Assembly: GCF_001428895.1 (NCBI RefSeq)
Contig: NZ_LMJA01000001.1
Coordinates: 627,200 to 691,199, forward strand
DNA length: 64,000 nt
Source: Mycobacterium sp. Root265
GTDB lineage: Bacteria; Actinomycetota; Actinomycetes; Mycobacteriales; Mycobacteriaceae
Reading direction: 5' to 3'
The notes beneath the pieces are model-generated. The model saw only the letters and a program-made list of their open reading frames with translations. It searched no databases and was not told the origin of the DNA. This document shows positions 1 through 64,000 of the stretch, in pieces. A program made the translations under genes and the position numbers. Position 1 is the first letter of the stretch. Every line of letters starts with the position of its first letter.

Positions 1-2
1 TC

Positions 3-1382
3 GAACTGTGGGAACGGTTCTCCTTCTACGGGATGCTCACCATCCTCGGGTACTACCTGTACTACTCGGCCACCGATGGCGGCCTGGAACTGTCCAAGGC
101 CACGGCGACCGGCATTGTGGGCGCCTACGGCGGGTTGGTGTACCTGTCGACAGTGCTGGGCGGCTGGCTGGCCGACCGCGTCCTCGGCATGGAACGCACC
201 GTGTTCTACGGCGGCGTCGTCGTCATGCTCGGACACATCGCGCTGGCGGTACTGCCCGGAATCACCGGTGTAGCAGTAGGTCTGGTTTTCGTCGCCCTGG
301 GTTCCGGCGCACTCAAGGCCAATGCTTCATCGCTGCTGGGCACGCTCTACGACAAGGGCGATGCGCGCGCCGACGGCGGTTTCACGCTGTTCTATCTCGG
401 CATCAATCTGGGTGCCTTCGTCGGGCCCCTGATCACGGGCTTGCTGCAGACCCACGTCGGGTTCCACTACGGATTCGGGGCCGCCGCCATCGGTATGGCG
501 CTCGGCCTGGTGCAGTACGTGGTGTTCCGCCGCAACCTGGGGACGCACGGACGGGAGGTGCCCAACCCGCTGCCCCGCAGCGGTGTGTTCCCGGCCGTCG
601 GGGTCGCGGTCGGAGTGATCGCCGTTGCGGTCATCGCCTTCGCGACCGGGCTGGTGACACTGGACAACCTGTCCCAGGTCACCACCGGCGTCATCATCGT
701 CGCCGCGATCGGCTACTTCGCCCTGTTGCTGACCAGCGCCAAAGTGACTGCGCTCGAACGCACCCGGGTGCGCGCCTTCATTCCGCTGTTCATCGCCAAC
801 GCCGTGTTCTGGTCGCTGTTCCAGCAGATCTTCACCGTCCTCGCGGTCTACTCGGACGAACGGATGAACTGGTCGATCTTCGGGTGGACGGCACCGTCGA
901 GCTGGATCGGTTCGATCGAGCCGGTCTGGATCATCGTGCTGTCGCCACTGTTTGCCGTCATGTGGACCCGGTTGGGTCAGCGGGCGCCCACCACACCGCG
1001 GAAGTTCGCCTACGGCGTCATCGGCATGGGTGCGGCGTTCCTGCTGTTCCTCCCGTTCGCAGGCACCACGGGCCGCGCCGTTCCCGCGCTGTTCATCGTG
1101 GCGGTCATGGCCGGCTTCGCGGTCTCCGAGCTGATGATCTCCCCGATCGGCCTGGCCGTGACCACTCAACTTGCGCCGGAGGCTTTCCGGGCGCAGATGA
1201 TGGCGCTGTACTTCTTCTCCGTCGGACTCGGGACGTCCATGTCCGGGGTGCTCTCGGGCTATTACGACCCGGCACACGAGTTCGCCTACTTCGGCATCCT
1301 CGGTCTGGTGGCGATCGCCGCGGGTCTGATCGTGCTGGCGTTCACCGGTCGCATCAGCCGTCTGATGGAGGGCGTGCATTAG
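3..1382 (+). CDS. POT/PTR2-family proton-dependent peptide transporter (5' truncated)
   Basis: This is the C-terminal bulk of a proton-coupled oligopeptide transporter of the major facilitator superfamily, which imports di- and tripeptides across the inner membrane. The visible frame opens with the POT motif ELWERFSFYGM and continues without a stop from the window edge, so the true start lies upstream. The second family signature (FTLFYLGINLGAF) is present at about nt 385-425. About a dozen hydrophobic helices follow, with a central hydrophilic linker near nt 540-590. The Met at nt 33 belongs to the ExxERFxxYGM motif and is not the start. No partner gene is visible. The family call is secure; the exact substrate is unknown. 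Confidence 0.93.
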   Translation, partial: ELWERFSFYGMLTILGYYLYYSATDGGLELSKATATGIVGAYGGLVYLSTVLGGWLADRVLGMERTVFYGGVVVMLGHIALAVLPGITGVAVGLVFVALGSGALKANASSLLGTLYDKGDARADGGFTLFYLGINLGAFVGPLITGLLQTHVGFHYGFGAAAIGMALGLVQYVVFRRNLGTHGREVPNPLPRSGVFPAVGVAVGVIAVAVIAFATGLVTLDNLSQVTTGVIIVAAIGYFALLLTSAKVTALERTRVRAFIPLFIANAVFWSLFQQIFTVLAVYSDERMNWSIFGWTAPSSWIGSIEPVWIIVLSPLFAVMWTRLGQRAPTTPRKFAYGVIGMGAAFLLFLPFAGTTGRAVPALFIVAVMAGFAVSELMISPIGLAVTTQLAPEAFRAQMMALYFFSVGLGTSMSGVLSGYYDPAHEFAYFGILGLVAIAAGLIVLAFTGRISRLMEGVH

Positions 1383-1600
1383 ACCAGCAACCTGCCGAGG
1401 CGTCAATTACGTGGGCAGGCACCAGGTTTAGCAACGAAGAGCCCCGGGTAGAGACCGGTCACCAGTTACTTCGGCTTGATGGGATCTGCGCCGAGTCGTG
1501 ACCCGCGGCTCCCGCCATCCCGAGGTGATCGGGCGCAGAATCGAAGCACGCCAGCACGTCTACATGACACCGAGGTCAGGTCGACGAAGGAGATGTACCC

Positions 1601-1825
1601 ATGATGTCCATGCTGCTCGAAGATCTGTTCGCGGACACCACCCGACGACACGGAACGGTCTACGTGTACAACCGTGGCTTCGGCCACTCGACGGCCAACT
1701 GTTCGTGCGGTTGGGCTGGCCGGCGGCGCCGCCTGAAGGCCGCCGCCGAACAGGATGCCTGGTCACATTGCGCGCGCGTCGGTTGCGCCGTGTCAGTCCC
1801 CCTGGTGAACCCCGCGCGTTGGTGA
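1601..1825 (+). CDS. Small Cys-rich protein, possible zinc-binding
   Basis: This is a 74-aa protein I do not recognise by name. It has a strong Shine-Dalgarno (AAGGAG, about nt 1586-1591) at good spacing to ATG 1601; a second ATG follows at once. The sequence contains NCSCGWAG, a basic stretch RRRRLK, and then SHCARVGC. This Cys/His pattern could hold a zinc ion. The 3' end overlaps the convergent dehydratase gene by 33 bp. The ribosome site and Cys pattern argue for a real gene, but the function is unknown. Confidence 0.6.
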   Translation: MMSMLLEDLFADTTRRHGTVYVYNRGFGHSTANCSCGWAGRRRRLKAAAEQDAWSHCARVGCAVSVPLVNPARW

Positions 1826-2779
1826 GTCCGCCACGATCTGGGCCAGCAGGGCCGGTTCGATGTTGCCACCGGACAGGATCATCACCGTCTTGCCCGGCGG
1901 TGTCCGGTGGCGTCGGTAGGCGGCCAGAGCCACCGCGCCGCTGGGCTCGCTGACCAGCCTCGCCTGTATGGCCAATTCGGCCACCGCAGAACGTATTTCG
2001 TCTTCGCTGACCGTCAGCACATCGGTGAGCACCTGCTGCAGATGAGCGAACGTCAGCTCCGACGGTTCCGAGCGCAGGCCGTCGGCGATGGTCCGGTTGC
2101 GGTCCCCGATCGACATGCTGACCCGACTGCCCTGACGCAGGCCTGCTGCGGTGTCGGCCGCCAGCTCCGGTTCCACGCCGAATATCTGGGCCTGTGGGCA
2201 CAGCGCGCGGATGGCGGTGCCGATGCCGGAGGCCAGCCCGCCCCCGCTGACCGGGACCAGGACCGTCCTCACATCGGGCAGATCCTCGGCGATCTCCAGG
2301 CCGATCGTGCCCTGGCCCGCGATGACGTCAGGATGGTCGAACGGCGGCACCAGCGTCGCGCCGGTCTCTTCGACGAGTTGCGCGGCAACCGCTTCGCGCT
2401 CACCCGCGCCGCACAGCACCACCCGGGCACCATGGCCTCTCGTTCGCGCCACCTTCACCGCGGGGGTCTCCTCGGGCATCACGATGTGCGCGTCGATGCC
2501 GAATTGTGCCGCGGCGTAAGCGACTGCCTGCGCGTGGTTTCCGCTCGAGTACGCGACGACACCTCGCTGCCGCAGACCGGCGTCGATCCTGCCGATGGCA
2601 TTGAGCGCACCGCGCACCTTGAAGGCGCCGATCACCTGCAGGCTCTCCGGCTTGATCCACAGCGGCCGGTCGTGATCGGCCCACGGCGCCGGGATGAGCG
2701 GGGTACGCATGATGCTGCCGCGCAACCGATCCGCCGCCGCCCTGATCTCGTCGACCGTCACGAGGGTGGGCGCGCTCAT
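1793..2779 (-). CDS. PLP-dependent threonine/serine dehydratase
   Basis: This 328-aa enzyme of fold type II should deaminate L-threonine (or serine) to 2-oxobutyrate (or pyruvate) in the cytosol. The PLP lysine is K54 in GAFKVRGAL. The substrate loop is SSGNHAQ (78-84), and the phosphate-binding glycine loop SGGGLASG is at 178-185. There is no C-terminal ACT domain, so it is the short catabolic or unregulated type rather than the long biosynthetic IlvA. I start at MSAPTL; an upstream Met in frame is possible but reads into low-quality sequence. It is divergent from the thioesterase at 2841. A serine racemase-like activity cannot be excluded. Confidence 0.88.
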   Translation of the reverse strand: MSAPTLVTVDEIRAAADRLRGSIMRTPLIPAPWADHDRPLWIKPESLQVIGAFKVRGALNAIGRIDAGLRQRGVVAYSSGNHAQAVAYAAAQFGIDAHIVMPEETPAVKVARTRGHGARVVLCGAGEREAVAAQLVEETGATLVPPFDHPDVIAGQGTIGLEIAEDLPDVRTVLVPVSGGGLASGIGTAIRALCPQAQIFGVEPELAADTAAGLRQGSRVSMSIGDRNRTIADGLRSEPSELTFAHLQQVLTDVLTVSEDEIRSAVAELAIQARLVSEPSGAVALAAYRRHRTPPGKTVMILSGGNIEPALLAQIVADSPTRGVHQGD

Positions 2780-2840
2780 CGACGTTCCGCCGCTGCAGAG
2801 ATCACCGTTCGATGCTAGCGGTGGCGCGCAGTCGTGGTGC

Positions 2841-3272
2841 ATGGTGACTGGCGTGAGCTCACTGAAAATCGTGCCCCGGTACGCCGAGATCGATCAGCAG
2901 GGCGTGGTGTTCAACGGCCACTACCTGACCTGGTTCGACGAGGCGTGCACCGCTCTGCTCGGCGAGCACGGCGTCGACTACGCCCAACTGATGTCGTCCG
3001 GAGTCGACTTCAAAGTCGTGCACAGCGACATCGACTACCGGACATCGGTGCGCTGGCGCGACGCTGTCCGGGTCGAGGCGGTCTGCGACCACATCGGCAC
3101 CACCAGCTTCGCGGTCGCCTTCACGGTGCTGCGCACCGCCGCCGATGACCCGCAGCGCACCGAACAGGTCGCGGTGCGCGGACGCAACGTGTACGTGGTG
3201 GTGTCCACCGACAGCTGGGCCAAGCGCGACGTATCCGACGAGTTGCGCCGGGCGTTGGAAGCCGCGCGTTAG
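2841..3272 (+). CDS. Acyl-CoA thioesterase, 4HBT/YbgC-type hotdog
   Basis: This 143-aa single-hotdog protein probably hydrolyses an acyl-CoA thioester. The N-terminal motif around D18 (IDQQGVVFNGHYLTWFDEA) is the 4-hydroxybenzoyl-CoA thioesterase/YbgC active-site segment, with the conserved Asp followed by the G-x-V-x-(N/H)-x-x-Y stretch. ATG 2841 is the first plausible start; GTG 2853 is an alternative four codons later. It starts 61 bp from the divergent dehydratase and ends 3 bp before the convergent methyltransferase. The substrate is not predictable. Confidence 0.85.
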   Translation: MVTGVSSLKIVPRYAEIDQQGVVFNGHYLTWFDEACTALLGEHGVDYAQLMSSGVDFKVVHSDIDYRTSVRWRDAVRVEAVCDHIGTTSFAVAFTVLRTAADDPQRTEQVAVRGRNVYVVVSTDSWAKRDVSDELRRALEAAR

Positions 3273-3275
3273 GGA

Positions 3276-4166
3276 TCAGGCCTTGTGCAAGGTGAACTGG
3301 CAGACGTCGGTGTACCCGTCCCGGAACAGCTCGGAGCAGCCGGTCAGGTACCGCATGTAGCGGTCGTAGACCTCTTCGGACTGGATGGCGATCGCCTCGT
3401 CGCGGCGGGCCTCCAGAGCGTCGGCCCAGATCGTCAGCGTGCGCGCGTAGTGCAACCGCAGCGATTGCACCCGTTGCACCTCGAAGCCGGCCTTGGCGGC
3501 ATGCTCCTCGACCACCGACACGAACGGCAGCATCCCGCCCGGGAAGATCTCGTCCATGATGAATTTGAAGAACTTCAGCTTCGTCATGGTCAGCGGCAGC
3601 CCGCGTTCCTTGAAGTCGGCATCACTGGGCTTGACGATGGTGTGCAGCAGCATGGAGCCCCCGGCCGGCAGCGCGGAGTAGGCCATCTTGAAGAAGTCGT
3701 CGTACCGGTTGGCGCCGAAATGCTCGAATGCGCCGATCGACACAATGCGGTCGACGGAACCGCTGAACTGCTCCCAGCCTTCCAGCAGCACCTCGCGGGA
3801 CCGTTCGGTGTCAAGGCCGTCGAACAGCTCCTGCACGTGGGCCTGCTGGTTGCGGCTCAGCGTCAACCCGACCACGTCGACGTCGTAACGCTCGATGGCG
3901 CGCTTGAGCGTGGCACCCCACCCGCAGCCGACGTCCAGCAGCTTCATCCCCGGCTGCAGCCCCAGCTTGCCCAGCGACAGGTCGATCTTCGCGTACTGAG
4001 CCTCTTCCAAGGTCATGTCGTCGCGTTCGAAATAGGCACAGCTGTAGGTCTGGGTGGGATCCAGAAACAGCCGGAAGAAATCGTCCGACAGGTCGTAATG
4101 CGCCTGAACGTCCTCGAAATGCGGTGTGAGGCCGGTTTCGGGAACTCGGTTGTCTGATGCGGGCAA
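3276..4166 (-). CDS. Cyclopropane/mycolic-acid methyltransferase (CmaA/MmaA/PcaA family)
   Basis: This SAM-dependent methyltransferase modifies meromycolate or other unsaturated acyl chains by cyclopropanation or methyl branching. It has 296 aa, near the normal family length. The family N-terminus (VQAHYDLSDDFFRLFLDPTQ) is followed by the SAM-binding motif LLDVGCGWGAT at about 77-87, SIGAFEHFG in the active-site region, and the conserved C-terminal MRYLTGC. The start is TTG at 4166, supported by AAAGGG just upstream. This grade of match is typical of mycolate-producing actinobacteria. I cannot say which of CmaA, MmaA, PcaA or UmaA it matches in function. Confidence 0.92.
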   Translation of the reverse strand: MPASDNRVPETGLTPHFEDVQAHYDLSDDFFRLFLDPTQTYSCAYFERDDMTLEEAQYAKIDLSLGKLGLQPGMKLLDVGCGWGATLKRAIERYDVDVVGLTLSRNQQAHVQELFDGLDTERSREVLLEGWEQFSGSVDRIVSIGAFEHFGANRYDDFFKMAYSALPAGGSMLLHTIVKPSDADFKERGLPLTMTKLKFFKFIMDEIFPGGMLPFVSVVEEHAAKAGFEVQRVQSLRLHYARTLTIWADALEARRDEAIAIQSEEVYDRYMRYLTGCSELFRDGYTDVCQFTLHKA

Positions 4167-4421
4167 GTCAGCCCTTTCACTAGTGGCGCGTACATGGACC
4201 GGCTCGTTGCGTGAACCCTCCCCCGTTGCGTGGAGTTTACGCCCGGGAGCCTGATGCGTTTACATCAGCGAACAGTGTCGCGCATGGTGTGGTCTCCGGC
4301 AGGCGTTCTACCAGCTGCTTTCACCAGCGGTCCCGAGTCTGGACAACAGAAACGGATCCGCTCCGGAGCGAACCGCCCATCATCTCTTGTGCTGGGCCCA
4401 GCAACGGCCCAAAGTGGAAAA

Positions 4422-4829
4422 ATGACCGAACAATGGATCCAGGGGCGCACCCTACAGCGGATCATGTTCCGCGACGGTCTGGTGCTCAACCTCGACGAAT
4501 ACAACGAACTCGTCATCTCCGCACCCATGGAGTTGACCTTGCCGGAACTCGGCGGCGGCGCCTCGGGCGCGGCCGAGGTCGTGGCCATCGATCCGACTGC
4601 GGTACGCAACGAGCAGAAGCCGCTCTTCGACTTTGCCGGTACCACCTGCACGCATGCCGACTGGGATGACGACGGCAGCCTACACCTGCAATTTTCCGGT
4701 GGGCAGCACATCGACGTTCCCAGCGACGACGCGCACACCTCGTGGGAGCTGTACGGCAAGCACCACGGGTACGCGGCCTGCCTGCCACACGGACGGGTCC
4801 GCGTGGTGCGCCACGATCTGCCCGACTGA
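4422..4829 (+). CDS. Conserved hypothetical protein, DUF6188-like
   Basis: This 135-aa protein has no membrane segment or signal peptide. It reads like the actinobacterial family I know as DUF6188, with an N-terminal IQGRTLQRIMFRDGLVLNLD segment and a C-terminal WELYGKHHGYAACLPHGRVR. The function of the family is unknown. ATG 4422 follows GTGGAAAA. The gene sits 52 bp before cyp124 but probably has its own promoter, because cyp124 has a leaderless-type -10. About 255 bp of non-coding DNA separate it from the divergent methyltransferase; I see no clear structure there. Confidence 0.72.
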   Translation: MTEQWIQGRTLQRIMFRDGLVLNLDEYNELVISAPMELTLPELGGGASGAAEVVAIDPTAVRNEQKPLFDFAGTTCTHADWDDDGSLHLQFSGGQHIDVPSDDAHTSWELYGKHHGYAACLPHGRVRVVRHDLPD

Positions 4830-4869
4830 GCGGCCCCGTCAAAAGCCGGTGACCCGCGCGCGGCGAACC

Positions 4870-4875
4870 TAAGCT
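4870..4875 (+). promoter_or_regulatory. Putative -10 (TAAGCT) for leaderless cyp124
   Basis: TAAGCT fits the mycobacterial TANNNT -10 pattern and ends 6 nt before ATG 4882. The transcript would therefore begin at or next to the start codon. No -35 is obvious. Confidence 0.45.
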
Positions 4876-4881
4876 ACGGCC

Positions 4882-6165
4882 ATGCCGATCACGACACATG
4901 TCAACGGATCGCAGCCCCGCCAGGTCGAGCTGTCCGAGATCGATCTCGGATCCTGGCGGTTCTGGTCACAGGACGACGATTTCCGGGACGGCGCCTTCGC
5001 GACCCTGCGCCGGGAGGCCCCGGTGTCGTTCCACGCCCCGATCACCGGTGAAGGTGTCGACGCCGGTGCCGGGCACTGGGCGCTCGCGCGCTACGACGAC
5101 GTGCACTTCGCGAGCCGGCACCCCGACGTGTTCAGCTCCAGCCCGAACATCACCATCGGCGATCAGACCCCCGAACTCGCCGAGTACTTCGGGTCCATGA
5201 TCGCCATGGACGACCCGCGGCACAGCAGGCTGCGCAATATCGTGCGCAGCGCCTTCACGCCCAAGGTGCTCGCCCGGATCGAGGAATCGGTACGTGAACG
5301 CGCCCGCCACCTGGTCTCGCGGATGGTCGCCGACCATCCTGACGGCCGGGCCGATCTGGTGACGACGCTGGCCGGCCCACTTCCGCTGCAGGTGATCTGC
5401 GACATGATGGGCATCGACGAGCACGATCACGACAAGATCTTCCATTGGACGAATGTGATCCTCGGTTTCGGAGACCCCGACCTCACCACCGATTTCGACG
5501 AGTTCGCGCACGTCGCCATGGATATCGGTGCGTACGCCAAGGACCTGGCCGAGGACCGGCGGGCCCGACCGGGCGAAGATCTGACCACCGCACTGGTGGC
5601 CGCCGAAGTGGACGGCGAACAGCTGACATCGGCGGAGGTGGCGTCGTTCTTCATCCTGCTGGTGGTCGCGGGCAACGAGACCACCCGCAATGCGATCAGC
5701 CACGGTGTCGCCGCGTTGAGCCGCTTTCCCGAGCAACGCGACCTCTGGTGGTCGGACTATGAGGCGCTGGCGCCGACCGCCGTGGAGGAGATCGTCCGCT
5801 GGGCCTCCCCGGTGGCCTACATGCGGCGTACCCTCACCCGCGATACCGAGCTCAGCGGTGTCGCGATGGCCGCCGGCGACAAGGTCACCCTGTGGTACGG
5901 ATCGGCGAACCGAGACGAAACCCGTTTCACCGACCCGTGGCGTTTCGACATCCGGCGCAGCCCCAATCCGCATGTCGGTTTCGGGGGCGGCGGCGCACAT
6001 TTCTGCCTCGGTGCCAATCTGGCCCGTCGCGAGATCACGGTCGCGTTCGAGGAGTTGCACCGGCAGATACCGGATCTGGCGGCCGACGCCGAGCCGGATC
6101 GACTGCTGTCGCCGTTCATCCACGGCATCAAGCGCCTGCCGGTGCGCTGGACGCCGCCAGGTTAA
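4882..6165 (+). CDS. cyp124: Cytochrome P450 CYP124, methyl-branched lipid omega-hydroxylase
   Basis: This is a 427-aa soluble P450. The heme Cys375 lies in FGGGGAHFCLGAN, the I-helix proton-delivery motif is AGNETT (263-268), and the K-helix ExxR is E303-R306. The sequence tracks M. tuberculosis CYP124 closely, including ITIGDQTPELAEYFGS and VILGFGDPDL. CYP124 hydroxylates the terminal methyl of branched lipids and the cholest-4-en-3-one side chain, using ferredoxin and ferredoxin reductase as electron donors. Its stop overlaps the convergent FAD enzyme by 4 bp. The other P450 in the window (18453) belongs to a different subfamily. Confidence 0.93.
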   Translation: MPITTHVNGSQPRQVELSEIDLGSWRFWSQDDDFRDGAFATLRREAPVSFHAPITGEGVDAGAGHWALARYDDVHFASRHPDVFSSSPNITIGDQTPELAEYFGSMIAMDDPRHSRLRNIVRSAFTPKVLARIEESVRERARHLVSRMVADHPDGRADLVTTLAGPLPLQVICDMMGIDEHDHDKIFHWTNVILGFGDPDLTTDFDEFAHVAMDIGAYAKDLAEDRRARPGEDLTTALVAAEVDGEQLTSAEVASFFILLVVAGNETTRNAISHGVAALSRFPEQRDLWWSDYEALAPTAVEEIVRWASPVAYMRRTLTRDTELSGVAMAAGDKVTLWYGSANRDETRFTDPWRFDIRRSPNPHVGFGGGGAHFCLGANLARREITVAFEELHRQIPDLAADAEPDRLLSPFIHGIKRLPVRWTPPG

Positions 6166-7472
6166 GCGATCTGTGCGGTGAGCGAACGGCACAACGCGGC
6201 GAGTTCGTCGCGCGAGGGGCCATGCGGGAACCCGGGGCGCCAGCCGGTGGCGTACACGGCTCGGGCCAGGGGCTCGGCGGCCGCCAGGCCGCCCGGGGGT
6301 ACGTCCATCCGGTGATACGGCGCGATCAACGCGGCCAGCCGGGGATCACGCTCGGCGGCGGCCGAGATGACATCACTGGGCAGCGGCGTGGAGAGGTCGA
6401 CGTCCTCCCCCGCCCATCGGCGCAATCGGTGACCGTCGGCGTACACCTGGTCGTCGAACCACGGTTTGACGACCACCTCGCACCACGAATCGAAGTCCGC
6501 GGTGAGTTGCTCGATCTCGTTGGGCGACAGATTGTTTCCGCCGATCCTGTCGACGAGCTCGCGAGCCTGCCACAGGGCCAGCGCGACGCCGCGCCCGGCC
6601 AGCGGCGTGGTGGTGCAGACCGCGTCGCCGACGGAGATCACACCGGAAACGTATGGACGCCCGGCGTCGTCCAGCTGGCCGCGATAACCGTTGTAGAGGC
6701 GTCCACCGGCGAGTACCGGGGTGATGGCATCCGATCGCCCGGCGGCCGTCCATTCGCAGAGCTGCGGGATGGCGCCGATCACCGATTCGAAGACCGCCAC
6801 GTCACGGAGTTCGCGCAACCGTGGGTCGGAACCGTCATGGATGATCGTGACCGAGAATGTCCGGGCATCGTGAACGAAGGCGATCGCGATGTAGCCGTCC
6901 ATGCTTAGCGACAGGCCGATCGGGCTGTTCATCGGCGGAAGGCCCGCCCCGCGCAGCCGGTACTGGCGGGTCACGTAGACGGCACCGCAGTCCACGACGG
7001 TCCCGGATCGTGGCGGCCTTCCGGTCAGCCTGCCGCTGCGTCCGGTCGCGTCGATGACCAGATCGGACGGGTTCGGGACGCCGTCGATGAGCAGTCCGGT
7101 GCGGCCGCACGTCACGTGGCCCGTCCGGACCGTGACGCGGGGGGTGCGCTGGGCGTGCTCTCGGAGCACGGAATCGAAGGTGGCCCGACGGCACAGCAGC
7201 GCGATCGCCCGGCCGTCGCCGTCGTAGGCAACCTCGGCCCGTCGCGCCGCAAGATCGTCCAGCACACAAGGCATCTCAGCGTGCAGCACATCAACCACCG
7301 GTCCTCGGAAGGTGTGCGCATGGTGTAACTGCATGACACCGCGGCGTCGCCACAGGCCGCGGGGTGGCGGGCCCGGCTCGCGGTCGACCAGGTCGATATC
7401 GTGCCCGCGGCGGGCCAAGGCAAGTGCGCAATAGAGTCCCGACGGGCCCGCACCGACAACGAGGATCCGCAT
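6162..7472 (-). CDS. FAD-dependent oxidoreductase/monooxygenase-like
   Basis: This 436-aa flavoprotein has an N-terminal Rossmann motif GAGPSG (7-12) and a C-terminal FAD motif (SVGDAVCTTTPLAGRG) typical of the PHBH/squalene-epoxidase-like group A family. The specific substrate is unknown. A strong ribosome site GGAGG precedes ATG 7472. It is divergent from the TetR gene at 7531, with a perfect short palindrome between them, so it is a likely target of that regulator. It shares only its 3' end with cyp124 (4-bp convergent overlap), so co-function with the P450 is not implied. Confidence 0.82.
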   Translation of the reverse strand: MRILVVGAGPSGLYCALALARRGHDIDLVDREPGPPPRGLWRRRGVMQLHHAHTFRGPVVDVLHAEMPCVLDDLAARRAEVAYDGDGRAIALLCRRATFDSVLREHAQRTPRVTVRTGHVTCGRTGLLIDGVPNPSDLVIDATGRSGRLTGRPPRSGTVVDCGAVYVTRQYRLRGAGLPPMNSPIGLSLSMDGYIAIAFVHDARTFSVTIIHDGSDPRLRELRDVAVFESVIGAIPQLCEWTAAGRSDAITPVLAGGRLYNGYRGQLDDAGRPYVSGVISVGDAVCTTTPLAGRGVALALWQARELVDRIGGNNLSPNEIEQLTADFDSWCEVVVKPWFDDQVYADGHRLRRWAGEDVDLSTPLPSDVISAAAERDPRLAALIAPYHRMDVPPGGLAAAEPLARAVYATGWRPGFPHGPSRDELAALCRSLTAQIA

Positions 7473-7509
7473 CGCGCCTCCAATTCAGGATACTGATAGT
7501 GTAGTGATT

Positions 7510-7522
7510 TCACTCAGAGTGA
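7510..7522. promoter_or_regulatory. Perfect inverted repeat, candidate TetR operator
   Basis: TCACTC-A-GAGTGA is a perfect 13-nt inverted repeat with one central base. It lies in the 58-bp gap between the divergent FAD enzyme and TetR starts, just before the TTG start. This is the usual place for a divergently acting TetR operator. Confidence 0.55.
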
Positions 7523-7530
7523 GGTAAAAA

Positions 7531-8175
7531 TTGGATTCCGTCAAGCGCGAGTACCGCTCCAGCCTGCGGGCCGGGCAGGCCCGGCAAACCCGGCGCACCA
7601 TCGTTGCTGCCGCGACAGCGGTGTTCGTCGAGCACGGTTTCGCCTCGGCCACCATCGACGCGGTCGCCGAGGCCGCCGAGGTCAGCCGCAAGACCGTCTT
7701 CACCGCGGTGGGTGGAAAGGTTGAACTGCTCAAGACCGCCTTGGACTGGGCGATCACCGGGGACGACGAGGAAGCCACGCTCGCCGAGCGCGAAGACCTT
7801 TCCGCGGCCCTCGCCGAGAACGATCCTGCCCGCCTGCTCGAGGGTTGGGTCAACGTTCTGGTCGATGTCGCCATCCGGGTCGCCCCGCTGTTCCGTGCCC
7901 TGGAGGTCGCCGCCGACTCCGACGAGTCGGCGCGGGCCCTGTTCGAGCAGTATCAGCGTCAGCGTCTTGACGGCGCGCGCACGGTTGTCGCGCGGCTGGA
8001 CGAACTGGGCGCGCTCACCGACCGGCTCCGACGCGCTGATGCGATCGACATCGCCTGGCTGGCAGGCGATCCTGCCCTGTTCACCAGGCTGGTCGGCACC
8101 CGCGGCTGGTCACACCGGCGGTTCCGAATCTGGTTGATCCAGCTGGCCGGCAGCCAGCTGCTACGCGCGGCCTGA
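7531..8175 (+). CDS. TetR-family transcriptional regulator
   Basis: This 214-aa repressor-type regulator has an N-terminal TetR helix-turn-helix (about 20-65: TRRTIVAAATAVFVEHGFAS, then AEAAEVSRKTVFTAVGGK). The rest is a helical ligand-binding domain without a recognisable effector signature. The start is TTG 7531, preceded by GAGTGAGG. The likely target is the divergent FAD oxidoreductase, through the palindrome at 7510-7522, plus autoregulation. It ends 5 bp before the convergent glutamine synthetase-like gene. Confidence 0.88.
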   Translation: MDSVKREYRSSLRAGQARQTRRTIVAAATAVFVEHGFASATIDAVAEAAEVSRKTVFTAVGGKVELLKTALDWAITGDDEEATLAEREDLSAALAENDPARLLEGWVNVLVDVAIRVAPLFRALEVAADSDESARALFEQYQRQRLDGARTVVARLDELGALTDRLRRADAIDIAWLAGDPALFTRLVGTRGWSHRRFRIWLIQLAGSQLLRAA

Positions 8176-8180
8176 CACCG

Positions 8181-9518
8181 TCACGAGGTCGTCAGGTAGC
8201 GCCGCCGCTCCCAGTCGGTGACCTGCTTGGAGTACTCCTGCCACTCGCTGTGCGCGATGGCCGCGAAATCCGCCACGGAATCGGCACCGAGGATCTCGGT
8301 GATGGTGTCGTCGCGCACTGCCAGGGCCACGGCCACCGCGAGCGACTCGGGCAGCGGTGTGCCCGAGCCGTAGAGGTTGCCGCCCTCGGCCGCATCGGGC
8401 CTGCGGCCGGCCTCGATCCCGGCCACCACCGCGGCCAGCGCCGAGGCGACCAGCCAGTACGGATTGGCGTCGGCGGCGCCGGTGCGCAACTCGATGCGGT
8501 TGGCCTCCGGCGTGGCTTCCACCAGGGAACGCACCGCCGCACTGCGGTTGTCGCGGCTCCAGGTGACGGTCGCCGGGGCGAACGAATCGGGCACGAAGCG
8601 GCGGTACGCGTTCACCGAGTGCGCTCCGAAGACGGTGATGGAGGGCAGATGCTCCAGGAGTCCGGCGATGGCGAACAACGCCAGGTCGTTCTCGGTGCCA
8701 CCGGTGCCCGCGAACGCGGGTTCGCCGTCGCGCCACAGCGAGATGTGCAGGTGCGCAGAGCTTCCCGATTGATCGGCGAACGGCTTGGCCATGAAACTGG
8801 CGAGCTTGCCGTGCCGGCGCGCCACCTCCTTGGCGGCGTACTTCAGCCGGGCGCTGTCGTCGGCGGCCTCCAGCGCATCGGTGTAGACGAGATTGGTCTC
8901 CACCTGGCCGGGGCCGTACTCGGTCTGGATGCCCTCCAGCCGGGTGAAGGCACCGAGCGTCTCGTACAGATCGGACAGGATCGGGTCGAGCGCGTTCGCA
9001 TTCTCCAGCGAGTAGGCGTGAATGTCATCCAGATACGTGGTGCCGTCCGGATTGAGCAGATAGAACTCGAGCTCCACCCCGACCTTGGCGGTGTAGCCGA
9101 GCCCAGCCAGCCGGTCCAGCACCCGGCGCAGCACCGCGCGCGGGTCCAGCAGCGACGGTGAACGGTCGTGCGCGAAGATATCGGAGATCACGTGCCCGAC
9201 ACCGGGCCGCCACGGAACCCCGCGGAAGGTGCTGAAATCCGGCACCGCGAACACGTCCGGGTATCCGCCGTCCCAGTTCGTCAGCCGCAGACCGTCGATG
9301 ACGGTGCCGTCGGCGTTCCAGCCCAGCGAGGCCTCACAGAAGGCGAACCCGCTGCCCTGGGCGCGGTCCAGGAACTGTGCCGCCGGGATTCGCTTGCCCT
9401 GCGCGTGGCCCAGCGGATCGCTCCAGGCCACCTCGATCTCGGTGAGCGAGCCCTCCGAGAGCCGGCGCCACAGATCCGCGGCCGCAGCCGAGTCGGTGGG
9501 TCGCACCGATGCCGTCAC
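8181..9518 (-). CDS. Glutamine synthetase-like gamma-glutamyl ligase (PuuA/GlnA3-4 type)
   Basis: This 445-aa enzyme has the glutamine synthetase fold: a beta-grasp N-terminus and a catalytic domain with GVELEFYLL (metal ligands), GPGQVE, SAHLHISLW, and the RIELRTGAADANPY substrate/ATP segment. The match is to GS-like ligases that gamma-glutamylate amines such as polyamines or ethanolamine rather than to housekeeping GlnA, which is longer and has the adenylylation loop. GTG 9518 overlaps the permease stop by 4 bp (GTGA), so translation is coupled to an amino-acid/amine permease. This supports a role in amine use. The actual amine substrate is inferred. Confidence 0.82.
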   Translation of the reverse strand: MTASVRPTDSAAAADLWRRLSEGSLTEIEVAWSDPLGHAQGKRIPAAQFLDRAQGSGFAFCEASLGWNADGTVIDGLRLTNWDGGYPDVFAVPDFSTFRGVPWRPGVGHVISDIFAHDRSPSLLDPRAVLRRVLDRLAGLGYTAKVGVELEFYLLNPDGTTYLDDIHAYSLENANALDPILSDLYETLGAFTRLEGIQTEYGPGQVETNLVYTDALEAADDSARLKYAAKEVARRHGKLASFMAKPFADQSGSSAHLHISLWRDGEPAFAGTGGTENDLALFAIAGLLEHLPSITVFGAHSVNAYRRFVPDSFAPATVTWSRDNRSAAVRSLVEATPEANRIELRTGAADANPYWLVASALAAVVAGIEAGRRPDAAEGGNLYGSGTPLPESLAVAVALAVRDDTITEILGADSVADFAAIAHSEWQEYSKQVTDWERRRYLTTS

Positions 9519-10951
9519 GACCGCACGACCCCGGCCGGATCGCCGACCCGGCGGCCGATGACGGCGCCCACGATGAACGCCACCACCAGCAGTCCGACGA
9601 TGCCCCAGCCCAGCGCATTCGAGCCGGCGAGCCCCTCCAGGTTCGTCAGGATGAGCACCAGTGTGACGCCCAGTCCGAGCAGCCCGAGCGCCGGTGCGAT
9701 GCGCACCCGCCACTGCGAGTAGCCGCGGCGGTCGCGGGCGAAGAACACCAGCACCGCCACGCTGGTGGCGATCAGCAGCACCACGAAACCGACCGTGGTG
9801 GCCGCCGCGAACCAGGTGTAGAACTGCGTGACGGGATCGAGCCCGAACAGCACGGCCAGCGCGATGCTGATCGCGACGACGCCCGAGATCCACAGCGACG
9901 CCTTGTGCGGGGACCCGTGTGCAGCGTGCGCAATGCCGAGCGACTGGGGCAGCACGCGGTGCTGCGAGAGCGCGAACACGTAGCGCGACGCGACGTTGTG
10001 GAACGCCAGGATGCAGGCGAACAGGCTGGTGAAGTAGAGCACCGTGATGATGTCGTTGCCTGCGGTCTTGATGTAGGTCTGCGCGACGTCCGACAGGAAC
10101 GTGCCGCCGGAATCCGTCGCCTGGGTGACGGCCTGCGTGTCGCCCCACGCCGAGATCAGCGCCCAGCTGGTGACGGCGTAGAAGGCGCCGATCAGGATCA
10201 GCGCCGCATAAGTGGCGCGGGGAATGGTGCGTTCCGGATCCTTCGCCTCGTCGCGGAAGATCGCCGTCGCCTCGAAACCGATGTAGCTCAGCATCGCGAA
10301 CAGCAGTCCGATGCCGAGCGAGCCGGAGAACACCGTCGACGGGTTGACGATGCCGGTGGACAGCCCGTCGTCACCGCCGCCGCGCGCCACGATGATCAGG
10401 TCGAGGACGAGGATGATCGCGATCTCCGCGGTGAGCAGCACGCCCAGCACGCGGCTGGACAGCTGGATGTTGCGGTAGCCCAGGAACGTCGTTACCGCGA
10501 ACGCGATGGCGGCGAGCACCCACCACGGGATCTCGGTCCCACCGAACAGCGTCACGACGCCGACCCCGGCCGGCCCGAGCAGCCCGTACACCCCGGCCTC
10601 CAGGGCGACGTAGCTCACGAGCGCGACGAAGCCGAAACCGATTCCGGTCGAGAAGCCAAGGGAATGACGGACATACGAGAAGAAGGCGCCCGCCTCCTCG
10701 ACGAACGGGGTCAACGCGGTGAAACCGACCGCGAACAGCAGCAGGATGAGCGTCGACACGACGAAGGTCGCCGGGAACCCGGCACCATTACCACCGGCGA
10801 TTCCCAGCGGAAAGACGCCGCCGACGACGCCGAGCGGGGCCGCCGCGGCCACCACCATGAACACGATGGATGCCACACCCAGGTTACCGCGCAGCTTGCG
10901 CTCCCCCGGTGGGCCGCTCAGTTGCTCAGGTACAGCCGTGATTTCAGACAT
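9515..10951 (-). CDS. APC-superfamily amino acid/polyamine permease
   Basis: This 478-aa inner-membrane permease has about 12-14 hydrophobic helices and the APC opening GNLGVASIVFMVVAAAAPLG. It imports amino acids or amines by secondary transport. ATG 10951 is preceded by AGGAAGAGCGG. It is the first gene of a two-gene operon with the glutamine synthetase-like ligase, pointing to import plus gamma-glutamylation of an amine. It is divergent from the MetQ-like gene at 11110. Confidence 0.88.
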   Translation of the reverse strand: MSEITAVPEQLSGPPGERKLRGNLGVASIVFMVVAAAAPLGVVGGVFPLGIAGGNGAGFPATFVVSTLILLLFAVGFTALTPFVEEAGAFFSYVRHSLGFSTGIGFGFVALVSYVALEAGVYGLLGPAGVGVVTLFGGTEIPWWVLAAIAFAVTTFLGYRNIQLSSRVLGVLLTAEIAIILVLDLIIVARGGGDDGLSTGIVNPSTVFSGSLGIGLLFAMLSYIGFEATAIFRDEAKDPERTIPRATYAALILIGAFYAVTSWALISAWGDTQAVTQATDSGGTFLSDVAQTYIKTAGNDIITVLYFTSLFACILAFHNVASRYVFALSQHRVLPQSLGIAHAAHGSPHKASLWISGVVAISIALAVLFGLDPVTQFYTWFAAATTVGFVVLLIATSVAVLVFFARDRRGYSQWRVRIAPALGLLGLGVTLVLILTNLEGLAGSNALGWGIVGLLVVAFIVGAVIGRRVGDPAGVVRS

Positions 10952-11096
10952 GGGGAACCGCTCTTCCTGCTGGCCGGATGATGCTGTCGCGACCGTGGGG
11001 CGGTCACGCCGCGACAACCACCGCTGCATTCACCGTGCGTTAAAGGGCGTAACAATCGGACACATTGGGCGACGTTGCAATCGACGCAGACATCAG

Positions 11097-11102
11097 TACC
11101 CT
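11097..11102 (+). promoter_or_regulatory. Putative -10 (TACCCT) for leaderless MetQ-like gene
   Basis: TACCCT fits TANNNT and ends 7 nt before ATG 11110. It supports that ATG over the upstream in-frame TTG 11065 and implies a leaderless transcript. Confidence 0.45.
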
Positions 11103-11109
11103 TCGGGAC

Positions 11110-11865
11110 ATGTTGACGAGCAGCGTGCGGTCGGTCAGCACGAAAGGCCAACGCCCCCTTAGGGTCGGCGCTACACCCGTGCCGCATGCGGAGATCCTGG
11201 AGAACATCCGCCAGCACCTGGCCGCCGCCGGCATCGACCTGCAGGTGACCGTGTTCGACAGCTTCGACGAGCCCAACGACTGGCTCGCGGCCGGCAGACT
11301 GCACGCAAATTACTTCCAGTACCTGCCATTTCTGCACGAATTCAACCGCCGCAGCCGCAGCGCACTGGTGCCGGTGGTGGCCGTGCACATCGAGCCTTTC
11401 GGCCTGTACTCCAGCCGGGTCACCCAGCTCGCCGCGCTACCGGAGTACGCCGAAATCGCGCTGCCCGCGGACCCGGTGAATGCGGATCGCTCGCTGATGA
11501 TGCTGGACCGGCTCGGGCTGATCCACTGCCGACCCGATTCCGGGCAGCTCGCCACCGCGACCGATGTCCGCGCCAATCCGGGCCGGCTGGTGTTCAAGGA
11601 GCTCACCAGCTGGACACTGCCCTCTGCCCTCGACGATTTCGACGCGGTGTTCCTGTTCGGCAACCAGGCAATGGAACGCAATGTGCACACCGACACCGCC
11701 TTGCACTGCGACCGGGGTGACCCGACCTACGCCGAATACCTGGTGACGACGGCGCACGACCAGGCCAATCCCGATGTCGGTGTGCTGGCCGGTCTGCTGA
11801 CCGGGGCAGCCACCAGGCAGTTCATCGAGCTGACCTACGCCGGACAGGTGACCCCGGCATTCTGA
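11110..11865 (+). CDS. MetQ/NLPA-like substrate-binding fold lacking an export signal
   Basis: This 251-aa protein matches the methionine-binding NlpA/MetQ family: LRVGATPVPHAEILENI, the ligand segment ANYFQYLPFLHEFN, LPADPVNADRSLMMLDRLGLI, and ELTSWTLPSALDDFD. Normal MetQ proteins are lipoproteins with a signal peptide and Cys anchor. Here neither is present from ATG 11110, nor from the upstream in-frame TTG 11065. No metN or metI lies nearby. The protein is therefore predicted to be cytosolic, perhaps an amino-acid sensor, carrier or enzyme-like derivative. It is divergent from the APC permease/GS operon, which may share its ligand. Confidence 0.8.
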   Translation: MLTSSVRSVSTKGQRPLRVGATPVPHAEILENIRQHLAAAGIDLQVTVFDSFDEPNDWLAAGRLHANYFQYLPFLHEFNRRSRSALVPVVAVHIEPFGLYSSRVTQLAALPEYAEIALPADPVNADRSLMMLDRLGLIHCRPDSGQLATATDVRANPGRLVFKELTSWTLPSALDDFDAVFLFGNQAMERNVHTDTALHCDRGDPTYAEYLVTTAHDQANPDVGVLAGLLTGAATRQFIELTYAGQVTPAF

Positions 11866-11926
11866 GTTGCGCTCACGCCGCGGCAAACCCTGACCGGGCG
11901 GCGCCTGCTGCGGCACCGTAGGTGGC

Positions 11927-12499
11927 GTGTACCAAGCTAGCCCGCCTCCGGCTCCCGACGCGACCGCGTCGGTGCAGGTGGTCCTGGTGCTCGACGTGCC
12001 CGCCGGATTCCCCGAATTGCCCTCCCGCACCGCGCAACTCGCCGATGAGTTCGGCCGCGTCATCGCGAACTCGGTGCCGGGTGTGCGGGCCCGTGCGGCG
12101 ATCATCGCGACGGCCGATGAGGTGCCTGCCGCGAGGCGTGCCGCGGTGTCCGAGCCTTTCGACGGTCTGCTGATCGACCGGGCCGGCCGCGATGTTCGCG
12201 TCCGCGGGGTGCCGGTGCGGTTGAGCTACCGCGAGTTCGAATTGCTGTGCTTCCTGGCCGAGCATCCGCGGCAGCCGATGTCGCGCGCGCGGCTGATGCG
12301 TGAGGTGTGGGACGACGCCCGGGTTCCCCTGGATCCCGAGATGTCGGGCCGCACCGTGGACACCCATGTGCGCAGGCTGCGGGTCAAGCTCGGCGGCTAT
12401 TGCGGTGTCATCACCACCATCCGGGGACGTGGGTACCGGTTCGATGCGGGTGCCGACGTGCGTTATGTCCCGGCCGCCGTGGACCGTTACCGGGCGTGA
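11927..12499 (+). CDS. Winged-helix transcriptional regulator (OmpR/PhoB DNA-binding domain, no receiver)
   Basis: This 190-aa protein has a C-terminal OmpR-type winged helix at about 85-185: the RLSYREFELLCFLAEHPRQP recognition scaffold, RTVDTHVRRLRVKL (recognition helix), and TIRGRGYRFD (wing). The first 80 residues are not a phospho-receiver domain, since the Asp/Lys receiver motifs are missing. No kinase gene is near. It may act as a stand-alone regulator. GTG 11927 is the start used. Targets are unknown. Confidence 0.82.
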   Translation: MYQASPPPAPDATASVQVVLVLDVPAGFPELPSRTAQLADEFGRVIANSVPGVRARAAIIATADEVPAARRAAVSEPFDGLLIDRAGRDVRVRGVPVRLSYREFELLCFLAEHPRQPMSRARLMREVWDDARVPLDPEMSGRTVDTHVRRLRVKLGGYCGVITTIRGRGYRFDAGADVRYVPAAVDRYRA

Positions 12500-12502
12500 C
12501 GC

Positions 12503-12913
12503 CTACAGGGCGGCTGTCAGCGGTCCGGCCGAGCGACAGAAGGTGACCGGCGGGCTACCGGCGTTGGCGCAGCTGCGGCCGGTGGCCACATAACTGGCCC
12601 CCGGGGTGTAGGGCGCAAAGTTCACCCGTGCGGTGCCCGGCCCTTCGGCCTGCACACAGACCGGCGCGACGGTGCTGCCCACCCGCTGCAGGCAGGCGAC
12701 CTGCAGCTGCGGCTCGGCCCGGTTGCAGGCCCCCGGCGAAGCCGAGGCCGACACCATGGCGGTCCCGGACACGTCGATCACCTGCGGTGCCGACAGTGTT
12801 GTCGCACAGCCCGGGTCTCCGGGTGCCGCGGCGGCATGGCCCGCGCCGCTGAGTGCGGCCACCACCACGACGGGTATCGCGAGCCCGGGCCACATCACAG
12901 CGGAGACCAACAT
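12503..12913 (-). CDS. Secreted Cys-containing small protein
   Basis: This 136-aa protein has an N-terminal signal peptide (hydrophobic 8-22, likely cleavage after GAGHAAAA near residue 30). The mature part of about 105 aa contains six cysteines, compatible with disulfides outside the cell. It resembles small secreted mycobacterial proteins of unknown role. The start ATG 12913 is supported by a leaderless-type -10 seven bases upstream; ATG 12895 is an alternative. It stands alone between convergent and co-oriented neighbours. Confidence 0.75.
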   Translation of the reverse strand: MLVSAVMWPGLAIPVVVVAALSGAGHAAAAPGDPGCATTLSAPQVIDVSGTAMVSASASPGACNRAEPQLQVACLQRVGSTVAPVCVQAEGPGTARVNFAPYTPGASYVATGRSCANAGSPPVTFCRSAGPLTAAL

Positions 12914-12920
12914 GTCAGGA

Positions 12921-12926
12921 ATCGTA
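12921..12926 (-). promoter_or_regulatory. Putative -10 (TACGAT) for leaderless secreted-protein gene
   Basis: On the minus strand TACGAT fits TANNNT and ends 7 nt before ATG 12913. This favours the longer start and a leaderless transcript. Confidence 0.4.
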
Positions 12927-12969
12927 TGGCACCGATGCGCCGTCCATGTCCGGCTGCGAGATTTCGGTG

Positions 12970-14076
12970 TCAGCGCCGGGCGAGGACGTCGAGCATGCCG
13001 GCGGCCGCGCGGGGCCAGGTGAATTGCTCGGCGCGGCGGCGGGCGTTGCTACGGCGCGGTCCTTCGGGCCGGGAGATGACGGAGGTGACCGCCCGCGCGA
13101 TGGCCGCCGGATCGTTGTCGGCGGTCGCGCCACTGTCGGCGGTCAGGATCTCGGCGAGCGCCGAGGTGCGCGACACCACCGCGGGGGTGCCGCAGGCCAG
13201 TGCCTCCAGTGCCGCCAGGCCGAAGGTCTCGTGCGGGCCCGGCGCCAGGGCGACGTCCGCGGAGGCCAGGATCCCGGCGACGGTGTCGCGGCATCCGATG
13301 TACCCGGTGAAGTCCACGGGCAGCCCGGCGGCCTGACGTTCCAGTCGGGTCCGCAACGGCCCCTCCCCGACCACCACCAGACGCGCGTCGACACCTGAAT
13401 CACGCAGTGCACCAACGGTATCGATGCTCCGGTGGGCATGTTTCTCCACCGACAGCCTGCCGCAGTGCACCAACAGGGTCTGTTCCGGTTGCGCCCACCG
13501 GCTGCGCAGCTGCGCGCTGCGGTGCCGGGGATGGAACTGATCGAGGTCCACGCCGAGCGGGACGGTGACGACATTGTCCGCACCGATTCGGTCGAACTCC
13601 GCACGGGCAAACGCCGTGGTGCAGACCACGGCGTCGTAGTTGCGCGCGGTGCGGCGATTGGCGATGTCGGCGACCGCGCGGGCAGCACGCGGTGGAAGGA
13701 TCTGCCCGACGAGGCGGTCCAGCCGTTCATGGGAGATCATCACGGTCGCGACGCCGTGCCGTCTGCCCCACGGGCCGAGCGAGCGCAACGTCAGCCGGTC
13801 GGACACCTCAAGTGCGTCGGGTGCCAGTTCGGCCAGTAGCGCGGTGACCGGGCCGGGCAGCACGGCGCGGTAACCACCGGTCAAGGGAATCAGCCGTGCC
13901 GGCAGCGACAGCCGGGTGACACCCGAGTCCAGGATGTGTCGGGACGGACGGTCGCCGGGCACCACGAGGGTGACCTCATGGCCGGCCGCGGTGTACTCGG
14001 CACCGAGTCGGTCGATGGCGGTCCGCAGGCCCCCGGACCGCGGACCGTAGAAGTTCGCGACCTGGACGACTCGCAT
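12970..14076 (-). CDS. GT4-family glycosyltransferase (RfaG/PimB-like)
   Basis: This 368-aa GT-B glycosyltransferase probably moves a sugar from a nucleotide donor to a lipid or glycan at the cytosolic membrane face. The N-terminal acceptor domain begins MRVVQVANFYGPRSGGLRT. The donor domain carries HCGRLSVEKHAHRSI and the GT4 E-x7-E motif HETFGLAALEALACGTP. The start at MRVVQV is preferred over an upstream Met eight codons earlier. It shows strong family similarity to mycobacterial mannosyltransferase-like proteins. The sugar and acceptor are not predictable. Confidence 0.88.
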   Translation of the reverse strand: MRVVQVANFYGPRSGGLRTAIDRLGAEYTAAGHEVTLVVPGDRPSRHILDSGVTRLSLPARLIPLTGGYRAVLPGPVTALLAELAPDALEVSDRLTLRSLGPWGRRHGVATVMISHERLDRLVGQILPPRAARAVADIANRRTARNYDAVVCTTAFARAEFDRIGADNVVTVPLGVDLDQFHPRHRSAQLRSRWAQPEQTLLVHCGRLSVEKHAHRSIDTVGALRDSGVDARLVVVGEGPLRTRLERQAAGLPVDFTGYIGCRDTVAGILASADVALAPGPHETFGLAALEALACGTPAVVSRTSALAEILTADSGATADNDPAAIARAVTSVISRPEGPRRSNARRRAEQFTWPRAAAGMLDVLARR

Positions 14077-14192
14077 GTGCCCATCACAGCCGCCACCCAT
14101 GTGCGGTCGAACACGCCCGCCCTACCAGTGTGTTAACTCAGGGTGAATGTGCGCTATGCGGGTTCGCCCACGAGGTTCGGTGTCCACGCGCA

Positions 14193-14198
14193 TACTTT
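14193..14198 (+). promoter_or_regulatory. Putative -10 (TACTTT) for leaderless SDR gene
   Basis: TACTTT fits TANNNT and ends 6 nt before ATG 14205, consistent with leaderless transcription and with this start. Confidence 0.4.
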
Positions 14199-14204
14199 GC
14201 GTCC

Positions 14205-15131
14205 ATGGCCGGATTACCGGGCCCCGGGGCGCTTCGCGGCCGGGTTGCCGTCGTGGCCGGCGCCACTCGAGGCGCCGGCCGGGGTATCGCTGCGGCCTTG
14301 GGCGAAGCCGGGGCGACCGTCATCTGCACCGGCCGCACCAGCGTCACCGGACGCGGAGGTTCGGACTATGACCGCCCGGAAACCATCGAAGAGACTGCGG
14401 CACTGGTGGATTCGCTGGGCGGAACCGGCGTGGCGATCCAGGTCGACCATCTGATTCCCGACCAGGTTCGCGCGCTCGCGGACCGTCTTCGCGACGAGTA
14501 CGGGACCATCGACATCCTGGTGAACGACATCTGGGGCGCGGAGGTGCTGAAGGGCCCGCCGGCGACCTGGGGACGGCCGATGTGGGAGCACGACCTCGAT
14601 GACGGGCTGCGCATCATCGATCTCGGGGTCCGCACGCACCTGATCACCTCGCATTGCCTGTTACCACTGATGGTCACCCGCCCCGGCGGTCTGCTGGTGG
14701 AAATCACCGATGGCACAACCGAATACAACGCCGACACGTTCCGGCTGTCGGTTTTCTACGATCTCGCCAAGTTGGCCGTCAACCGGCTCGCCTTCAGCCA
14801 CGGACACGAACTGCGGCAGGTCGGCGCGACCGCCGTCGCCGTCAGCCCCGGCTGGCTGCGTTCGGAGATGATGCTGGACAACTACGGGGTGACCGAGGAC
14901 AACTGGCGCACGGCACTGCATGCCGGTCGCGATGACGGTTACCCGAGTGCGCCGCCGGGATTCGCCGAGTCGGAGACACCGCGGTTCGCCGGGCGTGGGG
15001 TGGCCGCGATCGCGGCCGACGAGATGCGGGCGCGCTGGAATCAGCGATCGGTGACCTCGGTGGAGCTGGCCAGGGAGTACGGCTTCACCGATATCGACGG
15101 CTACTGCCCGGACGGGTGGGGCACGACCTGA
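14205..15131 (+). CDS. Short-chain dehydrogenase/reductase
   Basis: This is a 308-aa NAD(P)-dependent oxidoreductase. The cofactor motif GATRGAGRGIA lies near residue 20. The catalytic Tyr and Lys are in FYDLAKLAVNR, and VSPGWLRSEMM follows. It is longer than the 250-aa core because of a C-terminal extension (about 60 aa, ending DGYCPDGWGTT). An Asn-Asp-Ile replaces the usual NNAG in ILVNDIWG. Substrate unknown. It converges on the dienelactone hydrolase gene. Confidence 0.87.
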   Translation: MAGLPGPGALRGRVAVVAGATRGAGRGIAAALGEAGATVICTGRTSVTGRGGSDYDRPETIEETAALVDSLGGTGVAIQVDHLIPDQVRALADRLRDEYGTIDILVNDIWGAEVLKGPPATWGRPMWEHDLDDGLRIIDLGVRTHLITSHCLLPLMVTRPGGLLVEITDGTTEYNADTFRLSVFYDLAKLAVNRLAFSHGHELRQVGATAVAVSPGWLRSEMMLDNYGVTEDNWRTALHAGRDDGYPSAPPGFAESETPRFAGRGVAAIAADEMRARWNQRSVTSVELAREYGFTDIDGYCPDGWGTT

Positions 15132-15137
15132 GCGAGG

Positions 15138-16043
15138 TCACCCGACGTGCGTGGACAGCCAGTCCAAGGTCCGTCGCCACGCGTCGGCCGCGGCGCCGGC
15201 GTCGTACCGGTCACCGGTGTCGTTGAAGAAGGCGTGGTTGGCCCCGGGCTCGGTCACCAGTTCGTGGACCAGCCCGGCCCGCTCCAGCGCGGCCCGGGCG
15301 ATCGGTTCGCTCGCATTGACCCGCTGGTCGAGCTCACCGTAGAAGCCGAGCACGGCGACGTCTTTCGAGCCGGCGAAGTCCGGGTTGTCGGGGGTGGGCC
15401 CGTAGAACGGGAGGGCCGCGGACAGTTCGGGCGTGCCTGCGGCCAACAGCCGCCACACCAGTCCGCCGCCCATGCAGAAGCCGATGGCCGCGACCTTGGC
15501 CCCCGGGGTGCGCGCCGAGACCTCGGCGATCCCCGACTTCAGGTCGGCGACCATGTCCTCAGGCGCGCGGTTGCCCAGTGCGGCGGTCGCCTCGGCGGGG
15601 TCGGCGAAGGTGGCGGTGCCGCCGTTCCCGGAGAGGAGGTCGATCGCGAGGCTTGAGTAGCCGACGCCGGCGAGGCGGCCGGCAACGGTGCGTACCCAGT
15701 CGTTGAGGCCCTTGTTCTCGTGGATCACCAGGACCGCGCCCTTGGGTTCGGCCGCCTGTGCCCACGCTCCCTGCAGTTCACCCTTGGGGCCGGCCCAGGT
15801 GATCGCGGCGGTTTGCAGGGCGGTGTCCATCCCCGGCGGGGTGGACACCGGCGCGGTGGGCGTCTCGGTCGACGTCGGACTCGGCTGGGCGGAGTTCGAT
15901 CCGCAGGCCGCGATCAGGGCGGTTGCCGCGGCCGTGCCCACGCCCAGCAGCGCGAGCCGGCGCATCGCTTCCCGTCGGGACAGCAGCCCATCGACATGGT
16001 CGGTGGCGATCTCTTCGGCGATATAGCGCTGCAAAGGAGTCAC
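15138..16043 (-). CDS. Exported dienelactone hydrolase-family lipoprotein
   Basis: This 301-aa alpha/beta hydrolase has an RR-containing signal region (SRREAMRRLALLGVG...) followed by the lipobox LIAACG, so it is likely exported (possibly by Tat) and lipid-anchored. The catalytic elements are those of dienelactone hydrolase: Glu in IHENKGL, nucleophile Cys in GFCMGGG, Asp in GELDQRV, and His in GANHAFF. A DLH-family enzyme outside the cytosol could act on lactones or esters at the cell surface. A Pro/Thr-rich linker (about 50-70) follows the lipid anchor. GTG 16043 has a near-consensus leaderless -10. Confidence 0.86.
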   Translation of the reverse strand: MTPLQRYIAEEIATDHVDGLLSRREAMRRLALLGVGTAAATALIAACGSNSAQPSPTSTETPTAPVSTPPGMDTALQTAAITWAGPKGELQGAWAQAAEPKGAVLVIHENKGLNDWVRTVAGRLAGVGYSSLAIDLLSGNGGTATFADPAEATAALGNRAPEDMVADLKSGIAEVSARTPGAKVAAIGFCMGGGLVWRLLAAGTPELSAALPFYGPTPDNPDFAGSKDVAVLGFYGELDQRVNASEPIARAALERAGLVHELVTEPGANHAFFNDTGDRYDAGAAADAWRRTLDWLSTHVG

Positions 16044-16050
16044 GGTGTCG

Positions 16051-16056
16051 ATTATG
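16051..16056 (-). promoter_or_regulatory. Putative -10 (CATAAT) for the dienelactone hydrolase gene
   Basis: On the minus strand CATAAT matches TATAAT at 5 of 6 bases and ends 7 nt before GTG 16043, implying a leaderless transcript. Confidence 0.5.
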
Positions 16057-16103
16057 CGCCGCCGGCACAGTAGACACCTTTTGGAATCTGTTCACGATTT
16101 TCG

Positions 16104-16132
16104 TTGACACCCCTGCACCGCACTGCTCTGAT
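16104..16132 (+). promoter_or_regulatory. Putative promoter (TTGACA, 17 nt, TCTGAT), leaderless
   Basis: TTGACA at 16104-16109 is followed, after exactly 17 nt, by TCTGAT at 16127-16132. GTG 16139 begins 6 nt further on. This is the most complete promoter in the window and would produce a leaderless mRNA for the amidohydrolase. Confidence 0.6.
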
Positions 16133-16138
16133 GTCTGG

Positions 16139-17926
16139 GTGACCTACGACACAATCATCCGCGGGGGCCGCTGGTTCGACGGGACGGGTGCGCCGTCGGC
16201 GCTCCGCAACATCGGCATCCGCGACGGCCAGGTCGCCGCGATCTCCGCCGAAGCCCTGGACGAAACCGGCTGCCCCCAGATCCTCGATGCCGCCGGGAAA
16301 TGGGTGCTGCCCGGCATGCTCGACATCCACACCCACTACGACATCGAGGTGCTCGGCCTACCGTCGCTGCCCGAGTCACTGCGCCATGGCGTCACCACGG
16401 TGATGCTCGGCTCGTGCTCACTGTCGACCGTGCACGTCGGTGGCGCCGACGCCGGGGATCTCTTCGGCCGGGTCGAGGCCATCCCCCGCGAATTCGTGAT
16501 CGACACCGTCGACCGGAACAAGACCTGGACCGGGGCCGAGCAGTATGTCGAGGCCCTGGAGTCGCTGCCGCTGGGGCCCAACCTCGCGGCGTTCATCGGC
16601 CACTCCGATATGCGTACCGCGGTGATGGGCCTGGACCGCGCCACCCGCAGACGGCACCGACCGACCCGGCGCGAGCAGGCCCGAATGGAAGCCATGCTCA
16701 CCGAGGCGCTGGACGCCGGATTCGTCGGAATGTCCTCGCAACAACTGCTTTTCGACAAGATCGACGGAGACGTCTGCCGCTCGCGAACGCTGCCGTCCAC
16801 CTACGCCGGCCCACGCGAGCTACGCCGACTCAAGTCCTTGCTGCGTCGCGCCGGCCGGGTGCTGCAGTCCGGGCCGGATATCCAGAACCCGGTCAACCTG
16901 GCCTCACAGCTGGCCCAGTCGCTGGGCGTCTTCCGCAATCCGCTCAAGACCAGCCTGCTGTCCGCGGCAGACATCAAGGCCAATCCGCACGCCATCAAGC
17001 TGCTGGGCCCGCTGGCCCGGGTCATCAATGCCCTGGGCGGCAACTTCCGCTGGCAACACCTGCCGGTCCCGTTCGAGGTCTACGCCGACGGTATCGACCT
17101 GGTGGTGTTCGAGGAGTTCGGTGCCGGTGCCGCCGCACTACACCTGCGCGATGAAGTGGCGCGCAACGATCTGCTGCGAGATGAGTTGTATCGCAGGCAG
17201 TTCCGCAAAGACTACGAGAACCGTTTCGGTGTCCGGGTCTGGCAGCGCGACTTCCATGACGCCGAGATCGTGGGCTGCCCGGACAGCACGGTCATCGGCA
17301 GCTCCTTCGGTCAGGTGGGCCTGGACCGCGGCGTGCACCCGGTGGACGCATTCCTGGATCTGGTGCTTGAGCACGGACAAGCCCTGCGCTGGCGTACCAC
17401 CATCTCCAACCACCGGCCCGACGTGCTCAAGAAGCTGGCCCGCGAACCCGGCATTCAGCTCGGATTCTCCGACGTCGGCGCGCACCTGCGGAACATGGCG
17501 TTCTACAACATGGGTCTGCGGCTGCTCAAGCACGTGCGTGACGCCGAGAACGCGGGCAAGCCGTTCATGACGATCGAGCAGGCCGTGCACCGGCTCACCG
17601 GCGAGTTGGCCGACTGGTACCGGCTCGATGCCGGGCATCTGCGTATCGGGGACCGCGCCGACGTGGTCATCGTCGACCCCGCCCGGTTGGACGCCTCCCT
17701 GGAGGCCTACGCCGAGGAACCCGTCGACTGCTACGGCGGGCTGCCCAGGATGGTCAACCGCAACGACGACACCGTCAGCGCCGTGCTGGTGGGCGGGCGC
17801 GCGGTGTTCCTCGATGGCCGCCCGACCGACCTGCTCGGCAACCAGCGCACCGGGCGATTCCTGCGGGCGGCACACCGCTCCCCCGCACTGCCCACCGACA
17901 AGAGCGAATTGGCACGTGTCAGCTGA
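16139..17926 (+). CDS. N-acyl-D-amino-acid deacylase-like amidohydrolase
   Basis: This 595-aa metal-dependent amidohydrolase has the N-terminal beta-domain TIIRGGRWFDGTG, metal-binding HTHYD (LDIHTHYDIE), and the C-terminal LRIGDRADVVIVDPARLD that closes the composite domain. It is nearest to D-aminoacylase/dihydroorotase-like enzymes, which cleave N-acyl or cyclic amide bonds. The GTG start is fixed by the promoter spacing. The stop lies inside the next gene (11-bp overlap), so it is co-translated with a limonene-epoxide-hydrolase-like protein. Its substrate is unknown. Confidence 0.85.
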   Translation: MTYDTIIRGGRWFDGTGAPSALRNIGIRDGQVAAISAEALDETGCPQILDAAGKWVLPGMLDIHTHYDIEVLGLPSLPESLRHGVTTVMLGSCSLSTVHVGGADAGDLFGRVEAIPREFVIDTVDRNKTWTGAEQYVEALESLPLGPNLAAFIGHSDMRTAVMGLDRATRRRHRPTRREQARMEAMLTEALDAGFVGMSSQQLLFDKIDGDVCRSRTLPSTYAGPRELRRLKSLLRRAGRVLQSGPDIQNPVNLASQLAQSLGVFRNPLKTSLLSAADIKANPHAIKLLGPLARVINALGGNFRWQHLPVPFEVYADGIDLVVFEEFGAGAAALHLRDEVARNDLLRDELYRRQFRKDYENRFGVRVWQRDFHDAEIVGCPDSTVIGSSFGQVGLDRGVHPVDAFLDLVLEHGQALRWRTTISNHRPDVLKKLAREPGIQLGFSDVGAHLRNMAFYNMGLRLLKHVRDAENAGKPFMTIEQAVHRLTGELADWYRLDAGHLRIGDRADVVIVDPARLDASLEAYAEEPVDCYGGLPRMVNRNDDTVSAVLVGGRAVFLDGRPTDLLGNQRTGRFLRAAHRSPALPTDKSELARVS

Positions 17927-18422
17927 CCAGGACGGTCGAGCGCCGCAGAGGGATATCGCTCCTCCCGGTCGAGCGCAGCGAGGGGAAATTGAAACCGTCC
18001 TGGGCATGTGGCGGGCGCTGTCCGCGCGCGACTGGGATCAGGTGAAGACCCACCTCGCGCCCGATTGCATCTACGCGGACATGCCGGTGGGCCCCGCCGC
18101 CGCGGCGCGCGGCCCCGAGGACATCATCAAGCGGCTCAAGATCGGCCTCGAGGTCCTGTCCGGCTACGAAAACCACGACGGGTTGCTGGTCGCCGACGGA
18201 CCGAACGTCATGTACGAGCATTCCGAGACCTGGACGTGGCCGACCGGTGAGGTCGCTCAGTTGCGCTTCGTCACCGTGCACGAGGTCGTCGACGACAGGA
18301 TCACCATCTGGAAGGACTACTGGGACATGAGCGCGCTGGCCAACTTCGCGCCGCCGAACTGGCTGGCCGACTTCGCCACCGCCGACATGTCCTGGGTGTA
18401 CGACGCGACAGATCTGCTCTGA
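17916..18422 (+). CDS. Limonene-1,2-epoxide hydrolase/SnoaL-like protein
   Basis: This 168-aa NTF2-like fold protein has the segments WRALSARDWDQVKTHLAPDCIY and DDRITIWKDYWD, as in limonene-epoxide hydrolases such as mycobacterial EphG. Those enzymes open small epoxides using an Asp-Arg-Asp triad; I cannot fix all three residues here, so a SnoaL-type non-hydrolase role remains possible. The first 30 residues are a poorly conserved extension. GTG 17916 overlaps the amidohydrolase stop by 11 bp. A P450 gene follows 30 bp after, and epoxide formation and opening would be a natural pairing. Confidence 0.75.
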   Translation: MSADQDGRAPQRDIAPPGRAQRGEIETVLGMWRALSARDWDQVKTHLAPDCIYADMPVGPAAAARGPEDIIKRLKIGLEVLSGYENHDGLLVADGPNVMYEHSETWTWPTGEVAQLRFVTVHEVVDDRITIWKDYWDMSALANFAPPNWLADFATADMSWVYDATDLL

Positions 18423-18434
18423 GGACCGCGGTCC
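18423..18434. promoter_or_regulatory. Perfect 12-bp palindrome before the P450 gene
   Basis: GGACCGCGGTCC is a perfect palindrome placed just upstream of the TAGACT element and the P450 start. It could be a regulator site, but GC-rich palindromes of this length also arise by chance. Confidence 0.3.
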
Positions 18435-18439
18435 GCGCC

Positions 18440-18445
18440 TAGACT
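18440..18445 (+). promoter_or_regulatory. Putative -10 (TAGACT) for leaderless P450 gene
   Basis: TAGACT fits TANNNT and ends 7 nt before GTG 18453. The P450 may therefore be transcribed separately from the two genes before it. Confidence 0.45.
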
Positions 18446-18452
18446 CATACAC

Positions 18453-19808
18453 GTGACCGAGATCGCGTTGCCGCCCGGGCCACCGCTGCCGCCAGGCATC
18501 CAGGCCGCGCTGCTGATGAAGTTCTGGCCCCGGTTCGTCTCGACCTGCCGCCGCCGTTACGGGGACGTGTTCACGCTGCGGGTGGCCTCCATGGGCACCC
18601 TGATCTACCTGGCCCGGCCCGACGACATCAAGACCGTGTTCGGTGGCGACCCGGCGGTCTACCACGCGGGCGAGGCGAACTCGATGCTCGCCGGACTGTT
18701 GGGCTCCAGCTCGGTACTGGTCGTCGACGACGAGGAACACCGCGACCGCCGGCGGCTCATGCTGGCGCCCTTCCGCCGCGAGGCAGTGACCCGTCAGACC
18801 GGACTGATCGCCGCGATCGCGGCGGACAACATCGCGGGCTGGCCGGTCGGCCGTAGCTTCGCGGTGGGCCCGAGGATGTCCGAGATCACGCTTGAGGTGA
18901 TCCTGCGGACCGTCATCGGCGCCACCGACGAACACCGGCTGGCGCAGTTGCGCGCCATCATGCCGAAACTGCTCAGCGTCGGGGTCTGGGAGTCGTTGGC
19001 GATCAACACCCCGGGCCTGCAACGCCTGGCGCCGTGGCGCCCGTTCCGGGATCGCCTGCGGGAGGCCGACCGTCTGCTCTACGCCGAAATCGCCGAGCGC
19101 CGGGCCGACCCGGAACTGGACAGCCGCACCGACGCGCTGGCCATGATGATCCGCGCCGGCGACATGACCGATGTCCAACTGCGCGATCAGCTGATGACCC
19201 TGCTGGTCGCCGGTCACGACACGACCGCGACCGCGCTGTCATGGGCGCTGGAACGGTTGACCCGGCACCCGGGGGTGCTGAGCAGGGCCGTGCACGCGGC
19301 GCGCGGCGGCACCGACGAGTACCTCGATGCCGTGTGCAAGGAGGTACTGCGGATCCGGCCGGTGGTGTTCGATGTCGGGCGCATCCTGACCGAGCCGACG
19401 GAGGTCGCCGGCTACCGGCTGCCCGCGGGGGTGATGGTGGCTCCGGGCATCGGACTGGTACACCGCGACGCCGGCCAGTACGCCGATCCCGATCGATTCG
19501 ACCCGGACCGGATGCTCGGCGCCTCGCTGGGACCGACGACGTGGCTGCCGTTCGGCGGCGGCAATCGCCGATGCCTCGGCGCGAATTTCGCCTTGGTGGA
19601 GATGGCGGTCGTGCTGCGCGAGGTGCTGCGCCGCGTCGATCTGCACACCAGCACCGCTCGTGCCGAGCGCCCACGGGTCAAGGGCGTCATCCTCATCCCG
19701 CACCGCGGCGCCCGGATCCGCGCCAAGGCGGTCCACACCGCACCGGTGGCGTCATGCCCGCATCACGAGAGCGCCGATGTTCGAACCGGACTGGCACGGG
19801 GTACGTGA
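18453..19808 (+). CDS. Cytochrome P450 (CYP135/137/138-like)
   Basis: This 451-aa P450 has Cys374 in the heme loop PFGGGNRRCLGAN, I-helix AGHDTT (253-258) and ExxR at E297-R300. The Pro-rich N-terminus (LPPGPPLPPG) and general layout recall mycobacterial CYP135-138 rather than CYP124. No function is established for that group. The last 20 residues are an unusual polar tail (VASCPHHESADVRTG). It lies after the amidohydrolase and epoxide-hydrolase-like genes and may work with them. Redox partners are not in this window. Confidence 0.9.
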   Translation: MTEIALPPGPPLPPGIQAALLMKFWPRFVSTCRRRYGDVFTLRVASMGTLIYLARPDDIKTVFGGDPAVYHAGEANSMLAGLLGSSSVLVVDDEEHRDRRRLMLAPFRREAVTRQTGLIAAIAADNIAGWPVGRSFAVGPRMSEITLEVILRTVIGATDEHRLAQLRAIMPKLLSVGVWESLAINTPGLQRLAPWRPFRDRLREADRLLYAEIAERRADPELDSRTDALAMMIRAGDMTDVQLRDQLMTLLVAGHDTTATALSWALERLTRHPGVLSRAVHAARGGTDEYLDAVCKEVLRIRPVVFDVGRILTEPTEVAGYRLPAGVMVAPGIGLVHRDAGQYADPDRFDPDRMLGASLGPTTWLPFGGGNRRCLGANFALVEMAVVLREVLRRVDLHTSTARAERPRVKGVILIPHRGARIRAKAVHTAPVASCPHHESADVRTGLARGT

Positions 19809-19867
19809 TACCAGCTGAGGCCCGCAGCATCCTGGCTGTGGACCAGCTGAAATCTCCGGAGGTCCCC

Positions 19868-20374
19868 GTGACATTTCCGTTCGCTCGGCGGCTGCGTTCG
19901 CTCGCCGTCACACTGTTCGCCTCCGGGCTGATATTGGGTATCGCCGGCGCCCCAACGGCGGTGGCCGACGACCGGCTCCAGTTCACCGGTACCACCCTGT
20001 CGGGTGCCCCCTTCGACGGCGCGAGCTTGCAGGGCAAGCCTGCGGTGCTGTGGTTCTGGACGCCGTGGTGCCCGTTCTGCAACCAGGAGGCGCCCACCGT
20101 CAGCAAGGTGGCGGCGGCCAACCCGGACGTGACGTTCGTCGGGGTGGCGGCGCGCTCCGATGTCGGCGCCATGCAGGAATTCGTCACGCGCTACAACCTC
20201 GGCTTCACCAACCTCAACGACGCCGACGGGTCCCTGTGGACGAAGTTCAATGTGCCCTGGCAGCCGGCCTATCTTTTCGTCACGGCCGACGGCACATCGA
20301 GTTTCGTGAACAACCCGACCTCGGCGATGTCGGAGCAGGATCTGGCGGCCCGGGTCAGCGCACTCACCGCCTAG
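19868..20374 (+). CDS. mpt53: Secreted thioredoxin-fold oxidoreductase MPT53 (DsbE)
   Basis: This 168-aa secreted disulfide oxidoreductase closely follows M. tuberculosis MPT53 (Rv2878c): RLQFTGTTLSGAPFDGASLQ and the active site WCPFC (C68, C71). A signal peptide covers 1-33, with cleavage near AVA-DD. It is thought to oxidise cysteines of exported proteins. GTG 19868 has a good ribosome site (GGAGG). The stop TAG touches the ATG of the CcdA-family gene, as in M. tuberculosis (Rv2877c). Together they form an extracytoplasmic redox pair. Confidence 0.92.
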   Translation: MTFPFARRLRSLAVTLFASGLILGIAGAPTAVADDRLQFTGTTLSGAPFDGASLQGKPAVLWFWTPWCPFCNQEAPTVSKVAAANPDVTFVGVAARSDVGAMQEFVTRYNLGFTNLNDADGSLWTKFNVPWQPAYLFVTADGTSSFVNNPTSAMSEQDLAARVSALTA

Positions 20375-21241
20375 ATGGAAGGTGATCTGCTCGGTCTGGC
20401 GTTCGGGGCCGGGTTGATCGCGGCGGTCAACCCGTGCGGGTTCGCCATGCTGCCCGGCTATCTCAGTCTGGTCATTCAGCCCGATGTGGGCACCGGACGG
20501 GCGGTCGGGCGCGCCGTGACCGCGACGGCCGCCATGACGCTCGGCGTGCTGGTGGTGTTCGCCGCGTTCGGGGCGCTCACGGTGTCCGTTGCGTCCACGG
20601 TCCAGCAATACGTGCCGTTCGCCACCGTGCTGATCGGCGTCGCACTCGTCGTTCTCGGCGGGTGGCTGCTGCTCGGGAGATCGCTCAAGCTGCCGGTGCA
20701 ACCGGGGTCGCGGTGGGCACCGACCGCGCGCGTCGGATCGATGCTCGGATACGGGGTCGGGTTCGCGCTGGCGTCACTGTCCTGCACGGTCGGGCCGTTC
20801 CTGGCGGTGACCGCCGGCGCAGCCCGCTCGGCGTCATGGCGCGACAGCGTGCTGGTCTACCTGGCGTATGCGGGCGGCTTCGCGGTGATCGTCGGGGCGC
20901 TGGCGGTCTCCACCGCACTGGCCAGTTCCGCGTTGCTCGACCGGATCCGCCGAATACTGCCGTACGTCAACAGGATCAGCGGCGCCCTGCTCATCGTGGT
21001 GGGTGCGTACGTGGCGTACTACGGCGTCTACGAGATCCGGCTCTTCCACGGCGCCGGCGACCCCGCCGACCCGGTGGTCGGCGCGGCGGGGCGCCTACAG
21101 GGGGCGCTGGCCGGCTGGGTGCACGACCACGGTGGATGGCCTTGGCTGGCACTGCTTCTGGTGGTACTGGCGCCGGCGGTGGCGATCGGAGTCAGCCGGC
21201 GAGCAGCACGGTCCCGGCGACGATCAGCGACGCAACTTTGA
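20375..21241 (+). CDS. CcdA/DsbD-family membrane thiol transporter (Rv2877c-like)
   Basis: This 288-aa polytopic protein has about six to seven helices and two helix-embedded cysteines, C21 (AAVNPCGFAMLPGYL) and C137 (LASLSCTVGPF). This is the CcdA arrangement for carrying electrons from cytosolic thioredoxin to an exported thiol protein. Its ATG directly follows the MPT53 stop, so MPT53 is the likely partner. The 3' end overlaps the convergent membrane gene by 50 bp. An older annotation of the M. tuberculosis homologue as MerT-like mercury transport is less likely. Confidence 0.88.
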   Translation: MEGDLLGLAFGAGLIAAVNPCGFAMLPGYLSLVIQPDVGTGRAVGRAVTATAAMTLGVLVVFAAFGALTVSVASTVQQYVPFATVLIGVALVVLGGWLLLGRSLKLPVQPGSRWAPTARVGSMLGYGVGFALASLSCTVGPFLAVTAGAARSASWRDSVLVYLAYAGGFAVIVGALAVSTALASSALLDRIRRILPYVNRISGALLIVVGAYVAYYGVYEIRLFHGAGDPADPVVGAAGRLQGALAGWVHDHGGWPWLALLLVVLAPAVAIGVSRRAARSRRRSATQL

Positions 21242-21626
21242 TCAGCTCCAGGACGACATAGACATGGTGGGCCCGGGACCGGGGTAGCTGGGCGACCGGA
21301 CCGGCGGCCAGCACCGCATCGGCGCGTCTGCTCAAAAGTGGTCGTACGACGGTCAACTGGGCAATCAGCGCGAGAGCGGCGATGACGCCCGCGATCAGCG
21401 CCGGGCGGGGCGGAGCCGCCGACACCAGCGCGACGGCGACAGCGGTGGCCAACACCACCTCGACAGCGTTGAGCGCACGGAAGACCACCCGGCCGATACC
21501 GAGCCCGATCTGCAGCGTCACGCCGGGTGCCCGGAACTTCAGCGGGGCCTCGAGGAACGAGATGGCCAGCACCATGCCGAGCCACACGAAGGTCAGCGCG
21601 GCGCCGACCGCCGAAGCAACGGTCAA
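21192..21626 (-). CDS. Hypothetical four-helix membrane protein
   Basis: This 144-aa protein has four hydrophobic segments and the motif FVWLGMVLAISFLEAPLKF near the N-terminus. I do not assign a family. The TTG start at 21626 overlaps the upstream stop (TTGA), so it is co-translated with the carboxymuconolactone-decarboxylase-like gene. Both genes sit behind a KstR-type operator at 22137-22150. Function unknown. Confidence 0.72.
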   Translation of the reverse strand: MTVASAVGAALTFVWLGMVLAISFLEAPLKFRAPGVTLQIGLGIGRVVFRALNAVEVVLATAVAVALVSAAPPRPALIAGVIAALALIAQLTVVRPLLSRRADAVLAAGPVAQLPRSRAHHVYVVLELIKVASLIVAGTVLLAG

Positions 21627-22105
21627 AGCGTGATCTTGCAGGACTGGCCGATGTCGAGGGTGCGCAGCATCCGGCCCATGCCCAGCCACATGGCGCACGA
21701 GAGGGCAAGGTCGGTCAGCAGCTCATCGCTGAACTGGGCGCGACACCGCTCCCAGAATTCGTCGTCATCACGCAGGCCGGTGTGATCGCCGGCGAAACGC
21801 TCGGCGAACTCCGCGGCGACGCGCTCCTGCTCGCTGTAGCCCGGCCAGGTGCGCCACACGGCGGCGTGGTCGTAGAGGTCTTCGTCGACGCCGGCCTCGA
21901 TCCCCGCCGAGTCACGCGTGTTCTGGCAGACCACGCACTCGTTGTCCAGGGCGATCACCATCCTGGCCAGTTCCCGCACCCGCATGGGCAGCCGGTTCTT
22001 GTTGTAGACGGCGTGGGTGAATCCGGCCATCGCGACACCGATGTCGGGTGACTTGGTGATCCACGCGGCGGCATCGTCGTCAGCGAAATCTCCGATACGG
22101 CTCAT
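21623..22105 (-). CDS. Carboxymuconolactone decarboxylase/AhpD-like protein
   Basis: This 160-aa all-helical protein has the motif ECVVCQNTRDSA. The pair C57-C60 matches the redox CxxC of AhpD-like proteins, but the usual CxxCxxxH histidine is an Arg here. It may be a peroxidase-type reductase or a decarboxylase-related protein. It heads a two-gene operon with a membrane protein. The KstR-type operator 32 bp upstream suggests induction during sterol breakdown. Confidence 0.84.
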   Translation of the reverse strand: MSRIGDFADDDAAAWITKSPDIGVAMAGFTHAVYNKNRLPMRVRELARMVIALDNECVVCQNTRDSAGIEAGVDEDLYDHAAVWRTWPGYSEQERVAAEFAERFAGDHTGLRDDDEFWERCRAQFSDELLTDLALSCAMWLGMGRMLRTLDIGQSCKITL

Positions 22106-22136
22106 GGAAACGAAGATACGCCCGATGACCTCGAAT

Positions 22137-22150
22137 TGGAACGTGTTCTA
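22137..22150. promoter_or_regulatory. KstR-type operator (TGGAACGTGTTCTA)
   Basis: This 14-mer fits the KstR consensus TnnAACnnGTTnnA. It lies 32 bp before the CMD-like gene on the minus strand and touches the 3' end of the MFS gene. KstR represses cholesterol-catabolism genes in mycobacteria. Confidence 0.65.
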
Positions 22151-24214
22151 GTTTTTTGGACCGGCCGCAGCGGTCAGCTCAGCACGGTCTTCGACCCATT
22201 GCGGCTGCAGCACCATCCGGTGCGCGATGCGTTCCAGCGCGGCCTCGACCTGCAGCCGATCCGGCCGCCCCTGGCGATCCGGCGCGGTCTCGTCGATGCC
22301 CGTCACCCCGGCAAGCCGGTCTACCAACTTGCTGACCAAGGCGTCGATCGCCACGCCCACCTGGTGCGCGCCGGCCTGCGTCAGCCACAGCTGATCCCCG
22401 GTGCGCAGCGCATAGCCGGTCTCCACCAACCGGTCGAAGGCCGGCTCCAACACCTCCGGTGGCAGCCGTCGCAGTTCGGCAATCTGGCTCAGTGTCGCCG
22501 AACCGTACACCTGGCTGTGCCGGTAGATCTGGACCACCGCCCACAACCTGGCCACGTCGAGTTCACAGCCCGGATACTCGGTCAGCCTGCGCAACCGGAT
22601 ATCGGGCGAGTCCCGGAAAACCCTGGCCACCGCGATCTCCAGGATCTCATCGGAGGTTTCGGGTGCGGGCATCCCGAAGCCTTCGCCGAGATCGGAGGCC
22701 GAGACCGCATCCATTTCGCGCAGCGGGATCTCCTTGAGGAACAACGAGACCACGAATCCGACCAGGGCCACCGGGGCCGCACACAGGAACACCAGCCCCA
22801 GCGAATCCGCGTACGCCTCGATGATCGGCGCGGCCATTTCGGGCGGCAACTCGCGCAACGCCTGCGGGGACTCGGCGGCGATCGGCGGTGCCCCGCTGAT
22901 GGCCAGCGCATCCGCGATCCGCCCGGACAGGAAGTTGGCGAACAGCGACCCGAAAATCGCCGCCCCGAAGGAACTTCCGATGGTCCGGAAGAACGTGACA
23001 CCCGAGGTCGCCACCCCCAGATCGGAGAAGTTCGCGGTGTTCTGCACCACCAGGACCAGCACCTGCATGCACAAGCCGATACCGGAGCCCAGCACGAACA
23101 GGTACAGCGACTGCATCCAGAACGCCGTCTGCGCGTCCATCGTCGACAACAGCAGGAAGCCGACGACCATGATGGCAGTACCGGCGACGGGGAAAATCTT
23201 GTAACGACCGGTGCGCCCGACGATCGAACCGCTGCCGATCGAGGTGATCAGCATGCCGGCCACCATCGGCAAGGTGCGCAGACCGGACACCGTCGCCGAT
23301 ACCCCGTCGACGAACTGCATGAACGTCGGCAGGAACGTCATGGCGCCCAGCATCGCGAAGCCGACGATGAACGCCAGCACGCAGCACACCGAGAACACCT
23401 GTCCGGCGAACAGCCGGATCGGCAGAATCGGTTCCGTCGCATGCAGTTCCACCCGCACGAACGCCGCCAGCGCGATGAGCGATCCCACGAACAGCCCGAT
23501 GATCATCGGGGAGGTCCAGGCGTACTCGCCGCCGCCCCAACTGGTGGCCAGGGTCAGGCCGGAAGCGCCCAGACCGACCAGCGCGATGCCCGCGTAGTCG
23601 AGCACCGGCCGGGACTTGCGGGCCAGCGCCGGGATGGCAACCGTGGCGACCACGAACACCACCACGGCAACGGGAACGTTGATCCAGAACGCCCAGCGCC
23701 ACGACAGGTGATCGGTGAAGAAGCCGCCGAGCAGTGGCCCGATCACGGTGGTGACGCCGAAGACCGCCCCCAGTGCTCCCTGATAGCGGCCGCGATCGCG
23801 CAGCGGGATCACCTCGCCGATCACGGCCGTCGCGGTGACCATCAGAGCGCCGCCCCCGATGCCCTGCAGCGCTCGGGCGCCGACCAGCATCGACATCGAT
23901 CCGGCCAGCCCGCACAGCACCGAGCCGAACAGGAAGAAGACCACCGCCACCTGGAACACCGACTTGCGGCTGAACAGATCGCCCAGCTTGCCCACGACGG
24001 CAGTGGCGATCGTCGAGGCCAACAGGTAACTGGTGACCACCCAGGATTGGTGGCCCGCACCCCCGAGATCGGATACCACCGTCGGCAGCGCGGTGGCGAC
24101 GATGGTCTGGTCGAGCGCGGCAAGCAGCATGCCGAGCAGCACCGCGACGAAGATGATGTTGCGCCGCTGCGGACTGATCAGCGCACTCACCGTGCCGGTG
24201 TCAGCGGCCGTCAC
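22148..24214 (-). CDS. MFS drug/proton antiporter (EmrB/QacA type) with C-terminal winged-helix-like extension; Rv1877-like
   Basis: This 688-aa exporter belongs to the 14-helix DHA2 family: LDQTIVATALPTVVSDL (motif of helix 1), LGDLFSRKSVF (motif A) and LQGIGGGALM. About 180 residues follow the last helix, and their layout (SATLSQIAELRRLPPEVLEPAFDRLVETGYALR) looks like a MarR/PadR winged helix. Standard DHA2 proteins stop about 150-180 aa earlier. The length and the bfrA neighbour match M. tuberculosis Rv1877/Rv1876. It probably exports toxic compounds. A palindrome at 24246-24268 sits 31 bp upstream. Confidence 0.88.
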   Translation of the reverse strand: MTAADTGTVSALISPQRRNIIFVAVLLGMLLAALDQTIVATALPTVVSDLGGAGHQSWVVTSYLLASTIATAVVGKLGDLFSRKSVFQVAVVFFLFGSVLCGLAGSMSMLVGARALQGIGGGALMVTATAVIGEVIPLRDRGRYQGALGAVFGVTTVIGPLLGGFFTDHLSWRWAFWINVPVAVVVFVVATVAIPALARKSRPVLDYAGIALVGLGASGLTLATSWGGGEYAWTSPMIIGLFVGSLIALAAFVRVELHATEPILPIRLFAGQVFSVCCVLAFIVGFAMLGAMTFLPTFMQFVDGVSATVSGLRTLPMVAGMLITSIGSGSIVGRTGRYKIFPVAGTAIMVVGFLLLSTMDAQTAFWMQSLYLFVLGSGIGLCMQVLVLVVQNTANFSDLGVATSGVTFFRTIGSSFGAAIFGSLFANFLSGRIADALAISGAPPIAAESPQALRELPPEMAAPIIEAYADSLGLVFLCAAPVALVGFVVSLFLKEIPLREMDAVSASDLGEGFGMPAPETSDEILEIAVARVFRDSPDIRLRRLTEYPGCELDVARLWAVVQIYRHSQVYGSATLSQIAELRRLPPEVLEPAFDRLVETGYALRTGDQLWLTQAGAHQVGVAIDALVSKLVDRLAGVTGIDETAPDRQGRPDRLQVEAALERIAHRMVLQPQWVEDRAELTAAAGPKN

Positions 24215-24245
24215 AAATATCCTCGGTCCTCCCCGACCCAGCAGA

Positions 24246-24268
24246 ATATTAGCTTTGCTACCTAATAT
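24246..24268. promoter_or_regulatory. Inverted repeat upstream of the MFS exporter
   Basis: ATATTAG and CTAATAT form perfect 7-bp arms around a 9-nt centre. A second short repeat (TAGC-TTT-GCTA) is nested inside. This AT-rich palindrome in a GC-rich genome, in the 84-bp gap before the transporter, is a strong operator candidate. Confidence 0.6.
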
Positions 24269-24298
24269 ACGCGGGGGCCGGGTCCGCCGACCGCGCGG

Positions 24299-24790
24299 TT
24301 ACCCGGTACCCACGCTGGGCGGCCGCGACACGCACTGCGCGGAGTACAGCTCCTCGCCCAAGGTGTCCATCAACTGCAGCTGGGTTTCCAGGTAGTCGAT
24401 GTGACTTTCCTCGTCGGCGAGAATCGTCTCCAGGATGCCGGCCGAGGTGGCGTCCTGTTTCTCACGGCACATGACGACGCCGGGACGCAGCCTGGCCACC
24501 ACCTCATATTCGATCGCGAGGTCCGATTCGAACTGCTCGCGCAGGGTCTGGCCGACACGGAGCGAGAACAGCCGCTGATAGTTCGGCAGGCCGTCGAGGA
24601 GCAGAATCCGATCGGTGATCGTTTCCGCGTGACGCATTTCCTCGAATGATTCTTCCCGGGTGTGGCGGGCCAATTCGGTGAATCCCCAATTGTCCTGCAT
24701 CTTCGAATGCAGGAAATACTGGTTGATCGCCGTGAGTTCACTCGTCAGCTGCTCATTGAGCAGTTTGAGAACGTCTGGATCGCCTTGCAT
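24299..24790 (-). CDS. bfrA: Heme-containing bacterioferritin BfrA
   Basis: This 163-aa iron-storage subunit forms 24-mers that oxidise Fe(II) and store ferric mineral. Ferroxidase ligands are visible at E18, E51, H54, E94, E127 and H130, and the heme ligand is M52 (EEMRHAE). ATG 24790 has the ribosome site TAGGAGC. Its gene faces bfd across about 260 bp that contain two IdeR boxes. In M. tuberculosis, IdeR with iron activates bfrA. The Rv1877-like exporter follows downstream on the same strand. Confidence 0.95.
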   Translation of the reverse strand: MQGDPDVLKLLNEQLTSELTAINQYFLHSKMQDNWGFTELARHTREESFEEMRHAETITDRILLLDGLPNYQRLFSLRVGQTLREQFESDLAIEYEVVARLRPGVVMCREKQDATSAGILETILADEESHIDYLETQLQLMDTLGEELYSAQCVSRPPSVGTG

Positions 24791-24922
24791 GTCGCTCCTA
24801 GGCACCTGAGGGCTGGTCAAGTTTGTTAAAGCCGTGCGCCTCTGAATCTAGTCCAGTGGACAGGTGGCGGCGAGAGCGGCGACGGCGGTTCGGAGACATT
24901 TTTCAGACGGGTTCGGCGCGCC

Positions 24923-24941
24923 GTAGGTGAGGCTAACCCTA
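24923..24941. promoter_or_regulatory. IdeR iron box 2 (15 of 19 consensus bases)
   Basis: GTAGGTGAGGCTAACCCTA matches the iron-box consensus TTAGGTTAGGCTAACCTAA at 15 of 19 positions. It lies 133 bp upstream of bfrA and between the divergent bfrA and bfd units. It probably works in tandem with the box at 24976. Confidence 0.65.
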
Positions 24942-24975
24942 GTCAGAGGCCTTGTTATGGACTGGCTACCCTTAG

Positions 24976-24994
24976 TTAGGTTACACTGACCTAA
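24976..24994. promoter_or_regulatory. IdeR iron box 1 (16 of 19 consensus bases)
   Basis: TTAGGTTACACTGACCTAA matches the mycobacterial iron box at 16 of 19 positions and is nearly palindromic. It lies 56 bp before the small ORF at 25051. Iron-loaded IdeR here would be expected to repress the bfd side and help activate bfrA. Confidence 0.75.
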
Positions 24995-25050
24995 CCCGCT
25001 GACGGTCGACGTCGGCAGCCCGGATCAACGCGGATGCAATGGGAGGAACG

Positions 25051-25260
25051 GTGGCGGAATTCAATTCCCAGTCGTCCGTTCCCGCCGTCGCGCTATCGCC
25101 GCGCAACGCCATTTCCGCATTGACATTCGAGATGAATGATCGCCATTCGACGGCGAATATGAATGCCCGCCTTTTCTCCGGATACGCACCGCTGCCCGGA
25201 CGCGAAAACAATGGCGCACCGCAGCCCGTTCCAATGTTGTCCACGGACACGGCGGCCTGA
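25051..25260 (+). CDS. Putative 69-aa protein upstream of bfd, probably iron-regulated
   Basis: I do not recognise this small protein. A very good ribosome site (GGGAGG, spacing 4-5) precedes GTG 25051, and the frame ends 4 bp before bfd. Codon use is less GC-rich than that of its neighbours (AAT, ATT and GAA codons). The sequence has no signal peptide or membrane segment and is rich in Asn, Ser and Pro. It could be a real iron-responsive peptide or a leader ORF that couples to bfd. A competing minus-strand frame here lacks a ribosome site. Confidence 0.5.
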   Translation: MAEFNSQSSVPAVALSPRNAISALTFEMNDRHSTANMNARLFSGYAPLPGRENNGAPQPVPMLSTDTAA

Positions 25261-25264
25261 GCGC

Positions 25265-25459
25265 ATGTTCGTCTGTCTGTGCACCGGAGCCACCACCCAG
25301 GCCGTCCACGACGCGGTCGCCGCGGGTGCCACCACCTCCCGGCAGGTCGCAGACGCCTGCGGCGCCGGTTCGGACTGCGGCCGGTGCCGTCGCACGGTGC
25401 GGGCCATCCTGGCGGCCTCCCGCACCGCCGTCGACTGCCCGGTGCACGCAGGGCGCTGA
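25265..25459 (+). CDS. bfd: Bacterioferritin-associated ferredoxin Bfd
   Basis: This 64-aa [2Fe-2S] protein has four cysteines in the Bfd pattern CLC...CGAGSDCGRC. Bfd docks on bacterioferritin and supplies electrons to release stored iron when iron is scarce. It is divergent from bfrA across two IdeR boxes, fitting opposite regulation: release when iron is low and storage when it is high. The gene ends 4 bp before the convergent crotonase gene. Confidence 0.88.
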   Translation: MFVCLCTGATTQAVHDAVAAGATTSRQVADACGAGSDCGRCRRTVRAILAASRTAVDCPVHAGR

Positions 25460-25463
25460 CGGC

Positions 25464-26219
25464 CTACCCGCGACCGTCCACGAACGAGGCCAGCGCATCG
25501 ACATTGGCCGCCTGCCCCAACAGCTCGGCGAACAGGGCATTCTCCCGTTCGCTCGCCGCCGCGATACCCGGACGGACCGGCTCCATCATCGTCTGCTTGA
25601 CCGCGAGCAGACTGTTGAGCGGCCGCGAGGACAGCACCTCGGCGTGCCGTCGGGCCTCCGCCAGCAACTCGTCGGGCTCGCAGACCTTCCACACCAGTCC
25701 CATGCGCAGCGCCTCGGCGGCGTCCACCCACTCCGAGGACAGCAGCAGCCAGGCCGCGTTCTGCCGGCCGATCAACCGCGGCAACAGATATGAGGACGCG
25801 GCCTCCGGCGGCACGCCCAGGCTGGTGAACGGGCACTTCAGTCGGGCAGTGCTGGACATGAAGGCCAGGTCGGCATAACCGAGGATGGTGGTGCCGATGC
25901 CCAGTCCGACACCGTTGACCGCGCAGATGAGCGGCTTGGGGAAGGCCGCCAGCGCTTCCAGCATGCCGCGGAACCCGTGCTTACCGGGCTGATAGTTCGG
26001 GTCGGTGACCAGCTTCTGCATCTCCACCAGGTCGTTGCCGGCGCTGAAGGCGCGCCCGGCGCCGGTCAGCAGCACCACCGAGACTTCGGGGTCCTCGGCC
26101 GCCGCCAGCAGCGCCTCGGTGGTCGCGTCGTAGAGCGCCTCACTGAAGGCGTTGAGCGCCTCGGGGCGGTTGAACGTCAGCGTGCGTACCCGATTCTCAT
26201 CGGCGATCAACAGTGTCAC
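25464..26219 (-). CDS. Enoyl-CoA hydratase/isomerase (crotonase) family
   Basis: This 251-aa acyl-CoA enzyme has the crotonase oxyanion-hole motifs GAGRAFSAGNDL and AVNGVGLGIGTT. The position of one normal catalytic Glu is occupied by the PPEAASSYLLPRLIG stretch, consistent with a one-Glu isomerase or a divergent hydratase. GTG 26219 overlaps the stop of the EthD-like gene by 4 bp. Substrate unknown. Confidence 0.86.
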   Translation of the reverse strand: MTLLIADENRVRTLTFNRPEALNAFSEALYDATTEALLAAAEDPEVSVVLLTGAGRAFSAGNDLVEMQKLVTDPNYQPGKHGFRGMLEALAAFPKPLICAVNGVGLGIGTTILGYADLAFMSSTARLKCPFTSLGVPPEAASSYLLPRLIGRQNAAWLLLSSEWVDAAEALRMGLVWKVCEPDELLAEARRHAEVLSSRPLNSLLAVKQTMMEPVRPGIAAASERENALFAELLGQAANVDALASFVDGRG

Positions 26220-26926
26220 GGTTGCAGCGTAAGGGTCGGGGTCCACAGCACGTAGCGACTGGTCGGCACCGTGTCGATGTCGCGGTCCGCGCCGAACCGC
26301 GCCACGCTGGCCGCCATCTTGCCCATCCGGTCGCCGAGATCGGCATCGTCAGCGGCGCCGAAGAACGCATGCAGATCCGACACGGCCTCGATGGGGAACA
26401 GTTCCTCGACGATGGCGTCGATCGGCGGCGCGTCCGGTGTCAATGCCCGCACGACGGTGTTCTGGGTGTAGCCGAAGGTCGCCTGGGTCGCGATGGCCAC
26501 CGGCGTGTGGTCGATGTGCCAGCGCTGCAGCCACGTTGCGATGTCCAGGTCCGGTGGCCGTCGCAGCAATGCCACGTTGGCCAGGCCCGGGGTGCGGGCG
26601 CTCGGCGCCACCTCCGGGCCCGGCAGCGGGACCGACTCCGTCACCAGATAGGCGGCCGATACCTGGCATTCGGCCGCGAGCAGCTCCAGCGCTCTGCGCA
26701 GCGCCGCGCCGTAATACTGCTGGGTCCAGATGCTGACCACCGCCGCCACCGGCGGATCCAGCGTGGTGAGCGTCATCATCGAGGCGCTGACCGCCGCGTC
26801 GCGCACGTTCACCGTCAGGCCCGCGAGATCGAGCTCGGACAACTCGGTGGCGACCCGGGTCCGCAACCGGGTGCACCACTGTTCGTCGGGATTCGCGGAG
26901 CGCAGCGTGACCATGACCTTTTCCAC
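26216..26926 (-). CDS. EthD-domain-like dimeric alpha/beta-barrel protein
   Basis: This 236-aa protein has two ferredoxin-like halves; the second contains ATWLQRWHIDHTPVAIATQ..GYTQN, the EthD/stress-response barrel signature. EthD-like proteins assist P450 ether degradation or act on small reactive substrates. Here the gene is translationally coupled to a crotonase, suggesting a shared catabolic step. It is 61 bp from the divergent FUSC gene. I cannot assign a reaction. Confidence 0.72.
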   Translation of the reverse strand: MEKVMVTLRSANPDEQWCTRLRTRVATELSELDLAGLTVNVRDAAVSASMMTLTTLDPPVAAVVSIWTQQYYGAALRRALELLAAECQVSAAYLVTESVPLPGPEVAPSARTPGLANVALLRRPPDLDIATWLQRWHIDHTPVAIATQATFGYTQNTVVRALTPDAPPIDAIVEELFPIEAVSDLHAFFGAADDADLGDRMGKMAASVARFGADRDIDTVPTSRYVLWTPTLTLQP

Positions 26927-26987
26927 CCGCTGAACCTAACAAGACGATCGCACCTGCCACACCCGTCCGCCGGGTAACAATGGCGGG

Positions 26988-29006
26988 GTGACCATCGGCC
27001 GTCAACTGCGACTGACGTTGTATGACGCCGGCGCGGTCGGGCGCAGTCTTGCCGGGGTGCTGGCGGTCGTGCTGGTGGCGGCCTGGGTGAGTTCGGCCGC
27101 CGCCGCGGTCAGTGCCGGCGCTGCCGCCATCGTCGCGGGCGCGAGCGCCCTGCAGGACAGTCCGCGTAGCCGGTTCCCCACCGTCGTGGTGGTGTCGCTG
27201 GAGATGGCCCTGGCCGTCCTGCTGGGGTCGGTGACCGAGGGCAACAGCATCGCGTTCGTCGTCGTGACGGCGCTGTGGTGCGTCGCGGCCGGGCTGCACT
27301 GGGCCATCAGCGCCAACGCCGGGCTGGTGGCCGCCGCCGGCGCGGCGCTCATCCTGACGACGGCCCCCACCGCGCACACCGTGGGATCGGTGTCGGCCAC
27401 CGTGGCACTCGCCCTGGTCGGTGGACTCTCACAGGCCGTCCTGATCGCGGCCTGGCCGCAACGCCGGTGGCGCACCCAGCGCAGCGCTCTCACCCGCGCC
27501 TACCTGTCCCTGGCCGCCGATGCCGACCGGATCGCCGTCGACTCCGACACCCGGATCGACACGGAACCGATGATCCGGCTGCGGGACGCCTTCACCGTGA
27601 GCGAGGCGCTGGCCAAACGTCGACCACCGATCTACCGCGGCTGGTACAGCCTGCCCGAGCGCATCGCCGAGTCGTTGGCCGGGCTCGGCGCGCACAATGA
27701 CGACGACGCCGTCGTGCGAGTGCTGCACAGTGCCTCGGAGTTGCTCGTCATCGTGGCCCACGCCAGGCGGCGGTCCCGAGGCGAACTGGGCTACGCGACC
27801 GGCCAATTGGATGGTGCGGCGGACGGCGTCCAGGGTGACGCACGGGAAATCGCGCTGCGGTTGTCGACCCAGCTCCGCGAGGCCGTGGAACTACGGTTCG
27901 GGCAGTTCGAACCCGAGCAGGTCGCGGATCTGGGACGCGCAGTGGTGCCCGACGCGCTGACCGCGACCGCCGGTTTGGTGCGCTCCCAGCTCACCGGAAA
28001 CTCGCCCATCCTGCGTCACACGGTGCGGCTGACCGCCGCGACGGCCGTCGGGGTGGCGCTGTGGCGCTTCGGCGGTATGCCGCACGGCGTGTGGGTGCCC
28101 TTGACGGTGCTGATGGTGCTGCGCCCCGAGACAGCGCACACCTACACCCGGTGCGTCGGTCGTATCGGCGGCACCGCAGCCGGGGTGGCCGTGGCCGCGG
28201 TGCTGGCGTCCCTGACCGAACCCACGGCACTGGTGTCGGCGCTGTTGGCGGTGACCTTCCTGGCGGTCGGTTATCTGACCTCCGAATTCAGCTACGTCGG
28301 GGTGAACACGGCCATCGCGGGTGCGCTCGTCTTCCTGATCGACACCGGTGGCCCGGGCGGGGCCGGGGCGATCGGCGATCAGCTGCTGGCGGTGGTGACC
28401 GGTGGCGGACTGGCCGTCGCCGTGCACGTGCTGGTGCCGGACAACGCTCTGGTCCGGTTGCGGCAACGCGCCGGCGAGCTCCTGAAGACCGAAATCGACT
28501 ATGCGGCAACCGTCATCAAGGCCTTCGTGCACGACCTCGACCATCCGAAGGAACAGCTGGAATCGGCGTGGGGGCGTGCGGTCAGCGCGCGCGCCGCGTT
28601 CGAGGCCACCGCGGGCGCCACCGGCACGGAGTCCGGATCGCTGCGGCGGTGGATGCGCTCCTACCGGGCCGCGTTGAACTCGGTCACCACATCGTGTGCC
28701 GCCCTGGAGGCGCATCTGCCTGCGCACCCGCCCCCCAACCTGAACCGCGAATTCGTGGCCGCCGTCGACGATTACGTCAAAGCACTGTCCGGTGAACCGG
28801 CGACTCCGGCCGCGCCGTGGAGTGTGGACACCGACGCACTGCTGGCAGCCAGCGCGAGCGTGCGCGACGCCGCGTCGTCGCTGACCGACGCGCACGCCGC
28901 GGAACGGCTGCTGGTCGGCGAGATCGCCACCATCACCGGGGTGGTCACCGAGATCGCGACACGCGATATCGGGCTGTCTAGTCCCGGGCCCACTTCGGCC
29001 GGATGA
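26988..29006 (+). CDS. FUSC-family inner membrane protein
   Basis: This 672-aa protein has two blocks of six hydrophobic helices (about 20-165 and 345-475), each followed by a cytosolic helical domain. This is the FUSC layout found in aromatic-acid efflux proteins (AaeB). The second block has the family stretch PHGVWVPLTVLMVLRPETAHTYTR. It probably exports aromatic or organic acids, or stabilises the envelope. GTG 26988 is the start. Its end overlaps the convergent thioesterase by 29 bp. No periplasmic AaeA partner is present. Confidence 0.84.
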   Translation: MTIGRQLRLTLYDAGAVGRSLAGVLAVVLVAAWVSSAAAAVSAGAAAIVAGASALQDSPRSRFPTVVVVSLEMALAVLLGSVTEGNSIAFVVVTALWCVAAGLHWAISANAGLVAAAGAALILTTAPTAHTVGSVSATVALALVGGLSQAVLIAAWPQRRWRTQRSALTRAYLSLAADADRIAVDSDTRIDTEPMIRLRDAFTVSEALAKRRPPIYRGWYSLPERIAESLAGLGAHNDDDAVVRVLHSASELLVIVAHARRRSRGELGYATGQLDGAADGVQGDAREIALRLSTQLREAVELRFGQFEPEQVADLGRAVVPDALTATAGLVRSQLTGNSPILRHTVRLTAATAVGVALWRFGGMPHGVWVPLTVLMVLRPETAHTYTRCVGRIGGTAAGVAVAAVLASLTEPTALVSALLAVTFLAVGYLTSEFSYVGVNTAIAGALVFLIDTGGPGGAGAIGDQLLAVVTGGGLAVAVHVLVPDNALVRLRQRAGELLKTEIDYAATVIKAFVHDLDHPKEQLESAWGRAVSARAAFEATAGATGTESGSLRRWMRSYRAALNSVTTSCAALEAHLPAHPPPNLNREFVAAVDDYVKALSGEPATPAAPWSVDTDALLAASASVRDAASSLTDAHAAERLLVGEIATITGVVTEIATRDIGLSSPGPTSAG

Positions 29007-29601
29007 AGACGCCCTCGGCCTGAACGGTAGGCCCCTCGGCATCCGAGATGATGCCGGCGGCATAGGTTTTCACACCTTCGGTACGAACGATCGCGGCCTC
29101 GACGTGCAGTGCGCCCAGCGGCGTCGGACGCAGATAGCGCATGCTGATCGTCCCGGTCAATCGCGGGCTGGTGGCGGGGCTCGCCGATTCACCGAGCACA
29201 TGATCGAGGATCAGCGCGGCCACTCCCCCGTGCACATGCCCCGGCGGACCTTCGTAGGCGGCGCCGAGCGTGAAATCGGCGAACACCCCGCCGTCGTCCT
29301 TGTGCTGAATGTGCAGCGGCGGCGCGATCGGGTTGCGCAGGCCGATGACGGCGTTACCCCACGGCATCCGGTCTCCATGCGCGGTGAATCGCACCCCGAA
29401 CGGCCCGTCGAGCTGATCGGTGCGCAGGGCTGCCGTCGCGGCATCGATCTGGGCCTTCGCGGCGGCCACCGTCTCGGCATCTGCCGCCGTGCGGATGGTG
29501 GCGTCGATGAGTTCGCGCACCGATTCGGTGAGGGGCCGGTAGATGTGGCGAAGGCGCTCGACGTCCTCGGCACTGAGGTCCTCGAGAGTGAAGTCCAGCA
29601 T
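28978..29601 (-). CDS. Hotdog acyl-CoA thioesterase (PaaI-like), KstR-type operator upstream
   Basis: This 207-aa protein has a hotdog domain in its C-terminal half: GAAYEGPPGHVHGGVAALILDHVLG, then RLTGTISMRYLRPTPLG. This is the PaaI/acyl-CoA thioesterase signature. The first 90 residues are a helical extension. A perfect KstR-type site (TAGAACACGTTCTA) ends 9 bp before the ATG, so repression by KstR and induction by sterols are expected. It may recycle CoA from sterol-derived thioesters. Confidence 0.84.
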   Translation of the reverse strand: MLDFTLEDLSAEDVERLRHIYRPLTESVRELIDATIRTAADAETVAAAKAQIDAATAALRTDQLDGPFGVRFTAHGDRMPWGNAVIGLRNPIAPPLHIQHKDDGGVFADFTLGAAYEGPPGHVHGGVAALILDHVLGESASPATSPRLTGTISMRYLRPTPLGALHVEAAIVRTEGVKTYAAGIISDAEGPTVQAEGVFIRPKWARD

Positions 29602-29609
29602 CCGAGAAC

Positions 29610-29623
29610 TAGAACACGTTCTA
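29610..29623. promoter_or_regulatory. KstR-type operator (TAGAACACGTTCTA), perfect palindrome arms
   Basis: The arms TAGAAC and GTTCTA are exact complements around AC, and the site fits TnnAACnnGTTnnA fully. It overlaps the expected promoter of the thioesterase gene at 29601. Confidence 0.8.
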
Positions 29624-29732
29624 TCGGCGGTGTCGAGTCACCGGCCGCGGCCGACCCGGCAGCGCACCGCAAAAGTTCCTACGATGGCCACTGAGTCGGC
29701 ACAGGCCGGCATGAGGGGGCACCGAACCTGCC

Positions 29733-30404
29733 ATGGCGGCACCGAGGATTGACGGATCGCAGCACGAGTCGCCCGCGACGCTCGTCGATGTCGCCGGCAG
29801 CAGGCTGCGTGCCGCCATCCTCAGTGGCGCGCTCGGCCCCGGCGACAAGCTCGTCGAAGAACAGTTGTGCGCCGACTTCGGCATCGGCCGGGCCCCGCTG
29901 CGGGAGGCGCTGCGCCTGCTGACCCAGCAGGGACTCGTCGAAAGGGTCCCCCGTCGCGGCTCACGGGTGGCCGACTGGTCCCCGGACGAGATCCTGCAGT
30001 TGTTCGCGCTGCGGCACGTGCTGGAACGGCATGCGATCGAGACGGCGCTACCGCTGGCCGATCCGCCGACCGCACTGCAACCGGTACGCCGGGTGCTCGA
30101 TGAGATGCGCAGCGCCACAGACGAGCTGGAACGCGACGACGCCCACCGGCGCTTTCACGCCGCGGTCGTCGGATTGGCGGGCCGGCGTCAGCTCGACATC
30201 GCCCTGGAACCGATCCTGATCAAGTTGCAGCTCCCGATGGCGATGAACCTGCGTGAGGAAGCCCGGCACCACCGGTCCAGTGACGGGATCGACCGGCATC
30301 TGGCCATCCTCACCGCCCTGGAGAGCAACAATTCCGACACCGTGATCACCGCGCTGGAAGATCACGGCCACCTGCAGTATCTGAACCTGCGGCCGAATCG
30401 CTAA
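29733..30404 (+). CDS. GntR-family regulator, FadR subfamily (FCD domain)
   Basis: This 223-aa regulator has an N-terminal GntR winged helix (about 20-80: LRAAILSGALGPGDKLVEEQLC, then GIGRAPLREALRLL) and a C-terminal all-helical FCD ligand domain. It sits 57 bp before an amidase/isochorismatase/permease cassette on the same strand and is its likely regulator. FCD regulators often sense the substrate or product of the neighbouring pathway. Confidence 0.88.
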   Translation: MAAPRIDGSQHESPATLVDVAGSRLRAAILSGALGPGDKLVEEQLCADFGIGRAPLREALRLLTQQGLVERVPRRGSRVADWSPDEILQLFALRHVLERHAIETALPLADPPTALQPVRRVLDEMRSATDELERDDAHRRFHAAVVGLAGRRQLDIALEPILIKLQLPMAMNLREEARHHRSSDGIDRHLAILTALESNNSDTVITALEDHGHLQYLNLRPNR

Positions 30405-30461
30405 CACGATCGACACACGGGCGTTCCGCGAACGCCATCATTTTGTCGACAATTTCCAACT

Positions 30462-31862
30462 ATGGGTTTTGAAGCGCACGGCCCGTCCATCGGCCCGTCG
30501 GTAGCGGAGATCCTCGCCTCGCATGCGGGCGGGACGGGTTCGCCGACGAAGACGGCCGCTCGGGTGGCCGATGCCATTGCCGCACGCGGGGACGACGGGA
30601 CCTGGCTGTCCACGGTGCCGCGCGAGGAGCTGCTGGCGGCCGCGGCCGAGATCGAGAGCCGCCCGGCGGCGCGCACGCTGCCGCTGTACGGCGTTCCGTT
30701 CGGGGTCAAGGACAGTATCGACGTCGCCGGGATACCGACGACACTGTCCTGCCCGGATTACGCCTACCTCGCCGAGCGGACCGCACCGGCCGTGCAGCGG
30801 CTACTCGATGCCGGCGCGCTCTACGTCGGCAAGACGAACCTGGACCAGTTCGCCACCGGCCTCAACGGAACCCGGACCCCGTACCCGGTGCCGCGCAGCG
30901 TCTTCGGCAATGAGATGATCTCCGGCGGTTCCAGCTCGGGTTCGGCTCTGGCAGTGGCCCTCGGGCAGGTTCCGTTCGCGGTCGCGACCGACACCGCGGG
31001 GTCCGGACGGGTGCCGGCCGCACTCAACGGGGTGGTCGGGTTCAAGCCGTCACGCGGCCTGATCAGCACCGTCGGCCTGGTACCGGCGTGCAAATCGCTG
31101 GACTGCCTCAGCGTGATGGCCGGCTGCATCGGCGATGTGGACCGCGTCTTCGAGGTGATGGCCGGCCGCGATGACGACGACGCCTGGTCTCGGGACCGCG
31201 GTGCGCGTTATGACGGACGGACGATCCGGGTCGGCCTGCCGCCGGTGGACGACCTGGAGTTCTTCGGCGATGACGCGGTGCGCGCGGCGCACCTGAACTT
31301 CCGCGAACAGCTGAGCCGTCAGGTGACGGTCGTCGAGGTGTCGCTGGAACCGTTCCTCGCCGCTGGCGCCCTGCTGTATCAGGGGCCCTGGGTGGCCGAG
31401 CGCCTGGTCGAGTTCGGCGAATTCCTTTCCACCCGACCGGATTCCATTCACCCGGTGGTGCGCGACATCTTCCGCAGCGGACTGGCCTACACCGCGGTCG
31501 ATGCGTTCGCCGCGCTGCAACGGCTGCAGGAACTCAAGGCGCACGTGGCCAGGGTGTGGCAGACCATGGACGTGCTGGTGGTCCCGACCATCGGCACCAC
31601 CTTCACCGTCGACGAGGTGCTGGCACGTCCCATCGACACGAACACCATGCTCGGGCACTACACCCATTTCGGGAACCTGCTCGATCTGCTGGGCATCGCG
31701 GTCCCGGCCGGCACCACCACCGACGGACGGCCGCACAGCGCCATGCTGCTGGCCAACGCCGGATCCGATGACACCGCACTGGCTTTGGCCGCACAGATCC
31801 TCGACGAACCCCGCGCCCCCGCCGCAACACCAGCCACGACGCGCCACAAGGAGCAGGTATGA
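30462..31862 (+). CDS. Amidase-signature hydrolase, allophanate hydrolase-like
   Basis: This 466-aa amidase-signature enzyme has the triad Lys83 ([11 protein letters not shown]), cis-Ser in GGSSSGSA (155-162) and nucleophile Ser181 in [11 protein letters not shown]. It resembles the amidase domain of AtzF/allophanate hydrolase, which releases ammonia from allophanate. It lacks the extra C-terminal domain of full-length AtzF. Its stop overlaps the next ATG (ATGA). With the isochorismatase-type hydrolase and permease it forms a coherent set for biuret or ureide nitrogen. Other small amides are possible substrates. Confidence 0.82.
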
Positions 31863-32554
31863 GTACGACTTCCGTCGATGTGCCCGCCGAGCCATCGCCG
31901 TTCCCTCTCATCAGCGGCCGAACCGCGCTCATCATCATCGACATGCAGCGGGACTTCCTGTTGCCCGGTGGATTCGGCGAAAGCCTCGGCAACGATGTCG
32001 ACCAACTGCTCAAGGTGGTGCCGCCGCTGGCCGCGTTGGTCGCCGCGGCCCGCGAGGCCGGGATCCTGGTCATCCACACCCGGGAAGGACACGTTCCCGA
32101 CCTGTCGGACTGCCCGCCGGCCAAACTCAGTCGCGGCGCCCCGTCCAAACGCATCGGCGATCCCGGGAAGTACGGCCGCATCCTGATCCGCGGCGAGTAC
32201 GGCCACGACATCGTCGACGAACTGAGCCCCGTCGACGGCGAGGTGGTGATCGACAAACCCGGCAAGGGCGCGTTCTACGCCACCGAGCTACAGGACGTGC
32301 TCGGACGCGCCGGGATCACCCAGTTGCTCGTCACCGGTGTCACCACCGAGGTGTGCGTGCACACCACCACCCGCGAGGCCAACGATCGCGGTTACGAATG
32401 CCTGGTGGTATCCGATTGCGTGGGTTCGTATTTCCCGGAGTTCCAGCGGGTGGGGCTGGAAATGATCAAGGCCCAGGGGGGCATCTTCGGCTGGGTCGCC
32501 GACAGCTCGGCAGTCATTCCCGCACTACACAACCTCGCGCTGTCCGCCGCCTGA
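31859..32554 (+). CDS. Isochorismatase-fold amidohydrolase, biuret hydrolase-like
   Basis: This 231-aa cysteine hydrolase has D28 (IIIDMQRDF), K133 ([12 protein letters not shown]) and C166 ([11 protein letters not shown]), the triad of the family. The K-to-C spacing of 33 and D-to-K spacing of 105 resemble those of Rhizobium biuret hydrolase as I recall them. It probably cleaves biuret, ureidoacrylate or a related ureide. Its start overlaps the amidase stop, so the two steps are co-translated: biuret to allophanate, then on to ammonia and CO2. Confidence 0.84.
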
Positions 32555-32566
32555 AAGGACCCAGTC

Positions 32567-34162
32567 ATGAGCACCGAGATCTCCGATCCCCCCGTCGACC
32601 CGCCCACCAAGAAGCCCGCGCCGACGGTCGCCTGGTGGACCCGTGGCGACACCAATGCCTTCTTCGGTCTGGGCTTCAACATCCTGGTCAACGTCCTCAC
32701 CCTGACCGGCCTGATGATCGGCGTCATCGCCGTGCCGGCCGGAGACGTGCTCGGCACCGTGCTGCCCGCCCTGGGCGTCGCACTGATCCTGGGCAACCTG
32801 TACTACACCTTCCTGGCCCGGCGGCTTGCCAAGCGGGAGAACCGGTCCGACGTCACCGCGCTGCCGTACGGGCCGTCGGTGCCGCACATGTTCATCGTGG
32901 TGTTCGTCGTGATGCTGCCGGTGTACCTGAACACCGACGATGCGGTCCAAGCCTGGTCGGCCGGATTGGCCTGGGCGTTCATGATCGGTGTGATCGTGAT
33001 GATCGGCGCGTTCGTCGGCCCCTACATCCGCAAGCTGACGCCGCGGGCGGCCATGCTGGGCACCCTGGCCGGCATCTCGATCACCTTCATCTCGATGCGA
33101 CCGGCCGCGCAGATGTGGGAGGCGGCCTGGATCGGCCTGCCCGTGCTGGCCATCATCCTGATCGGGTTCTTCACCGACGTGAAACTGCCGTTCGGCATCC
33201 CCGTGGGACTGGCGGCGCTACTGGTGGGCACCGCGATCGGCTGGATCGGTGGCTACATGTCGGCACCCGATGTCGGTCAGGCTTTCTCCGACATCGCCGT
33301 CGGCATCCCCGATCTGCGTCTGGACCTGTTGTTCTCCGGGCTGTCCAACCTGGCGCCGTTGCTGGGCACCGCAATTCCTTTGGGTGTGTACAACTTCACC
33401 GAGGCGATGAGCAACGTCGAGAGTGCGGCCGCCGCGGGTGACAACTACAACCTGCGCAGCGTGCTGCTGGCCGACGGTGCCGGCGCGGTCGTCGGATCGG
33501 CATTCGGATCGCCGTTCCCGCCCGCGGTCTACATCGGCCACCCCGGCTGGAAGGACGCCGGCGGCCGGGCGAGCTACTCCCTGGCCAGCGGTCTGATGAT
33601 CGGGATCTTCTGTTTCGTCGGGCTGTTCGGCATCTTGGATGCGCTGCTGCCGGTGCCCGCGATCGTGCCGATCCTGCTCTACATCGGCCTGCTCATCGGA
33701 GCGCAGGCCTTCCAGGCGGTCCCCCGCCTGCACGCCATCGCCGTGGTCGCCGCCATACTGCCCAACCTCGCCGAGTGGGCCAAGACCCAGGTCGACAACG
33801 CGCTCAACGCGGCGGGAACCTCGGCGTCCGAGGTCGGCATGGAGGCGCTCAACGGTGCCGGCGTGGTCTACGAGGGGTTGAAGACCCTCGGCGAGGGCGC
33901 GGTGCTCGTCGGCCTGATCCTCGGCACCATGGTGACCTTCATCCTGGACAAGAAGTTCCGCTATGCCGCGATCGCGGCGACCGTCGGCGCCGCGCTGAGC
34001 TTCATCGGCCTGATCCACGCACCCGAGGTCTCCTGGGCGGCCAGTCCCGCAGTGGCCCTTGGCTATCTGTTCTTCGCCGTGGTCTGCCTGGCGTACTCGC
34101 TGCTGCCCGGCGCGAAGGACCCGGTGGTCGTCGACGAGTCCGATATCGTCGCCGGCCACTGA
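32567..34162 (+). CDS. Xanthine/uracil permease-like (NCS2/AzgA type) transporter
   Basis: This 531-aa protein has about 12-14 helices. Motifs such as GLGFNILVNVLTLTGLM, TALPYGPSVPHMFI, the helix pair TPRAAMLGTLAGISI, and GTAIPLGVYNFTEAMSNVESA recall NCS2/AzgA nucleobase permeases. As the last gene of the cassette it would import the nitrogen source. The start ATG 32567 follows AAAGGACC. A long inverted repeat lies just after the stop and may end transcription. The true substrate (biuret, ureide or purine) is inferred from context only. Confidence 0.82.
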   Translation: MSTEISDPPVDPPTKKPAPTVAWWTRGDTNAFFGLGFNILVNVLTLTGLMIGVIAVPAGDVLGTVLPALGVALILGNLYYTFLARRLAKRENRSDVTALPYGPSVPHMFIVVFVVMLPVYLNTDDAVQAWSAGLAWAFMIGVIVMIGAFVGPYIRKLTPRAAMLGTLAGISITFISMRPAAQMWEAAWIGLPVLAIILIGFFTDVKLPFGIPVGLAALLVGTAIGWIGGYMSAPDVGQAFSDIAVGIPDLRLDLLFSGLSNLAPLLGTAIPLGVYNFTEAMSNVESAAAAGDNYNLRSVLLADGAGAVVGSAFGSPFPPAVYIGHPGWKDAGGRASYSLASGLMIGIFCFVGLFGILDALLPVPAIVPILLYIGLLIGAQAFQAVPRLHAIAVVAAILPNLAEWAKTQVDNALNAAGTSASEVGMEALNGAGVVYEGLKTLGEGAVLVGLILGTMVTFILDKKFRYAAIAATVGAALSFIGLIHAPEVSWAASPAVALGYLFFAVVCLAYSLLPGAKDPVVVDESDIVAGH

Positions 34163-34163
34163 A

Positions 34164-34230
34164 CCGGGCGAAACTCGCGTACCCGTCGTAAAACCCCGCT
34201 CCCAACTACGGGTACGCGAGTTTCGCCCGG
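34164..34230. repeat. Perfect 23-bp inverted repeat after the permease gene
   Basis: Bases 34164-34186 and 34208-34230 are exact reverse complements (23 of 23), separated by 21 nt. Key core: GCGAAACTCGCGTACCC. The stem begins right after the permease stop. There is no clear U-run, so it is either a strong structure without a tail or a dispersed palindromic element. I do not see another copy in the window. Confidence 0.8.
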
Positions 34231-34311
34231 CCTGGGACGCGGGTCACAGCGCAGCTCAGCAGGTGTCATAGATAACCTAAGCTTTCGTAGTCATCTGTCC
34301 ACGAAGTGGCT

Positions 34312-34317
34312 TACGCT
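34312..34317 (+). promoter_or_regulatory. Putative -10 (TACGCT) for leaderless TetR gene
   Basis: TACGCT fits TANNNT and ends 7 nt before ATG 34325, consistent with a leaderless transcript. Confidence 0.45.
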
Positions 34318-34324
34318 GTGATTC

Positions 34325-34924
34325 ATGGCAGCACGCACACACAGCGCCGACCCGCGCGCCGAGCGGGTCCGCACCCTCCTGCACGAGGCGGCATTCGCGC
34401 TCGCCCACGAACGCCCGGTCGATGAACTCACCGTGGCCGTCATCGTGGGCCGGGCGGGTGTCAGCCGGCAGGTCTTCTACCAACACTTCCGCGACCGCGA
34501 CGACGCCGTCGCGGCGGCCTTCTCGGTCGCCTTCGGACAGGCATGCGCCGATAACGGCGGCGACGCACGGGTGCGCATCATGCGCCTGTTCGATTTCGCC
34601 GGCGAACACCGCGCGATGTACCGCAATGTGGTGCCCAGTTCGGTCACCCAACGGGTGGTCAGCGCCTTCCGCGCCGAACTCGCCCCCGCCTGCGCCGAGA
34701 TCGCGCGGGCGGGCACCGGCCCTGGGGGCACCGTGACGCCGATCGCCGGACTGACCGTCGAAGCCGTGACCCGCTTCCTGGTGGGCGGCTTCATGGAGGT
34801 ACTGCGGTCCTGGATGGAGGAGCCCGAGGCGCGCGACGCCCGAGACCTCCGCGACCGTGTCGCCGCCGCCTTCGACACCGTCAACGCGCTTCTGACGCTG
34901 CCCGACACCGCTGGGAGGGCATGA
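34325..34924 (+). CDS. TetR-family regulator of the adjacent transport gene
   Basis: This 199-aa regulator has an N-terminal TetR helix-turn-helix (about 15-60: VAVIVGRAGVSRQVFYQHFRDRDD) and a short helical ligand domain. Its stop is 1 bp from the ATG of the membrane protein gene, so both form one transcription unit and it likely represses its own operon. The ligand is unknown; such pairs usually respond to the exported compound. Confidence 0.86.
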   Translation: MAARTHSADPRAERVRTLLHEAAFALAHERPVDELTVAVIVGRAGVSRQVFYQHFRDRDDAVAAAFSVAFGQACADNGGDARVRIMRLFDFAGEHRAMYRNVVPSSVTQRVVSAFRAELAPACAEIARAGTGPGGTVTPIAGLTVEAVTRFLVGGFMEVLRSWMEEPEARDARDLRDRVAAAFDTVNALLTLPDTAGRA

Positions 34925-34925
34925 C

Positions 34926-35969
34926 ATGGGCAAGCACAACGGCCAGACCACCGCACCGTCCATCCCGACAGGACACGGGATCACCCGCACCCAGGTCCGC
35001 CATGTGGTGCTGGCCATGGTCACCTTCACCCTGCTGGTGCTCGCGATGATCGCGAGCTACGCCGGCGCCTTCGCCAAACCCACCCTGCACCACCTCGACA
35101 TCGCCGTCGCCGCACCGCAGCAGATGCTCGACGCGCTCGACACGCGCTCCGAATTGGATGTGACCGCCGTCGGTGACGACGCCGCGGCCCGTGCCCAGGT
35201 CCTCGAGCGCAAGGCCGACGCCGCGTTCGTGGTCCAGCCATCGGGACGCCTCGATGTCTATGTCGCGGGCGGCGGCGGGCGCAGCGTCGCCACCGCCGCC
35301 GAGACCGTCGGACGCGCAACCGCGACCGAGGCCGGCCTGGCACCCGTGGTGACCGACATTGCGCCGACGTCGGCGGGCGACCCGTCCGGCACCGTCGAGT
35401 TCTATGCGGTCATCTTCGTGTCCATCGGGGCCTCGGTCGGTGCCGCCGCGTTCGGGCGGTTGGTCGGCGCGGTGCGGCGGCCCTGGACGCTGGGACTGCG
35501 CACCCTGACGCTCTCGGCCTACTCCGCGCTGCTGGCCGGCGTGGTGACCGTGTACGTGGACGCCGCACTCGGCGCGCTGACCGGCCATCCCTGGCAGGTG
35601 TTCGGCGCACTGTGGCTCTACGCCATGGCCGTCGGCGGCGCCGTCACCGGGGTGGCCGCCGCGTTCGGGACGGCGGCGGCGATGGCGGTGACCGCATTTC
35701 TGGTGGTCGTCGGCAACGCCGCTGCCGCCGGACCGATCGGGCGGCCGCTGCTGTCGGGTTTCTACACGACTTTCAATCACGTCGTTCCGCAGGGATCCGG
35801 GGTCTCACTGCTGCGCAGCATCGAATACTTCGGCGGCAACGGTGCGTTGACACCGCTTGGGACGCTGATGATTTGGGCCGCAACCGGCTGCATCCTGGCG
35901 GTGCTGGCCACCACCTTGCGAATGCCCGGCACCAAGCAGTTGTGGCAACGCATCGCCACCCGCACCTGA
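34926..35969 (+). CDS. ABC-2/YhgE-like (DUF3533-type) membrane protein
   Basis: This 347-aa protein has one N-terminal helix (about 28-50), an extracytosolic domain of about 110 aa, then five to six helices (about 160-340). This is the layout of YhgE/Pip and DUF3533/SNG1-type ABC-2-like proteins, which aid export or stress tolerance. No ATPase gene is adjacent, so it is not a standard ABC transporter. It is co-transcribed with the TetR gene just upstream. Confidence 0.75.
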   Translation: MGKHNGQTTAPSIPTGHGITRTQVRHVVLAMVTFTLLVLAMIASYAGAFAKPTLHHLDIAVAAPQQMLDALDTRSELDVTAVGDDAAARAQVLERKADAAFVVQPSGRLDVYVAGGGGRSVATAAETVGRATATEAGLAPVVTDIAPTSAGDPSGTVEFYAVIFVSIGASVGAAAFGRLVGAVRRPWTLGLRTLTLSAYSALLAGVVTVYVDAALGALTGHPWQVFGALWLYAMAVGGAVTGVAAAFGTAAAMAVTAFLVVVGNAAAAGPIGRPLLSGFYTTFNHVVPQGSGVSLLRSIEYFGGNGALTPLGTLMIWAATGCILAVLATTLRMPGTKQLWQRIATRT

Positions 35970-35976
35970 GGACAAC

Positions 35977-35982
35977 TATCGT
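35977..35982 (+). promoter_or_regulatory. Putative -10 (TATCGT) for leaderless TPR gene
   Basis: TATCGT fits TANNNT and ends 7 nt before ATG 35990. It supports that start and a leaderless mRNA. Confidence 0.45.
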
Positions 35983-35989
35983 TCTCGCC

Positions 35990-37666
35990 ATGAGCGAGCC
36001 GTACTACGACCTCGGGTCCTATCACCGGCCGATCGACACCACTGCCCCGCAGGCTCAGATGTGGTTCGACCGCGGATTGGTGTGGGCCTACGCGTTCAAT
36101 CACGAAGAGGCCGTGCACTGTTTCGAACGGGCCCTCGAACTGGATCCCGACCTCGCCATCGCCCGGTGGGGCATCGCCTACGCCGTCGGCCCGAACTACA
36201 ACAAGGCGTGGGACGCGTTCGACCCGGTCGAACTCGCGGTCTCGCTGGCCCGCGCCCGGGCGGAGCTGGCCGCCGCGGCGGGCGGCCGGGCATCAGCCAC
36301 CGAGCGCGCGCTCATCGATGCGCTGGCGACGCGCTTCCCCACCGACGACCCCGATGACGCGGCAGCGCTCGCCGCGGGCCACCTCGCCTACGCCGAGGCC
36401 ATGTCCGCAGTGGTGCAGAACCATCCCGATGACGTCGACGTCCAGACCCTGACTGCCGACGCGCTGCTCAATGTCACCGCATGGGCGTTGTGGGACAGCG
36501 CGACCGGGGATCCCGCGGAAGGATCCAGGGTCGTCGAGGCCAAGGCCATTCTCGATGCCGCCCTTGCCACCCCGATCGGGCGTGCCCACCCCGGGGTACT
36601 GCACCTCTACATCCACGCCATGGAGATGTCGGCGCACCCCGAGGAAGCGCTGCCCGCGGCCGATCTGCTGCGCGATCTGGTCCCCGACGCCGGGCACCTG
36701 CAGCACATGCCGAGTCACATCGATGTGCTCTGCGGCGACTACCGGGCCTCGGTGATCGCCAACCACGCTGCGGTGCGGGCAGACCGGAAGTTCGTCGAAC
36801 GGTCCGGCCCGCTGAACTTCTACTCCCTCTACCGCGCGCACGATCTGCACTTCGTGGTCTATTCGGCCATGTTCGAGGGCCGGTTCCAGGTCGCCGAGGA
36901 TGCGGCCGCCGAGCTCGCCGGCCAGCTGACACCCGAGCTGCTGGCCATCGAATCGCCACCGATGGCGGACTGGCTGGAGGCGTTCGTCCCGCTGCGGGTG
37001 CACGTCCTGGTGCGGTTCGGCCGGTGGGACGAGCTGACCGCCCTGCCCCTGCCCGCGGACCCGGACCTCTACTGCACCACCACGGCGACCATTCACTACG
37101 GACGCGGTGTCGCGCACGCCGCGAAAGGCCAGTTACCTCAGGCGCATGCCGAACAGGAGGCGCTGGCTGCGAGCTACGCGCGTATCCCCGATTCCCGCTA
37201 CCTGTTCAACAACACCAGCCGCGACATCCTCGCGGTAGCCGTGGCCATGCTCGACGGCGAAATCGCTTACCGGGAAGGACGATTCGAGGAAGCGTTCAGC
37301 CATCTGCGGCGTGCCATCGCACTGGACGACGCGCTGCCCTACGACGAGCCGTGGGGTTGGATGCAACCGACCCGGCACGCCTACGGGGCCCTGCTGCTCG
37401 AACAGGGACGCGTCGAGGAGGCCGCCGGCGTCTACGCCGCCGACCTGGGGCTCGACGACACCTTGCGGCGTTCGTGCCAGCACCCCGGGAACGTCTGGAG
37501 CCTGCACGGATACCACGAAAGCCTGCGCCGCCTGGGCCGCGACGAGGAGGCCGACGTCATCGCCGCGGAGCTCGACGTGGCGCGGGCACGGGCCGATGTT
37601 CCGGTGCTGGCGTCCTGCGCTTGCCGGCTGGAGGTCACGAACCAGCCGACCCAATGTTGCGATTGA
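35990..37666 (+). CDS. Tetratricopeptide-repeat protein
   Basis: This 558-aa soluble protein contains TPR-like helical hairpins, clear near 30-60 (VHCFERALELDPDLAIARWGIAYAVG) and 410-480 (ARRAIALDD, EEAAGVY). The centre has IHAMEMSAHPEEALPAADLL and HMPSHIDVLCGDYRAS, typical of a bacterial TPR family of unknown role, often with a conserved HxPxH-type segment. The C-terminus is Cys-rich (SCAC, QCCD). It is probably a scaffold or interaction protein. Confidence 0.8.
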   Translation: MSEPYYDLGSYHRPIDTTAPQAQMWFDRGLVWAYAFNHEEAVHCFERALELDPDLAIARWGIAYAVGPNYNKAWDAFDPVELAVSLARARAELAAAAGGRASATERALIDALATRFPTDDPDDAAALAAGHLAYAEAMSAVVQNHPDDVDVQTLTADALLNVTAWALWDSATGDPAEGSRVVEAKAILDAALATPIGRAHPGVLHLYIHAMEMSAHPEEALPAADLLRDLVPDAGHLQHMPSHIDVLCGDYRASVIANHAAVRADRKFVERSGPLNFYSLYRAHDLHFVVYSAMFEGRFQVAEDAAAELAGQLTPELLAIESPPMADWLEAFVPLRVHVLVRFGRWDELTALPLPADPDLYCTTTATIHYGRGVAHAAKGQLPQAHAEQEALAASYARIPDSRYLFNNTSRDILAVAVAMLDGEIAYREGRFEEAFSHLRRAIALDDALPYDEPWGWMQPTRHAYGALLLEQGRVEEAAGVYAADLGLDDTLRRSCQHPGNVWSLHGYHESLRRLGRDEEADVIAAELDVARARADVPVLASCACRLEVTNQPTQCCD

Positions 37667-37800
37667 ATGAATTTGGTTGCCTCTCAACGTGTCATGCCAC
37701 CATTTGCGGTGGTGAGGGCTACTGTTGGCGGCAGAAGCGATACGGGGGGCTTGCACACATCTGGGTGAGGTGCTGCCCTCCGCTGTGGAGAGGACGCCCG

Positions 37801-38007
37801 ATGACGTGCGAACGCCATGTAGAAGAACCCTTGTTCGCCCTTGTCCGGATGATCCGGGGTGCCGTCGAGGACCCCGTTCGTTCGGCCGGCGGCGACGATC
37901 ATGACCTCGAGGCGATCGCCGTCGCGGCGGCCTACGCGGCATGGTGCTGGGGGTCCGCCCCGACCGCCGATGCCGAGCCTCCCGGCCTGGCGAGCATGCC
38001 CGCGTAA
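37801..38007 (+). CDS. Small hypothetical protein
   Basis: This 68-aa frame has a good ribosome site (GGAGAGGA) just before ATG 37801. No motif is recognised; the middle is acidic and the end Ala/Pro-rich. It stops 9 bp before the deaminase start, whose own -10 lies inside its last codons. It is probably real but of unknown function. The 134 bp before it hold only a weak hairpin (CCACC...GGTGG near 37697). Confidence 0.5.
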   Translation: MTCERHVEEPLFALVRMIRGAVEDPVRSAGGDDHDLEAIAVAAAYAAWCWGSAPTADAEPPGLASMPA

Positions 38008-38010
38008 ACT
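38005..38010 (+). promoter_or_regulatory. Putative -10 (TAAACT) for leaderless deaminase gene
   Basis: TAAACT fits TANNNT and ends 6 nt before GTG 38017. It overlaps the end of the small gene upstream. Confidence 0.45.
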
Positions 38011-38016
38011 GCCGGT

Positions 38017-38496
38017 GTGCCGATCAGCGACAAAGACCTGCAATATCTGCGCCGCTGCGTAGGACTCGCCCGCACCGCCCACGAGGGTGGCGATGAACCG
38101 TTCGGGTCCATCCTGGTCGACGAGTCGGGCAGTGTGCTGTTCGAAGATCACAACCGGGTCCAGGGTGGCGATGCCACCCGACATCCCGAGTTCGCCATCG
38201 CGCGGTGGGCCGTCGAACGCCTGACACCGCAGCAGCGCGCCACCGCGGTGGTGTACACCTCCGGTGAGCACTGCGCCATGTGCTCGGCCGCGCACGCCTG
38301 GGTCGGCCTCGGCCGCATTGTCTACGCGACCTCCTCGGAGCAACTGAGCCGGTGGTGCACCGAGTGGGGTACCCCGCCCGCGCCGGTCGCCGCACTCCCC
38401 ATCACGGTCGTCGCGCCCGGCATCCCCTGCGACGGGCCGGCACCGGAGTTGGAGGACGACATGCGAGCACTCTACGAAGCGACGTTCCGCCCGTGA
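38017..38496 (+). CDS. Zinc nucleoside/base deaminase family protein
   Basis: This 159-aa cytidine-deaminase-fold enzyme has the zinc/catalytic motifs H56-P-E58 (in place of the usual HAE) and C86-x-x-C89 (EHCAMC). It is likely to deaminate guanine, cytosine or a related base. The short C-terminal part has an acidic end. Its stop overlaps the amylase start by 4 bp (GTGA), an unusual pairing with a carbohydrate enzyme. The exact substrate is unknown. Confidence 0.84.
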   Translation: MPISDKDLQYLRRCVGLARTAHEGGDEPFGSILVDESGSVLFEDHNRVQGGDATRHPEFAIARWAVERLTPQQRATAVVYTSGEHCAMCSAAHAWVGLGRIVYATSSEQLSRWCTEWGTPPAPVAALPITVVAPGIPCDGPAPELEDDMRALYEATFRP

Positions 38497-39773
38497 CCGA
38501 TCCAGGCTGGGTGCAGCACGTCATCTGGTGGCAGATCTATCCCCTCGGCTTCGTCGGGGCGTTTCCCTCCGAGAAGCCGCCGACCGCCGATGAGCACCGG
38601 TTGCTGCGCATCGTCGAATGGCTGGACCACGCAGTGGAACTCGGCGCCTCCGGGATCGCGCTGGGCCCGGTATTCGCTTCCCGGACCCACGGCTACGACA
38701 CCACCGACCACCTGCGTATCGACCCGCGACTGGGCGACGAGGCCGACTTCGACGAGTTGATCGGCGAATGCCACCGGCGCGGACTGCGGGTGCTGCTCGA
38801 CGGCGTGTTCAACCACGTCGGCACCGATTTTCCGCGCTACCGCGATGCGCTGGCGAACGGCCCCGATGACTGGTTCCGCAAAAGCCGCAACGGTTTTGCC
38901 ACCTTCGAGGGCCACGGCGAACTGATCGCCCTGAACCATGAGAACCCCGATGTCATCGCCTACACGATCGAGGTCATGGACCACTGGCTCGGACGCGGAG
39001 CCGACGGCTGGCGCCTCGACGCCGCCTATGCGGTCGACCCGTCGTTCTGGGCCGCAGTACTGCCCGAGGTGCGCCGCCGGCACCCCGATGCGTGGTTCGT
39101 CGGGGAGGTCATCCACGGCGACTACCCGGCGCAGCTGCGTGCGGGCACGCTGGATTCCATCACCCAGTACGAGCTGTGGAAGGCGATCTGGAGCAGCCTC
39201 AACGACGGCAATTTCCACGAACTCGACTGGGCCCTGCAGCGGCACAACGAGTTCCTGGACACCTTCGTCCCGCTCACCTTCATCGGCAACCACGATGTCA
39301 GCAGAATCGCCAGCCAGCTGACCGATGTGCGGCACGTGGAACACGCATTGGTGCTCCTGCTGACCACCGGCGGGACGCCGAGTATCTACGCCGGCGACGA
39401 ATGGGCGGCCCACGGCGTCAAGGAGGAACGCGTCGGTGGCGACGACGCGGTGCGCCCCGAATTCGGGCATCCGCAGCCGGGCCCGCACGACATTCTGTCG
39501 CTGCATCAGTATCTGATCGGCCTGCGCCGCCGGAACCCGTGGTTGCACACCGCGACCACCGAGTCCCTGCAGCTGACCAACACCGGCTACATCTACCGCA
39601 CCAGCGCCGGCGACCGCGCGCTGGTGGTCGCGCTCAACATCGACGACGAGCCGCTGTCGGCGCAGTTACCCGACCCGGGCCACGTCGTCGCCGGTTCCGG
39701 CGCCCCACCCGCCGAACGGGTGCAGCAGCTCGTGGTGCCCGCACACGGTTGGGTGATCGTCGACGCCGGATGA
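38493..39773 (+). CDS. GH13 alpha-amylase-family glycoside hydrolase
   Basis: This 426-aa (beta/alpha)8 enzyme has the four GH13 regions: DGVFNHVG (103-110), GWRLDAA with nucleophile D176, acid/base E205 (FVGEVIHG), and FIGNHD with D268. A C-terminal beta-domain follows. No signal peptide is present, so it acts in the cytosol on maltodextrin-, glycogen- or trehalose-like alpha-glucosides. It is co-translated with the deaminase. The substrate within GH13 cannot be fixed. Confidence 0.9.
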   Translation: MTDPGWVQHVIWWQIYPLGFVGAFPSEKPPTADEHRLLRIVEWLDHAVELGASGIALGPVFASRTHGYDTTDHLRIDPRLGDEADFDELIGECHRRGLRVLLDGVFNHVGTDFPRYRDALANGPDDWFRKSRNGFATFEGHGELIALNHENPDVIAYTIEVMDHWLGRGADGWRLDAAYAVDPSFWAAVLPEVRRRHPDAWFVGEVIHGDYPAQLRAGTLDSITQYELWKAIWSSLNDGNFHELDWALQRHNEFLDTFVPLTFIGNHDVSRIASQLTDVRHVEHALVLLLTTGGTPSIYAGDEWAAHGVKEERVGGDDAVRPEFGHPQPGPHDILSLHQYLIGLRRRNPWLHTATTESLQLTNTGYIYRTSAGDRALVVALNIDDEPLSAQLPDPGHVVAGSGAPPAERVQQLVVPAHGWVIVDAG

Positions 39774-39783
39774 TCCGGCTCGA

Positions 39784-41115
39784 TCAGCCGGGCGTCTCGT
39801 CACACTCGGACCACGTGTAGTGCTGTTCGGCCGCCGTTCCGCCACCGAGCATGAAGGCCCGATGGTGGCGGTCGGCCCGGCCGATGGCTGCCATCCAGGT
39901 GAACAGGGTGCTGACCCGGTTGCTCAGCCCGGTGAGGAACGCGATGTGGATGAAGCCCCACCCCAGCCAGCCCGCGAAACCGGACACCCGGACGGGCCCG
40001 ACCTGCAGCAGCGCGTTGCCCCGGCTGATGTAGGCCGCCGATCCCAGATCCCGGTAGCGGTAGCGCTTGCGCGGTTTGCCATCGAGGTCCCGGCGCACGC
40101 AGGCGGCCACGTGCAGCCCGCCCTGCATGGCGTTCTCGGCGACGCCGGGTAGGTCGTCGCGGCCGACCAGATCTCCCACGATGAAGACCTCGGGGTACCC
40201 GGGCACCGAGAGATCGGGTTCGACACTGATCCGGCCGGCGCGGTCGGCCTGCGCCCCCAGCACTTCGGCGACGTGCCGCGCGAACGGCACGGCCTCGACA
40301 CCAGCGGTCCACAACACGGTGCGCGCGGCGAACTGTTCGGCTGCCCCACCGGACTTCGGCGTCACGGTCACCCCGTCGCGTCCTACATCGGTGACGTGTA
40401 CACCCATGTGCAATTCGACTCCGAGCGCCTCCAAGGTACGGGTGGCCTTGCCCGCCAGGCCCGGAGCGAAACTCTTGAGCACCCGGTCGCCGCCGTCGAA
40501 CAACAACACCTTGGCGTCCTCGGGGGCGATGCTGTGGAACTCGTTGGCCAGCGTCCTGCTGGCCACCTCGCGGATCTGCCCGGCGATCTCCACACCGGTC
40601 GGTCCGCCACCGGCCACCGCGAAGGTCAGCCAGCTGTCCCGTTCGGGCCCCGGGGGCAACGTCTCGGCGATCTCGAAAGCGGTGAACAACCGTTGACGGA
40701 TACACAAGGCGTCATCGAGTGTCTTCATTCCCGGCGCCCATTCGGCGAAATGCTCGTTGCCGAAATAGGACTGCTTCATGCCCGCGGCCACCACCAGGAC
40801 GTCGTAGCCGACCGTGAAGGTGGTTTCATCGGGACGCATGGCTGTGACGGTGCGGGTGCCGGGGTCCAGCCGGATCGCCTCGCCCAGCAGGGTGGTCACA
40901 TTGCGGTGGCGTGAAAGCTCTTCACGCAGCGACCGGCTGATGTGCCCGATGCTCAGCGTTCCGGTGGCGCATTGATACAGCAGCGGCTGAAAGATATGGC
41001 CCGCGCCGCGGTCGAGCAGGGTGACATCCACGTCGTGTCTGCCGAGCCTGCGTGCACAGAACAGTCCGCCGAATCCGCCGCCGATGATGAGCACCCTGGT
41101 GCGTTCGTCGCTCAT
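39784..41115 (-). CDS. Type II NADH dehydrogenase (Ndh-like)
   Basis: This 443-aa membrane-associated flavoprotein passes electrons from NADH to menaquinone without pumping protons. FAD binds at GGGFGG (12-17), NAD(P)H at VAGGGPTGVE, and the second FAD contact is FIVGDL. The C-terminal hydrophobic/amphipathic part (GWLGWGFIHIAFLTGLSNRV) anchors it to the membrane. MSDERT is the start; about 90 bp separate it from the divergent cyclase-like gene. It is likely one of several NDH-2-type paralogues in the genome. Confidence 0.88.
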   Translation of the reverse strand: MSDERTRVLIIGGGFGGLFCARRLGRHDVDVTLLDRGAGHIFQPLLYQCATGTLSIGHISRSLREELSRHRNVTTLLGEAIRLDPGTRTVTAMRPDETTFTVGYDVLVVAAGMKQSYFGNEHFAEWAPGMKTLDDALCIRQRLFTAFEIAETLPPGPERDSWLTFAVAGGGPTGVEIAGQIREVASRTLANEFHSIAPEDAKVLLFDGGDRVLKSFAPGLAGKATRTLEALGVELHMGVHVTDVGRDGVTVTPKSGGAAEQFAARTVLWTAGVEAVPFARHVAEVLGAQADRAGRISVEPDLSVPGYPEVFIVGDLVGRDDLPGVAENAMQGGLHVAACVRRDLDGKPRKRYRYRDLGSAAYISRGNALLQVGPVRVSGFAGWLGWGFIHIAFLTGLSNRVSTLFTWMAAIGRADRHHRAFMLGGGTAAEQHYTWSECDETPG

Positions 41116-41206
41116 CGCTTCGAGGGTAGCTGCATCGTGGGGGCCGACGGCCGGCATCCGCCAAGCGGAGCGCCACCGCTCGTCGCCGGGATAGGCTGCC
41201 GAATTG

Positions 41207-43375
41207 ATGCCGACCACGATTGCGCCCGGCGACCTCGACGCGACAGCGTCGACACCGCACCTGAGCCGGCGCCACCTGTTCTCCCGAGCCAGTATCCAAT
41301 CCAGACTGCTGTTGATGTTGCTCGCGACCAGCGTGCTGTCGGCGGCGATCGTCGGCTTCATCGGATATCAGTCCGGTCACGAGTCGCTGCGGGAGTCGGT
41401 GTTCGACCGGCTGACCGAGATCCGGGAGGCGCAGACACGGACTCTGGGCATCGGCGTGGCGGATCTGAAGGACTCGTTGGTGATCTACAGCCGCGGCGCG
41501 ACGGCGACCCAGGCGCTCCAGGATTTCACCGCCGGCTTCGACCAGCTGGCCGACGCCACGATCAACCCACAGCAGCAACAACGCCTCACCGACTACTACA
41601 CCGGACCATTCGCGCAGAAGGAAAAGGAACAGACCGGCAACGAGATCGATGTGGCCGCGCTGCTGCCCTACGGCAATGCCCAGCGCTACCTGCAGGCCCT
41701 GTACACGACGCCGTTCACCGACGACCAGCAGTCCATTCTGTTCGACGACGCCGGTGACCGCAGCGCATGGTCGGCGGCGAACGCGAAGTACAACGACTTC
41801 TTCCGCGAAATCGTCACCCGCTTCAAATACGAGGACGCGCTGCTCATCGACACCCGCGGCAACATCGTCTACACCGCGAACAAGGGTGTCGAACTCGGCA
41901 GCAACATTCTCAGCGGTCCCTACAAGGGCGGTAACCTCACCGAGGCCTACGTCAAGGCGATGCAGTCCAACGCGGTGGACTACGTGGCGATCACCGATTT
42001 CGGTGAATACCAGCCGGCACCCGCTCCCACGGCGTGGCTGGTGTCTCCGGTCGGGGACGCCGGCCGCGCCGCGGGCGTGCTGGCCATGCAGTTCCCCATC
42101 TCGAAGATCAACCGGTTGATGACGGTGGACAAGCAGTGGGAGGCGTCCGGGATGGGCCGGACCGGAGAAACCTACATCGTCGGGCCGGACGGCCTGATGC
42201 GCTCGGACTCACGGCTGTTCGTGGAGGATCGCGAAGCGTTCAAACGCGCCGTCATCGAGGCCGGGACGCCCCCGGAGGTCGCGGAGGACTCGCTTCGGCA
42301 GAACGGCACCACCCTGGTGCAACCGGTCGATGGTCCGTCCGCCGACAGCGCCCTGCGCGGTGAACGCGGCACTGTCGTCACCGACGACTACCTCGGGCAG
42401 CAGTCGTTGCAGGCGTACGGACCCGTGGAGATCGAAGGGCTGCACTGGGGAGTGATCGCCGAGATCGATACCGCAGAGGCCTTCGCGCCGGTGTCGGCAT
42501 TCACCCGCACCCTGGTGCTGTCCACCGCGGCGATCATCTTCGTGGTCTCGATCGCGGCCATGCTGCTGGCGCGGTTCTTCGTGCGACCCATCCGACGGCT
42601 GGAAGCCGGAGCCAGACAAATCAGCTCCGGGGACTACGGCGTCACCGTTCCGGTGCTGTCCAGAGATGAATTCGGCGATCTCACAGTGGCTTTCAACGAC
42701 ATGAGCCGCAACCTGGCCATCAAGGAAGATCTGCTCAACGAGCAGCGCAGTGAGAACGACAGAATCATGCTGTCCCTGATGCCGGAGACGGCGGTGGCGC
42801 GCTATCGCGACGGTGAAGAGACCATCTCCCAGGATCATCAGGACGTATCCGTCATCTTCGCCGACATCGTCGGCCTGGAGGAACTCTCGGCGGAGCTGAG
42901 CTCCGAGGAGTCGCTGGCCATCGTCAACCGGTTGGTCCGCCAGTTCGACGCCGCGGCCGACAGTCTCGGGGTGGAACATATCCGCACCCTGCACAACGGG
43001 TATCTGGCCAGCTGCGGATTGAACGTACCTCGTCTCGACAATGTCCGGCGCACAGTGGATTTCGCGATGGAGATGCAGCTGATCGTGAACCGCTTCAACG
43101 GCGAGACCGGCAGCGCGCTCACGCTCCGGGCCGGTATCGACACCGGCACCGTCACCAGCGGCCTGGTGGGGCGCTCGACCCTGGCCTACGACATGTGGGG
43201 CGCCACGGTGGATCTGGCCAACCGGGTGCAGACCGGATCGGATCAGGGCGGCATCTACGTCACGGCCAGGGTGTATGACGCCCTCGGTGAGGAACACCGG
43301 TTCGTCCAGACCGGGGAGGTCGTGGGTGCCGACGGGGCCGAGCCGGTGTGGCGGCTCGTCGAGACCCAGCCGTGA
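41207..43375 (+). CDS. Membrane receptor with HAMP and degenerate class III cyclase domain (copy 1)
   Basis: This 722-aa sensor has a TM helix (about 33-54), a large extracytosolic dCache-like domain (55-435), a second TM (436-457), HAMP (458-508), a linker helix, and a C-terminal class III nucleotide-cyclase fold (about 540-715). The first metal Asp (D553, IFADIVG) and the transition-state Arg (R673) remain. The usual second metal Asp is N597, the base-specifying Lys is R593, and the transition-state Asn is D669, so ordinary adenylate cyclase activity is doubtful. It resembles M. tuberculosis Rv2435c. It overlaps the MscS gene by 4 bp (GTGA). A TAGGCT element lies just upstream. Confidence 0.87.
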   Translation: MPTTIAPGDLDATASTPHLSRRHLFSRASIQSRLLLMLLATSVLSAAIVGFIGYQSGHESLRESVFDRLTEIREAQTRTLGIGVADLKDSLVIYSRGATATQALQDFTAGFDQLADATINPQQQQRLTDYYTGPFAQKEKEQTGNEIDVAALLPYGNAQRYLQALYTTPFTDDQQSILFDDAGDRSAWSAANAKYNDFFREIVTRFKYEDALLIDTRGNIVYTANKGVELGSNILSGPYKGGNLTEAYVKAMQSNAVDYVAITDFGEYQPAPAPTAWLVSPVGDAGRAAGVLAMQFPISKINRLMTVDKQWEASGMGRTGETYIVGPDGLMRSDSRLFVEDREAFKRAVIEAGTPPEVAEDSLRQNGTTLVQPVDGPSADSALRGERGTVVTDDYLGQQSLQAYGPVEIEGLHWGVIAEIDTAEAFAPVSAFTRTLVLSTAAIIFVVSIAAMLLARFFVRPIRRLEAGARQISSGDYGVTVPVLSRDEFGDLTVAFNDMSRNLAIKEDLLNEQRSENDRIMLSLMPETAVARYRDGEETISQDHQDVSVIFADIVGLEELSAELSSEESLAIVNRLVRQFDAAADSLGVEHIRTLHNGYLASCGLNVPRLDNVRRTVDFAMEMQLIVNRFNGETGSALTLRAGIDTGTVTSGLVGRSTLAYDMWGATVDLANRVQTGSDQGGIYVTARVYDALGEEHRFVQTGEVVGADGAEPVWRLVETQP

Positions 43376-44769
43376 ACGAGATCACCGGAGCACCGTGGTT
43401 TGCCTGGGCGGTGGGCATCTCTGTCGGCCTGCCCCTGACGATCGTGCTGCTGACCGAACTGCGCAACGCACTGGTGCGCAGAGGAAGCATGCTGGCTCGC
43501 GCGGTCGGACTGCTGCGCAATTACATCCTGCCGCTGGGCGCACTGTTGCTGCTGCTCACCAAGGCCAACGAGGTGTCCGCGAATGCCACGCCGGTGCGGA
43601 TCATCGCCACGGTGTTCGGATTCGTCGTTCTCATCCTGTTGTTGTCGGGGCTGAACGCCACCCTGTTCCAGGGCGCTCCCGACGACAGCTGGCGCAAACG
43701 TATGCCCTCGATCTTTCTGGACGTGGCCCGCTTTGCGGTGATCGCCGTCGGGCTGGCCCTGATCTTTTCCTATGTATGGGGCGCCAACGTCGGCGGTCTG
43801 TTCACCGCGCTGGGTATCACGTCGATCGTGTTGGGTCTGGCGCTGCAGAATTCGGTGGGCCAGATCGTCTCGGGTCTCCTGCTGCTGTTCGAGCAGCCGT
43901 TCCGCCTCGGCGACTGGCTCGACACCCCGAGCGCGCGTGGACGTGTCATCGAGGTGAACTGGCGCGCAACGCATATCGACACCCGTAGCGGCATGCAGAT
44001 CATCCCCAACTCGGTGCTCGCCGGTGCGTCGTTCACCAATCTGAGCCGGCCGGCCGGTCAGCACTCGATCACGGTGCGCTGCGTGTTCGGTGTGGAGGAT
44101 TCACCGGATGTGGTGTGCGCCCTGCTGGCCCGGGCGGCCAATGCGCTACCGCACTTGCGTGCCGGTGCGACGGCCACCGCCGTGTACAGCGGTGGGCTGG
44201 ACTACCAGGCCTCCATCCCGCTGCGCTCCCCCACCGATGACGTCGCCGCCAGGGCGACGTTCCTGCGTTGGGTCTGGTACGCATCGCGTCGGGCCGAGCT
44301 TCATCTCGATGAGGCCGATGACGATTTCGCGACTCCGGAGCGGGTCGCTGACGCCATGACGATCGTGGCGTCCAGCCTGCGCCTGAAGGGTGCCGAGCTC
44401 GACGATGTGACGTCCCGGGTGCGGCTGGCGCGGTACGGCGCCGAGGAGTCCATTCAGTCACCCGGCCAGGTCCCGACCCGAATGACGTTCATCGTGCAGG
44501 GCCGGGTGAAACTGACGGCGGTGCGTGACGACGGCGTGATCGTCACGGTCCGCACGGCCGAGGAAGGCGACTTCCTCGGCCAGACCACGCTGACCCGGGA
44601 GCCCGTTGCGACGGGCGCGTATGCGCTCGACGAGGTCACCGTCGTGCAGATCGACCGGGGTGACCTGGAGCAGCTCGTCGCCCGGAAACCGGTGCTGCTG
44701 CAGGAATTCGGCAGGGCCATCGAGGAACGCCAGACCGCCGTCCGGCAGGCGCTGTCCGCGACCGACTGA
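43372..44769 (+). CDS. MscS-family channel with C-terminal cyclic-nucleotide-binding-like domain (copy 1)
   Basis: This 465-aa protein has four to five TM helices (about 10-160), then the MscS pore-lining and beta domain (GLFTALGITSIVLGLALQNSVGQIVSGLLLLFEQPF, RVIEVNWRATHID, QIIPNSVLAGASFTNLS). A C-terminal CRP-type binding fold follows (about 350-460). Its phosphate cassette reads GDFLGQTTLTREPVATG: the Glu that normally binds the ribose is Gln404 and the Arg that binds the phosphate is Val412. The ligand may therefore differ from cAMP. It is co-translated with the cyclase-like sensor. M. tuberculosis Rv2434c is the likely relative. Confidence 0.88.
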   Translation: MNEITGAPWFAWAVGISVGLPLTIVLLTELRNALVRRGSMLARAVGLLRNYILPLGALLLLLTKANEVSANATPVRIIATVFGFVVLILLLSGLNATLFQGAPDDSWRKRMPSIFLDVARFAVIAVGLALIFSYVWGANVGGLFTALGITSIVLGLALQNSVGQIVSGLLLLFEQPFRLGDWLDTPSARGRVIEVNWRATHIDTRSGMQIIPNSVLAGASFTNLSRPAGQHSITVRCVFGVEDSPDVVCALLARAANALPHLRAGATATAVYSGGLDYQASIPLRSPTDDVAARATFLRWVWYASRRAELHLDEADDDFATPERVADAMTIVASSLRLKGAELDDVTSRVRLARYGAEESIQSPGQVPTRMTFIVQGRVKLTAVRDDGVIVTVRTAEEGDFLGQTTLTREPVATGAYALDEVTVVQIDRGDLEQLVARKPVLLQEFGRAIEERQTAVRQALSATD

Positions 44770-44908
44770 ACACCGGTGTCGGAGCTGGTCTCGACTCCGA
44801 GTCGCAATCGTTAGCAACCCGCGACCACACCACGCCGCGCTGTTACGCGTGTGACTGCTGAGGCGCATGTTCAACTACCTCACGAAGAAAGCAGCGGCGC
44901 TTGCTTAA

Positions 44909-45934
<1,026 letters not shown>

Positions 45935-45957
45935 TGAGGGCTTGAGCCACCAAAACC

Positions 45958-46001
45958 CAGGGAGCCTGCCGTACCCCCCGAACGGCAGGCTCCCTGCTTT
46001 T
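45958..46001. terminator. Intrinsic terminator between the antigen 85 and MscS copy 2 genes
   Basis: A perfect 15-bp stem (45958-45972 with 45982-45996, arm CAGGGAGCCTGCCGT) with a 9-nt loop is followed by CTTTT. It lies 23 bp after the antigen 85 stop and before the convergent MscS gene, so it can act for both strands. Confidence 0.9.
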
Positions 46002-46020
46002 GTGTGTTCGGGGGGCCCGG

Positions 46021-47430
46021 TCAGGTCGGTTGCACCTGAGCGCCGCGCGCGTCCTCTGCTGCACGGCGGCGCAGTTCGATGGCTTCGCCCAACATCCTGG
46101 CCAGCTGCGGATTGTTCTGTACCACAGAGCTGATGGTGCGGCGGGGAATGGCGAGCAAGGTGGTGTCGGTCAGCGCGACCGCCCCGGTGAGGACCGGCTG
46201 ACGGGTCAACGCGGTGGTCCCGATGTAGTCCCCCACCTCGAGTCGCCCGACGGCAACCTGCTCGCCGATGTCGGTGATCACCGTCAGCTCCAGTTCCCCG
46301 GCGACGATGAAAGCAAGCGCATCCGGCACCGATCCGACCTCTTGGACGACCTCCCCCCGGCAGTAGATCAGCTGACGGCTTTCGGCGATCATGTCGGCGA
46401 CGGTCTCCTCGTCCAGGCCCAGAGCCGACGCGATCCGGCGGGGGTGGGCGGCGATGTGAGTGTCGTCGCCGAATCCGCCGTCGGCTTCGTCGAGGTGCAA
46501 ACCGGCGCGCCGCGCCGCATACCAGGTCCGCTGCAGCAGCGCATTTTTGGTCGAGCCGTCCTCGGCGGGTGATCCGATCGGCACCGACACCCGGTATTCG
46601 CCGGCGCCCAACGCGGATACTCGCGAGTCGACGTCGGCCAGTTTGGCGGGAAGGGCATCGGCGACGGCCCTGAGGGTCTCGACGACGGTGCCCGGCCGGT
46701 CATCGGCGGCAAACGCGAGTGTCGCGGTCGTATAGAAAGCGGCACCGTGCACGCGACTGAGGTTGGTGAACGACGCGCCGGCCAACGTCGCGTTCGGGAC
46801 GATCTGGATGCCGTTGCCGGTGTCGATGTGAATGGAACGCCAGTTGACTTCGAGGACACGACCTTTCCCCGACGGGGTGTCCAGCCAGTCTCCGATGCGG
46901 AAGGGCTGCTCGAAGAGCAGGAACAGCCCGGCGATGACCGGGCCGACCGCCGTCTGCACCGCGAGACCGATGACGATGGATGTCACACCGACCGCGGCGA
47001 ACAGCCCCCCGATATCGGTCCCCCACACCCAGGAGAACAGAACGCCCAGTCCGATCGCGATGACGATGAGCCGGCCGAGGTCGATGAAGATCGAGGGCAG
47101 CCGTTCCCGCCAACTACCGGCACGGGCTTGACCGAACAGGGCCGCATTGGCCCCCGACAGGGCAAACAGGATGACCAGGAAACCGAACATCGTCGCCGCG
47201 AGCCGTGGCCAGGTTGCCTCGGCGTCGGTGTCGTTGAGCTGATCGACCAGGATGAGCAGCGCCAGCGCCGGTAACACCGCGTTGCGCAGCAGCGCCACCG
47301 GACGGGCGTAGCTGCTGTGCCGGCGGGACAGATATTGCTGCACCTCGTTGAGGATCAACAGCGCCACGGGAAGCGCGACCACGACAATGGCGGTCGGCCA
47401 GAACCACGGTTGTGAGATCAGCGCGTTCAT
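46021..47430 (-). CDS. MscS-family channel with C-terminal cyclic-nucleotide-binding-like domain (copy 2)
   Basis: This 469-aa paralogue of the channel at 43372 is colinear with it over the whole length (for example LLFEQPFRIGDWLDTPSGKG, FTNLSR). It has the same helices, MscS beta domain and CRP-type C-terminus. The phosphate cassette GDYIGTTALTRQPVLTG again lacks the Glu (Thr405) and Arg (Val413). This shared change argues for a conserved non-standard ligand rather than decay. ATG 47430 overlaps the cyclase-like stop (ATGA). Confidence 0.88.
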   Translation of the reverse strand: MNALISQPWFWPTAIVVVALPVALLILNEVQQYLSRRHSSYARPVALLRNAVLPALALLILVDQLNDTDAEATWPRLAATMFGFLVILFALSGANAALFGQARAGSWRERLPSIFIDLGRLIVIAIGLGVLFSWVWGTDIGGLFAAVGVTSIVIGLAVQTAVGPVIAGLFLLFEQPFRIGDWLDTPSGKGRVLEVNWRSIHIDTGNGIQIVPNATLAGASFTNLSRVHGAAFYTTATLAFAADDRPGTVVETLRAVADALPAKLADVDSRVSALGAGEYRVSVPIGSPAEDGSTKNALLQRTWYAARRAGLHLDEADGGFGDDTHIAAHPRRIASALGLDEETVADMIAESRQLIYCRGEVVQEVGSVPDALAFIVAGELELTVITDIGEQVAVGRLEVGDYIGTTALTRQPVLTGAVALTDTTLLAIPRRTISSVVQNNPQLARMLGEAIELRRRAAEDARGAQVQPT

Positions 47431-49604
47431 GACGTCACCCGGGTCGGAATCTGCAGTGCCCAGACGGTTTCGGTGCCGTCGTTGGTCGTCACCGTGCCCG
47501 CTTCTTCGAACGTGTAGAAGCCCGTGAGGCTGGTGTGCACGCGGTCGCTGACGAAGATGCCGGGTCGATCTGCGGCCGCATGCACCCGGTGCGCGAGATC
47601 GACCGCCTCACCCCACAGGTCGTAGATCCTGGTGCGTTGGCCGATCAGCCCGCTGGACACCGGGCCGCTGTCGATGCCGACCCGCACCGTCAACCCCGCG
47701 TTGTGCTGCTTGTTGAACAGCTCGATCACCTCCGCGAGTTCGATCGCGAAAGCGACGGTGCGGCTGGCGTGGTCGACTCGCGGAGTGACCAGCCCGCAGG
47801 TCGCCAGAAATCCGTTGTGCAAGCCACGCACCCGCTCGATGCCGTGGTGTTCGGCTGCCGCATCGAAGGACTCGAACAGCGTGTTGAGCAGCCGCACCGA
47901 TTCGTCGGACGCCAACGACCGGCTGAAATCCTTGTAGTTCAACAGCTCTGCGTAGATCACCGAGACGTCGCGGTAATCGCTGCTGATTGTCTTCTCGCCC
48001 CCGCGGAATCGACGGGCGACCGACTCCGGCATCAACGAGGCCAGAAGTTCGTCGTTCTCCCGGCGTTGTTCGTCGATCAGTGCCTGCTTCGTTCTCAAGC
48101 TGTCGCTCATATTGTTGAATTCCGCGGCCAGGTCACCGAACTCATCCTGGGTCGTCACCGGGACGCTGACTCCCAGTTCACCTCCGGTCACCCGGCGCAC
48201 GGCCGAAGCCAACTGCGTCAACGGACGTGTCAGCATCCGGCTGAGCAGCAACGCCAGGATGCACACCACCAACACGATGGCGGCGGTCGACAGCGCGATG
48301 TTACGGGCGAACCTGTTGACCGGGGCCAGTGCCTCGTTCTCGTCGATCTTGGCGACCAGCACCCAATCCAGGCCCGGAATGTCCAACGGCATATAGGCCA
48401 CCAGTGAGGCCGGACCGATGTAGTCGTCATCGGTCACCACGCCGGATTCACCGGCCAGCGCATTGTTGACCGCCAGCGTGTCGACGGGCTGCAGAAGGAC
48501 GCTTCCGTTGACCGCCACCTGCCGTTCGGCGACGTCGGTGGGCGTGCCGTTGTCGACCACCGCGTCGATATAACCGTCAGGATTGGTCACCAGCTCACGG
48601 GAGGCCGAACGCATCAACTTGTCGGAGCCGGCGAGATAGGTTTCGCCGGTCGCCCCCAGTCCGTCCTGCTCCCAGCCGTTGGCACCGGTCATCACATTGT
48701 TGATGCCGTCCAGCGACATCTGCAGGGCGAGAACTCCCACGATGTTGCCGCCGCTGCCGATCGGTGACAGTACCCACGGCGTCGGCTTGTCATAGGAGGG
48801 CGGATAGCGCTCGAAGTCGGTGACGAAGGTCTGGTCGACCGATGTGGCTTGCAGCGCCTCGCGATAACCGTCGGCCAACAACGATGTCCGGTAGGGCCCG
48901 GTGAACAAATTCGTCCCGAGGTCCGCACCCTTGTAGGCGGTGTAGACGGCATTGCCGTTGGTATCGAGCACCAGCGCGTCCTCGAAACCGAACCTCGTCG
49001 TCAGGTCCGCGAAAAAGCTCTGATAGCGCGCGTTCACCGCCGACCACGCACTGGGATCACCGGCTGTCCGCACCGCCAGTGCCTTCTCGAAGTCGCCCCC
49101 GGCCGGAACCGTGTAGGCGTTCTGCAGGTAGATGGCCGCGTTGCCGGTCGGCTCGAACAGCGTCGGGTCGGCCGGCTCACCGGTGCGGGCACTCAACTCG
49201 GGTGCGAACACCGTTTCGTAGAACTTCGCCACGTTGGCCTCGGCGTCGGGCGGCGGCGGGGTGGATTCGAGTTCGGCGAAGGCCGCACCGAATTCGCGGG
49301 CAGCGTTCACCGTCGTCGTCCCGTGCGTGACGATCGAGGCGGCGTCGGTGATCATTCGGTAATAGGCGGTGATTTCCCGCGCCCGGGACTCCCGGAGCTG
49401 CGTCATCCGGGCGAATTCCGCGCTACGCAACGAGTCTGTGCCCGACACATATCCGATGGCGCCGGCGACGAGCACCGACAAGACACTGACCACGAGCAAT
49501 ACGATCAACAATTTGGATTGAATGCCGAGCGACCGACGCGGCCCACCTGAACGGGCGAAGCGTGATGCCACAAGCGACCTCTTCCATCGGACGATCGGAA
49601 CCAT
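47427..49604 (-). CDS. Membrane receptor with HAMP and degenerate class III cyclase domain (copy 2)
   Basis: This 725-aa paralogue of the sensor at 41207 has identical domain order and almost the same numbering: TM, dCache-like domain, TM, HAMP, cyclase fold. It is more degenerate: the first metal Asp is E553 (VIYAELLN), the second is N597, the base Lys is R593, and the transition-state Asn is D669; R673 and D662 remain. Classical cyclase chemistry is unlikely. I start at MVPIVRW; a GTG ten codons upstream is possible. It is co-translated with MscS copy 2. About 220 bp separate it from the divergent membrane gene. Confidence 0.86.
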   Translation of the reverse strand: MVPIVRWKRSLVASRFARSGGPRRSLGIQSKLLIVLLVVSVLSVLVAGAIGYVSGTDSLRSAEFARMTQLRESRAREITAYYRMITDAASIVTHGTTTVNAAREFGAAFAELESTPPPPDAEANVAKFYETVFAPELSARTGEPADPTLFEPTGNAAIYLQNAYTVPAGGDFEKALAVRTAGDPSAWSAVNARYQSFFADLTTRFGFEDALVLDTNGNAVYTAYKGADLGTNLFTGPYRTSLLADGYREALQATSVDQTFVTDFERYPPSYDKPTPWVLSPIGSGGNIVGVLALQMSLDGINNVMTGANGWEQDGLGATGETYLAGSDKLMRSASRELVTNPDGYIDAVVDNGTPTDVAERQVAVNGSVLLQPVDTLAVNNALAGESGVVTDDDYIGPASLVAYMPLDIPGLDWVLVAKIDENEALAPVNRFARNIALSTAAIVLVVCILALLLSRMLTRPLTQLASAVRRVTGGELGVSVPVTTQDEFGDLAAEFNNMSDSLRTKQALIDEQRRENDELLASLMPESVARRFRGGEKTISSDYRDVSVIYAELLNYKDFSRSLASDESVRLLNTLFESFDAAAEHHGIERVRGLHNGFLATCGLVTPRVDHASRTVAFAIELAEVIELFNKQHNAGLTVRVGIDSGPVSSGLIGQRTRIYDLWGEAVDLAHRVHAAADRPGIFVSDRVHTSLTGFYTFEEAGTVTTNDGTETVWALQIPTRVTS

Positions 49605-49811
49605 CGCCGAGACGCAAAGAACGCGCTGCCGCACCCACCGCGTACCGACTGATTAGGTCATCAAGATATGCCGCGATGACCGAATACGCGGCGACCTTTC
49701 GCGAATCAAGCCAAACCACTGCTCGGGCGCGAGACGACGAGGCACCGCGCCGGCGCCGCGGCTTTTGGCTGTGCGGCGGCGATTCGCGCCGAATTATCTG
49801 CGCAGCCGCAA

Positions 49812-49817
49812 TAAAGT
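49812..49817 (+). promoter_or_regulatory. Putative -10 (TAAAGT) for leaderless membrane-protein gene
   Basis: TAAAGT fits TANNNT and ends 6 nt before ATG 49824. Confidence 0.4.
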
Positions 49818-49823
49818 TCAGTC

Positions 49824-50267
49824 ATGGCAGCCGATGACCAGGGCACACCAACCCTGCATGTGCAGCACCGCGTCGATCCCGGCGCGCTGGCCCTGGCCAC
49901 GGTAGGTGGGGCCGTCGCCTTCATCTTCGCCGGCGAGGACTGGGACATCCTGGCGGTCGTCATCGGTCTGATGCTGCTGCTGATCCTGCTCGCCCACCAT
50001 CACGCCGCGCCGACCAACGGCAGCCCGCGCTCCTACCTGCTGCGCGGGGCCTTCGGCGCCACAACGGGTCTCGCGTTCAGCATCGCGGTGGCACCGGCCA
50101 TCGAATACGGCATCGTCACCCCGTACTTCCACACCGAAGATGACGAGGGCTTCTCGATGGACGCGTGGAACACCACCGTCGCGCTGTCCGGGGTGTGGCT
50201 GGTCGCGGGAATTCTGCTCGCGGTGTTCGAGCCACGCATCGCACGCTGGCTGGACCGGGTGAAGTAG
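49824..50267 (+). CDS. Hypothetical small membrane protein
   Basis: This 147-aa protein has about four hydrophobic segments separated by short loops, including an acidic loop (FHTEDDEGFSMD). I do not recognise a family. It is divergent from cyclase copy 2 and convergent with the Nudix gene. No functional clue is visible. Confidence 0.65.
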   Translation: MAADDQGTPTLHVQHRVDPGALALATVGGAVAFIFAGEDWDILAVVIGLMLLLILLAHHHAAPTNGSPRSYLLRGAFGATTGLAFSIAVAPAIEYGIVTPYFHTEDDEGFSMDAWNTTVALSGVWLVAGILLAVFEPRIARWLDRVK

Positions 50268-50272
50268 CGGCT

Positions 50273-50767
50273 TCAGCCGTCGAAGCGGGACCTGCCGTCG
50301 ACAGCCTCGTGCAGGCAACGGTTCTCACGTGCGCTCAGCGCTCCACGGATGCGGTCGGCCAAGCGCGGGACAGTCACCGCGTCCAGGTCCGCCGGCTCGA
50401 CGAGTACCACAGCCGCGACTTCCGGATCCGGACTACGTCGTGCGAGGTCCCCGGATGCGACCGACCCGCCGTCGTAGACGAACATGACCGAATCGCCGCG
50501 CTCGTCGCCGTCGTTCTGGTGTTCGACCGCGAGCAGCCGCCCGACCGCCACGTCGATTCCGAGTTCTTCTCGGCACTCCCGCGCGCATGCGGCCGGTGCG
50601 GACTCTCCGGCTTCGACCGCACCGCCCGGGATTTCGTAGAAGTCGCGGTAGGTCGTGTCAATCATCACGATGCGGCCGTCGTCGGTCGTGATGAGCGCGC
50701 CGGCGCCTTGGCGGACACGGGCTAGATGCGCGTAGTACCGATCGGCTGATACCTGCGAGTCGCCCAT
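50273..50767 (-). CDS. Nudix hydrolase
   Basis: This 164-aa Nudix enzyme has the Nudix box GGAVEAGESAPAACARECREELGI (about 57-80, with REC-REELG metal residues), which hydrolyses a nucleoside diphosphate linked to another group. It may clean oxidised nucleotides or cleave NDP-sugars. The start at MGDSQV is preferred over an upstream Met. No partner gene indicates the substrate. Confidence 0.88.
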   Translation of the reverse strand: MGDSQVSADRYYAHLARVRQGAGALITTDDGRIVMIDTTYRDFYEIPGGAVEAGESAPAACARECREELGIDVAVGRLLAVEHQNDGDERGDSVMFVYDGGSVASGDLARRSPDPEVAAVVLVEPADLDAVTVPRLADRIRGALSARENRCLHEAVDGRSRFDG

Positions 50768-50845
50768 GACACCATCATGAGGGGTGGAATCGCACACCAG
50801 GTGCGGTCACCTCAATCGACGACAATCCAGACACCGGGGCAACGC

Positions 50846-51205
50846 ATGAAGGAAATCGCAACCCGAAGGCGCAGCCAGCCCGCGCCGCCATGGGCCTTGT
50901 TCGAGGATCTGTGCGACCCTCACCGCCAACCGGCACGTCCCTGGCTCGAGGTGAAAGATGACGAGATCGCACCGACCGTCCTCGAAAGTGATCCGGCACG
51001 CCTGGTCGTCTGGTCGTCGCTGTGGCCCGAGCGCCCCGACGCGATCGTGCGGTTCGACCTCACGGCCACCGATGACGGCGGCACAGACCTGCGCTGGACC
51101 CTGTGCATGGACGAGCCCGAACCCGACACCGACCTGGTGAGCCGTATACGGCACCGTCTCGGCGAACTCATCAACGCCAATCTACGTTTCACCTACGGTC
51201 AGTGA
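50846..51205 (+). CDS. SRPBCC-like small protein
   Basis: This 119-aa protein is consistent with the SRPBCC/polyketide-cyclase helix-grip fold: PWALFEDLCDP, RLVVWSSLWPERPDAIVRFDL, then a C-terminal helix (VSRIRHRLGELINANLRF). Such proteins bind hydrophobic ligands, but the function is unknown. It lies between the divergent Nudix gene and the convergent permease. Confidence 0.6.
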   Translation: MKEIATRRRSQPAPPWALFEDLCDPHRQPARPWLEVKDDEIAPTVLESDPARLVVWSSLWPERPDAIVRFDLTATDDGGTDLRWTLCMDEPEPDTDLVSRIRHRLGELINANLRFTYGQ

Positions 51206-51212
51206 CCGTCGC

Positions 51213-52640
51213 TCAGTCTGTCGCGTTCACCCGGGCATCGTCTCGCCGGTCACTGCGTTGGACGAACCACCACAGCACCACACCGGCTGCCAGGATCGAC
51301 CCGGCGATGCCGAGTTCGAGCACGCCGCCGTATCCCGTCACCGAGAACCCGGTCGCGCCGACCACCAGCATCACCGAGAGCAGAATCGCCAGACCGATCG
51401 ACACCGGCACGAAGACCCGCGGAAGGCGGATCGGGCGCACCGCGTCGGGACGGTCCTTGCGCAACAGCGCGAAACCGGTCACCGCCAGCACGTGGGCCAG
51501 GATGTAGCCGAGGTTGCCGGTGACGATGATCGCCAGCGGCTGCTGAAGGACCACCAGCAGAACGATGTTGAGCACCAGCATCACGTTGAGTGCGCGGATG
51601 GGAACACCGCGGCGGTTGAGCTTGCCCATGGAGCGCACGGTGATGCCTTCCTTGCCCATGTTGAACAGGACCCGCGACGCGTCGGCTACAGATGTCAACA
51701 TCACCAGCACCAGAGATGCGATCAGGCACAGCACCATGACGTCCGCACCTGCCCCGGTCAACTGCGAGAAGCTCGCCACGAAGAAGGTGGAGGGGTCCGC
51801 CGCGATCGCCTCTTCACCGGCGAATCCGCCGAGGGTCAGCGGAACGAGGAAGAACACTCCCAGGCAGAACAGCGCCGATGCCCGGATCGCCCGCGACGTG
51901 TCCCGGACCGGATCGCGGTACTCCGAGGCGAAGGTCGCGCAGACCTCGATACCCAGTGTGGTCCAGGCCATCACGTACAGCCAGACGATCGCGGTGTGCA
52001 GACCCTCCAGGCCGTGCAGGTTCCACGTCAGGTCCATCGGCGCCCAGTCGGCGTTGAAGAGCGGGAAGAAGATGAATACGGCCAGCGGGATCATCAGGAT
52101 CGCCGCGGTCACATAGACGAAGGCCATGGTGACCCGCACGCCGATGACGTTGATGCCGTACAGCACGAAGATGACGATCAGTCCGATGAGGATCGGGAAG
52201 CTGAAGTGCAGCGGCCCCAGGTCATACGTCCACTCCTGGTCGGGGAACCACTGGGATTGCACCAGCAGGCCGGTGAACGAGCCGTAGGTCGCCAGGTTGG
52301 ACCCCCACGGCAGCCAGTATCCGACGCCGGCCAGGGGCGCGAACCAGGGCACCCGCTTCTTCCATGCCTCGGCCGCGTAGCCCGAGATGCCTCCCGAGGC
52401 GTTGGGGAACATCGCCGCCAACTCGATGTAGATCCAGTTGACCGCCAACGAGATCGCCATCGAGATGGCCCACAGCACCGCGGCGCCCCAGCCGCCGAGC
52501 CCGGCGATCGAGGCGCCCAGGGTGGCTACCAGCGCGGCGGGCATCGTCATCGCCATCGCGAAACCGTCGAACCAGCGCATCTTGCGCGGCAGCACCTCGT
52601 CCACCGAATGCAGCTCTGCTGCTTCCCTATTGGTTGTCAT
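51213..52640 (-). CDS. APC-family amino acid/amine permease
   Basis: This 475-aa permease has about 12 helices, beginning WFDGFAMAMTMPAALVATLG and including NASGGISGYAAEAWKKR. It imports amino acids or amines. ATG 52640 has a strong ribosome site (GGAGGAA). It follows the aldehyde dehydrogenase and amine-oxidase-type genes on the same strand, suggesting import of the same amine. About 216 bp upstream contain CGTGT-TGTTC-ACACG (52714-52728), a possible operator. Confidence 0.87.
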   Translation of the reverse strand: MTTNREAAELHSVDEVLPRKMRWFDGFAMAMTMPAALVATLGASIAGLGGWGAAVLWAISMAISLAVNWIYIELAAMFPNASGGISGYAAEAWKKRVPWFAPLAGVGYWLPWGSNLATYGSFTGLLVQSQWFPDQEWTYDLGPLHFSFPILIGLIVIFVLYGINVIGVRVTMAFVYVTAAILMIPLAVFIFFPLFNADWAPMDLTWNLHGLEGLHTAIVWLYVMAWTTLGIEVCATFASEYRDPVRDTSRAIRASALFCLGVFFLVPLTLGGFAGEEAIAADPSTFFVASFSQLTGAGADVMVLCLIASLVLVMLTSVADASRVLFNMGKEGITVRSMGKLNRRGVPIRALNVMLVLNIVLLVVLQQPLAIIVTGNLGYILAHVLAVTGFALLRKDRPDAVRPIRLPRVFVPVSIGLAILLSVMLVVGATGFSVTGYGGVLELGIAGSILAAGVVLWWFVQRSDRRDDARVNATD

Positions 52641-52713
52641 AGGTGTGTTCCTCCAGTGCGTGGGGTCGTGGATCCGAAAGGCCGGCGGCGTCCTCTTGGG
52701 AGGAGGGGCCGCG

Positions 52714-52728
52714 CGTGTTGTTCACACG
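52714..52728. promoter_or_regulatory. Short inverted repeat upstream of the permease
   Basis: CGTGT and ACACG are perfect 5-bp arms around TGTTC. The position before the permease suggests a regulator site, but the arms are short. Confidence 0.3.
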
Positions 52729-52856
52729 TTAAGGCTTCGACGTCAATGTCGCAGCGCTTCTTGAATTATTGTGGCGCAACATCTTTCGAGCTGTCGAGCA
52801 GCACTCGTCACCGACCTGGCCACAGCTGCGCCAGAACGGTCTCGGAGAAGTGATAT

Positions 52857-54314
52857 TCAGGACGGTCGGAACGAACTGTGCGCCACCCGCGGCGCGTGCT
52901 TGACCATGATGTGCCGGGCGACCGTGTATTCGGCGACCGCGGCCTGACTCATGTCCTTGCCGAAACCACTTGCCTTGACGCCGCCGTGTGGCGCCTCGGA
53001 GGCGATCGGCAGGTGGTCGTTGACCCATGTCACACCGGCCTCGATCGAATGCGCGGTGCGCAGTGCGCGTGCCACATCCGAGGTCCACACCGAGGACGCC
53101 AGGCCGTACCGGCAGTCGTTGGCCAGCCGGATCGCTTCTGCCTCATCGCCGAACGGCAACACCACCAGGACCGGCCCGAAGACCTCGTCCTGCACGATCT
53201 CGGCGGACTGCTCCGCTCCGGTGATCAGCGTCGGCGGATAATACGCGCCGGGGCCTTCCGGCAGCACACCTCCGGTACGCACCGTGGCGCCGGCCTCGAC
53301 GGCACGTTCGACGAAACCGTGAACCCGCGCCCGGTGCTCGACACTGATCAGCGGGCCGATGTCGGTGGACGCTTTGTGCGGGTCGCCGACGCGGATGGCA
53401 CCGAAAGCCACCGTGAGACGTTCGATGAGATCGTCGATGATCGATTCGTGCGCATACACGCGGGTCGCCGCGGTGCAGTCCTGCCCCGAGTTGTAGGTCG
53501 CGCCCATCGCGATACCGTGCGCCGCGTCGTCGAGGTGAGCATCCTCGAACACCAGACATGGTGCCTTGCCGCCGAGCTCGAGATGAACCCGGGCGCCGCG
53601 GACCGATGCGGTCGACATGACCTGACGACCGGCACGTGTCGATCCGGTGATCGAGACGAGCTGTATCCGCTCATCGGCGACCAGGGCCGCACCGACGGCC
53701 TGATCACCGGTCACCACCTCCAGCACCCCTGGTGGAACACCCGCCTCGATCGCGAGTTCAGCGATGTAGAGCGTGGTCGACGGGGTCGAGGGCGCCGGCT
53801 TGATGACGATGGTGTTGCCGGCGGCCAGCGCGGGCCCGATCTTCCACAGCCCCATGATCATCGGGAAGTTCCATGGCGCGATGCCGACGACGGGACCCAC
53901 GGGCCGGCGCACGATCATCGACGTGTACCCCTCGCTGAGCAGGCCGGCACCGGTCTCCTCCAGGGAGCGGCCCGCCCCTGCGAAGAAGCGCAGATTGTCG
54001 GTGCCGAAAGGCAGCTCACCGTCGCGGAAAACCGACTCAGGCTTGCCCGTTTCGGCGACCTCCAGTGCGGTGAGCTCGGCAGCATGGGCGTCGATCAGGT
54101 CGGCCCAGCGCAGCAGCACCCGCGCGCGCTCGCCGGCAGTCCGGCGCGACCACCCTGGGAAGGCTTCGGCCGCGGCCGTGACGGCGCACTCGGCGTCCTG
54201 GATCGACGCCTCGGAGATCGTCGTCGTGGGCTCCCCTGTCGACGGGTCGACCAGAGTGCGTTCGCCGCCGGAGCCGGCGATCCGTTCACCCCGATGGAAC
54301 AGTCCTGCGGTCAT
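52857..54314 (-). CDS. NAD(P)-dependent aldehyde dehydrogenase (aminobutyraldehyde type)
   Basis: This 485-aa ALDH has N149 (APWNFP), E246 (LELGGK) and catalytic C280 (GQDCTAA). The overall pattern resembles gamma-aminobutyraldehyde or betaine aldehyde dehydrogenases. It would oxidise the aldehyde left by the amine oxidase just upstream. The start at MTAGLF has GGAG seven bases before it; another ATG lies two codons upstream. The FAD oxidase gene ends 13 bp before it. Confidence 0.9.
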   Translation of the reverse strand: MTAGLFHRGERIAGSGGERTLVDPSTGEPTTTISEASIQDAECAVTAAAEAFPGWSRRTAGERARVLLRWADLIDAHAAELTALEVAETGKPESVFRDGELPFGTDNLRFFAGAGRSLEETGAGLLSEGYTSMIVRRPVGPVVGIAPWNFPMIMGLWKIGPALAAGNTIVIKPAPSTPSTTLYIAELAIEAGVPPGVLEVVTGDQAVGAALVADERIQLVSITGSTRAGRQVMSTASVRGARVHLELGGKAPCLVFEDAHLDDAAHGIAMGATYNSGQDCTAATRVYAHESIIDDLIERLTVAFGAIRVGDPHKASTDIGPLISVEHRARVHGFVERAVEAGATVRTGGVLPEGPGAYYPPTLITGAEQSAEIVQDEVFGPVLVVLPFGDEAEAIRLANDCRYGLASSVWTSDVARALRTAHSIEAGVTWVNDHLPIASEAPHGGVKASGFGKDMSQAAVAEYTVARHIMVKHAPRVAHSSFRPS

Positions 54315-54327
54315 GCGCATACTCCTG

Positions 54328-55716
54328 TCAACTGTTGAAGCCCACACCGAAGCGGTCCAGGGTGCGCAGAAGCATTCCCCTGCGGCCTGTTTCGTCCTCA
54401 CGGGCCAAGGCCGCACGGGTCATCTCGACCGCCGACCAGCGCAGCGGTTCGGGCGGGAACGGCACGGCGCTGCTGGTGACGGCCCGAAGGCTGGTGCGTT
54501 CGGTCGGCCGCCCGCCCAGCAGATCCAGGGCTACGCGCGCGCCGAAACGCGTCGATGCCACACCGAGGCCGGTGAAGCCGACCGCGTAGGCCAGGCGCCC
54601 GTTGAATGCTGTTCCGAAGATCGGCGTGAACCTGCTGGTGGTATCGATGACGCCACCCCAGCGGTGGGTGAACGGCAGGTCCTCAAGCTGAGGGAATGTT
54701 TCGCGAAAGTGCCGGGCCAGCAGTCGGTGTGACCGGTCGCGCTGTTCGAGTTCGGGGGCGACGGCGTTGCCGTAGTGGTAGATCGCGTCATAGCCGCCCC
54801 ACACGATGCGGTCGTCGCGGGTGCGGCGGAAGTAGTGGAACTGGTTGCCGGCGTCGGTGAGTCCCTGGTTCTGCGTCCAGCCGATCGAGTCAAGCTGACC
54901 GGCGGTCAGCGGTGCCGTCGCGAGCACGTAGTCGTAGACGGGAAGAATCCAGGACTTCAGCCGCCGCAACAACGGCGGATAGGCGTTGGTGGCGAGCACG
55001 ATGTGTGACGTGTCGACCTCGCCGTATGTGCTGCGCACGGTGAGGTTGCCACCGGTCCGGGTGATCCCGGTGGCCGGCGACCGTTCGAAGATGACGGCAC
55101 CCAATTCCTCTGCCAAGCGGCGTAATCCGAGCACCAGCGCCATCGGGTCGACCAGGCCGCCGCGGTGGATCCGCAGCCCGCCGTGGAAGGCGGTCGAGTG
55201 GATGTCGGCACGGACCTGCTCACGGTCGAGGAACTCGACGTCCTCGCCGTGGCGGGCATAGCTCGGCACGGCGTTGCGCAGCGCCTCGACTTCGTGCGCA
55301 GTTCTGGCCAGCGTCGTTTTGCCGACCAAGCGCAGATCGGCATCGATCTCGTTGCGCTGCAGGATATCTGCGATCTGCTCGACGTTCTGCCGGCCTTGGC
55401 GCTGCAACTCGTCGAGTTCGTCGGGCCACATCGCCTGGCCGTGGGCGATGCCGTGCGTGAGCGACTCGGAGACGAAGCCACCGTTGCGCCCCGATGCCGC
55501 CGCACCCACCCACGCTTGTTCGAGCACGACCACCCGGCGGCCCGGGTCCGCGGTGAGCGCTTCGATCGCCGCCCACAGACCGGTATATCCGCCGCCCACG
55601 ACCACCAGGTCCGCGCTGACACGCCCGCGTAACGGCTGCGTCTGCGGTTCGGTGTGCACGCCGTCCCACCACACGGGCCGTGGTTCTGCGTCACGTAACT
55701 CGTCGGTGGTTCTCAC
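54328..55716 (-). CDS. FAD-dependent amine oxidoreductase (DAO/PuuB-like)
   Basis: This 462-aa flavoenzyme has the FAD fingerprint GGGYTGLWAA (41-50), the DAO-type WVGAAASGRNGGF motif, and a late HRWGGVIDTTSRFTPIFG. It is nearest to gamma-glutamylputrescine oxidase/DAO enzymes, which oxidise a C-N bond and release an aldehyde. Together with the following ALDH and APC permease it forms an amine-use operon. GTG 55716 has AGCAGGAC before it. It is divergent from the TetR gene at 55925. Confidence 0.87.
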   Translation of the reverse strand: MRTTDELRDAEPRPVWWDGVHTEPQTQPLRGRVSADLVVVGGGYTGLWAAIEALTADPGRRVVVLEQAWVGAAASGRNGGFVSESLTHGIAHGQAMWPDELDELQRQGRQNVEQIADILQRNEIDADLRLVGKTTLARTAHEVEALRNAVPSYARHGEDVEFLDREQVRADIHSTAFHGGLRIHRGGLVDPMALVLGLRRLAEELGAVIFERSPATGITRTGGNLTVRSTYGEVDTSHIVLATNAYPPLLRRLKSWILPVYDYVLATAPLTAGQLDSIGWTQNQGLTDAGNQFHYFRRTRDDRIVWGGYDAIYHYGNAVAPELEQRDRSHRLLARHFRETFPQLEDLPFTHRWGGVIDTTSRFTPIFGTAFNGRLAYAVGFTGLGVASTRFGARVALDLLGGRPTERTSLRAVTSSAVPFPPEPLRWSAVEMTRAALAREDETGRRGMLLRTLDRFGVGFNS

Positions 55717-55827
55717 GTCCTGCTCCGTTGTCGATCGGTGACCGCCATCGTTGATTCGGTCGATGGCAGGACGATAGTTGCACTGTCGTTCAGAGAACAC
55801 AACACCAAAAACTGCATGTCAATGTGG

Positions 55828-55839
55828 TTACTTATGTAA
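55828..55839. promoter_or_regulatory. Inverted repeat TTAC-TTAT-GTAA, candidate TetR operator
   Basis: This AT-rich 12-bp repeat lies in the 208-bp gap between the divergent amine oxidase and TetR operons. It is the best operator candidate I see for that regulator. Confidence 0.4.
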
Positions 55840-55924
55840 AACCTGAGTTTCTCTTCAAGAAATGCTTCCGCTATGGCAGCCTGTCTGGCACGGTGACTCA
55901 TGACAGACGAGTAGGAGGGACCCC

Positions 55925-56545
55925 GTGGCGGTCAGCCGCACCGAACGACGCGCCAACCTGCTGCACGCCGCACAACGGGCGGTGATGAAACACGGCGCGG
56001 ACGTCCAGCTCAATCAGGTCGCGGCCGAGGCCGGGCTCACCTCGGGCGCCGTCCTGTACCACTTTCCCGACGTGCAGACGCTCCTCGTGGAGGCCAACAG
56101 GGCGGGCATGGAGCGGTTTTACGATGACCGCCTCCGCCGCATCGAGGGCATCGCCGAACCCGACCGCCGTCTGGTGCTCACCATCGAGTCCGGTCTGCCG
56201 GTCGACTCCGATGACCCGGCAGTCAAACTGCTCTGCGAGCTCGGCGGGGCCGCCGGCCGGTACCCGACCTACGCGGTGTTGCTCACCGCGCTCTTCGACC
56301 GCCAGGTGGCGATGTACCAGGTCATCCTGGAATCGGGTGCCGCCCGGGGCGTCTTCACGTTGACGTCACCGTCGCTGACCATCGCGCGCAACATCGTGGC
56401 GCTGGAAGACGCCTATGGATACCGCATGGTGGCCCGCCATCCGAGTCTGGATGCCGACGCGTCCACCGAACTGATTCTCGATTACGCGCGGGTGGCTACC
56501 GGCCATCCCCTACCCCGCTGCGCTGACGGCGAAAGGACCGAATGA
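55925..56545 (+). CDS. TetR-family regulator (BetI-like)
   Basis: This 206-aa regulator has the TetR helix-turn-helix (about 10-55: VAAEAGLTSGAVLYHFPDVQTL) and a BetI-like C-terminal domain. GTG 55925 follows GGAGG. It overlaps the glycosyltransferase start (ATGATG) and so belongs to that operon, while it also faces the amine-oxidase operon. It could control both sides. Confidence 0.87.
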   Translation: MAVSRTERRANLLHAAQRAVMKHGADVQLNQVAAEAGLTSGAVLYHFPDVQTLLVEANRAGMERFYDDRLRRIEGIAEPDRRLVLTIESGLPVDSDDPAVKLLCELGGAAGRYPTYAVLLTALFDRQVAMYQVILESGAARGVFTLTSPSLTIARNIVALEDAYGYRMVARHPSLDADASTELILDYARVATGHPLPRCADGERTE

Positions 56546-57858
56546 TGTCCCAGGCGTTGACCATAATGTTCTGGCCGGAGTCCGCCTACGGACCCACCAA
56601 TCAATGCATCGGCGTCGCAGCCAAGCTCCGCGACCGCGGCCACACCATCGTCTTCGCCGCCGAATCCTCGTGGGCGGGAAAGATCGCCAAGTACGGGTTC
56701 ATCGAGGAACTCGTCGATCTGGCCGCTCCTGTCGAGGGCGCCGAAGACGGTGACGCGGGCCAGTTCTGGACCGACTTCATCGCCGAGACGGCCCCCGAAT
56801 TCGCCAAGCCGACCCTCGACCAGCTGGAGACCTTCATCGGTCCCACCTACCAGGCGCTCATCGACGGCGCCAAGTACTGCGAACCACGCCTACGCGAGAT
56901 CATCGACAAGCACCAACCCGATGTGATCGTCGAAGACAACGTGGTGCTGTTTCCGGCGCTGTCCACCGCGGGTAAGCCGTTCGTGCGGTTCATCTCCTGC
57001 AGCCCGCTGGAAGTGCCCGGACCTGATGTCCCGCCGCCTTTTTCGGGTCTGCCCAGTGACGACAGATCCGAATGGCCGGGATATCGTGCCGAATTGGACC
57101 GCGCGTTGCGGCCGCTGTGGGAAGACTTCGACGCCTGGGTACGCGAACAGGGTGGGGCGCCGTTACCCGATCTGGAGTTCATGCCGCGCGACAACGCGGC
57201 CACCATCTACATCTATCCGGCCGAGGCGGACTACGTCGACAGGCGGCCGTTGGACGCATCGTGGACGCGAGTGGATTCCAGCATCCGCGAGACCGACGAG
57301 GACTACGAACTGCCCGCCGCCATGGCCGACCGCCCGGAGGAAAGCGCACTGCTCTATCTGTCGCTGGGTTCGCTCGGCGCGGCTGACGTGTCGCTGATGC
57401 AGCGGCTGGTCGACATCCTCGGGACCACCCGGCACCGCTTCATCGTCAGCAAGGGCCCGCAGTCGGACAAGATCACGCTGGCCGACAACATGGTCGGAGC
57501 GCAGATGCTGCCGCAGACCAGGATCATCCCCCTCGTGGATGCGGTGATCTCGCACGGCGGCAACAACACCACCACCGAGGCCCTGCATTTCGGGAAGCCG
57601 CTGATCGTGCTGCCGCTGTTCTGGGATCAGTACGAAAATGCCCAGCGCATCGACGAATTGAAGCTGGGCGTGCGGTTGGACACCTACCATTTCGCCGATG
57701 CCGAACTGACCGCCGCCGTGGACACGATCCTGGCCGATCAGGAACTGCGCGACCGGGTGTCCAAGATCGGTGCGGCTGTCCGCGCACGCGATGGCCTCAG
57801 CGTGGCCGCCGACGTCATCGAACGCACCGGTTTGTCGCACCAGACGGCCAGCGGCTGA
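56542..57858 (+). CDS. GT1-family (UGT/MGT-type) glycosyltransferase
   Basis: This 438-aa GT-B enzyme has the C-terminal nucleotide-sugar motif SHGGNNTTTEALHFGKPLIVLPLFWDQYENAQR, typical of macrolide/UGT glycosyltransferases that transfer a sugar to a small acceptor. It is coupled to the TetR gene upstream and sits 3 bp before a glucosamine-kinase-like gene, so an amino sugar is a plausible donor. The acceptor is unknown. Confidence 0.86.
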   Translation: MMSQALTIMFWPESAYGPTNQCIGVAAKLRDRGHTIVFAAESSWAGKIAKYGFIEELVDLAAPVEGAEDGDAGQFWTDFIAETAPEFAKPTLDQLETFIGPTYQALIDGAKYCEPRLREIIDKHQPDVIVEDNVVLFPALSTAGKPFVRFISCSPLEVPGPDVPPPFSGLPSDDRSEWPGYRAELDRALRPLWEDFDAWVREQGGAPLPDLEFMPRDNAATIYIYPAEADYVDRRPLDASWTRVDSSIRETDEDYELPAAMADRPEESALLYLSLGSLGAADVSLMQRLVDILGTTRHRFIVSKGPQSDKITLADNMVGAQMLPQTRIIPLVDAVISHGGNNTTTEALHFGKPLIVLPLFWDQYENAQRIDELKLGVRLDTYHFADAELTAAVDTILADQELRDRVSKIGAAVRARDGLSVAADVIERTGLSHQTASG

Positions 57859-57861
57859 CCC

Positions 57862-59079
57862 GTGTTGCCCGACGGGTCAATGGATCCCACCGATCTCCTC
57901 GCGCTCGACGATGGCCACGCGCTGGCCATCGTCGATCACGACGGGACGTTGTCGGCTGTTCCCGTGGTCTGGGCATCCGGTGGCTGGCAGCGCGCGACGG
58001 CGGGCGACGGCACCGCCGACGCGCTGTTGCGCCTGCTCGCCCAGGCCCCCGGCACTTCGTCGCACGGCCGGTTCTCCGTGGTGTCATGGACCGAGCGGTA
58101 CCGGCCGGGCACCGAACGTCCGGTCACCGTCGACCAGACCAACGAGTCGGTCATCGTCGGCGAGCTGGCCGTGGTGAAGTGGGCGACCCATCTGCAGCCC
58201 GGGCCGCATCCCGCGCCGGGCAGGCTCGCGGCCCTCACTGCCGCCGGGTTCACATCCATGCCGACCCCGTGGGGTGTGGTCACCTGGACACCGCAGGGTG
58301 GCGACGAAACCCTGGTCGCCACGGTGAACGGCTACCTTCCGGGTGCCGTCGACGGCTGGACCTGGGCGAAGGATCTGTTCATCGCCGCGGCCACCAGCGG
58401 CGATCTCGGTGTCGTCACCGAAACCTGCGGCGCCCTGGGAATCGTGGTCGCCGACATGCACGCGGCGCTGGGCAGCACATCGACCCGGTCGACGTCCGAG
58501 GACGCGACACGTTGGCGCGACAGCGCTTTCGACACCTTGGCCCAGGCACGCCTGCTCGCCGGTCCGGCCAACGCCGTGCTGCTCACCGAGCGCGCCGACG
58601 ATATCGAGCGCATCCTGGACGGACTGTCCGGACTGGTGGATGTGCCGGTGCTCGATGCACACGGTGACCTGCACGTCGGTCAGGTGTTGCGCGCCGACGA
58701 TCGGCTGTTCATCACCGATTTCGACGGCAATCCGGTGCTCCCGCCTGCCGAACGCGTCCTACCCGTACCGGCCGCCGTCGATCTTGCCGGCATCCTGCAG
58801 TCGCTGTCCCACGTCGCCATCGTCGCCGTCAAACGCTCCGATCTCGGTGCGGACACCCTCGCCGAGGTCGACGCGGTGTCGCGGGCGGCGTTGTACGACG
58901 CGTACCTCGGCAGGTTGACCCACCGGGGCAATACCGACCTGCACATCGATAACGCCCTCGGCGCCTTCCGCCTGCAACAGGTGCTGCGTGAGATCGTCTA
59001 CGCGGGCCGTCACCTACCGCGCTGGATGTACGTCCCGGACGCGGCGCTGCCCGCCCTACTCAACGAAACGAGCCGATGA
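57862..59079 (+). CDS. Actinobacterial glucosamine kinase-like protein (maltokinase fold)
   Basis: This 405-aa sugar kinase of the maltokinase/aminoglycoside-phosphotransferase fold has ATP-binding Lys106 (VVKW), catalytic loop HGDLHVGQVLR (267-277) and metal Asp in DFDG (286-289). The Q-hydrophobic-L-R end of that loop is the signature described for actinobacterial glucosamine kinases. It would make glucosamine-6-phosphate. A SIS-domain gene overlaps its stop (ATGA), the natural next step. ATG 57880 is an alternative start. A maltokinase role is less likely because no trehalose-synthase gene is near. Confidence 0.82.
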   Translation: MLPDGSMDPTDLLALDDGHALAIVDHDGTLSAVPVVWASGGWQRATAGDGTADALLRLLAQAPGTSSHGRFSVVSWTERYRPGTERPVTVDQTNESVIVGELAVVKWATHLQPGPHPAPGRLAALTAAGFTSMPTPWGVVTWTPQGGDETLVATVNGYLPGAVDGWTWAKDLFIAAATSGDLGVVTETCGALGIVVADMHAALGSTSTRSTSEDATRWRDSAFDTLAQARLLAGPANAVLLTERADDIERILDGLSGLVDVPVLDAHGDLHVGQVLRADDRLFITDFDGNPVLPPAERVLPVPAAVDLAGILQSLSHVAIVAVKRSDLGADTLAEVDAVSRAALYDAYLGRLTHRGNTDLHIDNALGAFRLQQVLREIVYAGRHLPRWMYVPDAALPALLNETSR

Positions 59080-60068
59080 AACCCGACGGATTCGCCACCG
59101 ATCTCGCCCGCAAGCCCGACGTGCTGACCAATCTGGCCGGTGCACTGGCGACACGGAACCCGTGGGCGCACACCGTTCCCGCCGATGTCGAACGCGTCGT
59201 CTTGCTGGGCATGGGCTCCTCGGCCTACGCCGGCGGCATCGCCGCCGCGCGGCTGCGGGCCCGCGGCATCTGCGCGGTGTCCGAGATCGCGTCCTCGGAG
59301 TTGCTGCCCCGATGGGGGCCGGGCACCCTCGTGGTGGCCACCTCGGCGACCGGCGGATCGGTCGAGACGCTCGATGCTCTGGAACGCCTCGATGGTTCGG
59401 CGCATACCGTGGCGCTGACCAACACACCCGGGTCCACCATCACCACCCGCTGCGCCGACACCGTCGAGTTGTTGGCCGAACCCGAAGTGGGCGGCGTGGC
59501 CTGCCGCAGCTACCAGCACACCCTGGCGATGTTGATGGCGCTCGAATGTCAACTGACCGGGACCTCCACCGCCGACCTGATCGCGGCCGTGGAGTCGGCG
59601 GCGCACGCGAGTGAGTGGCTGCTGGCCGCCGAAAGCGATTGGCGTCCCCAGGTTTCGGAATCGCTGCTCGGAGAGGCGGAGACACATCTGGTGGCCCCGG
59701 CACATCGTTTCTCCTCTGCCCAGCAGGGTGCGTTGATGCTCCGGGAGGGACCGCGGCGCTCAGCGATCGGGTGCGAGACCGGCGACTGGAGTCATGTCGA
59801 CGTGTACCGCACCAAGAACAGCGATCTGCGGATGCTGGTGTTCGCCGGGTCGAAGTGGGAAGCCCAGATGGCCGAATGGACCGGCCCGCGCGGTACGACG
59901 GTGGTCGGGGTGGGTGGCGATGTGCCCACCGCCACCCATACGGTGCGTTACCCGGGGGACGACGTCGACGATGTCCGGTTGTTGACCGAGCCGCTCATTC
60001 CGGAACTGGTCGCGGCTCGGGACTGGCAGGCGGCGAACGGGGACTCCGCGGGGCCGGGTGACGGGTAG
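59076..60068 (+). CDS. SIS-domain sugar-phosphate isomerase/deaminase (GlmS-like)
   Basis: This 330-aa protein has two SIS domains: the first around LLGMGSSAYAGGIAAARL and VVATSATGGSVETLDAL, the second around LMLREGPRRSAIG. It lacks the glutaminase half of GlmS, so it should act as a glucosamine-6-phosphate deaminase or isomerase. It is co-translated with the glucosamine-kinase-like gene. This pairing makes glucosamine catabolism or shuttling the best working idea. Confidence 0.82.
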   Translation: MKPDGFATDLARKPDVLTNLAGALATRNPWAHTVPADVERVVLLGMGSSAYAGGIAAARLRARGICAVSEIASSELLPRWGPGTLVVATSATGGSVETLDALERLDGSAHTVALTNTPGSTITTRCADTVELLAEPEVGGVACRSYQHTLAMLMALECQLTGTSTADLIAAVESAAHASEWLLAAESDWRPQVSESLLGEAETHLVAPAHRFSSAQQGALMLREGPRRSAIGCETGDWSHVDVYRTKNSDLRMLVFAGSKWEAQMAEWTGPRGTTVVGVGGDVPTATHTVRYPGDDVDDVRLLTEPLIPELVAARDWQAANGDSAGPGDG

Positions 60069-60096
60069 GTCAGGCGGATGCGACACACTGCTCAAG

Positions 60097-61023
60097 GTGA
60101 GTCTCAACTTCCGGCGCGGTAAGCCGTCGGGTCCGGAACCGCTGGTCGACGTACCGGAATGGTTCAACACCGCCCTTGCTGTGCGGCCGGAACACTCCAT
60201 GGTCGACGTCCGCGGGTGCCGCATCCAGCTGCGGCTGTGGGGCGATACCGATAGGCCACCGCTGGTGCTCGTCCACGGCGGCGGCGCGCACTCGGGATGG
60301 TGGGATCACATCGCTCCCCTGCTCACCCCCACCCACCGGGTCGTCGCTCTCGACCTGAGCGGGCACGGTGACAGCGGCACACGTCCGGAATACTCCATGT
60401 CGATGTGGGCGCGCGAGGTTCTCGCCGCGGCGGAGGCCTCCGGATCGTCGGCCCGGCCCGCCGTCGTCGGTCACAGCATGGGCGGATGGGTCGGCGCGGC
60501 GGCCGCCACCCGCTACGGGCAGCAGATCGACAGCGTGCTGGTCATCGATTCACCGCTGCGTGACCGCATTCCCGAGGAATCGCGGTTGGCCACCCGTCGC
60601 CGAGACACTCCCGGATACCGCACCGAGGCAGAAATCCTGGCCCGCTTCCGAGCGGTGCCCACGCAACCGGTGACACTGCCCTTCATCGAACGCCATATCG
60701 CCGCGCAGTCCGTCCGCAAGGCCGACAGCGGGTGGGTATGGAAGTTCGACCCCGAGATCTTCGGCGGGCTACGGCTTGAAGAGACGTCGGCAGACGAGGA
60801 GATCCTGGAGAATGTCTTCGCCCGAATTCCCTGCCGGATAGGGTATTTGCGGTGTGAGAACGGCCTGGTGCCACCGCCGATGGCCGACCAGATTCGTTCC
60901 CTGCTGCAGCTGCGGGGTCCATTCGTCGAACTCGCCGAGGCCGGGCACCACCCGATGCTGGACCAACCGCTCCCTTTGGTGGCGACAATCCGAACCCTGC
61001 TCGAGTTCTGGTCCATCACGTAG
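60097..61023 (+). CDS. Alpha/beta hydrolase
   Basis: This 308-aa hydrolase has the oxyanion motif VHGGGAHSGWW, nucleophile S127 (GHSMGG) and late His (EAGHHPML). The N-terminus VSLNFRRGKPSGPEPL is a recurrent mycobacterial extension that supports GTG 60097; an in-frame GTG 60058 overlaps the SIS stop. It could be an esterase or lipase working with the glycosyltransferase product. Substrate unknown. Confidence 0.85.
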   Translation: MSLNFRRGKPSGPEPLVDVPEWFNTALAVRPEHSMVDVRGCRIQLRLWGDTDRPPLVLVHGGGAHSGWWDHIAPLLTPTHRVVALDLSGHGDSGTRPEYSMSMWAREVLAAAEASGSSARPAVVGHSMGGWVGAAAATRYGQQIDSVLVIDSPLRDRIPEESRLATRRRDTPGYRTEAEILARFRAVPTQPVTLPFIERHIAAQSVRKADSGWVWKFDPEIFGGLRLEETSADEEILENVFARIPCRIGYLRCENGLVPPPMADQIRSLLQLRGPFVELAEAGHHPMLDQPLPLVATIRTLLEFWSIT

Positions 61024-61024
61024 A

Positions 61025-61504
61025 TCAGCGGCGGGCAGTCTGGTTCAGTCCGTGGCGAAGTGGCGGCGGCTCTGCCACCATCTGGAACCTGACTTCTGTG
61101 GCGGCCGCCTGGGCGAATCCGAGCCGGCGGTACAGGCGGTAGGCAGAAGTGTTGACGCGCAACACATTGAGACATACGCGCTTGCCGTCGGCGAAGGCTT
61201 CGTCCAGAAGGCTGCGCACGATCTGTGTGCCGATGCCGCGTCCTTGATGAGACGGGGCGATCTCGATCAGGCCCAGGTAGACCCCCTGCGGTCGCCGTTC
61301 CACCTTCAGCCGTCCGGCATCGGTCCCCTCGACGACGATGACCTGGGTGGTGTCGTAGTCGATCGTGCGCTGCAGGTAGGTGCGTTGAACCTCGTCGTCC
61401 CATCCCCAGACCTGCTCGACATAGGGACCCAGGGTGTCCTTGTGCAACTGGAAGAAGAACGCGAAGTCATCGGCGGTGGCCGGCCGGAAATCGGTGTGGT
61501 GCAT
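61025..61504 (-). CDS. GNAT-family N-acetyltransferase
   Basis: This 159-aa GNAT enzyme binds acetyl-CoA through IEIAPSHQGRGIGTQIVRSL (the Q/RxxGxG/A loop) and has LNVLRVNTSAYRLYRRLGF as the C-terminal motif B. The acceptor amine is unknown. It converges on the alpha/beta hydrolase and lies 3 bp after the peptidase E-like gene on the same strand. Confidence 0.86.
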   Translation of the reverse strand: MHHTDFRPATADDFAFFFQLHKDTLGPYVEQVWGWDDEVQRTYLQRTIDYDTTQVIVVEGTDAGRLKVERRPQGVYLGLIEIAPSHQGRGIGTQIVRSLLDEAFADGKRVCLNVLRVNTSAYRLYRRLGFAQAAATEVRFQMVAEPPPLRHGLNQTARR

Positions 61505-61507
61505 CGG

Positions 61508-62233
61508 TTACAGCCGCCGCACATCGAGGGCCGTCTCCACCGCCACACCGTCGCGGGCTTCGACGAAGTAGGCGCCGGCACAGTCATTCTCGGCCACGGC
61601 CTCGACGAATGCTGTTCCCCGATAGAGGATTCCGGCGCCGTCGTCGGTGGCGTAGGCAGCCCGGAGCACCCCTTCGCCGACCAGGGAATGCAGCAGTGGG
61701 CGGCGCTGGGGCTCCGAGTCGTAGTGCACGCCGTTGGCATAGGGCACAAAACCCAGACCGTCGGTGATCGGACGCAACTGCGGCCCGAACGAATCGGTGG
61801 TGCCACCGGCATGCCAGCAGATAGAACCGGCCGAGATCCCGGTCAAGACCACCCCCGCCTGCCACGCCGCGTGCATCGCGGCGTCGACCCCGTGGAGGCG
61901 CCACATCGCCAGCAGACCGGCGACGCTGCCACCGAACACCCACACCACGTCCTGATCGAGCAGGTGCGCGGTGACATCCTCGACCGTCGGCATCGGGAAC
62001 AGCGATACGTGCGACGCCGAGAAGCCTCTGCTCTGCGCGGCCTCGGTCAGGTAATGCAGCACCGTCTTGTCATCGCCCATTGCGGTGGCAAGAAAGCAGA
62101 TCCGCGGTGCGCGGCCGGTCACCCCGGCCAGTTCGACGGCGAGGTCGGTCAATGCGGTGAAGGCGAGCCGGGTGCGCAGTCCAGGACCGATACCTCCACT
62201 GGTGGCCAGGATGGTCGGTGCGTCTGCGGGCAT
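61508..62233 (-). CDS. Peptidase E-like (S51) serine hydrolase
   Basis: This 241-aa protein of the class I glutamine-amidotransferase-like fold has the nucleophile elbow GISAGSICW, with Ser134 in place of Cys, as in aspartyl dipeptidase PepE and cyanophycinase. FVFGGSVAGLL-type and GFVPYANGVHYDSEPQR segments are also typical. It may cleave Asp-X dipeptides. It is probably co-transcribed with the GNAT gene downstream. Confidence 0.84.
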   Translation of the reverse strand: MPADAPTILATSGGIGPGLRTRLAFTALTDLAVELAGVTGRAPRICFLATAMGDDKTVLHYLTEAAQSRGFSASHVSLFPMPTVEDVTAHLLDQDVVWVFGGSVAGLLAMWRLHGVDAAMHAAWQAGVVLTGISAGSICWHAGGTTDSFGPQLRPITDGLGFVPYANGVHYDSEPQRRPLLHSLVGEGVLRAAYATDDGAGILYRGTAFVEAVAENDCAGAYFVEARDGVAVETALDVRRL

Positions 62234-62325
62234 GGTGCGACGGTAGGCGCGGAATCCGGTCGGATCAACCCACTTATCGACTCGTCGCGGACCGATTGGC
62301 TGCCACCCACGCTGACAGCCTCGGC

Positions 62326-62760
62326 CTAGGCGAAGACGTCCAGAGAGCCGACGGTGCCACGGTTGTCCTTGATCCGCTCAACCAGCCACCAACGTCCGTC
62401 GCGGCGTTCCCACCGGTCGTGATAGTCGCCGAGAGTGTGGAACGTCAGGTCCGGGTTGCTATGCGACAGGTGCAGGTCTCGTACGTAGGCCCTACTGGTG
62501 GCGTGATCCCCGTCCACGTCGATGAGGATGTTGGCGAGCAGGTGCTGGGTGACCCCGCAATTGTCCATGAATCCTCGGATCATCTCGATGATCGCCGCGC
62601 GTCCGTCGAGTCGTCCGGTGCCGAAGTCGCCGACGGCGTCGAACGCCAGTATCTGGTTTATCGCGTCCCAGTCGCGTTCATCCATGGCACGAGCGACTTC
62701 GATCAGAGCCCGCTCGATACACCGCTCGTCGATGATCCGGCTGATGGCCTCGCGTGTCAC
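62326..62760 (-). CDS. SnoaL/NTF2-like protein
   Basis: This 144-aa single-domain SnoaL_4-type protein starts with RCIERALIEVARAMDERDWDAI and ends WWLVERIKDNRGT. Related proteins are dehydratase-like or ligand-binding enzymes often found in steroid and aromatic catabolic clusters. Start GTG 62760. It is divergent from the TetR gene at 63013. Confidence 0.8.
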   Translation of the reverse strand: MTREAISRIIDERCIERALIEVARAMDERDWDAINQILAFDAVGDFGTGRLDGRAAIIEMIRGFMDNCGVTQHLLANILIDVDGDHATSRAYVRDLHLSHSNPDLTFHTLGDYHDRWERRDGRWWLVERIKDNRGTVGSLDVFA

Positions 62761-62808
62761 GGCGCACTTCCCTTCGGTGGGCTGAGGTCGTCGTCGTACG
62801 CAATGACC

Positions 62809-62946
62809 TCACACGATTCTGAGTCGGGGCTCGACAAGCGTTGTTGCGGCGTTCCGTTCACCGAGATACCAGTTCGCCGGCGGAATGGTCCGCTCGTACA
62901 GTGCCATCGGGTAGGGCCAGAGCCTCGGACTGATCACGGCTGACAT
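62809..62946 (-). CDS. Possible 45-aa protein upstream of the SnoaL gene
   Basis: This short frame has GC-biased third positions and a purine-rich site (TGAGGGGGT) just before ATG 62946. Its protein (MSAVISPRLWPYPMALYERT...) looks more like protein than noise. It runs toward the SnoaL gene 48 bp downstream on the same strand. It may be a small gene or a remnant of a longer one. I find no family. Confidence 0.35.
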   Translation of the reverse strand: MSAVISPRLWPYPMALYERTIPPANWYLGERNAATTLVEPRLRIV

Positions 62947-63012
62947 CCATACCCCCTCAGGGACACCCGCCGACTGTCGGGCCGTCGGCGGATTTCGAAA
63001 CGGGGAGTGCTT

Positions 63013-63618
63013 TTGCCGACTCAACTCGAGTCTCAGTACGACCAGCCGACCCACGCCGTGATCGCGATTGCACCCAGGCGGCTCCAGCGCCGGTCGAGAA
63101 TCATCTCGGCCGCAAGGGCTTTGGCCACCAGTGGACACGCGGCGGTGCAGATTCGCAATGTGGCTGCACGTGCCGGGGTATCGGCGAGTACGGTGTACCG
63201 GTACTTCGCGTCGAAAGACGATCTCCTCGTGGCATGTCTGCACCAATGGCTACTTGAGATCTCTTCGCGGCACGGCGACCTCGGGCTGTTGACCGGTCCG
63301 ATCGAACGGGTGCTGGTTGTCGTCGAGAAGACGACGCGCGAGCTGTGCGCTCAACCAGTGCTTGCAGACGCTGCCGTTCGCGCCTATCTCTATGCGAATG
63401 GCGATGCTGCGGAGAACGCGGCTCTATGCCGAAATACATTGGCCAGCATATTCATCAATGCCCTCGGTGCCACTCGTGACGAGCATAGCGGGTTGCTCGT
63501 CGACCTGATCGCGGATGTGTGGGCTACCAATGTTCCGGCCATCATCCAGCAGCGCAGTTCTGTAGGGGATCTGCTCGAGCGCCTGGAGCGCGCCATGGTG
63601 GCTATCAATCTTGGCTGA
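63013..63618 (+). CDS. TetR-family regulator (KstR-like)
   Basis: This 201-aa regulator has a helix-turn-helix region (about 25-70: ALATSGHAAVQIRNVAARAGVSASTVYRYFASKDDLL) that resembles KstR-type steroid regulators in wording. The start TTG 63013 has GGGGAG six bases upstream; GTG 63007 is the alternative. It sits between the SnoaL gene and a 4-hydroxy-2-oxovalerate aldolase gene, consistent with control of an aromatic or steroid pathway. Confidence 0.84.
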   Translation: MPTQLESQYDQPTHAVIAIAPRRLQRRSRIISAARALATSGHAAVQIRNVAARAGVSASTVYRYFASKDDLLVACLHQWLLEISSRHGDLGLLTGPIERVLVVVEKTTRELCAQPVLADAAVRAYLYANGDAAENAALCRNTLASIFINALGATRDEHSGLLVDLIADVWATNVPAIIQQRSSVGDLLERLERAMVAINLG

Positions 63619-63641
63619 CGCTGCACTCGGCCCGCCGAAAG

Positions 63642-64000
63642 TCAGGCGTTCTGCGCCTCTTGTTCGCGTTTGATTTCCAGGGCGATGTCGATGAGCTGAT
63701 CTTCCTGGCCGCCGATGAGCTTGCGCTGCCCGGCCCGGTGCAGCAGCTGATGCGCCGGGACGCCGTAGCGCTCGGACTGGCGGATGGCGTGCTTGAGGAA
63801 ACTGGAGTACACCCCGGAGTAACCCATGATCAGGGCGTTACGGTCGAGCAGGCATTCGGCAGGCATGGCCGGGCGGACCACATCCTCGGCGGCATCGGCG
63901 ATCTCGAAGAAATCGATACCGGTCTTCACGCCGATCTTGTCGAAGACACCGATCATGGCCTCCACGGGTGCGTTGCCCGCACCGGCGCCGAAGCGGCGGG
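63642..64000 (-). CDS. 4-hydroxy-2-oxovalerate aldolase (HsaF/MhpE/BphI family), 3' part only
   Basis: The visible 119 codons are the C-terminal part of the aldolase that splits 4-hydroxy-2-oxoacids into pyruvate and an aldehyde, working with an acylating acetaldehyde dehydrogenase. The tail [20 protein letters not shown]...[17 protein letters not shown] follows the family, and the edge reads [14 protein letters not shown]. The closest family member I know is HsaF of cholesterol ring breakdown. The start and partner genes lie beyond the window. Confidence 0.88.

Follow-up and report, generated by a model that had tools for sequence, protein, structure and literature searches.

Pair A of the locus described here is probably of the same kind as Rv2435c of M. 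tuberculosis with Rv2434c, which we take to be its channel partner, and as MSMEG_3578 of M. smegmatis, which, read from a published primer, shares the motif LHNGYL with the family found in our window (the whole 64,000-nucleotide stretch of DNA analysed). Rv2435c is reported in PMC4822843 to have a double Cache domain, PMC3961136 lists MSMEG_3578 as the orthologue of Rv2435c, and both are called adenylate cyclases (PMC7739888, PMC3961136), whereas the window receptors lack several of the catalytic residues. The indexed text of the survey PMC2447327 names Rv2435c 10 times and Rv2434c 3 times. In the literature searched, most of it covered as listings, we found no statement of catalytic-residue loss in the Rv2435c family or of cAMP-residue loss in its channel, although PMC2447327 may hold part of this.

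The bCNG channels of the MscS superfamily, known here from titles in the reference list of PMC4560390, share with the window channels an MscS pore and a C-terminal CNB domain. The window family may differ from bCNG channels in lacking the joint Glu and Arg for cAMP (0 of 147 channels), and in having a receptor adjoining 161 of 165 channel rows. The class III adenylyl cyclase Rv1625c/Cya, among the closest solved cyclase domains to those of the window receptors, has Asp256 and Asp300 as its metal residues, Lys296 and Asp365 as its substrate residues, and Asn372 and Arg376 as those of the transition state (PMC4174876), with both window receptors lacking equivalents of Asp300, Lys296, and Asn372, and receptor B also that of Asp256. 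The CNB domain of the trypanosomatid PKA regulatory subunit lacks cAMP-contact residues and is still regulatory (PMC10959531, in the portion available); its entry 6h4g is among the structure matches of our channel A model, but nucleosides bind there, and its pocket glutamates are not seen in the window channels. A bCNG-like channel architecture and an Rv2435c-like receptor are therefore known, and what appears to be newly seen is a double residue loss across the family; the interest of the twin layout is a local one.

Organisation of the locus

The window carries, in order, receptor A (41207-43375, + strand, 722 aa), channel A (43372-44769, +, GTG start), an Ag85C-type mycolyltransferase gene (about 44939-45934, +), channel B (46021-47430, - strand, 469 aa), and receptor B (47427-49604, -, 725 aa), with the two pairs convergent. 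An earlier note on this DNA had described, twice over, a cyclase-fold membrane receptor translationally coupled to an MscS channel that bears a CRP-type domain, and this layout is borne out by a 4-nt overlap of receptor stop with channel start in both pairs (GTGA in A, ATGA in B) and by Pfam matches above cut-off to Guanylate_cyc and HAMP in both receptors and to MS_channel_2nd and cNMP_binding in both channels. The pairs are also colinear paralogues as proposed, with three motifs at equal numbering (residues 551, 596, and 661) in the two receptors, which are 45% identical over 690 aligned columns, and with channels 46% identical over 464. The mycolyltransferase does lie between the pairs, and the strong terminator claimed there is confirmed as a hairpin at 45957-46000, stable on both strands and set between the convergent Ag85 and channel B genes, with folding energies of -38.3 kcal/mol (z -5.7) on the + strand and -41.6 kcal/mol (z -5.1) on the - strand, and 0 of 200 shuffles as stable on either.

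Receptor A consists of TM1, a dCache-like outer domain (41384-42481, +, residues about 60-425, limits estimated from the model), TM2, HAMP (42563-42715, +, residues 453-503, Pfam HAMP 60.8 bits), a signalling helix, and a cyclase-homology domain (42827-43321, +, Pfam Guanylate_cyc 122 bits), the equivalent cyclase-homology domain of receptor B lying at 47481-47978 on the - strand. The outer domains score 40.4 and 27.6 bits against dCache_1, both below its gathering score of 45. The receptor A model has predicted TM helices and an outer domain, with one chemoreceptor model aligning over residues 27-512, although the VIA match list of this fold comparison was filled by the cyclase domain and so tests the dCache match weakly. 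Upstream, a NADH dehydrogenase-like ORF (39784-41361), listed from 41361, overlaps receptor A; the ATG at 41115 (MSDERTRVL) is its likelier start, and two close relatives diverge from the window past 41123.

The cNMP-binding-like domains of the channels lie at 44431-44685 (+, Pfam cNMP_binding 48 bits) in channel A and at 46111-46365 (-, 49.5 bits) in channel B. The same two segments match the NCBIfam model for the family 2B encapsulin shell protein with E-values of 8e-8 and 7e-11, far under the cut-off of that model, hinting at a shared CNB subtype.

Receptor and channel form a near-constant pair

Among 198 genomes of the genus, 158 carry both receptor and channel, two the channel only (G089, G150), and none the receptor only, at thresholds of E <= 1e-40 for channel A (160 genomes) and E <= 1e-60 for receptor A (158 genomes). 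The channel matches of G089 and G150, which stand without a receptor match, have weaker E-values (1e-65 and 1e-80), and these channels are possibly divergent or solo. A receptor adjoins 161 of the 165 channel rows in the fetched loci, a set that includes duplicates from overlapping fetches, with none beside the other four; the genes overlap by 4 nt in 103 rows and by 1 nt in 23.

Matches were found in 37 of 397 genomes of the order sample, 36 of them in this genus and one in another family, and in 48 of 394 genomes of the class sample, where full-length matches outside the genus fall in genera g143 and g149 and those of g102 cover the MscS part alone. The best 80 of at least 434 named matches place relatives in Mycolicibacterium, Mycobacterium, Rhodococcus, Williamsia, and Microbacteriaceae, the last including Curtobacterium, Leifsonia, and Herbiconiux. 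No relative with intact residues was found in the class sample, in which E <= 1e-15 matched only g1, g102, g143, and g149, and the fetched rows of g143 and g149 lack the residues as well. Mycobacterial-type pairs also occur in records L222, L240, and L257, whose titles name Bifidobacterium breve (two) and Acidobacteria MAGs and which are probably mislabelled bins. A 1210-aa open frame of Leifsonia aquatica (L259, 3781-7413) spans receptor and channel and was considered as a fusion proving contact, but was not counted because it departs from its relative L266 near the receptor end as a frameshift would.

Cyclase residues of the receptors

Both window receptors have the class III cyclase fold. 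Receptor A retains the metal-1 residue as Asp553 (codon 42863), with Asn597 (codon 42995) at the metal-2 position and Arg593 at that of the substrate Lys; in receptor B metal-1 is Glu, metal-2 is Asn597 (codon 47814-47816), and the Lys is again Arg. The substrate Asp and transition-state Arg are retained in both, and the transition-state Asn is Asp in both, such that the six positions (metal-1, metal-2, Lys, Asp, Asn, Arg) read Asp, Asn, Arg, Asp, Asp, Arg in receptor A and Glu, Asn, Arg, Asp, Asp, Arg in receptor B.

The same pattern extends through 143 nonredundant receptors, tallied after setting aside 18 duplicate and 6 out-of-length rows and assigned to A or B according to which tblastn query scored better, with outgroup labels of named loci assigned from record titles and oddly titled MAGs kept in A or B. 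The metal-2 Asp is absent from 141 of the 143 and present in two (L104, L180), and no row has the substrate Lys. At metal-2, Asn is found in 73/77 A and 34/37 B rows, whereas the 29 outgroup rows are mixed. The metal-1 Asp is kept in 72/77 A, 0/37 B, and 21/29 outgroup rows, and the transition-state Arg in 12/77, 37/37, and 26/29 respectively, with each of these two residues kept in most outgroup rows, so the site is not wholly erased. Within the receptor motif Gly598 (140 of 143 rows) and Leu600 (138 of 143) are nearly fixed. As an internal control, a search of this genome brought up 13 further class III cyclase domains, all of which show both metal Asp residues. From these alignments we infer that the cyclase-fold domain of the receptor has probably lost catalysis.

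In three loci (L080 of G178, L105 of G133, and L194 of G046) the receptor gene is interrupted by a stop or a frameshift, from sequencing error or decay, while the channel gene next to it is intact. The phage-resistant strain LM15 carries D113G in MSMEG_3578 among three mutations; by the account in PMC10066036 it was not characterized any further.

cAMP-pocket residues of the channels

The channels have an MscS-type pore with a C-terminal CNB domain, as evident from Pfam and the model of channel A. At the Glu and Arg places of the phosphate-binding cassette, channel A has Gln and Thr, and channel B has Thr and Thr; alignment to M. tuberculosis CRP likewise finds both residues missing from the CNB-like domain. 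None of 147 nonredundant channels (18 duplicate and 2 out-of-length rows left out) has Glu and Arg together, with the cassette Glu present in one (L068) and an Arg at most one residue from the expected place in 14. The place of the Glu is taken by Gln, Ser, Gly, Leu, and others, and the pocket residues differ from clade to clade. Three of five other CNB domains of this genome keep Glu and Arg and two do not, and so the loss of these residues is not unique to the receptor-paired family. The genome's other two channel matches are weak and cover only part of the MscS region.

Retained folds and selection

Between close relatives, whole-gene dN/dS is 0.09-0.13 for receptor and channel, with values of 0.05-0.11 for the cyclase domain and 0.11-0.19, the highest within the channel, for the CNB domain, which is also the channel's least conserved part (mean top-residue fraction 0.53). 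Models of the two A proteins reach pLDDT values of 82 and 83, with pTM 0.57 each, that of channel A showing MscS and CRP folds and that of receptor A a class III cyclase fold. Purifying selection on both proteins and the folds kept in the models suggest that these domains are maintained shapes, showing no sign of decay, with the CNB domain the loosest.

Proposed mechanism and its rivals

Our preferred reading, which we hold at a probability of about one half, is that each pair is a dedicated receptor-channel unit operating without cAMP signalling, in which the pseudo-cyclase addresses the pseudo-CNB domain by direct contact. The receptor would sense an extracytoplasmic ligand or the state of the envelope through its dCache-like outer domain, and would pass this through two TM helices, HAMP, and the signalling helix to move its cyclase-fold domain without catalysis. 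That domain would then act by direct contact on the pseudo-CNB domain, predicted to hang from the cytoplasmic end of the MscS-type channel encoded by the overlapping gene, with the contact shifting the channel's tension threshold for opening. Three things point to such a mechanism: the genes are closely coupled, the would-be cAMP circuit shows a paired loss at both ends, and other cyclases of this genome have their metal sites intact.

Several considerations weigh against contact. The fast evolution of the CNB domain could reflect relaxed constraint rather than a contact surface, and a cyclase dimer would have to meet an MscS heptamer, a mismatch of stoichiometry. The receptor and channel trees place the outgroup differently, which leaves the deepest splits without support for strictly shared descent. 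Furthermore, the receptors of L104 and L180 keep the metal-2 Asp, 14 of the 147 channels have an Arg at or next to the expected place, and missing residues predict inactivity but do not prove it.

The main rival to direct contact is that the ligand was changed and not lost, with the pseudo-cyclase binding a nucleotide without turnover or the pseudo-CNB domain binding another small molecule. The kept folds and purifying selection would suit such a role, as would the near fixation of Gly598 and Leu600, and a precedent exists in the trypanosomatid PKA, whose CNB domain binds purine nucleosides without the Arg (PMC10959531, in the excerpt available). That pocket, however, retains the ribose Glu and has gained a second one (same excerpt). 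Here Gln, Ser, Gly, Leu, or another residue stands in for the ribose Glu, the position of the gained one is occupied by Thr or Ala (pair A) and by Ser or Ala (pair B), and the pocket varies by clade. A changed ligand is a possibility that we regard as doubtful, with direct contact favoured over it.

A working cAMP loop, in which cAMP made by the receptor opens the adjacent bCNG-type channel, is unlikely. The domain order fits such a loop, MscS-superfamily bCNG channels are known from the cited titles, and MSMEG_3578 stands among the adenylyl cyclase genes in the available part of PMC7739888. The residues of receptor and channel both disfavour it, with the metal-2 Asp, the substrate Lys, and the joint cAMP Glu and Arg found in 2/143, 0/143, and 0/147 rows, and with neither half-site canonical given the transition-state Arg in 12/77 A rows and the metal-1 Asp in 0/37 B rows. 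The 13 other cyclase domains of this genome keep both metal residues. The earlier note had taken the receptor to end in a working output domain, a view that the missing catalytic and channel cAMP-pocket residues speak against.

The Ag85 gene and origin of the layout

The Ag85 ORF matches an Ag85C structure with an E-value of 5e-151, scoring above Ag85A and Ag85B, and its Ser164, Glu273, and His305 align with what we take to be the catalytic triad. It looks an ordinary member of the Antigen 85C (FbpC) group, with no difference noted beyond sequence divergence, and its dN/dS of 0.02-0.04 in two comparisons indicates strong purifying selection.

The four close genomes, this one included, comprise one with pair A only (G096), two with pair B only (G187, G922), and this one with both, and all four retain Ag85, including its upstream region (44770-44938, +) where A is absent. 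The kept upstream region starts at 44786 against G187 or 44764 against G922. G187, where B and Ag85 are present and A is absent, lacks window 41124-44785; in comparison with G096, where A and Ag85 are present and B is absent, a segment with pair B fills window 46009-49760 (- strand, blastn junctions). On five flanking segments, two of which are lacking from the stretch compared in G187, no two of the four genomes are closer than G096 and G922 (94.1, 95.8, 96.8, 96.1, and 90.1%), despite one having A and the other B. Pair B is 85-93% identical among G000, G187, and G922, near the value of the flanks and a little lower against G922. Relatives of window genes g45-g47 lie to the right of pair B in G946. 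The simplest reading would be an ancestor with A, Ag85, and B and later loss of A or B, with gain of B and its loss in some genomes, or exchange by recombination, as possible alternatives.

In 27 of the 55 A loci fetched, an Ag85C gene follows pair A on its own strand at a median distance of 331 bp; the choice of these loci favoured close relatives of the window, so the fraction is not to be read as a random rate. Among named A loci, taken with 6 kb flanks, an Ag85C gene does so in 15 of 29, though some of these contigs are truncated and the genomes partly overlap with the first set. An Ag85 gene neighbours 1 of 18 B loci (G187), to which G000 and G922 add, these three holding the only close Ag85 homologues beside B among the fetched loci. 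A and B flank Ag85 only in this genome among 21 fetched B-bearing genomes, out of 37 that bear B, and the twin layout is possible in the other 16. No conserved partner gene stood out for B, the commonest neighbour clusters occurring in up to 8 of 18 B loci. The order A then Ag85C is a recurring one, and B beside Ag85 is local. The numbers MSMEG_3578 and MSMEG_3580 suggest the order A then Ag85 in M. smegmatis too. Naming of MSMEG_3580 in print is not uniform, with Antigen 85-C given in a table of PMC6292918 and FbpB, paired with Rv0129c, in PMC4632501, in the parts available of each.

The earlier note had proposed a duplicated envelope-stress circuit with Ag85 at its centre, the two pairs and the mycolyltransferase acting together. 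What stands of it is the near-constant pair (158 of 198 genomes) and the recurring A then Ag85C order in fetched, named, and, by its numbering, M. smegmatis loci; the place of Ag85 at the centre does not, as Ag85 lies between pairs only in this genome among the loci fetched, which is one half of the note's own refuting condition. About half of the fetched A loci lack a nearby Ag85, its homologues stand by B only in G000, G187, and G922, the gene and its upstream region persist where A is gone, and a hairpin terminator stands between it and B. Close relatives keep A or B with Ag85 kept throughout, which counts against a duplicated circuit as well, and joint action of all five genes is very unlikely.

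Two old clades

In trees of 84 receptors (55 A, 19 B) and 87 channels (58 A, 19 B), A and B each form one side of a fully supported branch, with the outgroup rows joining B in the receptor tree and A in the channel tree; both trees are midpoint-rooted, and the channel tree drew a long-branch warning, which makes the deepest branching order tentative. The B channel is found at E <= 1e-150 in 37 of 397 genomes of the genus, and seven genomes (G159, G009, G098, G156, G184, G151, and G510) have A and B pairs at separate places. The fully supported clades, together with these separate places, show A and B to be deep paralogues and not a local duplication. The search for the two-copy layout and the trees of both proteins that the earlier note had called for thus point to old paralogues, with an Ag85 gene between the pairs in this genome alone among the loci fetched. 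That one pair was recently duplicated in inverted orientation within this lineage, as the mirror layout and equal residue numbering might bring to mind, is scarcely credible and was rejected: A and B are just 45-46% identical, the trees put them in different clades, each fully supported, and each copy has its nearest kin in other genomes.

In G091 (L118) and G158 (L119), a single contig holds two A-type pairs that point the same way, showing that linked double copies of other make-up exist.

Returning to the preferred reading of dedicated receptor-channel units, the twin layout would represent two old, probably redundant members of one family turned neighbours of an Ag85C gene, of which close relatives would have kept pair A or pair B.

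Significance

Tentatively, mycobacteria, some Rhodococcus and Williamsia, and Microbacteriaceae may have mechanosensitive channels gated by a dead-cyclase receptor touching a dead CNB domain, the messenger having been removed and both ends of the circuit kept as shapes. The family is counted as adenylate cyclases in mycobacterial cAMP papers (PMC7739888 and PMC3961136, in the parts available), and that count would be too high if the residues are missing throughout. Close species with A, B, or both provide a natural test of redundancy between the pairs. If the residues are missing throughout, the pair would also offer a directly testable case of receptor control of a mechanosensitive channel without a second messenger.
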